A stretch of DNA of 40,044 bases, from the NCBI RefSeq assembly GCF_019656235.1, contig NZ_BPLL01000015.1, positions 1 to 40,044 on the forward strand, given 5' to 3'. Shown piece by piece: positions 1-40,044 of this stretch. Below the pieces are notes generated by a model. That model had not been told where the DNA came from and did not search any database. It saw only the letters and a program-made list of their open reading frames with translations. The stretch's first letter is position 1, and every line of letters begins with the position of its first letter. Made by a program: the position numbers and the translations under genes. This stretch comes from Apilactobacillus xinyiensis (GTDB lineage Bacteria; Bacillota; Bacilli; Lactobacillales; Lactobacillaceae).

Positions 1-20
1 TAGTTGAATATTTTGACATA

Positions 21-72
21 AAAAAACCGCCTTAAAAAATTAGATATTATGTCTAACTTTTTTAAGGCGGTA
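21..72 (-). terminator. Intrinsic terminator after pyrE
   Basis: A perfect 13-bp inverted repeat (27-39 pairs with 58-70, arms CCGCCTTAAAAAA and its complement) is followed, reading the minus strand, by six T residues (complement of 21-26). It lies about 20 bases beyond the pyrE stop and closes the pyrFE unit. Confidence 0.85.
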
Positions 73-91
73 CAATTTCAGCTAGCTTTTT

Positions 92-724
92 TTATTTGTT
101 CCATTTCCATGGGTTATCACGCCATTTTTTGAGTAAGTGCAAATCATTATCATTAACGATATTTTCTTTATGCGCTTGTTCAATCATTTCTGAATAGTTA
201 GTTAGAGTATGCAACTTAGTTTTAGATGCTGTGAAATTGATGTCACTATCTTTTAATTGATATGTGAAAATGGCTGCAACTCCAACGACATTTACATTTT
301 CTTTTCTAACGGCTTCAACTGCTTTTAAAACACTGCCGCCAGTGGATATTAAATCATCAATCAAAACTACCTTAGGATTTTCCGGTAAATCACCTTCAAT
401 TTGTTTACCAGCTCCATGATTTTTGGGCTTTGAACGAACATATATCATTGGTAGATTTAGCTTATCAGCTACAATAGCAGCATGTGGAATACCAGCAGTG
501 GCCACTCCACCAATTACATTAGCTTCAGGATAATTTTGTTTGATTATTTTGCATAAGCCTTCTGCAATCTGAGTTCTTATTTCAGGATAACCGATTGTTT
601 TACGATTATCAGTATAGATAGGGGCTTCAATGCCACTAGCCCATGTAAATGGTTGCTTAGGTGCCAGAGTTACTGCTTTTATCTTTAATAAATCTGATGC
701 AATTGTATTTTTAAAATTTTCCAT
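92..724 (-). CDS. pyrE: Orotate phosphoribosyltransferase
   Basis: This 210-aa cytosolic enzyme transfers phosphoribose from PRPP to orotate, giving OMP, the fifth step of de novo UMP synthesis. The type I PRTase PRPP-binding loop is visible as VVLIDDLISTGGS near residues 118-130, and the N-terminal part has the family's typical FTWASGIEAPIYTDNR segment. Length is normal for bacterial PyrE. The gene starts four bases after the pyrF stop on the same strand and is followed by a strong terminator, so pyrF and pyrE form a two-gene unit controlled by the PyrR attenuator upstream of pyrF. No truncation or odd feature is seen. Confidence 0.95.
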   Translation of the reverse strand: MENFKNTIASDLLKIKAVTLAPKQPFTWASGIEAPIYTDNRKTIGYPEIRTQIAEGLCKIIKQNYPEANVIGGVATAGIPHAAIVADKLNLPMIYVRSKPKNHGAGKQIEGDLPENPKVVLIDDLISTGGSVLKAVEAVRKENVNVVGVAAIFTYQLKDSDINFTASKTKLHTLTNYSEMIEQAHKENIVNDNDLHLLKKWRDNPWKWNK

Positions 725-728
725 TATG

Positions 729-1439
729 TTAGCTCCATTCTTTTAAAATTGTACGATAGCTTTCATTAGGTTGATTAGATTTGGTGATTGAACGACCTAC
801 AACAATTCCGTTACTACCTAGTTGTTTAGCTTTCTGAGGGGTTACAACTCTTTGTTGATCATCTTTGTTATCGGATGCTAATCTAATGCCAGGATTAATG
901 CATAAAAACTCTTTGCTGGTATTGGTATGGATCATTTGATTTTCTAAAGCAGAACAAATTACACCATCAGCATTATTTTGATAAGCTAATTTAGCTAAGT
1001 GTGTTACCATTTCAGTCATCTTTTGATTTACTAATTGTTCTTTTTGCATTTGTTGTTCCGAAAATGATGTTAGTTCAGTGACGGCAAGTATTTTGGCTGG
1101 TTCTGGATAATTATAGTCTTTAGCAGCTTGCATAACACCGTTTTTAGCTGCCTTAATCATTTTTGAACCTCCAGATGCATGTACAGTGATGTAACTAATG
1201 TTTAATTTTCCTAGTTCATAAGCAGCTTTTTCAACAGTTGATGGAATATCATATAGTTTTAAATCTAAGAAAATTTTGATATTTTGTTTTTTTAAATATT
1301 CAATTACTGCTTTGCCCTCAGAATAGAATATTTCCATACCTACTTTTACATATAAGTTTTCTTGATGCTTTAAATTATCCATGAAAGTTTTCAATTCTGT
1401 TAAATTATGAAAATCTAGTGCAATAAATATTGGTTTCAT
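729..1439 (-). CDS. pyrF: Orotidine 5'-phosphate decarboxylase
   Basis: PyrF decarboxylates OMP to UMP, the last step of the de novo pathway. The active-site segment with the DxKxxDI pattern is visible as LDLKLYDIPSTV, and GIVVGRSIT near the C terminus is the phosphate-binding strand. The reading frame is open farther upstream, but that extension runs into the attenuator hairpin. The start chosen is MKPIFIALDF at 1439, seven bases after GGAGG (complement of 1447-1451); an adjacent ATG at 1442 would be only four bases away. This gives 236 aa, normal for the family. It is directly followed by pyrE. Confidence 0.94.
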   Translation of the reverse strand: MKPIFIALDFHNLTELKTFMDNLKHQENLYVKVGMEIFYSEGKAVIEYLKKQNIKIFLDLKLYDIPSTVEKAAYELGKLNISYITVHASGGSKMIKAAKNGVMQAAKDYNYPEPAKILAVTELTSFSEQQMQKEQLVNQKMTEMVTHLAKLAYQNNADGVICSALENQMIHTNTSKEFLCINPGIRLASDNKDDQQRVVTPQKAKQLGSNGIVVGRSITKSNQPNESYRTILKEWS

Positions 1440-1451
1440 CATTTTTCCTCC

Positions 1452-1555
1452 AAAAAAAGCCGCCAAGTCTGAGAGACCTAGCGGCTACATTTACAGTAGA
1501 TGAGTGTAATTTATCTACAATTCGATTACCGACTTACTAGCCTCTCTGGACTAAT
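1452..1555 (-). promoter_or_regulatory. PyrR-responsive attenuator leader of pyrFE
   Basis: On the minus strand the leader contains AGTCCAGAGAGGCT (complement of 1539-1552), which matches the conserved PyrR-binding loop exactly. About 50 bases downstream is a terminator hairpin (1458-1486, outer arms AGCCGC and GCGGCT) followed by seven T residues (1452-1458). Between them lies a further hairpin with arms GTAGAT and ATCTAC. The arrangement is the standard one in which UMP-bound PyrR stabilises the anti-antiterminator and causes termination before pyrF. Confidence 0.9.
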
Positions 1556-1576
1556 TTAAAATCTTTATTGTTGAAT

Positions 1577-1606
1577 ACAATACTCTAGTTTGCCCCTATT
1601 AGTCAA
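1577..1606 (-). promoter_or_regulatory. Likely sigma-A promoter of pyrFE
   Basis: Reading the minus strand, TTGACT (complement of 1601-1606) and TATTGT (complement of 1577-1582) are separated by 18 bases. Transcription would start just before the PyrR-binding loop. Assigned by consensus match only. Confidence 0.5.
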
Positions 1607-1703
1607 GTTTAAAAAAATTTGCTTTTTTGAATTAAGTGTTTCATAATTATTTCTAATACAAAAATAAAGAATGTCTGTGAGCATTCATTTGGAGGAATTC
1701 AAT

Positions 1704-2915
1704 ATGCAACAAGTAAGTAACCACACAATGACGTCTAATCAAAAATGGACGATGGCTTCGACTACAATTGGTCAAGGACTAGAAAGTATGGATATGTCGT
1801 TTCTATCTTTTACTTTAACCTCGATTATTGCAAGTCTACATATCAGCGCTGGAGCAGCTGGAATGCTATCGACTATTACAACTTTAGGATCGTTATTAGG
1901 TGGTATTTTTTTTGGAATTATTGCTGATAAATTTGGTCGAGTTAAAGTATTAACTTATACAATTTTTATTTTTGCTTTTGCTACTGCTGGGATTTACTTC
2001 ACTTCAAATTTGCTAATGTTGTATGTTCTAAGATTTTTAGTAGGAGTGGGTGCTGGTGGTGAATACGGTGCTGGTATGACATTAATTGCAGAGAATTTTA
2101 ATAAATCTAAACTAGGACGTGCAATTTCAGTTACTACGATTGGTGGCCAAGTAGGGTCGATTGCAGCTGCATTACTTGCAGCGGTTATGATTCCAATGGT
2201 TGGCTGGCGTTCAATCTATTTGGTTGGATTAATTCCAGTAATTTTTGCCTTCGTTGTTCGTCGCAACTTAAAAGAAAGCGATGATTTTATAAAAACTATG
2301 GAAACTGATAAAAAGGATCGTCCTAAAGTATCTATTACTAAATTATTTAAAACGCCTAAGCTAACTATTCAAACGCTCTCATTAATGATAATGGTAGTAG
2401 TGCAGATTGCTGGATATTATGGACTGATTAACTGGTTACCATCGATTATGCAAAAAAAGATGGGATTAAGTGTATCGGGTTCATCAGAATGGATGATAGT
2501 GACCATTATTGGTATGAGCATGGGTATGATGGCATTCGGAACGATTTTAGATAAATTTGGCCCACGAACTGCTTTTGGCATTTTTCTATTAACAGCTGCC
2601 ATCTCAGTGTTTGGCATTACATTTGCTTTTAATGGTATAACGCTCTTACTTGCCAGCACAGTGCTTGGATTCTTTTCTAACGGTATGTATGGTGGTTATG
2701 GAGTGATTGTTAGCTTGTTGTACCCAACTGAAATACGTTCGACAGCTAATAACTTTATTGTAAGTGTTGGTAAAGCTATTGGAGGATTCTCACCAGCAAT
2801 TATTGGATTATTAATGGAAAGTCATTCCTTGATATTCATAATGAGTTTGTTATCGATTGCTTATGTAGTCAGCTTTTGTACAATGTTATCAATTCCAGCT
2901 TTGAAAAAAATATAA
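1704..2915 (+). CDS. MFS transporter, sugar/acid:H+ symporter-like
   Basis: A major facilitator superfamily permease of 403 aa with about 12 hydrophobic segments. The loop between helices 2 and 3 carries the family signature, visible as GIIADKFGRVKV, and helix 4-5 shows GGEYGAGMTLIAE, similar to the metabolite:H+ and sialate/aromatic-acid symporter branches; the substrate cannot be told from sequence. The frame is open from 1671, but the start at 1704 (MQQVSNHT) follows GGAGG at 1691-1695 with eight bases between and is preferred. The gene stands alone, divergent from pyrFE, and ends at a bidirectional terminator. Confidence 0.85.
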   Translation: MQQVSNHTMTSNQKWTMASTTIGQGLESMDMSFLSFTLTSIIASLHISAGAAGMLSTITTLGSLLGGIFFGIIADKFGRVKVLTYTIFIFAFATAGIYFTSNLLMLYVLRFLVGVGAGGEYGAGMTLIAENFNKSKLGRAISVTTIGGQVGSIAAALLAAVMIPMVGWRSIYLVGLIPVIFAFVVRRNLKESDDFIKTMETDKKDRPKVSITKLFKTPKLTIQTLSLMIMVVVQIAGYYGLINWLPSIMQKKMGLSVSGSSEWMIVTIIGMSMGMMAFGTILDKFGPRTAFGIFLLTAAISVFGITFAFNGITLLLASTVLGFFSNGMYGGYGVIVSLLYPTEIRSTANNFIVSVGKAIGGFSPAIIGLLMESHSLIFIMSLLSIAYVVSFCTMLSIPALKKI

Positions 2916-2920
2916 GTCAA

Positions 2921-2967
2921 ACAAATAAAAAAACGTTCTTCGCTTGAAGAACGTTTTTTTTATTTGT
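2921..2967. terminator. Bidirectional terminator between convergent genes
   Basis: A long hairpin (arms 2921-2941 and 2946-2967, GC core ACGTTCTTC/GAAGAACGT, loop GCTT) flanked by A and T runs on both sides. It serves the MFS gene on the plus strand and the acetyltransferase on the minus strand, whose stop codon lies inside it. Confidence 0.85.
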
Positions 2968-3502
2968 TTATTTTTGAATATACATCTACATCCATAAAAG
3001 TGTCTTTTACTAGTATATGTTGCTTTAAAGTAGCTTCATGTTGAAAATCTAGTCGTTCAGGAACCGCTTTACTTTTATAGTTATCTACTGCAGCTAACAC
3101 CATTATTTTGTGTAAATGTAAAATATTAAACCCTAAATTGGTAATTTCTGCTAATGCTTTAGTTGTAATTCCGTTACCTTGTACTTTACTAGATAACCAA
3201 TATCCAACGCTAGCGTGTTTAGAAACGTTTGAGATAGAATGTAAATCAATTAATCCCATGGGTTTGTCATCAACTTTAATTGTTAAAATTAGTAATTTTT
3301 GTTTTTCCATTTCTGCGGTTGCATATTGAATGAAGTCTTGTTCATCTTCTATAGATTGCATATCATCAACCCAGGGTAGCCATTTGCGCATATTTTCACG
3401 GTCATTATCAATAGCTTCGTAAAGGCCAGCAGCATGTTCTTCATTTGTCATTTCTAGTGTAATTTTTTGATTATTTAATTCAAATTCAGGTACGTCAAAC
3501 AT
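2960..3502 (-). CDS. GNAT N-acetyltransferase, RimJ/RimL-like
   Basis: A 180-aa acetyltransferase of the RimL/YdaF type, expected to use acetyl-CoA to modify an N-terminal amine, possibly of a ribosomal protein. Visible family traits are NMRKWLPWVDD near the N terminus, VGYWLSSKVQGNGITTKAL as the acetyl-CoA-binding segment, and a C-terminal DNYKSKAVPERLDFQHE that corresponds to the usual N..S..V.E..GF motif, here with D in place of the glycine. The frame extends 17 codons upstream into the preceding gene; the start MFDVPEF at 3502 is preferred, with GGTGAT shortly upstream. It sits ten bases after the amidase stop and is probably cotranscribed with it. Confidence 0.82.
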   Translation of the reverse strand: MFDVPEFELNNQKITLEMTNEEHAAGLYEAIDNDRENMRKWLPWVDDMQSIEDEQDFIQYATAEMEKQKLLILTIKVDDKPMGLIDLHSISNVSKHASVGYWLSSKVQGNGITTKALAEITNLGFNILHLHKIMVLAAVDNYKSKAVPERLDFQHEATLKQHILVKDTFMDVDVYSKINK

Positions 3503-3512
3503 GATTATCACC

Positions 3513-4385
3513 CTAATCTTTAAAATATTCTTGCACTGCCATTCTAACATCACTAGCTATTTTTTGTTGATATGCATCACTTTTAATTAATTTAAAATCA
3601 TGTGTATTATCCATAAAGCCCATTTCTAATAGTACAGCAGGTTGGGTGTTGTTTCTTAAAACATAGTAATTTCCAAAGTCTACTTTTCTATTTTCCATAG
3701 GTAAATTTTCAAACTTTTTGTCTATTATATTTGCGAAAGTGTCAGCGTTTTTATGGTACTTAAATACTTGATAACCATTTGCATTGTACATACCATTTGA
3801 TGAATTAAAATGAAAACTAATAAATAAATTGGCTTTAGAAGCATATGATAAGTAGGCTCGATTAGCTAATGGAACATATTTATCACTATCACGAGTTAGT
3901 AAAACGTTAGCGTTTAAATTTTGTAATTCATGATAAACTTTTAGAGCAGTTTTTAGAGTGTATACTTTTTCCATCTTATCATCTTCTGCTGATAAAGTTC
4001 CGGCATCGCTACCTCCATGACCTGGATCTAAAACAATCGTAGTTTCAGCGATATTATCACTATTTTTAGCATTATATTTTTCTTTATTAATTAACCAAGA
4101 TGCTACCCAACCCTTTTGATTATTAATTTTTATTTTCCACCAACCGGTGTTCTTATTTTTCTTGATAACATGTAGGCTTTGACCACGTTCTACGTTGCCA
4201 ATCACTTTAGCATATGGAGACGGATTCTTTCGAATATTTAAATTTTGTGATTCGACTTTTGGAATAGATAAAAATCTAATCAAACTAATCGTAAATAAAA
4301 TAATAATTAAAATTGCGACAATGGTTCTTATAATCCAGTTAGTTTTTGAAACATGTATAAATTTTTTCCAGGCATTATTGAGCAT
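3513..4385 (-). CDS. N-acetylmuramoyl-L-alanine amidase with SH3b domain
   Basis: A 290-aa membrane-anchored wall hydrolase that cuts the bond between N-acetylmuramic acid and L-alanine of peptidoglycan. Order of parts: a cytoplasmic N terminus, one transmembrane helix at about 19-42, a bacterial SH3 domain at about 50-105 (LNIRKNPSPYAKVIG, GWWKIKINNQKGWVASWL), then the Amidase_3 domain. The zinc ligands and catalytic residues are visible in VLDPGHGGSDAGT, the glutamate of KMEKVYTL, FISFHFNSS and AVLLEMGFMDN. The start at 4385 has AAGGAAG upstream at a rather long 12 bases. Likely operon partner of the downstream acetyltransferase. Confidence 0.9.
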   Translation of the reverse strand: MLNNAWKKFIHVSKTNWIIRTIVAILIIILFTISLIRFLSIPKVESQNLNIRKNPSPYAKVIGNVERGQSLHVIKKNKNTGWWKIKINNQKGWVASWLINKEKYNAKNSDNIAETTIVLDPGHGGSDAGTLSAEDDKMEKVYTLKTALKVYHELQNLNANVLLTRDSDKYVPLANRAYLSYASKANLFISFHFNSSNGMYNANGYQVFKYHKNADTFANIIDKKFENLPMENRKVDFGNYYVLRNNTQPAVLLEMGFMDNTHDFKLIKSDAYQQKIASDVRMAVQEYFKD

Positions 4386-4433
4386 AATTATTTTGGTCTT
4401 CCTTAATTTTATTTTTTAAGTATTTAGATTGTG

Positions 4434-4504
4434 ATAATTACATAAAAACACTTTGTGAAATGATTGTTTTATAATATTGTATGTTAAGATTATGTAATAA
4501 TTAT
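4434..4504. promoter_or_regulatory. Control region of the metal ABC importer
   Basis: The stretch between the amidase and the metal-binding lipoprotein gene holds a TATAAT at 4470-4475 and, on either side, an imperfect inverted repeat: ATAATTACATAA at 4434-4445 and TTATGTAATAATTAT at 4490-4504. A metal-responsive repressor could bind here, but the sequence is not a clear match to a known Zur, AdcR or MntR box. Confidence 0.3.
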
Positions 4505-4555
4505 AACTTTTATTCAATAAGTTTTGTTGTAAAACAGTATGGAGGCCTAAACATA

Positions 4556-5452
4556 TTGAAATATTTATATAATATAATTGCTTTTTTGGCAATTATTATT
4601 TTTAGCGTTACTTTGAGTAGTTGTTCACAAAAAGTGAACAAGAGTAACGCTAAAATTAGGGTAGTGGCTACTACTAATACTTATGGTCAAGTAGCTAAAA
4701 AAGTCTTAGGAAACAAGGGTCAAGTTATTTCCATTATAAATAAAAGTAATATTGATCCACATGATTATCAACCAACAACCATTACAGCTGAGCAGGTTAC
4801 TAATGCGAATGTACTGATTTCGAACGGATTAGGCTATGATTCTTGGATGAATTCCATTAGTGTAAATGCTAAAAAAGCTACTAAAGTCTCAGTTGGTGAA
4901 AATTTATTAAACCTGAAGAGTGGTGATAACCCACATGTCTGGTACAAAGTTACTACAATGATTAAATTAGCTAATCATTTAGCCGATGTTTTTAGTAAAA
5001 AAGACACTTCTAATCGTCATTGCTATCACAACAATGCTGCTAAATATATTTCATCATTGTTAGTTTTACAAAAACAAATTAAAACAATTAAGAGTTTAAA
5101 TCATCATAATAAAGTAGATGTTTCTGAACCAGTTTTCAACTATGCGTTGGATGAAATGGGATACAAAATTAACAATCCTAGTTATGCACTTTCAGTCGAG
5201 AAGGGTACTGATCCTACACCACAACAAATTCGTTCAGTAGAGAATGACATTAAGCATAAAAAAATAAAATTTTTTGTAAACAATATCCAAGATAGTAATG
5301 ATATAGTGGATAATTTTGTTGATTTAGCAAAACAAAATCATGTTCCAGTTATTAACGTTACTGAAACGATGCCACAAAATAATGATTATAAGCAATGGAT
5401 GTTTAAACAAAATGAACAAGTTTTAAAAATAGAAAGGTCAAACAAATATTGA
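4556..5452 (+). CDS. Zn/Mn ABC importer, substrate-binding lipoprotein
   Basis: The metal-binding component (cluster A-I, ZnuA/AdcA/MntA type) of an ABC importer, tethered outside the membrane. The signal peptide ends in the lipobox LSSC with the modified cysteine at residue 23. Candidate metal ligands are the histidines in NIDPHDYQP and DNPHVWY, then EPVFNYALDEMG and VEKGTDPTPQQ. No long histidine-rich loop is present, so zinc and manganese cannot be separated. The frame is open from 4481, but the GGAGG at 4541-4545 points to a TTG start at 4556, ten bases on, which gives a normal lipoprotein signal and 298 aa. The ATPase gene follows after one base. Confidence 0.87.
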   Translation: MKYLYNIIAFLAIIIFSVTLSSCSQKVNKSNAKIRVVATTNTYGQVAKKVLGNKGQVISIINKSNIDPHDYQPTTITAEQVTNANVLISNGLGYDSWMNSISVNAKKATKVSVGENLLNLKSGDNPHVWYKVTTMIKLANHLADVFSKKDTSNRHCYHNNAAKYISSLLVLQKQIKTIKSLNHHNKVDVSEPVFNYALDEMGYKINNPSYALSVEKGTDPTPQQIRSVENDIKHKKIKFFVNNIQDSNDIVDNFVDLAKQNHVPVINVTETMPQNNDYKQWMFKQNEQVLKIERSNKY

Positions 5453-5453
5453 T

Positions 5454-6110
5454 ATGAAAAAAATACTAGAAGTATCTAATTTAGATGTGAAATTAAAGGA
5501 AAGAACCTTAATTAGTCGATTGTCTTTTGAAATTAATAGTGGAACCTTAACTTGTATCACCGGAGAAAATGGGGTAGGTAAAACTACTATGGTGAAAACT
5601 CTACTCAAAAATTTTAAAAACAATAATCACGTTAATTTCCATATTAAGCGTAACCAAGTTCAGTATGTACCACAGTTAAGAAATATTGACGATGATTATC
5701 CATTAATGATTAAAGATTTTATTGGCTTAGGTTTACAAAATAAATTATTGCCATGGCTTAGTAAAAAAGAAAAACTTAGCATCGAGCAGGTAATGAATGA
5801 AACTAATTTAGCTCATTTAGCCCGAACACCACTAGGCAAAGCCTCGGGTGGTGAACAACAACGAGTGTTTTTGGCTCAAGCCTTAGTCTCTAATCCTAAA
5901 TTATTAATTTTGGACGAAAGTACAGCCAGCATGGATAAAGATGCAAAAATTGAACTATTAAAATTAGTAAAAAATATTACCGAAAAAACTGATACAGCAG
6001 TTATTTTTATTACACATGATCCACTGTTAGTACAAAAATTTGGCGATTATGATTTAGAAATAAAAAACCAAGAAGGAATTTTAAAAAGTGTTAAAGGGGT
6101 TAATAATTAA
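5454..6110 (+). CDS. Zn/Mn ABC importer, ATP-binding protein
   Basis: The 218-aa ATPase that drives the importer from the cytoplasmic face. It shows a Walker A motif GENGVGKTT with lysine 43, a Q-loop region near YVPQLRNID, the ABC signature as ASGGEQQRV, a Walker B LLILDEST and the switch histidine in FITHDP. The start lies one base after the lipoprotein stop and has only a weak ribosome binding site, suggesting translational coupling. It is somewhat shorter than many ZnuC proteins but complete. Confidence 0.92.
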   Translation: MKKILEVSNLDVKLKERTLISRLSFEINSGTLTCITGENGVGKTTMVKTLLKNFKNNNHVNFHIKRNQVQYVPQLRNIDDDYPLMIKDFIGLGLQNKLLPWLSKKEKLSIEQVMNETNLAHLARTPLGKASGGEQQRVFLAQALVSNPKLLILDESTASMDKDAKIELLKLVKNITEKTDTAVIFITHDPLLVQKFGDYDLEIKNQEGILKSVKGVNN

Positions 6111-6904
6111 TGTTAAGCTATCCGTTTATGCAATACGCGTTTATTGCTAGTTTTTTTATATCATTATTATGTGGTTTAATGGGAGTCTTTGTAGTTGCTA
6201 GAAAGACAGCTTTTTTTACGCATACATTGTCTGAAATTAGTTTTTCAGGAGCATCATTTGGTGTTTTCCTAGGCACTTCACCTATTTTGGGAATGTTAAT
6301 TTTTACAATTCTTAGTTCCTTTATGGTAGGTTCAGTGGGAAGTCGTTTGAGTCGCCGTGAATCTTCTATTAGTGTATTTTCAGTGTTCTTTATTGGACTG
6401 GGAGTTTTATTTTTAGCTTTAGCTGATGGTCAATCTAGTTATGCAACTAATATTTTATTTGGTAGTATTGTTGGAATTAGTTTTAGCAACATTGTAGTTT
6501 TAGTTAGCTTAAGTATTGCTATTTTAGTAGTCACTACACTGATTTATCGAAAATTAAAGTACAATTCATTTGATAGTGTGGGAGCCAGTTTTAACTCCAG
6601 AAGTAATACAATTGTTTCCATTATATTCTTAGTTTTATTAGCCTGTACGGTGAGTGTAACTGCTCAAATTGTTGGTTCCTTATTAATTTTTGCTTTATTA
6701 ACGATTCCAGCTTCGTCAGCTAAATACTTTGCACATACCATTGCTGGTATGACATTTTTATCCTTTATGTTCTCTTTAATTGGAACCTGGGTCGGCTTAT
6801 ATTTAAGTTATGTTACCAATTTGCCAGTTAGTTTCTTTATTGCAGCAATTGAAACAATAATTTACTTAATTGCTGTACTTTGGGATAAGTTTTTTGTAAA
6901 TTAA
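6110..6904 (+). CDS. Zn/Mn ABC importer, permease
   Basis: A 264-aa membrane protein of the ABC-3 (ZnuB/MntB/TroC) family with about seven to eight hydrophobic helices that forms the channel for the metal ion. Family segments include GVFVVARKTAFFTHTLSEIS near the N terminus and LLIFALLTIPASSAKYFA in the middle, the latter being the conserved region contacting the ATPase. Its ATG overlaps the ATPase stop by one base, so all three genes form one operon. No clear terminator follows. Confidence 0.92.
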   Translation: MLSYPFMQYAFIASFFISLLCGLMGVFVVARKTAFFTHTLSEISFSGASFGVFLGTSPILGMLIFTILSSFMVGSVGSRLSRRESSISVFSVFFIGLGVLFLALADGQSSYATNILFGSIVGISFSNIVVLVSLSIAILVVTTLIYRKLKYNSFDSVGASFNSRSNTIVSIIFLVLLACTVSVTAQIVGSLLIFALLTIPASSAKYFAHTIAGMTFLSFMFSLIGTWVGLYLSYVTNLPVSFFIAAIETIIYLIAVLWDKFFVN

Positions 6905-6975
6905 CACATCTGTAATATGATTTTGTTATACTGTTCGTAAATAGACAATTAGTAAAAAGAGAGGTTCGGAAACAT

Positions 6976-7710
6976 ATGAAACTATACAAGAAACTTTTAC
7001 CAGCAGCTATGTTATTAGGAGTGTCATTAACTCTAACTGCTTGTGGTCAAAACAACGATAGTGGTAAATCAGCATCTTCTAGTACTTCTTCAAGTGTTGA
7101 TTCAAGTAGCCAATCTTCATCATCTCAAAGTACTCAAAGTAGTAGTTCCAGTAGTTCTTCAGCTACAATGAGTAGTAAATTAGGTGATGCTAAAGTTCCA
7201 GCAAATGACGGATCAGATAAAAATGGTTCAGCTAACACTAAAACTAATGGTAATAAAGATAACTTCAACATAAATTATAAAAACAATGGTCAAGTTTATG
7301 CTACTTATGCTAAACATACTTACAATAGCAATGATGAAGCACAACAACAAATTGATAATTATCAAACTAGTGAAGACACTAAGGGCTTACCAACCGTTGA
7401 TTTAGGATACAATATCCAAGGCACTAAAGATCAAGGAGCTGGTCAAGTATATATTCATTGGAACATGGGAAATTGGTCAATGAGTACGCATGGTAACAAC
7501 GTTGATGAAAATAGTACTGATGCACAAAAAGAAGCTTTAAAAGCAGTTAAATTCTTGCAAAGTAATACTCTTCCAGCACCACAAGATAAGGGAGTCATTA
7601 CTTTAGATGGTTCTGATAATCAAATTAAATGGCAAGAACAGAATGTAGTTTACACAGTCAAAGCTAATACAGCTGAATCAGCATTAAAAATAGCAACATC
7701 TATTAATTAA
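6976..7710 (+). CDS. Putative lipoprotein of unknown function
   Basis: A 244-aa secreted protein. The signal peptide ends in the lipobox LTAC with the lipidated cysteine at residue 23. A long serine- and glutamine-rich low-complexity linker follows (about 25-66), then an alternating polar domain of about 150 residues containing GQVYIHWNMGNWSMSTHG and a C-terminal VYTVKANTAESALKIA. I do not recognise a named family; proteins with this layout are common in lactobacilli. GAGAGG lies upstream of the ATG. It precedes the lysozyme gene by 26 bases and may be cotranscribed with it, which suggests a cell-surface role. Confidence 0.75.
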   Translation: MKLYKKLLPAAMLLGVSLTLTACGQNNDSGKSASSSTSSSVDSSSQSSSSQSTQSSSSSSSSATMSSKLGDAKVPANDGSDKNGSANTKTNGNKDNFNINYKNNGQVYATYAKHTYNSNDEAQQQIDNYQTSEDTKGLPTVDLGYNIQGTKDQGAGQVYIHWNMGNWSMSTHGNNVDENSTDAQKEALKAVKFLQSNTLPAPQDKGVITLDGSDNQIKWQEQNVVYTVKANTAESALKIATSIN

Positions 7711-7736
7711 GTAAAATTTTATAAGGGAGTTTAAAA

Positions 7737-8837
7737 ATGAAACCGAAGAAACCATTTTTTAGCATTATACTGTCTACTTTTTTGTTATCAGTATGTTCAT
7801 TAACATTTTTGTTTGGAACTAAGGCAAATGCTAGTTTTAAAGATTATCAACCAGTTTCTTATGATATATCAGAATGGCAGGGTAAGATAACAGATAATAA
7901 AGCTCAAGCTTTAAAAAATGAGGTTAAATTTGTTATTTTAAGAGTTCAAGATGGTATGTACAAAGACAAGCAGTTAAGTAATAACATTAGTATGATGAAC
8001 AAGTATAACATTCCATACGGTGTATATGGATTCAGTCGCTATGCTAATGCTGCTCAAGCTAATGAAGAAGCACAGAGAGTTTATAATTTAGCTCCCGACG
8101 CTCGTTTTTATGTTAACGACTACGAAATAGCTTTTAATTCAAAAACTAATCAAGCAACTACTAGTTGGGCTAATACGATGCGTTCAATTAATGGTGGCAA
8201 ACCAGTTGTACTATATTCTGGAATGTATAAGATGAACGCATTTAAACAAAGTACATTAAATGCTTATGATGCTTTATGGCTTGCTTCTTATTCTAAATAT
8301 ATGCCTCAACCATCATATAGTTATGATTTATGGCAATTTACAAGTCAATATTACAGCTCTGCTATGGGTAAAAAATTAGACGCAAATGTGATTCCAGTAA
8401 ATGGTAAGCCATTATCTTTTTGGATAGGGAACAATTCTGATAATAATACTAGTAATCAATCTGATGGTTCTATCAATCCTAACAATAACAGCAATTCTGA
8501 TAATAATAGTTCTCAAAACTCTAATAGTGATCAGAACAACAATTCTCAAAATACATCTAATAACAACTCCAACAATGGTAGTGAAAATAACACACCAGTT
8601 GTTACAGCTTCAATGAAAAAACGTTTCTATACTTCTAAAAAAATTACTGCTTTAAGGGTAATTGGCAAGCATGGAGTTAATTTGTATTCATCTGATGGTA
8701 CTAAAGTAGGACATGCTAAGAAAGGTACAATTTTAGATATTGATAAATTATCTATTAATGGTACAAAAGTTAGAGCAGTTAACGATACTGAAGGATATTA
8801 CTTCTCTGCTAGTAAAAAATTAGTTAAAAAACATTAA
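7737..8837 (+). CDS. Secreted GH25 lysozyme with C-terminal wall module
   Basis: A 366-aa glycoside hydrolase family 25 muramidase, expected to cleave between N-acetylmuramic acid and N-acetylglucosamine. A signal peptide covers about residues 1-32 (ends TKANA). The catalytic domain spans about 38-215; active-site acids are visible in YDISEWQG and FYVNDYEIAF. It is followed by an asparagine/serine-rich linker (about 230-285) and a module of about 75 residues (KHGVNLYSSDGTKVGHAKKG onward) resembling DUF5776, a C-terminal wall-associated module of lactobacilli. The same module ends the giant repeat protein at 30 kb. AGGGAG precedes the ATG. A strong terminator follows. Confidence 0.9.
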   Translation: MKPKKPFFSIILSTFLLSVCSLTFLFGTKANASFKDYQPVSYDISEWQGKITDNKAQALKNEVKFVILRVQDGMYKDKQLSNNISMMNKYNIPYGVYGFSRYANAAQANEEAQRVYNLAPDARFYVNDYEIAFNSKTNQATTSWANTMRSINGGKPVVLYSGMYKMNAFKQSTLNAYDALWLASYSKYMPQPSYSYDLWQFTSQYYSSAMGKKLDANVIPVNGKPLSFWIGNNSDNNTSNQSDGSINPNNNSNSDNNSSQNSNSDQNNNSQNTSNNNSNNGSENNTPVVTASMKKRFYTSKKITALRVIGKHGVNLYSSDGTKVGHAKKGTILDIDKLSINGTKVRAVNDTEGYYFSASKKLVKKH

Positions 8838-8845
8838 TATGTATT

Positions 8846-8882
8846 AAAAAAAGACTCGTTCATTTTGAACGAGTCTTTTTTA
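8846..8882. terminator. Bidirectional terminator
   Basis: A hairpin with arms 8846-8861 and 8867-8881 (core GACTCGTTC/GAACGAGTC, loop ATTTT) with A and T runs on its two sides. It serves the lysozyme gene and, on the minus strand, the VOC gene. Confidence 0.88.
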
Positions 8883-8889
8883 TATTGAA

Positions 8890-9282
8890 TTATTTAACAA
8901 TTTGGCAAAATTCAATTGTTTCGTGGTTAGGTCCTTGAATATTAAAGAATCTAATACCATTATCCCAGAATGAAGGGATTGATTGAATTTCATCATCTAA
9001 AACATTTAAGCCTTGTTCTTTAGCAGCTGCAAATGCTTTATCAACGTCAGTACAGTTCATTGAAATATGGTTAATAGCACCATTTTTCATTGCAACAGGG
9101 TCGCCTTCCCATGTTTCAACAATAAGGTTACCAAATTTCATAAATGCACAACGGTTTTCACCATTGTGGAACAAACCAGCTTGTTCGAAACCTAAAGATT
9201 TGTAGAAATCAATTGTAACGTCTAAATCTTTTGATGGGATTCCAACGTGTTGAAGTCCTGTAAAGTAATCGTTTAAAGCCAT
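8890..9282 (-). CDS. VOC (glyoxalase/dioxygenase-fold) family protein
   Basis: A 130-aa protein of the vicinal oxygen chelate superfamily, related to lactoylglutathione lyases and other metal-dependent enzymes. Candidate metal ligands are the histidine of GLQHVGIPS, the glutamate of LIVETWEGD, the histidine of GAINHISMN and the glutamate of HETIEFCQ. The start MALNDYF at 9282 follows GGAGG with eight bases between; a slightly longer frame is not needed. It lies 27 bases after the dehydrogenase stop on the same strand, so the two are probably one transcript. Substrate unknown; detoxification of a reactive aldehyde is a guess from context. Confidence 0.82.
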   Translation of the reverse strand: MALNDYFTGLQHVGIPSKDLDVTIDFYKSLGFEQAGLFHNGENRCAFMKFGNLIVETWEGDPVAMKNGAINHISMNCTDVDKAFAAAKEQGLNVLDDEIQSIPSFWDNGIRFFNIQGPNHETIEFCQIVK

Positions 9283-9309
9283 AATTGTTACCTCCAATAA
9301 TTTTAATTA

Positions 9310-10311
9310 TTAATCAGAAATTTTAACTACTGATTTACCTTTAAGGTTTGATGTACCGTTCAATACGCTTTCAACATCTTCTAATGAGATAACGTTATCG
9401 ATAATCTTGTTAACATCAACTTTACCACTTTGTAGAAGAGCAATAGCACCTTCGAATGAGTTAGGGTTGATGAAAGCACCCTTAATAGTTAATTGTTTTT
9501 GGAATACTTCGTATGTGTTCATGCTGAATTTTTGATCAGGAGCACCTACACCGAACATTAATACTTGAGCACCCTTTACAGTTGCTTCAACAGCTTGTTC
9601 TTGAGTAGCAGGTTGACCAACAGCTTCGATAACAACATCGTATTCTGCTGGGATTTTTTCTTTAGTAGTGTTGATAACACGGTCAACACCTAATTTTTCT
9701 TTTTCTTCAGCTAACTTGTCATCATGACGACCAGTTAAATCAACAGATTTAACACCGTATGATTTAAGCATTTGTGCAAAGATAAGACCCATGAAACCAT
9801 CACCAATAACTAAAGCTTTTTGGTAAGGTTTGATGTCTAACAATTCCATACCGTGAACGGCACATGAAATTGGTTCACAAGTAGCAGCTGATTTTAAATC
9901 AACGTTTTCAGGTAATTTGTAAACAACTGTTTCAGGAGCAGTAAAGTATTCTTCCAAACCACCGTTTCTTGTAACACCAACAGCTGACAAGCTTTCACAT
10001 AATTCTGGACGTGAAGTACGGCAGTAATCACACTTGCCACAGTAGATGTTAGGGTCAACTGTAACTTTGTCACCAACTTTAAGGTCTTTAACATCTGAAC
10101 CTACAGCTGCAACAACACCTGAGTTTTCGTGACCTAATACGATTGGAGGAACAGCTGGAGCTGAACCTGGAAGTCCATTGTATAGTGCGTAATCGGTACC
10201 ACAGATACCAGCGTATTTGGCGTTAACCAATACTTCGTTTGGTTTTGGTTCTGGTTGATCCAAGTTTTGAATTTCTAATTGTTTCTTGCCAGTTAAAACT
10301 AATGCTTTCAT
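9310..10311 (-). CDS. Zinc-dependent alcohol/polyol dehydrogenase (MDR family)
   Basis: A 333-aa medium-chain NAD(P)-dependent dehydrogenase. The catalytic zinc site is indicated by C37, H61 and E62 (GHENSG); the structural zinc site has all four cysteines C91, C94, C97 and C105. The Rossmann nucleotide site is VIGDGFMGLIF. It looks most like the sorbitol, threonine or butanediol dehydrogenase branch; the substrate cannot be assigned. Codon use is more regular than in neighbours (frequent AAC, GAA, GTT), suggesting high expression. AAAGGA lies upstream of the ATG. The VOC gene follows closely. The 249-base gap upstream holds the fructokinase terminator and otherwise AT-rich sequence. Confidence 0.9.
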   Translation of the reverse strand: MKALVLTGKKQLEIQNLDQPEPKPNEVLVNAKYAGICGTDYALYNGLPGSAPAVPPIVLGHENSGVVAAVGSDVKDLKVGDKVTVDPNIYCGKCDYCRTSRPELCESLSAVGVTRNGGLEEYFTAPETVVYKLPENVDLKSAATCEPISCAVHGMELLDIKPYQKALVIGDGFMGLIFAQMLKSYGVKSVDLTGRHDDKLAEEKEKLGVDRVINTTKEKIPAEYDVVIEAVGQPATQEQAVEATVKGAQVLMFGVGAPDQKFSMNTYEVFQKQLTIKGAFINPNSFEGAIALLQSGKVDVNKIIDNVISLEDVESVLNGTSNLKGKSVVKISD

Positions 10312-10460
10312 AAATTTAACGATCCTTTCGAGTTGAATTTAAATAAATCAATTTAATTTTCATAAATTAATATATTCACAAACTACATAAGTAATGATAA
10401 CTCATTTCTCTGAAAATTAAAAGATTTAATATTAAATATTATTGTATTTAATTAAATATT

Positions 10461-10513
10461 AAAAAAAGATCTTCTAGCAAAACCGAATTGACGGTGGTTT
10501 CGTTAAAAGATCT
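10461..10513 (-). terminator. Intrinsic terminator after fructokinase gene
   Basis: Reading the minus strand, AGATCTTTTAACGAAACC (from 10513) pairs imperfectly with GGTTTTGCTAGAAGATCT (ending at 10467) across a short loop, followed by seven T residues. It lies about 50 bases after the fructokinase stop. Confidence 0.75.
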
Positions 10514-10560
10514 CATGTTATTTGATTAAATTTATAAAAAACATATAGATTGTGCTAACT

Positions 10561-11433
10561 TTAACTAAGTAAGCTTTTAGCTAAAGCAAAATTACCAATT
10601 GTAGCTGATCCATTACCACTAATTGATGGCTTTTGAATGTAATCTTTAATGTTTCCTACATTTACGTATCCATTCATCATCTTAGTAAATTCAAATCTAA
10701 TTTTATCTAAGAATTTTTCATTTACAACGCCACCACCAAAAATAATACGTGATGGTCTGATTGTTAAGGTTGATTGTAAGGCAGCTTGTGCTACATAGTA
10801 TGCCATAATGTCCCAAACATGATTAGTAATAGGGACTTCAAATCCTTTTTTGCCTAACCGAGCTTCAAAAGTGGGACCAGCCACTAATCCTTCTAAACAA
10901 TCTTTATGGTATGGACAAATTCCGTCAAAATCTAAGTCATCTGGGTGTCGCTTTAGCTTAATATGGCCCATTTCCGGATGTCCTAAGTCACCTAAAAATT
11001 TATTATTAAAAATAACACCAGCACCAACCCCAGTCCCAATTGTATAGTACACAATTGAATTGATTGCGTTATTTTTAGCGTGTAGATTAATGTATTCTCC
11101 ATAAACTGATCCATTCACGTCAGTTGTCCAATAAATAGGTAAATCAAAATGCTGTTTCATGGTGCCTAAGAAATTAACATCTGACCAACCAATTTTAGGA
11201 GTTTCAGTGATATACCCATATTTTTTGTCGTTTTGTCTTAGTTCGATGGGGCCAAAAGATGAAATACTTATTGATTTTAAATCTTTAAACTTTTTAAAGT
11301 AATTAACTGCTTTTTCTAAGGTTTCGTCTGGAGTGGTAGTTGGGATTCGTTCACAGTCTATAGTTTCATATTTTTCGTTTCCTACAGCACATATGAATTT
11401 AGTTCCACCAGCTTCAATACTTCCTAATAACAT
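10561..11433 (-). CDS. scrK: Fructokinase, ROK family
   Basis: A 290-aa cytosolic kinase that phosphorylates fructose at carbon 6 with ATP. It shows the ROK N-terminal phosphate site as GSIEAGGTKF, the sugar-binding ETPKIGW and TDVNGSVYGE, a second ATP segment TIGTGVGAGV, and the zinc site typical of ROK fructokinases: GHPEMGHIKL, then a CPYHKDCLEG cluster. Length is normal for this family. AAGGAG precedes the ATG by ten bases. The gene is alone, with its own promoter and terminator. The symbol scrK is by family; mannose or glucose activity is possible. Confidence 0.88.
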   Translation of the reverse strand: MLLGSIEAGGTKFICAVGNEKYETIDCERIPTTTPDETLEKAVNYFKKFKDLKSISISSFGPIELRQNDKKYGYITETPKIGWSDVNFLGTMKQHFDLPIYWTTDVNGSVYGEYINLHAKNNAINSIVYYTIGTGVGAGVIFNNKFLGDLGHPEMGHIKLKRHPDDLDFDGICPYHKDCLEGLVAGPTFEARLGKKGFEVPITNHVWDIMAYYVAQAALQSTLTIRPSRIIFGGGVVNEKFLDKIRFEFTKMMNGYVNVGNIKDYIQKPSISGNGSATIGNFALAKSLLS

Positions 11434-11499
11434 ATTTTGGGAACTCCTTATTAACGTTGCTTTTTTATTTTTTTCTTTAGATTATATAAACAAAATTTA

Positions 11500-11528
11500 A
11501 TGATAAGTTTTATTAATATAAATGTCAA
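11500..11528 (-). promoter_or_regulatory. Sigma-A promoter of the fructokinase gene
   Basis: On the minus strand a perfect TTGACA (complement of 11523-11528) is followed after 17 bases by TATCAT (complement of 11500-11505). It lies about 65 bases upstream of the ATG. Confidence 0.65.
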
Positions 11529-11620
11529 AGTTATTTTTAAATTGGTATAGTAAAAAACCATTTTATATATGGTAACATGTACAGATACTAATAATAAAGT
11601 CAATAAGGAAGTAACGTGTT

Positions 11621-12004
11621 ATGAGAAAAGTTATATTCATTTTTATATTTGCCTTTATAGGTGGTGCTGTGCGTGGCTTATTAAGCTATTTGAATATTGT
11701 TAATATATTTGTCACAATTGCATTGATAAATATATTAGGTTCATTTCTTTTAGCTTTTATTACAGGTTTATCCACTAAATCAATGAAAATACCTTCCGAT
11801 GTTTTAGTTGCCATTAGTACTGGATTGATAGGAGGATTCACTACTTTTTCCACTTTTTCAGTGCAATTTATCAATTTATTAGAACATCATGAAATTGGTC
11901 TAGCTTTTACATATTTGATTTTTAGTCTTGGTTTAGGTCTGATCTCAGCAGTTATCGGTTACGATGCCGGTTGCAAATTTTTAAATAAAAAGGAAGTAAA
12001 ATAA
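11621..12004 (+). CDS. crcB1: Fluoride channel subunit CrcB/FluC (first of pair)
   Basis: A 127-aa small membrane protein with four hydrophobic helices, half of a dual-topology fluoride exporter. Family hallmarks are GGAVRGLLSYL in helix 1, the asparagine of INILGSFLLAF in helix 2, and the GGFTTFSTFSVQF break in helix 3 that lines the ion path. The second subunit gene starts four bases after the stop, as usual when two antiparallel homologues form a heterodimer. AAGGAAG precedes the ATG. I looked for a fluoride riboswitch upstream and did not find one. Confidence 0.93.
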   Translation: MRKVIFIFIFAFIGGAVRGLLSYLNIVNIFVTIALINILGSFLLAFITGLSTKSMKIPSDVLVAISTGLIGGFTTFSTFSVQFINLLEHHEIGLAFTYLIFSLGLGLISAVIGYDAGCKFLNKKEVK

Positions 12005-12008
12005 TTCA

Positions 12009-12359
12009 ATGTTTGAATATGTTTTTATAGTGGGGTTAGGGGCAGCGATTGGTTCGGTTATTAGATACATTGCTACAATATTGTTAAATCGACTTTTTGC
12101 TAATCATTTAATCCCAGTTTCTACCATTATTATTAATGTTACAGGTTCATTCATCTTAGGATGGTTAACTAACAATCTTTCAAATAGTCATTTTGCATTT
12201 ATTTTAATGAGTTCTATCATCGGTGGTTATACTACATTTTCTACATACATGAATGAAACGGTTCAACTTTATCGAAGTAATAAAATTCATGCATTATCAT
12301 ATTATTTATCGACGGTTGTCCTAGGTGTCTTAGCAGCTACCTTGGGTTTTTACTTTTAA
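12009..12359 (+). CDS. crcB2: Fluoride channel subunit CrcB/FluC (second of pair)
   Basis: A 116-aa four-helix membrane protein, partner of the preceding gene. It shows GAAIGSVIRYIA, INVTGSFILGWL and GGYTTFSTYMNE, matching the fluoride channel family. It is shorter at the C terminus and differs enough from the first copy to be the oppositely oriented subunit. Its TAA is immediately followed by the stop codon of the convergent minus-strand gene, with no terminator between. Confidence 0.93.
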   Translation: MFEYVFIVGLGAAIGSVIRYIATILLNRLFANHLIPVSTIIINVTGSFILGWLTNNLSNSHFAFILMSSIIGGYTTFSTYMNETVQLYRSNKIHALSYYLSTVVLGVLAATLGFYF

Positions 12360-13361
12360 TTATAGTGGACGGCTGCTACGAAAAATTTGATATCTAGTAG
12401 CTAAATAAGCATAACCTTTGCTATCAAAAGTTAAACCTTCAAATTCTTTATTAGTGTTTAAAACAGTGTCTTGAACATCTTTGCGTTTTAAATGACCAAT
12501 TTTGTGACTGGGCACAGACATTATCTCACCATTAGCCACAAAATAAATTCGATTATTATGTTTATTGTATGCCATAGATTGCGGAATATTGGCTGTATTA
12601 TCATTGTGACCCGGAGCATGTCTAATTACTTGTTTTAAATTCAAGCGAGAATGTTTTTTACTTAGCTTACCTTTGTAAATTCGAAGACAATTTTTACCGT
12701 TAATATTATTAGAAGATCTAGTATAACTGTAAGCATGATTATGTTTATCAAAAGCTAATTGATCACTGATTAAATAAGATTTGGATTTTACTCTAGTTTC
12801 ACTCAATATCTTTAAACTATAAGGACTAATACGCATTATTTTAGCTTTTTGACTAGCATTACGACCAAGAACGATTAAGTACAATACTTTTTCATGTTGA
12901 TTATATGATAATGATTGTCCATGTCCGAATTCTTTTTCTGAAGTTTTTTTAACTAGTTTATGATTTTTTAAATCAAACTTAGCAATTTCACCTAACATAG
13001 AATTATCAGTGGAAGATATTTCATGATATTCAACGAATAAGTATCGATTATCTGGAGTCATAGTAATATTTTGAACGGTTCCATAGTGATTTTTATAAAC
13101 TAGTTTAGAGATTTTTCGGTCATTAATAAATTGTATGTATTTATTGCCACATTTAAAATCAAGCTGATGTGATCTGTCTGCGTAACTATCATTTGATTTA
13201 TTGTGATTTGAATATATCTTGTTGTTTACACACGCTACTTTTTTATAGTTACCCATAAAAGATGTGTGTTGTTTAATAACTTTAGCGTTAGTATTTACAC
13301 TGTAAAACATTAAAAGTAAAAATGCGGTGACACTAACGAGTAAACTTGTACTTTTTTTCAT
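12360..13361 (-). CDS. Secreted protein of unknown function, possibly beta-propeller
   Basis: A 333-aa secreted protein with a signal peptide (KKSTSLLVSVTAFLLLMF, probable cleavage after TNA). The mature part has repeated stretches such as MTPDNRYLFVEYHE, YNQHEKVLYLIVLG, YNKHNNRIYFVANGE and FDSKGYAYLATRY, the type of strand-turn-strand blocks seen in beta-propellers; no catalytic motif is recognised and there is no sorting signal. The frame begins with GTG four codons earlier, but that codon overlaps the GAGG ribosome binding site (complement of 13369-13372), so ATG at 13361 is the start. It ends back to back with crcB2. Confidence 0.72.
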   Translation of the reverse strand: MKKSTSLLVSVTAFLLLMFYSVNTNAKVIKQHTSFMGNYKKVACVNNKIYSNHNKSNDSYADRSHQLDFKCGNKYIQFINDRKISKLVYKNHYGTVQNITMTPDNRYLFVEYHEISSTDNSMLGEIAKFDLKNHKLVKKTSEKEFGHGQSLSYNQHEKVLYLIVLGRNASQKAKIMRISPYSLKILSETRVKSKSYLISDQLAFDKHNHAYSYTRSSNNINGKNCLRIYKGKLSKKHSRLNLKQVIRHAPGHNDNTANIPQSMAYNKHNNRIYFVANGEIMSVPSHKIGHLKRKDVQDTVLNTNKEFEGLTFDSKGYAYLATRYQIFRSSRPL

Positions 13362-13393
13362 TATTTTCCTCACTTATTAAAATATTTGTAATT

Positions 13394-13426
13394 AAAAAAA
13401 CTAGTCATAATTTGACTAGTTTTTTT
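13394..13426 (-). terminator. Intrinsic terminator after nicotinamidase gene
   Basis: A perfect 14-bp hairpin (arms 13394-13407 and 13413-13426, core CTAGTCA/TGACTAG, loop TAATT) with T-rich 3' arm on the minus strand. It lies 12 bases past the nicotinamidase stop. Confidence 0.8.
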
Positions 13427-13438
13427 AATATATCTTAA

Positions 13439-13993
13439 TTATACAACAGTTGCGCCCAAACAATTTTTAAAATGGTTAATTGCCCATTCATTACCAGAAG
13501 TGGTTAGTGCAGCAACTCCTTTTTCATGAATAATAACTTCATAGCCTAAGTTATAAGCAGAAATAGCGGTATGCAACACACAAATATCAGTACATACACC
13601 TACTAAATGAATTTTCTTAATGTTTCTTTCGCGTAATTTTAAATCTAAATCAGTTCCAGCGAATGAACTATATCTAGATTTATCGTACATATATACTTTT
13701 TCATCATTTTGATGTTTGTCGAACCATTCTTGTAAATCGCCATAAAATGCTCTTCCCCAAGTTTTAGCAAGGTTATGAGGAGGAAATAGTTTAGTTTCAG
13801 GATGATATTGATCATTTTTCTTATGCAAATCAGTTGGTAAAATTACCCACTGATTATTTTCATTAAATTTTTGGGCTAAATCAATAATATATGGTGCAAT
13901 TTTTTGACCAGGTTCACCTACGGTTAGTGCACCATCGTCAGCAACAAAATCATTAGTATAGTCAATTATGAGTAGTGCTTCTGGCTCTTTCAT
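13439..13993 (-). CDS. pncA: Nicotinamidase, isochorismatase-like hydrolase
   Basis: A 184-aa cysteine hydrolase that deamidates nicotinamide to nicotinate for NAD salvage. The catalytic triad is visible as D11 in LLIIDYTNDF, the lysine of MYDKSRYSSFAGT and the cysteine of GVCTDICVLHTA. Metal-binding residues are expected in TDLHKKNDQYHPE. The segment LVGVCTDICV with a cis-peptide region is typical of nicotinamidases rather than isochorismatases. AGG lies upstream of the ATG. Single gene with its own terminator. Confidence 0.88.
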   Translation of the reverse strand: MKEPEALLIIDYTNDFVADDGALTVGEPGQKIAPYIIDLAQKFNENNQWVILPTDLHKKNDQYHPETKLFPPHNLAKTWGRAFYGDLQEWFDKHQNDEKVYMYDKSRYSSFAGTDLDLKLRERNIKKIHLVGVCTDICVLHTAISAYNLGYEVIIHEKGVAALTTSGNEWAINHFKNCLGATVV

Positions 13994-14112
13994 TTTGGAC
14001 CTCGCTTTATTTTTTTTATTATCATACTAAATAAAAGATAATTTGTAATTAATTTTGTACAATTTTTATGCTAAATTTATTTTTTGATTAGCAAACCAAT
14101 TAAGAATATAGG

Positions 14113-14280
14113 TTAGAGTAAAATGAACAAAATATTCAACAAAATACTAATAAAAATGTTATACCCACAATCAGAAACATTAGAATAAGTGACAGTGCTA
14201 CTACTATTGTATGCCCAAGGATTATAGTTCATCCCTCTTGTCGACCATTTTCCACTAGAAGCATTATTATTTTTATCCAT
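14113..14280 (-). CDS. Doubtful 55-aa ORF with hydrophobic tail
   Basis: An ORF of 55 codons from ATG at 14280. The N-terminal part is asparagine- and serine-rich (MDKNNNASSGKWS), the middle contains RGMNYNPWAYNSSS, and the last 14 residues are hydrophobic (IFISILLNILFILL). No ribosome binding site is visible; the bases upstream are only A and T. It begins five bases from the ABC remnant on the other strand. It could be a small secreted or membrane peptide, a decayed gene or chance. No family recognised. Confidence 0.3.
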   Translation of the reverse strand: MDKNNNASSGKWSTRGMNYNPWAYNSSSTVTYSNVSDCGYNIFISILLNILFILL

Positions 14281-14284
14281 TTAA

Positions 14285-14554
14285 TTAATTTTTAATAAAA
14301 CTTTACGTGATAACATTACTTTACATAATAACTTTATCAGTATTGAAGTGATATTGGTTATTGAAAGGTATGTTTTATTGGATGAAGTAACTTCCAAATT
14401 AGATTCTGAAAATGCGGTTAAAATTAGGAATATTTTATACTCTTTACCAGTAACGATACTTGAGGTGGCGCATAATATTGACTATCAACAAGTTGAACAA
14501 TTTAAGGTCAAACAATTTAAATTAACTAAGGATAGTTTAAAAATTATTTCATAA
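14285..14554 (+). pseudogene. Internally deleted ABC exporter ATPase remnant
   Basis: The open frame from 14285 to the stop at 14552-14554 starts with LIFNKTLRDNITL, the sequence that follows the Q-loop in ABC exporters, and about 20 residues later continues with YVLLDEVTSKLDSE, a Walker B/D-loop, then a switch-like VAHNID and an exporter-like C terminus. In a normal ATPase about 90 residues with the LSGGQ signature separate these two parts, so an in-frame deletion removed the signature. Membrane domain, Walker A and any start codon are absent too. It is a remnant of a peptide/drug-type exporter and cannot function as an ATPase. The terminator behind it is intact. Confidence 0.75.
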
Positions 14555-14555
14555 T

Positions 14556-14589
14556 AAAAAAGCTTAGATTCTATAATCTAAGCTTTTTT
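14556..14589. terminator. Bidirectional terminator
   Basis: A perfect 15-bp hairpin (arms 14556-14570 and 14575-14589, core GCTTAGATT/AATCTAAGC, loop CTAT) with A and T runs. It ends both the ABC remnant and the purine permease gene. Confidence 0.88.
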
Positions 14590-14604
14590 GACTTTTAAAT
14601 ATAA

Positions 14605-15915
14605 TTATTCATTTAATACCCAGAAGAAAATTAAGAATACTACACCTAATGCGTACATAAATGGATTAACTTCTTTGCCACGTTTAGCAGCAATCATTGA
14701 AATAGGGTATGCAACAAATCCTAAAGCAATTCCATCAGAAATACTGTAAGTTAAAGGCATTCCCAAAACAATTAAGAATGCAGGGGCAGCAATTTCAAAT
14801 CTTTCCCAATGAATGTTCTTTAAGGATTGAGCCATCAACATACCAATTAAAATTAATGCAGGAGCAGTAACTTGGTCAGTAATTACACCTAATAATGGTG
14901 AGAAGAATGTACCTAAAATGAATAGAATACCGGTAACGATAACTGTGAAACCAGATCTACCACCAACAGCAATTCCGGCTGATGATTCAACGAAAGCTCC
15001 CATTGGTGAAGTTCCCATTAGAGAACCGGTTAGCATTGAAGCGGAATCTGCTGCAAGTGCTCTACCAACACGTGGGATTTTGTTATTTTTAACAAAACCA
15101 GCTTGTTCAGCCAATCCCACTAAAGTTCCGGCAGTATCGAAAAATGAAACTAATAAGAAAGTGAATACTACGACCCACATTTGTAAAGTATTAATTTCAC
15201 CAATATGTGTTAGCCCAGCTAAGAAGACCGGTTTAACACTTGGAATACTTGCTACCCATTGTGAAGGTACTGGAATCAAGTGTGTAAACATACCTAAAAT
15301 AGCTGTAGCAACCATACTGATAAAGATTGATCCAGGAACCTTAGCACTCATCAATACGATTGCAACGATTAAACCGAAAATAGTTAACCAAGTAGTACCT
15401 ACATGAAATGAGCCTAAAGTTACTAAAGTACTTTTATCAGCAACCACTAAACCACCTTGATTTAAACCTAAAAATGCAATGAATAAACCAATTCCACCGG
15501 CAATTGCACTCTTCAAATCACTTGGAATAGCATCAATAATCATTTCACGTAACTTAAATGCAGTAATAATAATAAAAATAATAGCAGCTACAAAAGTTCC
15601 GGCTAATGCTGTTTGCCAAGGGATTTTCATTCCCACACAAACTGAATATGCGAAGAAAGCGTTCATTCCTAAACTAGTAGAAATAGCAATTGGATAATTA
15701 GCAATAATTCCCATTAAGAAACAACCAATAGCGGTTGCAAATGCGGTAGCTGTAAACACCGCTCCTTTATCCATACCTGAAGCACTTAAAACGTTCGGAT
15801 TTACAAATAAAATGTAAACCATTGAAACGAAAGTAGTTAAACCAGCTAGAGTTTCACGTTTATAGTTGGTTCCTAATTCGTCAAACTTAAAAAAACTAGC
15901 AATTTTTGACCCCAT
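14605..15915 (-). CDS. pbuG: Guanine/hypoxanthine permease, NCS2 AzgA-like
   Basis: A 436-aa purine base:H+ symporter with about 13-14 membrane segments. It matches the AzgA/PbuG/GhxP branch: ETLAGLTTFVSMVYILFVNP at the N terminus, the substrate segment ISTSLGMNAFFAY, FVSFFDTAGTLVGLAEQ-type motif in helix 8 (seen as LLVSFFDTAGTLVGLA), and GTSPMGAFVESSAGIAVGGR. Length is typical. Upstream lies a promoter flanked by two inverted CGAAC boxes, suggesting PurR control; no purine riboswitch is visible. The symbol is by family similarity; adenine transport is possible. Confidence 0.88.
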   Translation of the reverse strand: MGSKIASFFKFDELGTNYKRETLAGLTTFVSMVYILFVNPNVLSASGMDKGAVFTATAFATAIGCFLMGIIANYPIAISTSLGMNAFFAYSVCVGMKIPWQTALAGTFVAAIIFIIITAFKLREMIIDAIPSDLKSAIAGGIGLFIAFLGLNQGGLVVADKSTLVTLGSFHVGTTWLTIFGLIVAIVLMSAKVPGSIFISMVATAILGMFTHLIPVPSQWVASIPSVKPVFLAGLTHIGEINTLQMWVVVFTFLLVSFFDTAGTLVGLAEQAGFVKNNKIPRVGRALAADSASMLTGSLMGTSPMGAFVESSAGIAVGGRSGFTVIVTGILFILGTFFSPLLGVITDQVTAPALILIGMLMAQSLKNIHWERFEIAAPAFLIVLGMPLTYSISDGIALGFVAYPISMIAAKRGKEVNPFMYALGVVFLIFFWVLNE

Positions 15916-15932
15916 TAGTATATACCTCTTTC

Positions 15933-16014
15933 AAAAATAGTTCGTATTTTGTTAAAAACAACAAATTTATTTTAACATAACAGTGGATATTAAATCAATA
16001 AACGAACTATTTTT
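15933..16014 (-). promoter_or_regulatory. Purine permease promoter with two candidate PurR boxes
   Basis: On the minus strand TTGATT (complement of 15993-15998) and TAAAAT (complement of 15969-15974) are 18 bases apart. On both sides lie identical 13-base inverted copies, AAAAATAGTTCGT at 15933-15945 and ACGAACTATTTTT at 16002-16014. Each includes a CGAAC core in context AxAxACGAACTAT, one base from the PurBox consensus known from lactic acid bacteria (AWWWCCGAACWWT). The two copies point toward each other. Confidence 0.55.
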
Positions 16015-16024
16015 ATTTTAAAAT

Positions 16025-16054
16025 AAAAAAAGATAGCGATTTCGCTATCTTTTT
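16025..16054 (-). terminator. Intrinsic terminator after aldo/keto reductase gene
   Basis: A hairpin with arms AAAAGATAGCGA and TCGCTATCTTTT around 16027-16054 and a T-rich 3' side on the minus strand, eight bases past the stop codon. Confidence 0.8.
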
Positions 16055-16062
16055 ATATTATA

Positions 16063-16989
16063 TTATTTAAAAATTTCATCGATTGTCTTGTACTCATCAT
16101 TATCTAAACTAACATTCATGGCTTTGGCATTACTTGCTACTTGTTCAGCTTTTTTAGCACCTGGAATGACAACTGTAATGTCAGGGTTCTTCATGTACCA
16201 AGCTAAAACTAATTGAGCAGTACTTACTTCATGTTTTTCAGCAATTTTTGAAATTTGACTTACCTTATTTATGATACTTTCAAATCTTTGACCCTTAAAA
16301 TCTGGATTTTCGTTACGCATATCATTAGCAGGGAAAGATACTTCTTTTGAATATTTTCCGGTTAGTAGTCCAGATGCTAATGGGAAGAATGGCACAAATG
16401 AAATATTATTTTCTCTTAAGTAAGGGAACAATTCTTGCTCTGCTTCACGATGAATTAGGCTATATTGATCTTCTACAACGTCTACTAAACCGTCTTTATT
16501 AGCTTCTTTAATTTGATCAAGTGAAAAGTTGGAAACACCGATTGCCTTAATTTTACCGGCCTGCTTCATTTCATTTAAAGCAGCGACAGCTTCGTATTTG
16601 GGAGTGTTATCATCTGGAAAGTGAATATAAAAAATATCAACATAATCAGTTTGTAATCTTTCTAAGGCTTCATCGACGCTTTGTTTTAGAAATTCGGGTG
16701 AATTATTAATTGTAACCTCACCGTTTTTAACATCTTGAGCAGCTTTAGTGGCAATTACAAATTTACTTCGATCATACCCTTGAATTGCTTGACCAATTAA
16801 TTCTTCAGAATGTCCCATACCATACGCAAATGCTGTGTCTAACATGGTAATTCCACTATCGAGTGCTTGTTTGACGATCTTAATGCCGTCTTCATCATTT
16901 AATCCAGCAAACAAATTATATCCACCAACAGCGTTAGTACCTAATCCAAGACTGGTAGTTGATACTTCTGATTTTCCAATTTTAACCAT
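16063..16989 (-). CDS. Aldo/keto reductase
   Basis: A 308-aa NADPH-dependent oxidoreductase with a TIM-barrel fold. The tetrad is visible as the aspartate and tyrosine of MLDTAFAYGMG, the lysine of VIATKAAQD and the histidine of IFYIHFPDD. IKAIGVSNFS and the C-terminal VVIPGAKKAEQVASNAKA form the cofactor site typical of the family. The substrate is unknown; the branch resembles YajO/YhdN-like reductases of sugars or aldehydes. An AGGAGG lies eight bases upstream of the ATG. The gene is divergent from the NAD(P)-binding protein gene. Confidence 0.9.
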   Translation of the reverse strand: MVKIGKSEVSTTSLGLGTNAVGGYNLFAGLNDEDGIKIVKQALDSGITMLDTAFAYGMGHSEELIGQAIQGYDRSKFVIATKAAQDVKNGEVTINNSPEFLKQSVDEALERLQTDYVDIFYIHFPDDNTPKYEAVAALNEMKQAGKIKAIGVSNFSLDQIKEANKDGLVDVVEDQYSLIHREAEQELFPYLRENNISFVPFFPLASGLLTGKYSKEVSFPANDMRNENPDFKGQRFESIINKVSQISKIAEKHEVSTAQLVLAWYMKNPDITVVIPGAKKAEQVASNAKAMNVSLDNDEYKTIDEIFK

Positions 16990-17101
16990 AATTAACCTCC
17001 TAAAATTTTAATAATATAATTATGTAACAAATACACAATTATTTAAAATAATTAGCATAATAATTTTATGATTGATACTATTGTTATATGGAGTTGATAA
17101 A

Positions 17102-17659
17102 GTGAAGAAAATATTAGTTTTGGGAAAAAATAATTTAATAGCTCAAAAGTTAATGCAGCTTTTAATCAAAAATAATTTTGATGTAATTACAATGAATGAG
17201 CAAAACTTATCTGATAAAAATAGTTACTCTAATTATCTATCGGACGTTGATGTAATTTATTCTTTTTTGGGTCCAATGGACGTTGACCTATGTTTTGAGG
17301 CACTTTTTGAATCAATTAATGAAGGAAACATTAATCTTCGTAAATTTATAATGTGTTCAACTGCGGGAGTAGATAAAGAATTAGATAAACCCATTAAATA
17401 TCCTAATGTCAAAGATGTGAAAGAATATTTAAATGAACAAAGATACGCTATAAAAATAGTGGATGAATATGAAATTCCATATACGATTTTAAGACCAGTA
17501 GAACTAGTAGATACAGCTTTTGGTAAAGTTTTTCTATACAAAGAAGGTGAAACGATGCCAGCTGGAAAAGTTTCAACAGATATAGTTTCAAAAATAGCCT
17601 ATGATGTCTTGCAAAATGGTCAATATGAAAATACGTCCATTGGCATCGTTGAAAAATAA
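17102..17659 (+). CDS. NAD(P)-binding, SDR-like protein
   Basis: A 185-aa protein of the atypical short-chain dehydrogenase or NAD(P)H-binding type (NmrA/YwnB-like). The N-terminal strand KKILVLGKNNLIAQKL is a Rossmann start, but the usual glycine-rich GxTGxxG is replaced, so cofactor binding may be altered. Later segments YSFLGPMD, MCSTAGVD and YTILRPVELV match the family's second and central strands. The frame is open from 17072; the GTG at 17102, eight bases after GGAG, is preferred. It is followed 14 bases later by an unknown gene and then addBA, all on the plus strand. Function unknown. Confidence 0.72.
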   Translation: MKKILVLGKNNLIAQKLMQLLIKNNFDVITMNEQNLSDKNSYSNYLSDVDVIYSFLGPMDVDLCFEALFESINEGNINLRKFIMCSTAGVDKELDKPIKYPNVKDVKEYLNEQRYAIKIVDEYEIPYTILRPVELVDTAFGKVFLYKEGETMPAGKVSTDIVSKIAYDVLQNGQYENTSIGIVEK

Positions 17660-17673
17660 TTGGAGTGATTGGA

Positions 17674-18039
17674 TTGACATTACAAATTGATCAACAAGAA
17701 ATTGAAGACGTTAAAAATGATTTAAATAGTGCTAAGCAAAGAGTACATTTAGTAATTTTCCAAACTAATTATTCGATTGACACTAAACCTAGTATGCATT
17801 TAATTACGGACTATCAAACATTTATAAATGCAAAAAATAAATTTAACGAATCGGATTTACAAATTGTCAGAGACATTTTACCGGTTACGGATAATTTAGC
17901 ATGTTGGGCAATTGTACAACATAAACTAGTTTCAAAAGATTATGAAGATAAATTTGAAGTAATTAAACAATTGGAATTCTTTACGAATAAAGTTTTATTG
18001 GAAAACAAATTACCGGTTAATGGTCCAGATTTTGAGTAA
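17674..18039 (+). CDS. Hypothetical protein upstream of addB
   Basis: A 121-aa soluble protein, mixed helix and strand, with no signal peptide or membrane segment and no motif I recognise. Segments are RVHLVIFQTNYS, MHLITDYQTF, ILPVTDNLACWAIVQHKL and an acidic C terminus. A GTG at 17665 overlaps the GGAG ribosome binding site (17662-17665), so the TTG at 17674, eight bases from it, is taken as the start. It lies between the SDR-like gene and addB with short gaps (14 and 27 bases), so cotranscription with the repair nuclease is likely. Confidence 0.6.
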   Translation: MTLQIDQQEIEDVKNDLNSAKQRVHLVIFQTNYSIDTKPSMHLITDYQTFINAKNKFNESDLQIVRDILPVTDNLACWAIVQHKLVSKDYEDKFEVIKQLEFFTNKVLLENKLPVNGPDFE

Positions 18040-18066
18040 TTAATATAAAGATTAAGAGGTAATCAT

Positions 18067-21000
18067 ATGTCATTACAATTTATTATTGGAACGGCTGGAT
18101 ATGATCACAGTGCAAAGATTATAGAAAATATGCAAGCTAGGTTAGAAAGTCATCCTAACGAAGATAATTTTTATATTGTGCCTAATCATATTAAGTTTGA
18201 GGCCGAAGTGGATACGTTAAAAAGATTAAACGTTAAGGACGACCCTTTTTTTGCTAGAAATAATATACAGGTTTTTTCAATGACACGTTTAGTTTGGTAT
18301 TATCTGAAAAATCATCCAGAATATCAAAAACCACAGTTAAGTGATTCAGGAATTAATATGTTGATTTATCAAATAATATTGGATCACCAGGAGGAACTCA
18401 CCATTTTCAATGGTGAATTAGGACAAACTGGTTTTATTGCTAAATTAGCACAACAAATCGCCGAAATGCAGTCAGGTTGCATTTCAGCTGATGATTTAGA
18501 TAACTTGTTAAATCAAAATGCCAAATTTAAATCTGAATTAACGGATAAATTAAAAGATTTTGCAATTATATATCGAGAATTTGAAGCTAAGACGTTAGGT
18601 CAATACTTGCATAAATCAGATATGTTAGACATTTTAAATCGTTATTTGAGTAAAGATACAGTTGATTTAGGTACCACCAATTTTTATATTAGTGGTTTTT
18701 CACAGTTTACCGCACAGGAGCGAGCAATCGTTGAAACCATGATTAAAAAGGCTAATTTAGTGGTAATTGATTTAACTTTAGATCGACCATATCCAACTAA
18801 AATGCCGGTTGAGCCTAATTTGTTCTATAAATCTGCTCGTTTATATAATGAATTCTATGAATTGGCACGAGTTCATAAAAAACACGTTTTGACTGATATA
18901 CATGCTAATCAGCCACGAGTTAATAATGATTTGCTAAAACTAGATCAGTATTGGCAAGAATCGGTGAAAATGGGAAACATTACACCATCCACCTTACAAA
19001 ATAAGTCAGTATCAGTGTTACAAACTGATAATAACTATGCAGAAGTTGCATATATAGCTAATCAAATTCGGCATATGGTTGCTACTAAAGGTTACAAATA
19101 TGCTGATTTTTTGGTGATGACAAGACATTTAGATAAGTATAAAAACATTATTAAACCTATTTTTGATATGGAAGAAATTCCATTTTTTAATGACGTGCAA
19201 AAAAACATGGCTGATCATCCCTTAGTAGAATTGATTAATGCTTTATTTAGTATTGAAAATAATCATGGGAAAAACTATAAATATGCAGATGTTATGCGTC
19301 TATTAAAAACTGAAATGTTTATTCCAAAAGATGAAAATAATGATTACATTGAACTTGAAGACTATCGTAATCGAATCGATTTAACTGAAAATTTAGTATT
19401 GAAGAATGGTTACGAAGGTCAAAAATGGCTACAAACTGACGATTGGCAATATGCTTGGAGTGATGACGCCGATTTCGGGGTTGAGTTTGATGAAAATACT
19501 GAAATATCAAATAAAATTAATAGCATTCGTCATTTTATAAAAGACAATTTGCCACCATTTTATAAAAAAATAAATGCCGCTCAAAATGGAATACAAGCAG
19601 CCACTATTTTGTATGAATTTATGGTTAACATGGGAGTTCCAGATCAATTAAATACTTGGAGAAATCGCTTAATTGATGAAGGAAAACTTGAAGAAGCATC
19701 TCGTCCAGAACAAGTTTGGAATACTTTTTGTAATTTGTTAGATGATTATGTAACGGTATTAGGTAATAACGAATTCAAAGCTGAAGATTTTCTTTCACTA
19801 TTACAAGCTGGGTTTGAAGGTGCTAGTTATAATCAGATTCCATCGACTTTAGATCAAGTTGCGATATCTGAAAGTGGAATTGTGCAAATGAACAATCGAA
19901 AAGTTGTATTTATGATGGGTTCTACCGATGATGTTATGCCTGATCACATTGTTAATGACAATTTGTTTAACGATGATGATCGGGATGCACTAAGTGACTA
20001 TTTATCTGATAATCAATACTTAAGTGATACTTCAGAACGCCAAATGGCTGATGACCAATATTTGAACTACTTATCATTTTTAGTTGGTTCAGAAAAACTA
20101 ATCTTTAGTTTTAGTGCTAATCAAGATGAAGATAATGTAATTAATCTTTCACCATATGTGGATCGAATTGCCAAACATTTTAAACTAGACATTCAAAATT
20201 TGCCAGCTACGGCAATTGCTGACGCTGATAATGTTAGTAATTTCGTTGGAACGTATCGTTCAACGCTTAGACGTTTGGTACAGGCCAGCCAAGATAGTAA
20301 GAATAACCATATTCAGTTGTCCAAAGATTGGATATACATTTACCAAAAGCTATCTCATAATATTAATTTTAAAGCTTTGACAGAAAAGTTATTGGGTGGT
20401 TTATATTACCGAAACACACCCACTCGGCTTAAACCAGAAATTATTACCAAACTGTATGGTAATCAATTAAGTACTTCAATTTCTAAATTAGAGCAGTTTT
20501 ACAGCAATCCATATGAATACTTCTTAAAGTATGGATTAAAGCTCCAAGAAAGAAGTGTTTTTGACTTATCTCCAGCTAATACCGGACAGTTTTATCATGA
20601 AGCAATGGATAGAATTATGCGTAAAATTAATGCTGAAAATATCGATTTAGCTAGCTTATCAGCTAAAGATTTAAAGTCATTAGTAACCGAAGTAACACAA
20701 AAGATGTTAGAAAATACTCAAGATTTTCAGTATGCTATTTTACAAAGTTCCCATCGAATGGAATATATTAAGCAACAATTAGTTGAAACCATACAGAGAA
20801 CTTTAATTACAATGCATGAGCAAAGTAAGTACACGCCCATGCGTCCGCGTAATACGGAAATATCATTTGGCCAAGTAGGGCAAAAAAACGATTTAAAACC
20901 TTTAAAGTTTGTGCTTTCACCAGATGAAGTCATTCAAGAGCCAAAATTAATTAATGTACGAGGACGAATTGATCGTGTGGATGTTATGAATGTTAATGGC

Positions 21001-21633
21001 CGCGACTATGTGGGAATTGTTGATTATAAATCCAGTCAACACAAACTAGAATTTGGCAAGATATATGATGGAACTTCAATGCAGATGTTGACTTATCTAG
21101 ATGTATTAGCTAAAAATCTTGATTTGTGGACTGAAACTGAAAAAGCGGCTTTAGCAGGTGCAGTATACATGCATATAAATAATCCTAAGTTAACAATTAA
21201 AGAAATTAATAAGAGTATTGAAGATGCCTTTTTAAATAAGCAAAAATATTCAGGAATACTAGTAAATAACGATGAACTTTTAAATAAAATTGATCGCGCT
21301 ATTAGTGATGAAAACTACGGTAGTTCGAAAGTCTTTCCAATTAGAAAGAAAAAAGATGGTAGCTTTTATAAAAGCAGTCCTATTGTAGAGCCAGCAGATT
21401 TAGATCTAATGATTCAACATAATGAAGATTTAATCAAAAAAGCAGGGCATGAGATATTTTCCGGTAATATTGATATTGCACCAGCTAAATGGTCTCCTAA
21501 CAATAATGCAATGCAGTACACGCCATACAAATCAATTATGCAATTTGATCCATTATTAACTGAAAATAATTACCGAGAAGTTAATTCAATGGGGCTTGCA
21601 GAGTTAATCAAGCGATTAAGAACGGAGGATTAA
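18067..21633 (+). CDS. addB: ATP-dependent helicase/nuclease subunit B (AddB/RexB)
   Basis: A 1188-aa subunit of the AddAB (RexAB) complex, which resects double-strand DNA ends up to Chi sites and prepares them for RecA. The helicase-like N terminus reads FIIGTAGYDHS, so the Walker A GKT is absent. The C-terminal RecB-family nuclease is recognisable by RGRIDRVD and GIVDYKSS near residues 975-990. Positions where Bacillus AddB has four iron-sulfur cysteines hold other residues here (FYSNPYEYF; QYTPYKSIMQFD), as in the type 2 AddB of Lactobacillales. AGAGG precedes the ATG. The addA start lies one base after its stop. Confidence 0.93.
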   Translation: MSLQFIIGTAGYDHSAKIIENMQARLESHPNEDNFYIVPNHIKFEAEVDTLKRLNVKDDPFFARNNIQVFSMTRLVWYYLKNHPEYQKPQLSDSGINMLIYQIILDHQEELTIFNGELGQTGFIAKLAQQIAEMQSGCISADDLDNLLNQNAKFKSELTDKLKDFAIIYREFEAKTLGQYLHKSDMLDILNRYLSKDTVDLGTTNFYISGFSQFTAQERAIVETMIKKANLVVIDLTLDRPYPTKMPVEPNLFYKSARLYNEFYELARVHKKHVLTDIHANQPRVNNDLLKLDQYWQESVKMGNITPSTLQNKSVSVLQTDNNYAEVAYIANQIRHMVATKGYKYADFLVMTRHLDKYKNIIKPIFDMEEIPFFNDVQKNMADHPLVELINALFSIENNHGKNYKYADVMRLLKTEMFIPKDENNDYIELEDYRNRIDLTENLVLKNGYEGQKWLQTDDWQYAWSDDADFGVEFDENTEISNKINSIRHFIKDNLPPFYKKINAAQNGIQAATILYEFMVNMGVPDQLNTWRNRLIDEGKLEEASRPEQVWNTFCNLLDDYVTVLGNNEFKAEDFLSLLQAGFEGASYNQIPSTLDQVAISESGIVQMNNRKVVFMMGSTDDVMPDHIVNDNLFNDDDRDALSDYLSDNQYLSDTSERQMADDQYLNYLSFLVGSEKLIFSFSANQDEDNVINLSPYVDRIAKHFKLDIQNLPATAIADADNVSNFVGTYRSTLRRLVQASQDSKNNHIQLSKDWIYIYQKLSHNINFKALTEKLLGGLYYRNTPTRLKPEIITKLYGNQLSTSISKLEQFYSNPYEYFLKYGLKLQERSVFDLSPANTGQFYHEAMDRIMRKINAENIDLASLSAKDLKSLVTEVTQKMLENTQDFQYAILQSSHRMEYIKQQLVETIQRTLITMHEQSKYTPMRPRNTEISFGQVGQKNDLKPLKFVLSPDEVIQEPKLINVRGRIDRVDVMNVNGRDYVGIVDYKSSQHKLEFGKIYDGTSMQMLTYLDVLAKNLDLWTETEKAALAGAVYMHINNPKLTIKEINKSIEDAFLNKQKYSGILVNNDELLNKIDRAISDENYGSSKVFPIRKKKDGSFYKSSPIVEPADLDLMIQHNEDLIKKAGHEIFSGNIDIAPAKWSPNNNAMQYTPYKSIMQFDPLLTENNYREVNSMGLAELIKRLRTED

Positions 21634-21634
21634 A

Positions 21635-24600
21635 ATGCAATATACTGAGTCACAAGAAAAAGCTGTTTACAACCAATATAATGGTAATGTTTTGGTTTCC
21701 GCTTCAGCTGGTTCAGGTAAAACAAGAGTTTTAGTAGACCGAGTTATTAATAAATTAATAAATCAAAATGTTAGCATCGATGAGCTTTTAATCGTTACGT
21801 TCACACGGGCTGCGGCTAAAGAAATGCGTGAGAGAATCCAAACGGCGTTAAGACAAAAATTAAAAAATTCTAAAAAAGCTCAAGAAAAATTATTCTTATT
21901 GAAACAGTTAAGAAAATTGCCGATAGCTAACATTTCAACTTTAGATGCCTTTTGTCAGACGATATTACAACGTTATTATTACATTATTAATTTAGACCCA
22001 GAATTTAGAGTTATGGCAGATCAAACTGAGATTGCAATGCTTAGAGATCAAGTCTGGGAGCAAGTACGAGAAGATTTTTATGCTAATGATGCCGATAAAT
22101 CCTTTGCGCAATTAACAGCTAATTTTTCTAATGATCGCTCTGATGATGGTTTAACTAATTTGGTTTTTAAGGTTTATGATTATGCCAATGTTAATAAAAG
22201 TCCACATGATTGGTTAACTTCTACTATCAAAAGATATGAGATTAACAACAATTCAATTGTTAAAAGTGATTTTTATCAAAAGCACTTATTAAACCTAATT
22301 CAGACTGATTTAAAACAAATTGAACTAACGTTAAAAAGTGCAGTTAAAATATCTAAAAATAATGGTTTAGCTAAAGAAACACAGATGCTTAATAATGATA
22401 TTTTAAACTTAGAAAATTTTGCAAAAGCTTTGAATACTAAGGCATGGGATGAAATTAGAAAACAATTTTATGATATAAAATTTGCTGCATTTCCTAGAGT
22501 TAACAAAACTTATGAGGACGATGAAAAAGATTCACATAAGCGAGTAAAAACAATTCGTGATGCCACTAAAAAAGATTTAGAGAAAATGGGCAATGAATAT
22601 TTCGCATTAACTGAAGCCGACAATATAAATATTATGCAGCAATCTCGTAAATTAATTAGTAAGTTAATTCAAGTAATTGAAAAATTCAGTCAAGAATATC
22701 AAATGGCTAAAGTGAGAAGGCATGCCTTTGAGTTTATTGATATCGAGCACTATGCTTTAGATATCTTATCCAATCAAAGTGAAATTGCTAAGAATGTACG
22801 CAATAATTTAATTAATCAATTTGATGAAATTATGGTGGATGAGTATCAGGATAATAATAATTTGCAGGATGCGATTTTAAGAACGATTGCGAAGGATAAT
22901 CCTAGCAACATGTTCATGGTAGGGGACGTAAAGCAATCTATCTATCGATTTAGGCTGGCTGACCCTAGTATGTTCATTAAACGCATGCATAATTACAAAA
23001 AAACTGATAATTCAAATGCTGAAATTACACTATCAGAGAATTTCCGTTCCACTAAAGAAATTGATCGCTTTATTAACCTTATTTTTGAGCAGATTATGGA
23101 TAATAAAGTTGGTGAAATTGACTACACTGGGCCTGCTAAATTAGTTGCAGGAGCTAAATATTATCCTGAAGAGTTAAAGTCTACAGTTGATGTGTTAATA
23201 TATGAAAGCTTTGATGAAACTGAAAAGGACAATAATGTTGATAATAATCAATTTGAAGTTAGTAATAGTGCACACGGACAAGTTGAGTTAATTGCCCAAA
23301 AAATAAATCAACTTGTGGGTACGGAAGAAATTTTTGATCGTAAAACTCAAGTTATGCGTCCTATAAAATATTCAGATATTGCAGTTTTGTCAGCTACACG
23401 AAATAATAATTTAATTATGTCCGATATCTTTGATCGATATAACATTCCAGTGCAGATTAACGGGGCCCAAAGTTATTTTAAAACGACTGAAATTCAAATT
23501 ATGGTTTCATTATTAAGTATTATAGATAATCCATATCAAGACATTCCATTAGTTGCAGTTTTGCGATCACCAATCGTGGGTTTAGATGAAAATCAACTGG
23601 CCTATTTGCGTATTAATAGTAAAACCGGAGATTACTACTCAGCGGTGCTTAACTTTTATAATAAGTATTCCACTATGCAACATACCGATTTTGCAGATCA
23701 AGTTTTTGAAAAAGTTAAAATGTTTTTAGAAGATTTAAACCATTTTCGTGATGTAGCTCAACAGCAGCCACTGGTTGATCTCATTTGGGATATTTATTTA
23801 CGAACTGGTTTCTTAGATTATGTAGGTGGTATGCCAGGTGGTAAACAACGTCAAGCTAACTTACATGCATTGTATGACCGGGCTGAAGTTTACGAACAAT
23901 CTAATTTTAAAGGTTTGTTCCAATTTATTAGATTCGTTAAACGAATGCAGTCACAAAACAATGATTTGGACGAAGCTAATGCCGAAACTAACGATAATGT
24001 AGTTTCTGTTATGACGATTCATGGAAGTAAGGGATTGGAGTTTCCGGTAGTCTTTTTAGCAGATGTTGCGCATGGCTTTAATCTACAAGATACATTGAAA
24101 CCATATGTCTTGAATGATCATTTAGGACTTGGAGTTACCTATTTAGATCCGGTTACTCGGGTAAAAAAAGATACATTACAAAGACAGATGATTGTAAAGC
24201 TAGAAAATCGTAGTACTTTAGCTGAAGAAATGCGCAAACTGTATGTGGCCCTAACACGAGCTGAACAAAAGCTATATGTTGTGGGAGCGACGAAAGAGCA
24301 TAACAGTCGTAAGAAAATACTAGATGCTTGGAGTAAAGCTGGTAGTGAACCAGATTTAGTTTTAGATGCTTCCCTACGTAGTGATGCTAAAAGCTATCTA
24401 GATTGGATTGGTTTGGCCATTTTTAGACATGGTTGTTTTAAAGAAACCGATACGGAATTTAGTATTTTTCAGAATGATAAAACTAAATTTAATTTTTCGT
24501 TTGTTAGCAAAAGTGATTTATCGAATTATGCTAAATTATCTGGAGAAAATGAACTTAGTGAGCGATGGTTGAGTGAATTAAATAGTAAAGAAAACGTAAA

Positions 24601-25339
24601 TTCAATAGGCGATATTGATCGAATTATGGATTTTAAATACAATAACAAAACTGCGACTTTAACTACAGCCTATCAATCAGTTTCGGAAATTAAGCGAGTG
24701 TTTGAAGATCCAGATAATTTACGTCTAGGTGAATATATTAATAATCAAAATGATAATCAAGCTAATCGATATGTAAAAAATGATTTTAAACAACCAGAAT
24801 TTTTACAATCAAACGTTAAACCTCAAGCTACTGAAATCGGTACCGCAACGCATTTAGTTCTACAAAAAATAAATTTAAATGTGCCAGTTAACTTTGAAAG
24901 TGTTAATGAATTAGTTACGGATCTAGTTAGTCAGAAAAATATTTCGAGTGAAGTAGCTAACAAAATTAACGTTCACAGTATTGTTAATTTTTTTAATGAT
25001 AAACTAGGAACATTTGCCATTGAACATAAAAAAGATTTTCATCGTGAAGTTCCATTTTCCTTATTAATTAATGCTAATCAAATTTTTGAAGGCTTTAATG
25101 AACATGCCGATGAAAAAGTATTGATTCACGGAATTATCGATGGTTATATTGAATTAGAAAATGAAGTTATACTGTTTGATTATAAAACTGATTATGTAAA
25201 CAATAATGTCAATCAAATTTTAAATAAATATCGAGGTCAAATTAATCTTTATGCTATTGCCTTGGAACAGATGTTAAATAAACGGGTTAGTCGTAAATTT
25301 ATACATTTATTAAATATTGATAAATCAGAACAAATTTAA
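21635..25339 (+). CDS. addA: ATP-dependent helicase/nuclease subunit A (AddA/RexA)
   Basis: A 1234-aa UvrD-like superfamily 1 helicase and nuclease that drives the AddAB complex. Visible motifs: Walker A SASAGSGKTRVLVDR (lysine 29), motif Ia LLIVTFTRAAAKEMRERI, Walker B region IMVDEYQDNN, motif III MFMVGDVKQSIYRFR, motif V VMTIHGSKGLEFPVVFL, and motif VI RKLYVALTRAEQKLYVVG. The C-terminal nuclease domain ends with GIIDGYIE and VILFDYKTDYV near residue 1180. GGAGG lies within the end of addB ahead of the ATG. A terminator follows. Length is normal. Confidence 0.96.
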   Translation: MQYTESQEKAVYNQYNGNVLVSASAGSGKTRVLVDRVINKLINQNVSIDELLIVTFTRAAAKEMRERIQTALRQKLKNSKKAQEKLFLLKQLRKLPIANISTLDAFCQTILQRYYYIINLDPEFRVMADQTEIAMLRDQVWEQVREDFYANDADKSFAQLTANFSNDRSDDGLTNLVFKVYDYANVNKSPHDWLTSTIKRYEINNNSIVKSDFYQKHLLNLIQTDLKQIELTLKSAVKISKNNGLAKETQMLNNDILNLENFAKALNTKAWDEIRKQFYDIKFAAFPRVNKTYEDDEKDSHKRVKTIRDATKKDLEKMGNEYFALTEADNINIMQQSRKLISKLIQVIEKFSQEYQMAKVRRHAFEFIDIEHYALDILSNQSEIAKNVRNNLINQFDEIMVDEYQDNNNLQDAILRTIAKDNPSNMFMVGDVKQSIYRFRLADPSMFIKRMHNYKKTDNSNAEITLSENFRSTKEIDRFINLIFEQIMDNKVGEIDYTGPAKLVAGAKYYPEELKSTVDVLIYESFDETEKDNNVDNNQFEVSNSAHGQVELIAQKINQLVGTEEIFDRKTQVMRPIKYSDIAVLSATRNNNLIMSDIFDRYNIPVQINGAQSYFKTTEIQIMVSLLSIIDNPYQDIPLVAVLRSPIVGLDENQLAYLRINSKTGDYYSAVLNFYNKYSTMQHTDFADQVFEKVKMFLEDLNHFRDVAQQQPLVDLIWDIYLRTGFLDYVGGMPGGKQRQANLHALYDRAEVYEQSNFKGLFQFIRFVKRMQSQNNDLDEANAETNDNVVSVMTIHGSKGLEFPVVFLADVAHGFNLQDTLKPYVLNDHLGLGVTYLDPVTRVKKDTLQRQMIVKLENRSTLAEEMRKLYVALTRAEQKLYVVGATKEHNSRKKILDAWSKAGSEPDLVLDASLRSDAKSYLDWIGLAIFRHGCFKETDTEFSIFQNDKTKFNFSFVSKSDLSNYAKLSGENELSERWLSELNSKENVNSIGDIDRIMDFKYNNKTATLTTAYQSVSEIKRVFEDPDNLRLGEYINNQNDNQANRYVKNDFKQPEFLQSNVKPQATEIGTATHLVLQKINLNVPVNFESVNELVTDLVSQKNISSEVANKINVHSIVNFFNDKLGTFAIEHKKDFHREVPFSLLINANQIFEGFNEHADEKVLIHGIIDGYIELENEVILFDYKTDYVNNNVNQILNKYRGQINLYAIALEQMLNKRVSRKFIHLLNIDKSEQI

Positions 25340-25343
25340 ATAC

Positions 25344-25380
25344 AAAAAGATAACTATGAATCAACATAGTTATCTTTTTT
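25344..25380 (+). terminator. Intrinsic terminator after addA
   Basis: A 15-bp hairpin (arms 25344-25358 and 25365-25379, core GATAACTATG/CATAGTTATC, loop AATCAA) with a T run, five bases after the addA stop. Confidence 0.88.
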
Positions 25381-25381
25381 A

Positions 25382-25395
25382 TTTTGCATGCAAAA
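25382..25395. promoter_or_regulatory. Perfect 14-bp palindrome before the repeat-protein gene
   Basis: TTTTGCATGCAAAA is a perfect dyad located 66 bases upstream of the ATG of the giant secreted protein, just after the addA terminator. A TATAAT lies downstream at 25427-25432. It could be an operator, but no regulator is known. Confidence 0.35.
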
Positions 25396-25461
25396 CAATT
25401 TAATTATTTAAATATTAGTTTTAAAATATAATTGTATATTTTAGTGGGGGAGAATAATAAA

Positions 25462-27987
25462 ATGAATAAGAAAATAAAAATGTATGCTTCTTTATTATCA
25501 ATAATAGCAGCCTCAACCGGAGCAATCGCTGTTGCCCCCCAGGTTGTTAGAGCTGATCCTAATACGGTAAATGCTAATAGTGATGCAAGTAGTTCTACAT
25601 TTGCTATAAGAAGAATTGATGGTTTAACTGTTGGATCAAATCGAGTTAGTCTATACGTTCCAGGTGCACGTAACTTTCCGGGAACTATTTACGCAATTGG
25701 AGTAAAGAGACCTGATCAATCGAGTTACATGTGGTGGAGTTCAGGAATTGATGAGAGCAATGATGGAACCATTTTTTCAGTGTCTTTTACAAATCCAACA
25801 AACCAAATGTTCGTATCTAGTCCATTTAATGTTGGTAAAAAAATGACTTTTGTTGTCCAATTTAAAGTAAATGGGCAAAATATTCAAAGTGATGCTTATT
25901 CTAAGCCATTGGATAATACAATTATCATGACATCTAAAACTGCTGCTAAAAGCCTTTTAGACGTTCTGAGTCCATTTATTGGTAATGATGCAGTTCAAGA
26001 CGGTAAAAATGATATTGAAGATAGTACCACCCTAACAGGCATTGCTCAAGCTACGATTAATGCAATTTTTAGATCATTTGACAAAATGTCGGATGATTTT
26101 AATGCAAAAATTGATGGCATGAATAACTTAAGCGATAATGACAAAAATGATTTAAAGAAACAATTTGCTAACAAAATTAGCGCTGCTAAAAGTAAATTAA
26201 ATGGTACCACTAGTATTAATGACATCACTAGTGGCTTTAACGATGTAAAATCCGGTTATGACGATTTATTAAATCAAGCAAAAAATAATAGTGATTCTAA
26301 TTTGAGTGGTCAAAAGCAGAAACGAATCAAAGCTTTAGATGATGATTTAAGTAGTAAGAAGAGTCAGATTGATAAAATGAGTTTATCTGATGATTTAAAA
26401 AATGCTGCTAAACAAGAGCTTCAATCTATTCATGATAGAGCTGTTGAACAGGTTAACAATGCTAATACTTTGAAAGATATAGATTCAGCTGGTGTTGGTG
26501 GTACTAATGATTTGGATAATGCTTTTAGAAAAATAAATAGTAAACATGAAAATATTAGAGCTAGTCGAGATTTATACAAACGAACATTATCAGATAAAGC
26601 TGCTCAATTAAATGCTCAAATAGATAATCTAACTAACTTAAGTGATACTAAAAAAGCTGAATACAAAAATCAAATTAATAAAGAATTATCAGTTGGTACT
26701 AACGAAATTGATAAGGAAAGTGACGATAGTAAATTCTCAGGGATTGCTACTACATACTCTAAAAATATGCAGGATTTATTTGATGGGATAAAAACTAATC
26801 ACGATAATGGACTTAACAATGAAAAGTTAACTGCTACATCTAAAAATTCCAAATTACAACAAACACATGATAATTTAGTTAAGCAATTAGATAATTTAGG
26901 CAACCTTACTAAAGATCAAAAGGCTGCATTGACTAAGAGATTAGAGGATACTTTAATAGATGCGTTCACATCCGTTACTGAGGCTGCTAACAGTAATCAA
27001 ATTGATAAAGCAGTAAATGATGGCATTGATAACATGAACAATATTTTTAAAGATACTAAGACTAATCACGATGCCAATTTACAAACATATAAGGATAGTC
27101 AGATTGATAAACTTAATAATTATGCTAATCAAGACAAAAACATTATTGATGGTTTAACAAATCTTTCAGATGCCGAGAAAAATATTATGAAGTCAACCAT
27201 TGATGCTAAATTAAATACAGCTATTGCAAAGGTTGAGGCTGCTAACGGTAATTCTGCGGTTGATGCAACTGTTGCTGCTGGAAAAAAGGATATGGATGAC
27301 TATGCAAATTCACAAAAGTCTAATCATGATCAAGGCTTACAAAAATCTAAAGATTTAGCAAATAATCAATTAGATAGCCAGGCAAGTGCCATTAAAGCTA
27401 AGATTGATGGATTAACTAATTTGTCGGATAGTGATAAACAAGCGGCTAAAGATAAAGTTGACAGTGAAATCAGCACTGCTAAGCAACTGATTAGTAATTC
27501 AAAAACATCAAAAGATATTAGTGACAATTTAGCTAAAAATGCTAAGTCTCTTGATGATCAGTTTAATACTTTGAAGAATAATCATGATCAACAACTTGCT
27601 GCTAATATAGCTACTGCAACTGGCGATTTAAATGCTAAGCGTGACAACTTATTGAAGATGTTGAACGATTTAACCAATTTGTCAGATAATCAAAAACAAG
27701 ACATTATTAAGCATTTAAATGCTGATGTTGAAACAGCTACTGATAAAATTAATCAGTCTACAAATAATTCAGATATCGCCAAGGCTAAAAATGATGGCAT
27801 TCAAGCACTGGAAAATGATTATCAATCTAATAAAAAAACACATGATGATAATTTGCAAAAAGATAAAAACAATGCTATTGCTTCATTAAAATCTGTAGTC
27901 TCAAATCAAATTGATAAAGTTAATGGCATGACTAATCTTAGTGATTTAGATAAAAAAGCCATGTTTGATCGAATTAATGCTGATTAA
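25462..27987 (+). CDS. Giant secreted repeat protein, N-terminal part ending at premature stop
   Basis: This 841-codon piece is the first part of a single gene that continues in the same frame to 30027; the TAA at 27985-27987 interrupts it. It has a signal peptide (probable cleavage after VVRA, residue 31), a unique beta-rich domain at about 45-165 (GLTVGSNRVSLYVPGARNFP, YMWWSSGIDES), and then eight of the 86-residue helical repeats carrying the TNLSD motif. The repeats resemble DUF1542/FIVAR-type modules of surface proteins, which are involved in adhesion. The frame is open from 25432; ATG at 25462 follows GGGGGAG. If translated alone, the product would lack the C-terminal wall module and be released. 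Natural length would be about 1520 aa. Confidence 0.82.
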   Translation: MNKKIKMYASLLSIIAASTGAIAVAPQVVRADPNTVNANSDASSSTFAIRRIDGLTVGSNRVSLYVPGARNFPGTIYAIGVKRPDQSSYMWWSSGIDESNDGTIFSVSFTNPTNQMFVSSPFNVGKKMTFVVQFKVNGQNIQSDAYSKPLDNTIIMTSKTAAKSLLDVLSPFIGNDAVQDGKNDIEDSTTLTGIAQATINAIFRSFDKMSDDFNAKIDGMNNLSDNDKNDLKKQFANKISAAKSKLNGTTSINDITSGFNDVKSGYDDLLNQAKNNSDSNLSGQKQKRIKALDDDLSSKKSQIDKMSLSDDLKNAAKQELQSIHDRAVEQVNNANTLKDIDSAGVGGTNDLDNAFRKINSKHENIRASRDLYKRTLSDKAAQLNAQIDNLTNLSDTKKAEYKNQINKELSVGTNEIDKESDDSKFSGIATTYSKNMQDLFDGIKTNHDNGLNNEKLTATSKNSKLQQTHDNLVKQLDNLGNLTKDQKAALTKRLEDTLIDAFTSVTEAANSNQIDKAVNDGIDNMNNIFKDTKTNHDANLQTYKDSQIDKLNNYANQDKNIIDGLTNLSDAEKNIMKSTIDAKLNTAIAKVEAANGNSAVDATVAAGKKDMDDYANSQKSNHDQGLQKSKDLANNQLDSQASAIKAKIDGLTNLSDSDKQAAKDKVDSEISTAKQLISNSKTSKDISDNLAKNAKSLDDQFNTLKNNHDQQLAANIATATGDLNAKRDNLLKMLNDLTNLSDNQKQDIIKHLNADVETATDKINQSTNNSDIAKAKNDGIQALENDYQSNKKTHDDNLQKDKNNAIASLKSVVSNQIDKVNGMTNLSDLDKKAMFDRINAD

Positions 27988-29400
27988 GATGATAAGATAC
28001 TAGCCATTAACCGTGCTCTTACAACAAACAGTGCAAATAGTATTGGTACAAACGCCCAAAATATGATTACAAACTACGTTGCTAATAAGGACAAAATTCA
28101 AAAAGAAAACTTACGTCATACTAAGTCATTAGTCAATAAAGCTTTAGATTCACAGTTAAAAGATCTTCAAGATCAAGTTGATGCATTGACTAACTTAAGT
28201 TCAGCTGATAAAAGTAAGATAAAGTCTACATTAGCCAAACAAGTTTTAGATAATCAAGACAACATTAATAATTTAGATAATGAAAATAACGTTAATGCTG
28301 CTTATGATAGTCAAAAACAAATTTTGCAGAATATGTTTAACGATGTCAAAGATAGTCATGATAAAACATTGCAAAACTCTAAAAATAACGCCATTGCCAA
28401 GTTACAAAATGAATATGACAGCTTAAATGATGAAATAGATTCATTAACTAACCTTTCAGATGGACAAAGAAGTAGTTTAATAAATCAGTTATCTAAAAAG
28501 TTCAATGACTATCAAAATAAAATTAGTCAAGATAACAATGATAATGACATTAATTCAGACGATGACCAGGGTATATCTGATATGGATAACATTTTCAACA
28601 CTGTCAAAGCCGGTCATGATAGAGATTTAGCTAATGATAAGCAAAACGATAAAAGTAAAGTGAACAGCGCTGTTAATGATGCTAAAAACATGATAAATAA
28701 CTTAACTAATCTTAGTGATGCGGAAAAGCAAGCCTTCTTAGATAATCTTTCGAGTATTAGTGATGAAACTAATAATATGATTGATAGTTCCGTAACTACC
28801 GGTGATGCTGATGAAGCAACACAAAATGCAATTAACAATATCAAACAATATGCAAATGATCAAAAACAAGCGCATGATGATGCTCTTAAGGCTAGCAAAG
28901 ATGATGCTAAGGTTGAATTATCAAATCAATTGCATGATATTAATCTTAGAGTGGGTCAACTTACTAATTTATCACCAGAACAAAGAAAAATTGCAGCAGA
29001 TACTTTAAGTAATATTGGAAATGCTTCTCAAAATGAAATTGATGCAGCGATTAAAGATGGTCAAATCAACGATAGCGCTAGTTTAGCTACCAAGAATATG
29101 AATGATTTCTTTAATAAATTAAAAGCTGACCATGATGAAGGATTAAAAAATGATCGTATTGTTGCGGGTCAAGGTTTAGGTGCCAGTTTTGTTTTCTTAT
29201 CAGGTAGCTTAGATGATTTAGATAATTTAACTCCAGACCAAAAACAAGAAGCTAGAGCTAAATTGAACGATGTATTAAGTAAATATAATGACCAAATTAA
29301 TAAAGGAATGAAAACTGATGATATTAATTCAGCTCTCAATCAAGCTTTAAACGAATTAAATCATATTTATGACAATAGCAAAAAGTTAAATGCATCGCAG
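26119..29400 (+). repeat. Tandem repeats, 13 units of about 258 bp
   Basis: The motif L-T-N-L-S-D or a close variant starts at 26119, 26377, 26629, 26896, 27154, 27412, 27670, 27928, 28186, 28444, 28702, 28960 and 29218. Intervals are 258 bp in ten of twelve cases, otherwise 252 and 267. Each unit also carries a K..HD..L signature. Units differ much at DNA level, so this is an old, length-constrained protein repeat rather than a recent duplication. The premature stop lies in unit 8. Confidence 0.9.
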
Positions 29401-30027
29401 AACTATGATTATTATAATTTCAATACTTTTGATAATAACGACAATAATTCGAATGGTAGTAATCACAAACCAGATAATTCACAAAGTAGTGGAAATATTA
29501 AAATTGCTTGCACCAATCGTCGAATTAATAAATCCAATATCTTTAAATCAGTGCCAGTAGCTGTATATACAAATAAATCAATCAAGTTATATTATGGTCC
29601 ATACTTTAAAAATCGACTTAATTGGAAATATTCCGATAAAGATTCTTTGAATTTAGGTAGACCTTCATTCATTGTTAGAAGAGTTATGTATGGTAAAAAT
29701 GGTAAACCAATCGCTTACTATGTTCAAAATATGGACTACAAGACTAGCAATAGTGATTCTTATAAGAAATATGGTTGGATTAGATCAACTGGTAATATGA
29801 TAAGAGGTTTGTATTATAGCAAGGCTCCTAGCAAGACTTTGGTAATTAAAGCTAAGCATGGTTTAAACTACTATAGAAAAGCTAATTTAAGTTCTAAGGT
29901 TGGTCATTATAAGAATGGTCAAAAATTACACATTAAAAAAATTGTTCGTAGTGGCCTTACAACTAGAATATTATTATCTAATGGCAAATATGTTTCAGGA
30001 AATAAATTACTAGTAAAAATTATGTAG
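27988..30027 (+). pseudogene. Giant secreted repeat protein, C-terminal part beyond the stop
   Basis: Continues the same frame directly after the TAA, with 25 codons before the first ATG at 28063. That ATG has no ribosome binding site, so independent translation is unlikely. It holds the rest of repeat 8 and repeats 9-13, an asparagine/serine-rich linker (about 29400-29500), and a C-terminal region of about 180 residues ending in a DUF5776-like wall module (KHGLNYYRKANLSSKVGHYK, then LLSNGKYVSGNKLLVKI). There is no LPxTG. The frame is intact to its stop and codon use is unchanged, so the break is recent, a sequencing error, or phase-variable. Confidence 0.75.
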
Positions 30028-30031
30028 TATT

Positions 30032-30073
30032 AATAAATAAAGACTCTGCAAATTTGCAGGGCCTTTATTTATT
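30032..30073 (+). terminator. Intrinsic terminator after the repeat-protein gene
   Basis: A hairpin with arms AATAAATAAAG (30032-30042) and CTTTATTTATT (30063-30073) enclosing an inner CTGCAAATTTGCAG stem. It follows the stop by five bases. Confidence 0.75.
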
Positions 30074-30122
30074 TTCTTGTGGAGTTCATAAAACACCTTT
30101 TAGCTAATATTACCTAGATAAT

Positions 30123-30151
30123 TTAGTTATCATTTGGAAATCGATAACTAA
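30123..30151. promoter_or_regulatory. Inverted repeat upstream of CPBP gene
   Basis: TTAGTTATC (30123-30131) and GATAACTAA (30143-30151) form a perfect 9-bp inverted repeat around an 11-base loop. It has no T run and lies about 120 bases before the CPBP start, so it may be an operator. The rest of the 195-base gap shows a TATAAT at 30223-30228 and nothing else. Confidence 0.35.
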
Positions 30152-30268
30152 GTTAAAAACGGTCAATTATTATTTATTAGTAAATATTGTGCAAATTAAT
30201 ACGTAGTTTGTAATTTTAAAATTATAATTAAATTGTTACATAAATATTTTATGATTGGGGATTTTATA

Positions 30269-30934
30269 ATGAATAAGCAGTTTTTTAAATTCACTGCCTT
30301 GCCAGTAGGTATTTTTATTGTATTATTGTACGTTACACCTTTGATAACTAATTTGTTTCACGCCAGTGTTTCAACTTACTTAGTGGTGTATATGTTAATG
30401 CAAGTACTCTTGTTAGCTGTAGGTCCAATGTGCCTTTACAAAAATGAGTACTTAGACTCTTTGAAAGATTTTAAAAAGCATGTAGCTAAGTATGTTTTAT
30501 TAGCAGTTGTGCTTTGGATAGTTATAGCAATTGCACAAGTGATTTCAGCTAAAATGACGGGTGTGAGCGCTAGCAATCAAACTTTTATTAATAGCGTAAC
30601 TGATAAAGGAACTTTGTTGTCTTTTTCATTGTCAATTGTGCTAACTTTTGTAGCACCAATCAATGAAGAATTAATTTTTAGAAGAATTTTAATCGGTAAT
30701 TTTAAATCATATGTTCCAGTATGGGCTTTAATCATTGTTTCTTCGATTTTATTTGGACTTATTCATATGCACACAGTTCAAGATTTACAAGTTATTTTTC
30801 CATATATAATCATTGGATTGTTGTTTGCATGTGCTTACGTTAAAAATAAATATAATATTGTGGTTTCCACTTTTTGTCATATATTTTTAAATTTTGTAGT
30901 GTCATTAATTGGTTTGATTGCCGCTAGTCGATAA
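30269..30934 (+). CDS. CPBP family intramembrane metalloprotease
   Basis: A 221-aa membrane protein with about six to seven helices, of the CAAX protease and bacteriocin-processing (Abi/CPBP) family. All family motifs are present: NEELIFRRIL (EExxxR), FGLIHMH (FxxxH) and HIFLNFV (HxxxN), so it is probably active. In lactic acid bacteria such proteins can mature or give immunity to bacteriocins, but no bacteriocin gene lies next to it here. The frame is open from 30233; ATG at 30269 follows GGGGA and starts the natural MNKQFFKF. Confidence 0.87.
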   Translation: MNKQFFKFTALPVGIFIVLLYVTPLITNLFHASVSTYLVVYMLMQVLLLAVGPMCLYKNEYLDSLKDFKKHVAKYVLLAVVLWIVIAIAQVISAKMTGVSASNQTFINSVTDKGTLLSFSLSIVLTFVAPINEELIFRRILIGNFKSYVPVWALIIVSSILFGLIHMHTVQDLQVIFPYIIIGLLFACAYVKNKYNIVVSTFCHIFLNFVVSLIGLIAASR

Positions 30935-30941
30935 TAATAAT

Positions 30942-30969
30942 TTGCACGATATCCTATTTTTGATAGAAT
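30942..30969 (+). promoter_or_regulatory. Likely promoter of the acetaldehyde dehydrogenase gene
   Basis: TTGCAC (30942-30947) and TAGAAT (30964-30969) are 16 bases apart, about 42 bases before the ATG. Consensus match only. Confidence 0.4.
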
Positions 30970-31011
30970 TTATAATAGTAACAAATTTTATTGAAAAGTG
31001 GGAGGATTATA

Positions 31012-32388
31012 ATGACTGAAGTTAATGAAATGATTAATAATTTAGTTAAAAAAGCTAACGTTGCCTTAAAAGAAATGTCAGATTTTGATCAAGAAAAAGT
31101 TGATAAAATTGTTGATGCTATGGTTCAAGCTGGGCTAGAACACAGTGTTGAACTAGGTAACTTAGCATATTCAGAAACCGGTCGTGGAGTTGCTCATGAT
31201 AAAGCTATCAAGAACGTCTTCGCTTCTGGACAAGTAGGTGCAAGCATTAAGAATCATAAAACTGTAGGCATTATCGATGAAGATAATGAAAACAAAACTA
31301 TTACAGTTGCTGAACCTTTAGGCGTACTAGCTGGGATTACGCCAGTAACTAACCCCACTTCTACCACTATTTTTAAATCAATACTTTCAATGAAAACTAG
31401 AAACGCAATTATTTTTAGTTTCCATCCTCAAGCTATGAAGTCGTCTGCAAAGGCTGCTGAAATTGTTAGAGATTCTGCTGTATCTGCAGGAGCACCTAAA
31501 GATTGTATTCAATGGATTACTGAACCTAGTATTGAAGCTACTAATCAATTGATTAATAACCCAGGCATTGCCAGCACATTAGCTACTGGTGGTCCTGCAA
31601 TGGTTAAAGCAGCTTATTCTACTGGTAAACCAGCTTTAGGAGTTGGTCCTGGTAATGGTCCATTGTATATTGAAAAAACTGCTGACATAGATGCAGCAGT
31701 TAAGGACGTAGTTGCATCTAAGACATTTGATAACGGAATGATTTGTGCAACTGAAAATAGTCTAATTATTGATAATGATATTTATAATGAAATTAAACAA
31801 AAATTGCAAAGTAGCGGTGTATTCTTTGTAAAAGCCGAAGATCAACCAGCATTAGCTGAAGCAATGTTCAATCCAGAAACTGGTGGAGTTAAGGGTCCAA
31901 TTGCAGGTGCTAAGGCTACTAAAATTGCCAAATTAGCTGGTATTGATGTTCCAGAAGATACTAAGGTATTGGCAGCTGAACTGGATGGTATTGGCCATGA
32001 TTACTTATTATCTGGTGAAAAATTATCACCAGTTGTTTCAGTTTATAAAGCCAATAGTCAAACTGAAGCTTTTGCAACTGCTACCAAACTATTGAATTAT
32101 GGTGGACTAGGTCACACAGCAGCTATTAGAACTGGTAGTCGTGATGTAGCCGTTAAGTTCGGTGAAGAAATGCAAGCATGTCGTATTTTAGTTAACACGC
32201 CTTGTGGATTGGGTGGTGTTGGTGCTATTAATGGATTAGCTCCTTCACTTACTTTAGGTACTGGTACATGGGGTGCTAACTCTATTGATCACAATGTTAA
32301 CGACTATGATTTAATTAATCGAAAAGTTATTGCTGGATATTTAAAGAACGATAACTTAGATAAGTTAATCGAAAAGTACGCTGACTAA
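31012..32388 (+). CDS. Acetaldehyde dehydrogenase (acylating), AdhE N-terminal-half type
   Basis: A 458-aa CoA-acylating aldehyde dehydrogenase that interconverts acetyl-CoA and acetaldehyde with NADH. The catalytic cysteine is in TFDNGMICATEN, and AGITPVTNPTSTTIFKSI and YGGLGHTAAIRT match AdhE's first domain. The protein ends shortly after LGTGTWGANS, where bifunctional AdhE would continue into an iron alcohol dehydrogenase; no trace of that half is found downstream, where a terminator follows. It is either a stand-alone EutE-like enzyme or an AdhE that lost its second half. ATG at 31012 follows GGGAGG; the frame is open seven codons upstream. Well-adapted codons suggest good expression. Confidence 0.9.
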   Translation: MTEVNEMINNLVKKANVALKEMSDFDQEKVDKIVDAMVQAGLEHSVELGNLAYSETGRGVAHDKAIKNVFASGQVGASIKNHKTVGIIDEDNENKTITVAEPLGVLAGITPVTNPTSTTIFKSILSMKTRNAIIFSFHPQAMKSSAKAAEIVRDSAVSAGAPKDCIQWITEPSIEATNQLINNPGIASTLATGGPAMVKAAYSTGKPALGVGPGNGPLYIEKTADIDAAVKDVVASKTFDNGMICATENSLIIDNDIYNEIKQKLQSSGVFFVKAEDQPALAEAMFNPETGGVKGPIAGAKATKIAKLAGIDVPEDTKVLAAELDGIGHDYLLSGEKLSPVVSVYKANSQTEAFATATKLLNYGGLGHTAAIRTGSRDVAVKFGEEMQACRILVNTPCGLGGVGAINGLAPSLTLGTGTWGANSIDHNVNDYDLINRKVIAGYLKNDNLDKLIEKYAD

Positions 32389-32397
32389 AACAAAAAG

Positions 32398-32436
32398 AAA
32401 AAGCATTGATGAATAACAAATTCATCAATGCTTTTT
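32398..32436. terminator. Bidirectional terminator
   Basis: A strong hairpin (arms 32398-32413 and 32421-32436, core GCATTGATGAA/TTCATCAATGC) with T runs on both strands. It ends the dehydrogenase gene and lies just past the 3' end of the tRNA-like gene on the minus strand. Confidence 0.85.
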
Positions 32437-32441
32437 TATAT

Positions 32442-32513
32442 TAGTGAGCTGTGATGTTCCGAACACCATCTTCTCAACAAAGGATTGAGTGCTCTACCTT
32501 GAGCTAACAGCTC
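32442..32513 (-). tRNA. Degenerate tRNA-like gene, formal anticodon CUU (Lys)
   Basis: Reading the minus strand from 32513: a perfect 7-bp acceptor stem (GAGCTGT with ACAGCTC), TA at positions 8-9, a perfect 4-bp D stem (GCTC/GAGC) with a six-base loop containing GG, a perfect 5-bp anticodon stem (CTCAA/TTGAG) with loop TCCTTTG, a short variable loop, and a 4-bp T stem (GGTG/CATC) with loop TTCGGAA. All stems are kept, but U33 is C, A58 is G, the D loop is short and the 3' end reads ACTA rather than ACCA. It may be a pseudo-tRNA or a tRNA-like regulatory RNA. A promoter and a terminator frame it. Confidence 0.6.
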
Positions 32514-32532
32514 ATAACTTAACAACAGGTAC

Positions 32533-32562
32533 TATTTAACCATAATTTATTAAAAATATCAA
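32533..32562 (-). promoter_or_regulatory. Likely promoter of the tRNA-like gene
   Basis: On the minus strand TTGATA (complement of 32557-32562) and TAAATA (complement of 32533-32538) are 18 bases apart. A transcript would start about 13 bases before the acceptor stem, the usual distance for tRNA genes. Confidence 0.45.
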
Positions 32563-32569
32563 ATAAAAT

Positions 32570-32598
32570 TTTCAAAAAAGTACTAAAACATATATAAT
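32570..32598 (+). promoter_or_regulatory. Likely promoter of the two small peptide genes
   Basis: A perfect TATAAT at 32593-32598 with a weak -35 (TTTCAA, 32570-32575) 17 bases upstream. It is divergent from the tRNA-like promoter and about 40 bases before the first small ORF. Confidence 0.4.
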
Positions 32599-32636
32599 AC
32601 TAATCAATAAGTTGTAAACATAAAGGAGTTTTTAAA

Positions 32637-32714
32637 TTGTTTTATTTTTTAGAATTTATAGTAATATTTGTAGTTGTTAGTATCATTACTGTTTTCATCA
32701 GAAGACGTAAGTAG
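32637..32714 (+). CDS. 25-aa single-helix membrane peptide (first of two)
   Basis: A TTG-started ORF preceded by AAGGAG with eight bases between. The product is a hydrophobic helix with one glutamate (MFYFLEFIVIFVVVSIITVF) and a positively charged tail IRRRK, a layout that would place the tail in the cytoplasm. It resembles type I toxin peptides and regulatory membrane peptides in general form only. A second peptide of the same length follows 33 bases later. No family is recognised. Confidence 0.5.
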   Translation: MFYFLEFIVIFVVVSIITVFIRRRK

Positions 32715-32747
32715 TGAATTATTTTTAAAAATAAAGAAGGCAAGTTT

Positions 32748-32825
32748 ATGTTCGAAAAACTATGTTATACACTAATAGTAATTGCGGTAATTATTGTTTT
32801 ATCCGTGTGTTTTATTTGTTATTAA
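32748..32825 (+). CDS. 25-aa single-helix membrane peptide (second of two)
   Basis: An ATG-started ORF with GAAGG upstream. It begins MFEKLCYTL, continues with a strongly hydrophobic helix (IVIAVIIVLSV) and ends in FICY. It has three cysteines and no charged tail. Same length as the preceding peptide, but not an obvious copy. Both would be cotranscribed, followed after 32 bases by the L,D-transpeptidase gene. Function unknown. Confidence 0.45.
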   Translation: MFEKLCYTLIVIAVIIVLSVCFICY

Positions 32826-32857
32826 TGCATTTGAGTAATTTTGAAAGGTGATATATT

Positions 32858-33436
32858 TTGAAAAGAAAATTGGGGCTTCTAGTGTTAAGCTTTGCATTGA
32901 TGCTTACTTTAACTGCCTGTGGAGATAAAGCCAATGCCAGAAGTAATAATAGCGCTGATAATAATGTTAAATCAAACGTTAAGGCTAAAACGGTAACGAT
33001 TGATTGGCGAAAACCATCTGAAAATAAGCCTTATCCTAATATGAATATTAAAAAACATAATTGGTTATTGGTATCTATTAATAATCAGAGAGTTTATGTA
33101 ATGAATGCTCAAAATAAAGTTTTATACACCATGAACTGTTCCACTGGTGCTAATAATTCAACACCTCGTGGAACTTATCATATTCAAGCTGAACGTGGTG
33201 GCCATTTTTATAATGCGTCATCTAAAGAAGGTGCGAACTATTGGACTTCTTGGAAAGATCACGGCATCTACTTGTTCCATAGTGTTCCGGTAGATAAGAA
33301 CGGTAAATATGTGGTTTCACAAGCAAAAGAATTGGGCAAAAAAGCTAATTCACATGGTTGTATCAGATTATCAATTGCTGATGCTAAATGGGTGAACCAA
33401 AAAGTTCCGTTTGGAACCAGAGTTGTCATTAAATAA
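32858..33436 (+). CDS. L,D-transpeptidase (YkuD domain) lipoprotein
   Basis: A 192-aa membrane-tethered enzyme that can make 3-3 cross-links in peptidoglycan or attach groups to it; in lactobacilli related proteins are common wall-modifying enzymes. The signal peptide ends with the lipobox LTAC, cysteine 21. The YkuD catalytic site is complete: HGIYLFHS and SHGCIRLS with cysteine 168, followed by PFGTRVVI. The start is TTG at 32858 with AAAGGTGAT before it. A bidirectional terminator separates it from the convergent phosphorylase gene. Confidence 0.9.
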   Translation: MKRKLGLLVLSFALMLTLTACGDKANARSNNSADNNVKSNVKAKTVTIDWRKPSENKPYPNMNIKKHNWLLVSINNQRVYVMNAQNKVLYTMNCSTGANNSTPRGTYHIQAERGGHFYNASSKEGANYWTSWKDHGIYLFHSVPVDKNGKYVVSQAKELGKKANSHGCIRLSIADAKWVNQKVPFGTRVVIK

Positions 33437-33441
33437 AAAAG

Positions 33442-33480
33442 AAAAAGGAATGTGCATTTATATAAGCACATTCCTTTTTT
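33442..33480. terminator. Bidirectional terminator
   Basis: A hairpin with arms AAAAAGGAATGTGC (33442-33455) and GCACATTCCTTTTT (33466-33479) with A and T runs, between convergent genes. Confidence 0.88.
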
Positions 33481-33481
33481 G

Positions 33482-34237
33482 CTACATATCAGCCAAAGCT
33501 CTTAAGCCAACTTGTAATACTTTAATATGTGAAGAAAGTCCATAGTCACGAGGGTCCCAGTTGTCACTGTCGGCTAGGGTATCAGCCGTAAACAAAATTT
33601 GTGCAAAGTCAACCCCACGGAACTTAGCACAGGCTGTTAAAGCTGCACATTCCATTTCTACAACATCGTAGCCTTCACTAGTATATTCTTTAACTAACTT
33701 TTCAGTTTCGCGGAAAAAGGCATCAGTAGTCCAAGTGTTAACTTTTTGAATTTCGATATCATTTTTTTGCAGAGCATCAATAAGTTTATTAACGAAAACA
33801 GGATTTAAATCAATCGACCTTTCTGCAGGTAAGTAGTGATAAGATGTTCCTTCATCTCTTAAAGCTTTAACAGGTATAATGAAACGATTTTCTGGAATTT
33901 CTTTTAAAGCGCCACATGAACCAACTGCTAAAATTTGTTTAGAACCATTAGCAATTAAAAATTCGATGAATTGAGTGGCTGCAGGAGCACCCATAGGTCC
34001 TTGGCAAACACCAATTTCTTCACCATTTACGGTAATTTGATAAACATAAAAGTGGTTTAGTGATCGTTTATATTCACCGATGATTTTAGCTTGATTATCG
34101 GCAATAAATTTATTAAATTTTTCAGTCATTGTGAAAGCGAAGAGTAACTTGTCGGGAAAATGAAATTTCTTTTTCTTGAAAGGGTTAATAACAGCATTTT
34201 TATTATCATCATAGTTAAGAATTGGTAGTTTTTTCAT
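33482..34237 (-). CDS. Nucleoside phosphorylase (PNP/UDP family)
   Basis: A 251-aa cytosolic enzyme of the purine nucleoside/uridine phosphorylase family, which splits nucleosides with phosphate into base and ribose 1-phosphate for salvage. Visible motifs: GVCQGPMGAPAATQFIEFL, the phosphate-binding region AVGSCGAL, and the substrate segment VVEMECAALTACAK with the two glutamates that hold ribose. FTADTLAD contains the catalytic aspartate typical of purine enzymes; uridine remains possible. AAGGAG precedes the ATG. It stands alone on the minus strand. Confidence 0.87.
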   Translation of the reverse strand: MKKLPILNYDDNKNAVINPFKKKKFHFPDKLLFAFTMTEKFNKFIADNQAKIIGEYKRSLNHFYVYQITVNGEEIGVCQGPMGAPAATQFIEFLIANGSKQILAVGSCGALKEIPENRFIIPVKALRDEGTSYHYLPAERSIDLNPVFVNKLIDALQKNDIEIQKVNTWTTDAFFRETEKLVKEYTSEGYDVVEMECAALTACAKFRGVDFAQILFTADTLADSDNWDPRDYGLSSHIKVLQVGLRALADM

Positions 34238-34311
34238 AATCTTACTCCTTACAAATTTTTTTATCGTCTATTATAGCTTTCTAAAATCGGCACATCAATT
34301 AAATAACAAAT

Positions 34312-34340
34312 AAAAAAGACATTCTTAATAGAATGTCTTT
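34312..34340 (-). terminator. Intrinsic terminator after the 62-aa membrane protein gene
   Basis: A hairpin with arms AAAGACATTCT (34315-34325) and AGAATGTCTTT (34330-34340), with a T run on the minus strand. It overlaps the stop codon of the small gene. Confidence 0.75.
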
Positions 34341-34527
34341 AGAGTGTAGCAACTATAATTAATATAATTGCAATTATTACAGCAACTGCCGTGATTATAA
34401 GTACATTTTTGTTAAATCTTGCTATATGTTTCATGTGAAACATAATCAATAAAGTAAGAATTGATATCAAACCAATTACATACATAATAATTAATTTGAT
34501 TTGGACTGACCAATCATTAGCTAACAT
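34339..34527 (-). CDS. Small membrane protein, 62 aa
   Basis: A 62-aa protein with two hydrophobic helices: KLIIMYVIGLISILTLLIMF, then after a basic loop (HMKHIARFNKN) VLIITAVAVIIAIILIIVAT. AGGAAG lies six to seven bases upstream of the ATG, and a terminator follows, so it is probably a real gene. It follows the acetyltransferase gene on the same strand by 20 bases and may be cotranscribed. Function unknown. Confidence 0.65.
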   Translation of the reverse strand: MLANDWSVQIKLIIMYVIGLISILTLLIMFHMKHIARFNKNVLIITAVAVIIAIILIIVATL

Positions 34528-34547
34528 ATTAACTTCCTGTATTTATT

Positions 34548-35081
34548 TTAGTCAATTAACATTTGATATGCGTATCTAGCAGTCCAAGGATGGTTGTTTT
34601 CACGCATATGAATAATTCCACGTTTTTCAAAACCATTACTTGTAATAACATGTTGCATAGCCATGTTTTCAGGGTGAGTATCAATACGGATATCTTTGTA
34701 TCCTAAAATGCTAGAAACAGTAACTAAACCACTAACTAGTTTTTGAGATAAGTGTTGGCCACGGAATTTGTTGGAAATCGCAACACGATGAATTGCTGCA
34801 TAGTGATTTTCAGCACCGTTTAACCATTCTCCATCATCAATTTTTAAGTAATTAGGATCAATTCCTTGATGAATGGTGGCAGTTCCAGCGACTTTACCAT
34901 CAACTATCAATACGTAATTGATTCCATTTTGAACATCTTTTTCTAAGTCTGAATCTGCAGGATAACCATGTTGCCATTGGTCGATTCCTTGTTCATGTAG
35001 ATAAGCAATCGCTGAGTGGATAACTTCTAAAATATCTGGTAAATCCTTTTCAGTAGACTTTCTTAAGTATGTTGCAGGCAT
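34548..35081 (-). CDS. GNAT N-acetyltransferase
   Basis: A 177-aa acetyl-CoA-dependent acetyltransferase. The fold is shown by YLRKSTEKDLPDILEVI at the N terminus, GKVAGTATI, the acetyl-CoA loop region VAISNKFRGQHLSQKLV (R-G-x-x-L/S-x-x-L) and IRIDTHPENMAMQHVITSNG, the last being the usual strand with N and GF. The substrate is unknown. GAGGAAG precedes the ATG. It is unrelated in close detail to the first GNAT at 3 kb. Confidence 0.85.
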   Translation of the reverse strand: MPATYLRKSTEKDLPDILEVIHSAIAYLHEQGIDQWQHGYPADSDLEKDVQNGINYVLIVDGKVAGTATIHQGIDPNYLKIDDGEWLNGAENHYAAIHRVAISNKFRGQHLSQKLVSGLVTVSSILGYKDIRIDTHPENMAMQHVITSNGFEKRGIIHMRENNHPWTARYAYQMLID

Positions 35082-35177
35082 TATAACACTTCCTCATATC
35101 GATATTTTTTATTAAAACTACAAGAGTATACCTAAATAATCCAATAATTTCAATAACTTATTAATTAAATTGCGTGC

Positions 35178-35201
35178 GAATAAGCACTCCGAAGCGTATT
35201 C
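35178..35201. other. GC-richer hairpin between ppx and GNAT genes
   Basis: GAATA (35178-35182) pairs with TATTC (35197-35201), and on the minus strand an inner stem of CGCT with AGTG around TCGG can form. No T run follows. It may be the end of the ppk-ppx transcript or an mRNA processing site. The rest of this 159-base gap is AT-rich without features. Confidence 0.3.
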
Positions 35202-35240
35202 TACTCTTATCGGTTTATTTTAGTCAAAGATAATGAATTT

Positions 35241-36167
35241 TTACTTTTTATTGTTGGATAAATATTCGCTTAAAATACCATTTCTTAGGCCAGCTGTAGA
35301 GAACATAATGCTTTGTGAATCGATTAAGTTCATTAGCGTAATAATAGGATTTAAACCACCAATTATGATATCAGCACGTTCTTTAGAAACTCCAGGGATT
35401 GCGCGGCGTTGTTTTAAATCACTATTTAATAAAGTATTGTAGATGTTTTGCGCTTCGTCTAAATTCATACGTAGACTTTGAATATCGACTTCAGCTTGTT
35501 TTAATACTTTTTTACGAATAATTTTACCTAAAGTACGATTAGAACCACCTAAGGCTACAATGGGTAGATGACGTCCTTTGTTTAGCCAAATGATATTGTT
35601 AAAAATGTTTTGCATTTTGGCTGTTAAACAAAATAGTTCACTGGCACTCACTTTATCAGCATCTAAAAAGCTTTCGGTTAAGTTAACAGCACCATAAGGG
35701 ATTGAAATTAAATGTTCAGCAATGTGATTATGCACCAAAATAAGTTCAGTACTAGCACCACCAGTATCCATAATAATGCAGTTAGCCACTGGCATCTTAG
35801 ACATTACACCTAGATAGTCGTATCTGGCTTCACTTTCACCAGAGATAACTTCTAACTTAATATCAGTTTTTTCTTTAACTAGGTCGATAAATTCTTTTTG
35901 ATTTTTAGCAATGCGTGTGGCTGCGGTTGCGACTGCTTTGACTTCAACGTTTTCATATTGTGAATATATATCATGAAAGGCTTTTAGAGATTCAATGGTT
36001 CTATCGATTGCAGGTTGTTTTAATATATTTTCAGGAGCCATGTTTTCAGATAATCTGACGGGGTCCTTTTTTTCTACAACATTTTCATAGGCACCATTAT
36101 CTTGAATTCTAGTTACAGTAAGACGAGCTGAATTAGAACCTAAATCAATTACAGCTAAATGTTTCAT
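35241..36167 (-). CDS. ppx: Exopolyphosphatase, Ppx/GppA family
   Basis: A 308-aa phosphatase that removes terminal phosphate from polyphosphate or from pppGpp. The ASKHA phosphate site is visible as VIDLGSNSARL, then AVATAATRIA, the catalytic EVISGESEARYDYLG and the second phosphate motif IIMDTGGASTELI. It contains only the two-domain core, shorter than E. coli Ppx, as is usual in Firmicutes. AAGGAGG precedes the ATG. It lies 12 bases downstream of ppk on the same strand, so synthesis and breakdown enzymes share a transcript. Confidence 0.9.
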   Translation of the reverse strand: MKHLAVIDLGSNSARLTVTRIQDNGAYENVVEKKDPVRLSENMAPENILKQPAIDRTIESLKAFHDIYSQYENVEVKAVATAATRIAKNQKEFIDLVKEKTDIKLEVISGESEARYDYLGVMSKMPVANCIIMDTGGASTELILVHNHIAEHLISIPYGAVNLTESFLDADKVSASELFCLTAKMQNIFNNIIWLNKGRHLPIVALGGSNRTLGKIIRKKVLKQAEVDIQSLRMNLDEAQNIYNTLLNSDLKQRRAIPGVSKERADIIIGGLNPIITLMNLIDSQSIMFSTAGLRNGILSEYLSNNKK

Positions 36168-36179
36168 AAATTATCCTCC

Positions 36180-38270
36180 TTATTTTCGTAAAGGGTTAAT
36201 TAGACTGTCTAACAAGTCATCAGCTAACCTTTGACGATTTTGTAATAAATATTTTTGAGAATCTAAGGCATTTTCTTCATTATTAGGCTTGCTATGTTGC
36301 CAAGTACTGTCAGGCAACATAAACCTAGTTTTAACATTGTCGTTCCACATTTTTTCATAGATCCATAAAATATGATTCTTAATTTTATGATTTAAAATCG
36401 GGAACAATAATTCTACGCGTCGACTGAGGTTACGATTCATTAAATCGGCACTAGATAAGAATACACGATTGTTTCCATTATCATAGAAACAATAAATTCG
36501 ACTATGCTCTAAAAATTGTCCCACAATAGAATGAACAGATATGTTTTCCGAAATATTTGGGATTCCAACTTTTAAGTTGCAAATTCCACGCACAATTAGG
36601 TTAATTTTTACCCCAGCAGCACTAGCTTCGTATAATTTTTTAATCATGCGAGGATCAGATAATGAATTCATTTTCATTTGTACAAAGCCTTTGTGACCAG
36701 CCTTAACGTTCTTAATTTCATTATCCAACATGTCCATTAATTTATTGCGAATTCCATTAGGAGAAATGGTTAGCTTATGAAACTTAGGTGGTTGTGAAAA
36801 TCCAGATAACATATTGAAGATGTTAGTGGCGTCCATTCCCATTTCTTGATGTTTAGTGAAGATACACATATCAGTGTAATGTTTAGCAGTTGATTCATTA
36901 TAGTTTCCTGTTGCCATGTGCATGTAACGGGAAATTTTGTTACCTTCTTTTCGAATAACCAAGGCTAACTTACAATGAGTTTTAAGTCCAACTAATCCGT
37001 ATATAACATGACAACCGGCTTTTTCCAATTCATGAGCCCAGTGCACATTGTTTTCTTCATCAAAACGAGCTTTTAATTCTACTAATACAGTTACTTGTTT
37101 GCCATTAGCAGCAGCTTTCTTTAAATATTTTATAATCGGCGATTTAGAAGATACTCGATACAAAGTGATTTTAATTGCAAGTGAGTTTTCATCTTCTGCA
37201 GCTTGTTGAATAAATTTAGTGACAATATCAAAAGAATCATAGGGATGATTAAAGAATAAATCGCTTCTTGATACTAAGTTGAAAATGTTACCGTTTTTAA
37301 CTGCTTTGGGTAAGTATGGTTCGAATTTAGGGTACATTAAATCGGCATGTCCACTAACTTGGCTTATTAATTGGTTAACAAAAGTTAAGTCGACGGGTCC
37401 ATGGATAGCGTAACAATCATCTTCATGTAAGTTAATTTTTTTAGTTATATATTTTTTCAAAGTTGAAGACATGTCTGCTTCAAATTCGATACGCATAGCC
37501 TTACCGTGTTGACGTTTTTTTAATTCTTGTTCAATTTCTTTCATTAAATCAGAAGTATCCGACTCTGCTACATCCATATCCATGTCTCTAGTAATTGTAA
37601 AACAGGCCATTTCTCGAATAGTAGAACCTACAAAAAGTTTATTAATATTACTTTTTATTATATCCTCCTGCATGATAAAACTATTTTCAGCAAATGGTAA
37701 TTTAATTACTCGGGGAAAAACATCCGGTACTTGAATAAATGCAATAGCTTTTTTCTTTTCATTACCTGGTTTATAAATACGTAATGCAATATTTAAAGTG
37801 TCATTAGTAATGAACGGAAATGGTCTAGAAACATCAACTGCCATGGGAGTTAATACAGGGTATAACTTTTGATCAAAGAAGCTGTTTACATAACTTTTTT
37901 GTTGTTGGCTTAAATCATCTATTTTTAATATTTTGATTTTATGTCGATTTAAGGCTGGTACAATATGATTTTTGAAAATATCATATTGTTTTTCTACCAA
38001 TTTATGGGTTTTTATTGATATTTGTTTAAGCTGTTCTTTAGGAGTTAAACCGGCAGCATCTGATCCCTTGTAACCAACAGAAATCATCTTATGTAATGAT
38101 GCTACTCGAATGTTTACGAATTCATCTAAATTATTTTGTGAGATACCTACAAAACGTAGTCTTTCTAGTAGAGGGTTTCTTTTATCAGATGCTTCATCCA
38201 AAACTCGATCATCAAAGTCAATCCAACTTAGTTCTCGACTATTGAATAAATGACTGTCTTCAAATGCCAA
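36180..38270 (-). CDS. ppk: Polyphosphate kinase 1
   Basis: A 696-aa membrane-associated kinase that makes inorganic polyphosphate from ATP. The four-domain order of PPK1 is recognisable: N-terminal SRELSWIDFDDRVLDEA, a head domain, and two phospholipase-D-like domains. The autophosphorylated histidine lies in GLKTHCKLALV near residue 430, and ITLYRVSSKSPI and RVELLFPI are other conserved parts. The start is TTG at 38270 (reading MAFEDSH) with GAAGGA before it; an ATG nearer to that site is out of frame. ppx follows. Length is normal. Confidence 0.94.
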   Translation of the reverse strand: MAFEDSHLFNSRELSWIDFDDRVLDEASDKRNPLLERLRFVGISQNNLDEFVNIRVASLHKMISVGYKGSDAAGLTPKEQLKQISIKTHKLVEKQYDIFKNHIVPALNRHKIKILKIDDLSQQQKSYVNSFFDQKLYPVLTPMAVDVSRPFPFITNDTLNIALRIYKPGNEKKKAIAFIQVPDVFPRVIKLPFAENSFIMQEDIIKSNINKLFVGSTIREMACFTITRDMDMDVAESDTSDLMKEIEQELKKRQHGKAMRIEFEADMSSTLKKYITKKINLHEDDCYAIHGPVDLTFVNQLISQVSGHADLMYPKFEPYLPKAVKNGNIFNLVSRSDLFFNHPYDSFDIVTKFIQQAAEDENSLAIKITLYRVSSKSPIIKYLKKAAANGKQVTVLVELKARFDEENNVHWAHELEKAGCHVIYGLVGLKTHCKLALVIRKEGNKISRYMHMATGNYNESTAKHYTDMCIFTKHQEMGMDATNIFNMLSGFSQPPKFHKLTISPNGIRNKLMDMLDNEIKNVKAGHKGFVQMKMNSLSDPRMIKKLYEASAAGVKINLIVRGICNLKVGIPNISENISVHSIVGQFLEHSRIYCFYDNGNNRVFLSSADLMNRNLSRRVELLFPILNHKIKNHILWIYEKMWNDNVKTRFMLPDSTWQHSKPNNEENALDSQKYLLQNRQRLADDLLDSLINPLRK

Positions 38271-38334
38271 TATTTTTCATCCTTCCATTTTCTTTAATAG
38301 TATTATTAATTATAAACTATTGTTTTATAACTAT

Positions 38335-38368
38335 AAATTAAAAGATGGATTTATCCCTCTTTTAATTT
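38335..38368 (-). terminator. Possible weak terminator after the thiolase gene
   Basis: AAATTAAAAGA (38335-38345) and TCTTTTAATTT (38358-38368) form an AT-rich hairpin over the thiolase stop codon. Stem GC content is low, so termination may be partial. Confidence 0.4.
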
Positions 38369-39543
38369 ACTGATATTTTCATTGCCATTCCCATACCACC
38401 ACCAATACAAATGGATGCCACGCCAGAATGTTTTTGAGTTCTTTTTAAATTGTTAATCAAGGTTACAACAATTCTAGCACCCGAATCGCCTAATGGATGT
38501 CCTAGCGCAATGGCTCCACCAGCAATGTTTAATTTTTCTTTGGAGATATTTAGATTATTGGCAACAGCGAGAGTTTGAGATGCAAAAGCTTCATTTATTT
38601 CGAATAAATCAATATCATCTACAGTTGATTTATTTTTAGATAGAAGTTTTTTTATTGCGTAGTAAGGGGCATATCCCATAATTGAAGGATCAATTCCAAT
38701 TTCAGTGTAATCTTCAATTGTAGCTAATGGTTCAATCCCTAAATAATTAGCTTTTTCTTCACTCATTAGAATTAGAGCCGAAGCCCCATCGTTAATGCCG
38801 GATGAGTTACCAGCAGTTACAGTTCCGTTATCTATAAAAGCAGGCTTTAAATTGTTTAACTTTTCAATACTACTATTTCTATAAATACTTTCGTCATTTT
38901 TCATCTTAAAATTACTTTTTCTACTATATATATCAATTGGATGAATTTCATTTTGAAACCAACCAGCATCTTCGGCATTAATTGCTCTTTGGTTAGATTC
39001 AAAAGCCCATTCATCTTGTTCTTTTCGACTAATGTTAAATTTACTTGCTACATTTTCAGCGGTAATTCCCATATGTTTGCCACTAAAGGCATCTATTAAA
39101 GCATCATGTTGCATGGAATCAATTAGTGAAATGTCACCTAATTTATGTTCAGTACGAATGTTTTTGTTTAAAAAGGGTGCATTAGACATACTTTCGGTGC
39201 CACCAGCAATAACTATATCTGCATTCCCCAATTGAATTTCCATACTAGCATTGTGAAGAGCTTTCATTCCTGAACCGCAAACCTGATTAATAGTATTAGC
39301 AGTACTTTCTATTTTTGCGCCAGCATTTAATTCTATTTGTCGAGCAACGTTTTGACCATTACCAGCCTGTAAAACGTTACCAAAAATAACTTGATCAATT
39401 TCTTCTTTTGGTAGATGAATTTTTTCGATTGCAGATTCAGTTACGATTGTTCCTAAATCTACAGCGCTAAACTTTTGTAGCGAGCCATTTAATTTTCCAA
39501 TAGGCGTTCTTTTAGCTGAAACAATTACTACTTTCTTATTCAT
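38362..39543 (-). CDS. Acetyl-CoA C-acetyltransferase (thiolase)
   Basis: A 393-aa biosynthetic thiolase that condenses two acetyl-CoA into acetoacetyl-CoA, in lactobacilli the entry to the mevalonate pathway for isoprenoids. Catalytic residues are visible: C89 in INQVCGSGMKAL, the histidine of GGAIALGHPLGDSGAR and the cysteine of SICIGGGMGMAM. NEAFASQ is also conserved. AAGGAAG lies upstream of the ATG. It is unlinked to other mevalonate genes here. It is the last gene before the rRNA promoters, which point the other way. Confidence 0.93.
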   Translation of the reverse strand: MNKKVVIVSAKRTPIGKLNGSLQKFSAVDLGTIVTESAIEKIHLPKEEIDQVIFGNVLQAGNGQNVARQIELNAGAKIESTANTINQVCGSGMKALHNASMEIQLGNADIVIAGGTESMSNAPFLNKNIRTEHKLGDISLIDSMQHDALIDAFSGKHMGITAENVASKFNISRKEQDEWAFESNQRAINAEDAGWFQNEIHPIDIYSRKSNFKMKNDESIYRNSSIEKLNNLKPAFIDNGTVTAGNSSGINDGASALILMSEEKANYLGIEPLATIEDYTEIGIDPSIMGYAPYYAIKKLLSKNKSTVDDIDLFEINEAFASQTLAVANNLNISKEKLNIAGGAIALGHPLGDSGARIVVTLINNLKRTQKHSGVASICIGGGMGMAMKISVN

Positions 39544-39641
39544 TTTAATCTTCCTTAAATGTAATTTAGTTCCTAAATTATATATTCTATTGTACTTTAT
39601 TTCTAATTATAAATTTTGTTTAAAAAACTTTTAAAAAAATG

Positions 39642-39670
39642 TTGACTTAAAGTTATTTAATTGATATGAT
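39642..39670 (+). promoter_or_regulatory. rRNA operon promoter P1
   Basis: TTGACT (39642-39647), a 17-base spacer and TATGAT (39665-39670). First of three tandem promoters upstream of 16S rRNA. Confidence 0.75.
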
Positions 39671-39739
39671 ATAAAACGTTGTCATTTGAGAGCAACAACA
39701 TATACCAATTTGAGATTTTAAAAAAATTAAAATTGGTTG

Positions 39740-39768
39740 TTGACATTGAAATGAAAAGATGTCATAAT
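39740..39768 (+). promoter_or_regulatory. rRNA operon promoter P2
   Basis: Perfect TTGACA (39740-39745), 17-base spacer and CATAAT (39763-39768). Its AT-rich upstream region could act as an UP element. Confidence 0.8.
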
Positions 39769-39812
39769 AGTTTTTGTTGTCAGATAGGCAATTAAGAAAA
39801 ATAAATTAGTTC

Positions 39813-39841
39813 TTGCAAACATTTAAAAAGTCTGTTAGAAT
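39813..39841 (+). promoter_or_regulatory. rRNA operon promoter P3
   Basis: TTGCAA (39813-39818), 17-base spacer and TAGAAT (39836-39841), preceded by A/T tracts. Closest to the gene, about 170 bases before the 16S start. Confidence 0.65.
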
Positions 39842-39872
39842 TAAGAAGTTGGTTATATACCAATTCAGATTA

Positions 39873-39890
39873 GATCTTTGAAAACTGAAC
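39873..39890 (+). promoter_or_regulatory. boxA-like antitermination element of rRNA leader
   Basis: GATCTTTGAAAACTGAAC matches the boxA-type leader sequence that recurs in Firmicutes rRNA leaders and spacers. The leader then continues to the 16S gene through sequence that is probably the 5' half of the RNase III processing stem. Confidence 0.6.
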
Positions 39891-40010
39891 AAGATTTTGA
39901 TAATCGATGATGTGTAAGGAACTTACGGAAGTAAGTAATTAAACATTGCGAAGTCAATTCGCTTATAAAAAAACAATTAATTTGATGAGCTAAGTTAAGC
40001 TTTTCATCTC

Positions 40011-40044
40011 TAAGATGAGAGTTTGATCCTGGCTCAGGACGAAC
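40011..40044 (+). rRNA. 16S ribosomal RNA, 5' end (partial)
   Basis: GAGTTTGATCCTGGCTCAGG near the end of the window is the universal start of bacterial 16S rRNA (E. coli position about 9 onward). Counting back places the mature 5' end near 40011. The gene is cut by the window edge, so it gives no species identification. Confidence 0.95.

Follow-up and report, generated by a model that had tools for sequence, protein, structure and literature searches.

Non-decoding tRNAs are already known, and two described systems are close to the gene considered here. In S. aureus, three of the five tRNA-Gly isoacceptors, extra copies that exist beside normal ones, carry changes in the T stem and at G18-G19 that are consistent with weak EF-Tu binding, and these non-proteinogenic tRNAs could thereby supply cell-wall synthesis (PMC4052509). 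The same source presents MprF as an enzyme using lysyl-tRNA outside translation and relates the proposal that it recognises the aminoacyl group directly, more than the tRNA body (PMC4052509). In B. cereus, tRNA-Other is described as having a Trp anticodon, being poorly charged with lysine in vitro and absent from polysomes, and being proposed to lie inside a longer regulatory RNA; its abundance is low, its transcripts are longer than a tRNA and its gene adjoins a pathogenicity island (PMC3399842).

The gene compared here with these systems (hereafter the odd tRNA) lies on the minus strand of a 40,044-nucleotide stretch of Apilactobacillus xinyiensis, analysed as a whole and called the window (Table 1). 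A sequence-only reading had singled it out as a tRNA-like gene with intact stems and broken invariant bases. The stems are indeed intact: the acceptor (GAGCTGT/ACAGCTC), D (GCTC/GAGC) and anticodon (CTCAA/TTGAG) stems pair completely and the T stem (GGTG/CATC) contains a single G-U. The fold of the window RNA is better than that of its shuffles (z -2.4), 4 out of 200 of which equal it. Two of the reported loop changes, C in place of U33 (loop TCCTTTG) and a D loop of six bases (AAGGTA), are confirmed, and the anticodon loop further carries U37 instead of the usual purine, a change absent from the earlier list. The reported G58 is present in the window when the T stem is taken as four pairs, but it is confined to the window's two-genome clade, since the other 14 Apilactobacillus genomes have A58 in a UUC(A/G)AAG loop. 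The 3′ end (A-CTAA), previously counted as a defect because it reads ACTA, is no defect, as none of the 30 tRNA genes examined in the window's genome encodes CCA.

Table 1. Coordinates of the odd tRNA, its altered parts and its predicted flanking elements in the window (R1, covariance model built on 8 of the 16 Apilactobacillus loci)
Feature	Positions	Strand	Evidence
tRNA-Lys(CUU)-like RNA, G1 to A73, 69 nt	32445..32513	-	Rfam tRNA, 40 bits; R1, 103.2 bits (model built partly from this RNA); 16/16 genus genomes
Anticodon loop UCCUUUG: C33, anticodon C34 U35 U36, U37	32478..32484	-	Sequence; same in 16/16 Apilactobacillus
T arm reduced to 15 nt, with a stem of 4 bp (GGUG/CAUC) whose G-U is pair 50-64	32453..32467	-	Sequence
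Probable promoter: TTGATA (32557-32562), 17 bases, extended -10 TGG-TTAAAT (32534-32539)	32534..32562	-	Layout in 16/16 genomes
Hairpin terminator immediately downstream of the RNA; probably also serves the convergent gene on the + strand	32398..32436	-	Terminator scan

The tRNA covariance model supports the assignment, as a permissive Rfam scan of 351 bases recovers the tabulated interval at 40.0 bits against a cut-off of 29. The locus is absent from two Rfam scans run with default filters, one of the window and one of its own genome (49 tRNA matches, none on contig C15), an absence that we attribute to the filters. ARAGORN places a tRNA-Lys(CTT) at 32444-32513 (minus) and labels the gene as a regular tRNA-Lys, as it does at 14 of the 16 Apilactobacillus loci given; it misses the A. 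ozensis locus (L058) and its likely equivalent in G009. Compared with an elongator tRNA, the odd tRNA has the cloverleaf with paired stems, but U33 followed by a purine at 37 is replaced by C33 and U37 in 16/16 Apilactobacillus genomes, and the five-base-pair T stem closed by G53-C61 gives way at all 16 loci to a T arm of 15 nt, interpreted as a 4-bp stem and a 7-base loop.

The promoter previously claimed upstream of the gene fails as a match to the consensus and is supported as a layout. A consensus scan finds none on the minus strand upstream of the odd tRNA, because the -10 hexamer is TTAAAT; comparison of the upstream regions reveals in all 16 Apilactobacillus genomes a TTG-initial hexamer, 17 bases and an extended -10 (TGG-TTWAAT) ending 19-48 bases upstream of the gene. 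The first hexamer is TTGATA or TTGAAA in the window's two-genome clade (5/6 to consensus) and TTGCAT in the other 14 genomes (3/6). The hairpin terminator proposed downstream on the same strand is found by the terminator scan, also marks the end of the convergent gene of the aldehyde dehydrogenase family, and is paralleled by a T run downstream of the odd tRNA in each of the 16 genomes. The predicted promoter and terminator flank the gene closely on either side. For A. kunkeei, public RNA-seq data exist (GEO GSE205998) in which reads from tRNAs were detected but left out of the comparison (PMC10496945).

Pfam assigns three neighbours in the window to the aldehyde dehydrogenase family, the L,D-transpeptidase YkuD family and the phosphorylase superfamily, and a neighbouring gene of 465 aa is 93% identical to its A. 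ozensis counterpart. The immediate neighbours in the window's clade differ from those in the other 14 Apilactobacillus genomes, which have a transporter-like gene upstream (14/14) and a reductase-like gene downstream (13/14, missing in G002), both labels being interpretations of the proteins made without Pfam. Two adjacent hydrophobic frames of 25 codons, read by eye and divergent from the odd tRNA, lie at 32637-32714 and 32748-32825 (+) of the window, the first preceded by an AAAGGAG site; they could encode small membrane peptides. Elsewhere in the window, a PyrR binding site is found at 1451-1566 (-) (Rfam RF00515, 58.3 bits).

The odd tRNA is present in 16/16 Apilactobacillus genomes. Its 75-base core is identical in 11 of them, and the other five contain four near-identical forms. 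Core identity exceeds that of the 120 bases upstream in each comparison made: 0.99 against 0.86 between G000 and G009 (0.70 for the 100 bases downstream), 0.88 against 0.51 between the window's clade and the 14 others (downstream, 0.53) and 0.98 against 0.63 between two other groups (downstream, 0.72). The anticodon loop UCCUUUG is the same throughout the genus. Between clades, D-stem pair 13-22 is C-G in one and U-A in the other, and anticodon-stem pair 31-39 is A-U or G-C, both sides differing each time; all 132 cells of the genus alignment A1 (8 of the 16 loci) are paired. Two doubly changed pairs are not unusual in this alignment, being reached by 165 of 500 shuffles, and the wider alignment described below is therefore the stronger test.

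These observations bear on the possibility of a decaying tRNA pseudogene, which the sequence-only reading had kept as its alternative. The altered invariant bases, the two default Rfam scans that missed the locus and the predicted status of the RNA itself would all be compatible with decay. A pseudogene is nonetheless extremely improbable and is contradicted by the comparison of genomes, in which the gene is conserved far beyond its flanks in 16/16 relatives, its stems are compensated and its promoter layout and terminator are kept. The relatives carry the same odd tRNA and no normal tRNA at this site, and the stem changes keep pairing, which supports the earlier suggestion of a tRNA-like RNA that has taken on another role. 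In 13 of the 16 genomes one contig carries the odd tRNA and, on the same strand some 18-24 kb away, the normal tRNA-Lys(CUU), while the two are on different contigs in G000, G009 and G011; this proximity may reflect an old local duplication.

Against 22 sources, R1 gives 103.2 bits to the window RNA, from which it was partly built, 42.8 to the genome's own tRNA-Lys(UUU), 37.6 to its tRNA-Lys(CUU) and 28.1 to the next tRNA. Because the next-best matches are lysine tRNA genes, the odd tRNA most likely derives from a lysine tRNA. R1 was then run over 301 family genomes, followed by a pattern search and by a second covariance model, R2, over 397 genomes. With R2, RNAs of this type are recognised in five Lactobacillaceae genera, in 29 of the 397 family genomes and at 31 loci. 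Carriers are 16/16 in Apilactobacillus (g1), 2/2 listed in g32 (one with two copies), 1/1 in g34 (two copies), 1/1 in g36 and 9 of 10 in g26, the ten being those listed in the pattern search while the 397-genome sample may contain more. Members score 77.8-88.9 bits with R2 against 61.7-66.2 for canonical tRNA-Lys, the weakest carrier of the 397-genome scan being G009 (75.3 bits). Members served to build R2, and its threshold of E 1e-14 was placed so as to exclude canonical tRNA-Lys, so that more divergent members may have escaped it. Among 398 genomes sampled across the class, R2 picked out the window's own genome and, in two more, only a canonical tRNA-Lys, and a DNA search of 301 family genomes gave a lone 23-base match outside the genus. 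A phage or plasmid origin was considered and set aside, since neither a search of phages and plasmids at E 0.01 nor one of viral contigs for the exact core pattern gave a match. Two carriers have a second copy. In G048 (L250 and L275; C1:823676 and 825531), two copies stand 1.8 kb apart, the second with C48 and not U48. In G080 (L167, C2:242447-242526), a second odd lysine tRNA lies inside a small tRNA cluster adjoining a serine-rich repeat protein frame, a site that is perhaps a genomic island.

The wider alignment, A3, has 16 rows from the five genera, 5 of them from Apilactobacillus; G154, G214, G245, the second copy of G048 and 11 Apilactobacillus loci were left out. RNAalifold run on it gives the cloverleaf unprompted. 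Double changes that keep pairing occur at 14 of 21 pairs, 99.1% of 331 cells are paired, and the 78 doubly changed cells compare with 26.4 +/- 4.4 in shuffles, none of 500 reaching 78.

The 31 loci have a common anatomy: all have the anticodon CUU, U37, A73 and A15, and pair 50-64 is non-Watson-Crick in every one. U48, and with it A15-U48, is found in 30/31, the exception being the C48 copy of G048. The invariance of CUUU and AGAU is partly by construction, because the discovery pattern fixed CTTT and RAGAT for the loci found with it; pair 50-64, A15 and the D loop lay outside the pattern, and pattern matches without a locus were checked through R2 only. C33 is found at 20 loci (16/16 in Apilactobacillus, 2/3 in g32 and 2/9 in g26) and U33 at the other 11. 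GG at 18-19 is missing from all 15 loci outside Apilactobacillus, while the 16 Apilactobacillus loci keep G18-G19 and have a T arm of 15 instead of 17 bases, with U at the 53 position in all five of their rows in A3. The 14 canonical lysine genes compared have a Watson-Crick pair at 50-64 and retain both G15-C48 and GG.

This anatomy can be set against the two described systems. Like the S. aureus tRNA-Gly, the odd tRNA is supernumerary and has, judging from its sequence, a weak EF-Tu contact pair in the T stem (pair 50-64, 31/31), although the T-stem pairs changed differ from the staphylococcal ones. Replacement of G18-G19, the other staphylococcal trait, is seen at the 15 non-Apilactobacillus loci and fails at the 16 Apilactobacillus ones. 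The odd tRNA also differs by its lysine anticodon, U37, C33, its lineage and an acceptor that is only proposed. The sequence-only reading had compared the gene with tRNA-Other. This likeness stands in kind, both being tRNA-like genes. It does not extend to the anticodon (Trp in B. cereus), the predicted transcript layout or the genomic setting: the odd tRNA has a close promoter layout in 16/16 genomes and a terminator directly after it, and is genus-wide. tRNA-Other is thus a precedent in kind, and the S. aureus tRNA-Gly are closer in anatomy.

The odd tRNA coexists with the normal lysine tRNAs. A pattern combining the lysine loop and the variable region finds a canonical tRNA-Lys(CUU) in 30/30 genomes checked of the five genera and a canonical tRNA-Lys(UUU) in 28/30, the latter giving no match to the pattern in G011 and G012. 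As the normal tRNA-Lys(CUU) is present in all 30, the odd gene is an extra one. The two canonical tRNAs of the same genome are its nearest tRNAs by R1 among the 22 sources, with similar acceptor and D stems, but they keep U33, A37, G15-C48, GG at 18-19 and a T stem of five Watson-Crick pairs. The conservation, structure and redundancy of the odd tRNA and the alteration of its anticodon loop and T stem are established by these comparisons of gene sequences.

The CUU anticodon of all 31 loci and the U33 retained in 11 of them would fit an unusual but working decoder of AAG, active at a low rate or under stress. C33, U37 and a weak T stem are each expected to impair decoding, and a normal tRNA-Lys(CUU) is available in the 30 genomes checked. 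We consider such a decoder distinctly unlikely overall: AAG decoding is possible where U33 is kept and unlikely in Apilactobacillus. Since PrrC and PARIS-type anticodon nucleases cleave tRNA-Lys, a known target of such enzymes, the altered anticodon loop (C33, U37, G38) could also mark a nuclease-resistant spare or decoy tRNA-Lys that evades or titrates them. This is very unlikely, as a spare would be expected to remain able to decode, and here alterations also affect the T stem and U33.

A regulatory role was also weighed, in which the CCUUU of the loop would base-pair with AAAGG, a complement resembling a Shine-Dalgarno sequence, or the RNA would act as a T-box ligand, as proposed for tRNA-Other. 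The loop UCCUUUG, identical in 16/16 Apilactobacillus, the occurrence of C33 in three genera and the precedent itself (PMC3399842) point in this direction. Positions 32, 33 and 38 vary in the genera outside Apilactobacillus, therefore a six-base anti-Shine-Dalgarno pairing is not kept, and the retention of an entire tRNA fold would be needless for a short antisense loop. Among the T-boxes of the window's genome, the 20 of 27 that were read by eye showed no lysine specifier and no evident lysine gene. Taken together, a regulatory RNA of either type is unlikely. A T-box neighbouring the odd tRNA in G131 was examined; its specifier, by eye, looks like the histidine codon CAC and the preceding gene is his-related, and the proximity was taken as a coincidence. 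Three consecutive T-boxes, followed by a frame resembling a transporter substrate-binding protein, are found at L237 (G000:C16:4871-5611), and the triple recurs in G003 (C1:102026-102768).

No close neighbour gene is common to the odd-tRNA loci of different genera in the neighbourhoods compared, cross-genus matches being only at the family level (HAD-like genes in G040 and G050 match at 28%, and reductases in G076 and in Apilactobacillus at 30-33%). Because the genomic site differs between genera, the odd tRNA should act in trans.

LysRS recognises its tRNA through U35, U36 and A73. The odd tRNA retains the cloverleaf, A73 and U35/U36, while the features changed are those of elongation: U33 to C in Apilactobacillus, purine 37 to U, a weak or short T stem and, in the sister genera, the loss of G18-G19. 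We therefore favour, with a probability of roughly 0.4, a supernumerary and selectively kept tRNA-Lys paralogue acting outside ordinary decoding, which would be charged with lysine and kept off EF-Tu, with phosphatidylglycerol, through MprF, as the likeliest acceptor. Transcription, charging, avoidance of EF-Tu and use by MprF are the steps that we infer. The odd tRNA would be transcribed alone from its own promoter, trimmed, provided with CCA and charged by LysRS. The weak T stem would prevent capture by EF-Tu, and the lysine would pass to a non-ribosomal acceptor. It counts against this reading that Apilactobacillus keeps G18-G19 and that the 11 of 31 loci with U33 might still decode.

The proposed link to MprF is correlative. 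All 29 carriers encode an MprF domain (PF09924) without interruption, the open frame measuring 858-924 aa. Among 33 other genera, each represented by one genome in which the odd tRNA has no match, 18 have the same domain, and the odd tRNA is therefore not needed for MprF. By Fisher tests, which take no account of kinship, the association is not significant at the genus level (p=0.14) and reaches p=6e-6 at the genome level. In G196, the only g26 genome listed that is not a carrier, mprF is cut by an in-frame TAA within its catalytic domain (PF09924; L305, C3:29800-33300) into two in-phase open frames, 750 and 110 aa long, and the three best R2 matches (63.8, 62.4 and 61.7 bits) are canonical lysine genes. 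This joint loss of the odd tRNA and of an intact mprF is suggestive, but it comes from one genome, where the stop might reflect the particular strain or the sequencing. Counting against MprF, the deletion of tRNA-Other in B. cereus left membrane lysylation unchanged (PMC3399842). A broader possibility is that the 31 loci represent lysyl-tRNAs of one family, dedicated to the lysylation of membrane lipids in at least five Lactobacillaceae genera, extra tRNA-Lys that would avoid EF-Tu and the ribosome and supply MprF, in parallel to the staphylococcal glycine tRNAs; we regard this extension as doubtful.

A description of this odd lysine tRNA was not found in the open-licence papers searched, and a role in lipid lysylation would be new, if true. 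The odd tRNA is also relevant to annotation, as ARAGORN passes it as an ordinary tRNA-Lys or misses the locus. For most cases, the way in which charged tRNAs are diverted from translation to wall-building enzymes has been called somewhat unclear (PMC4052509). Given a short lysine tRNA present throughout a genus, with a promoter of its own and a full normal set alongside, removing a single gene would put such a diversion to the test. The conservation of a lysine-type tRNA with altered decoding parts points to delivery of lysine, or of a signal, elsewhere than to the ribosome.
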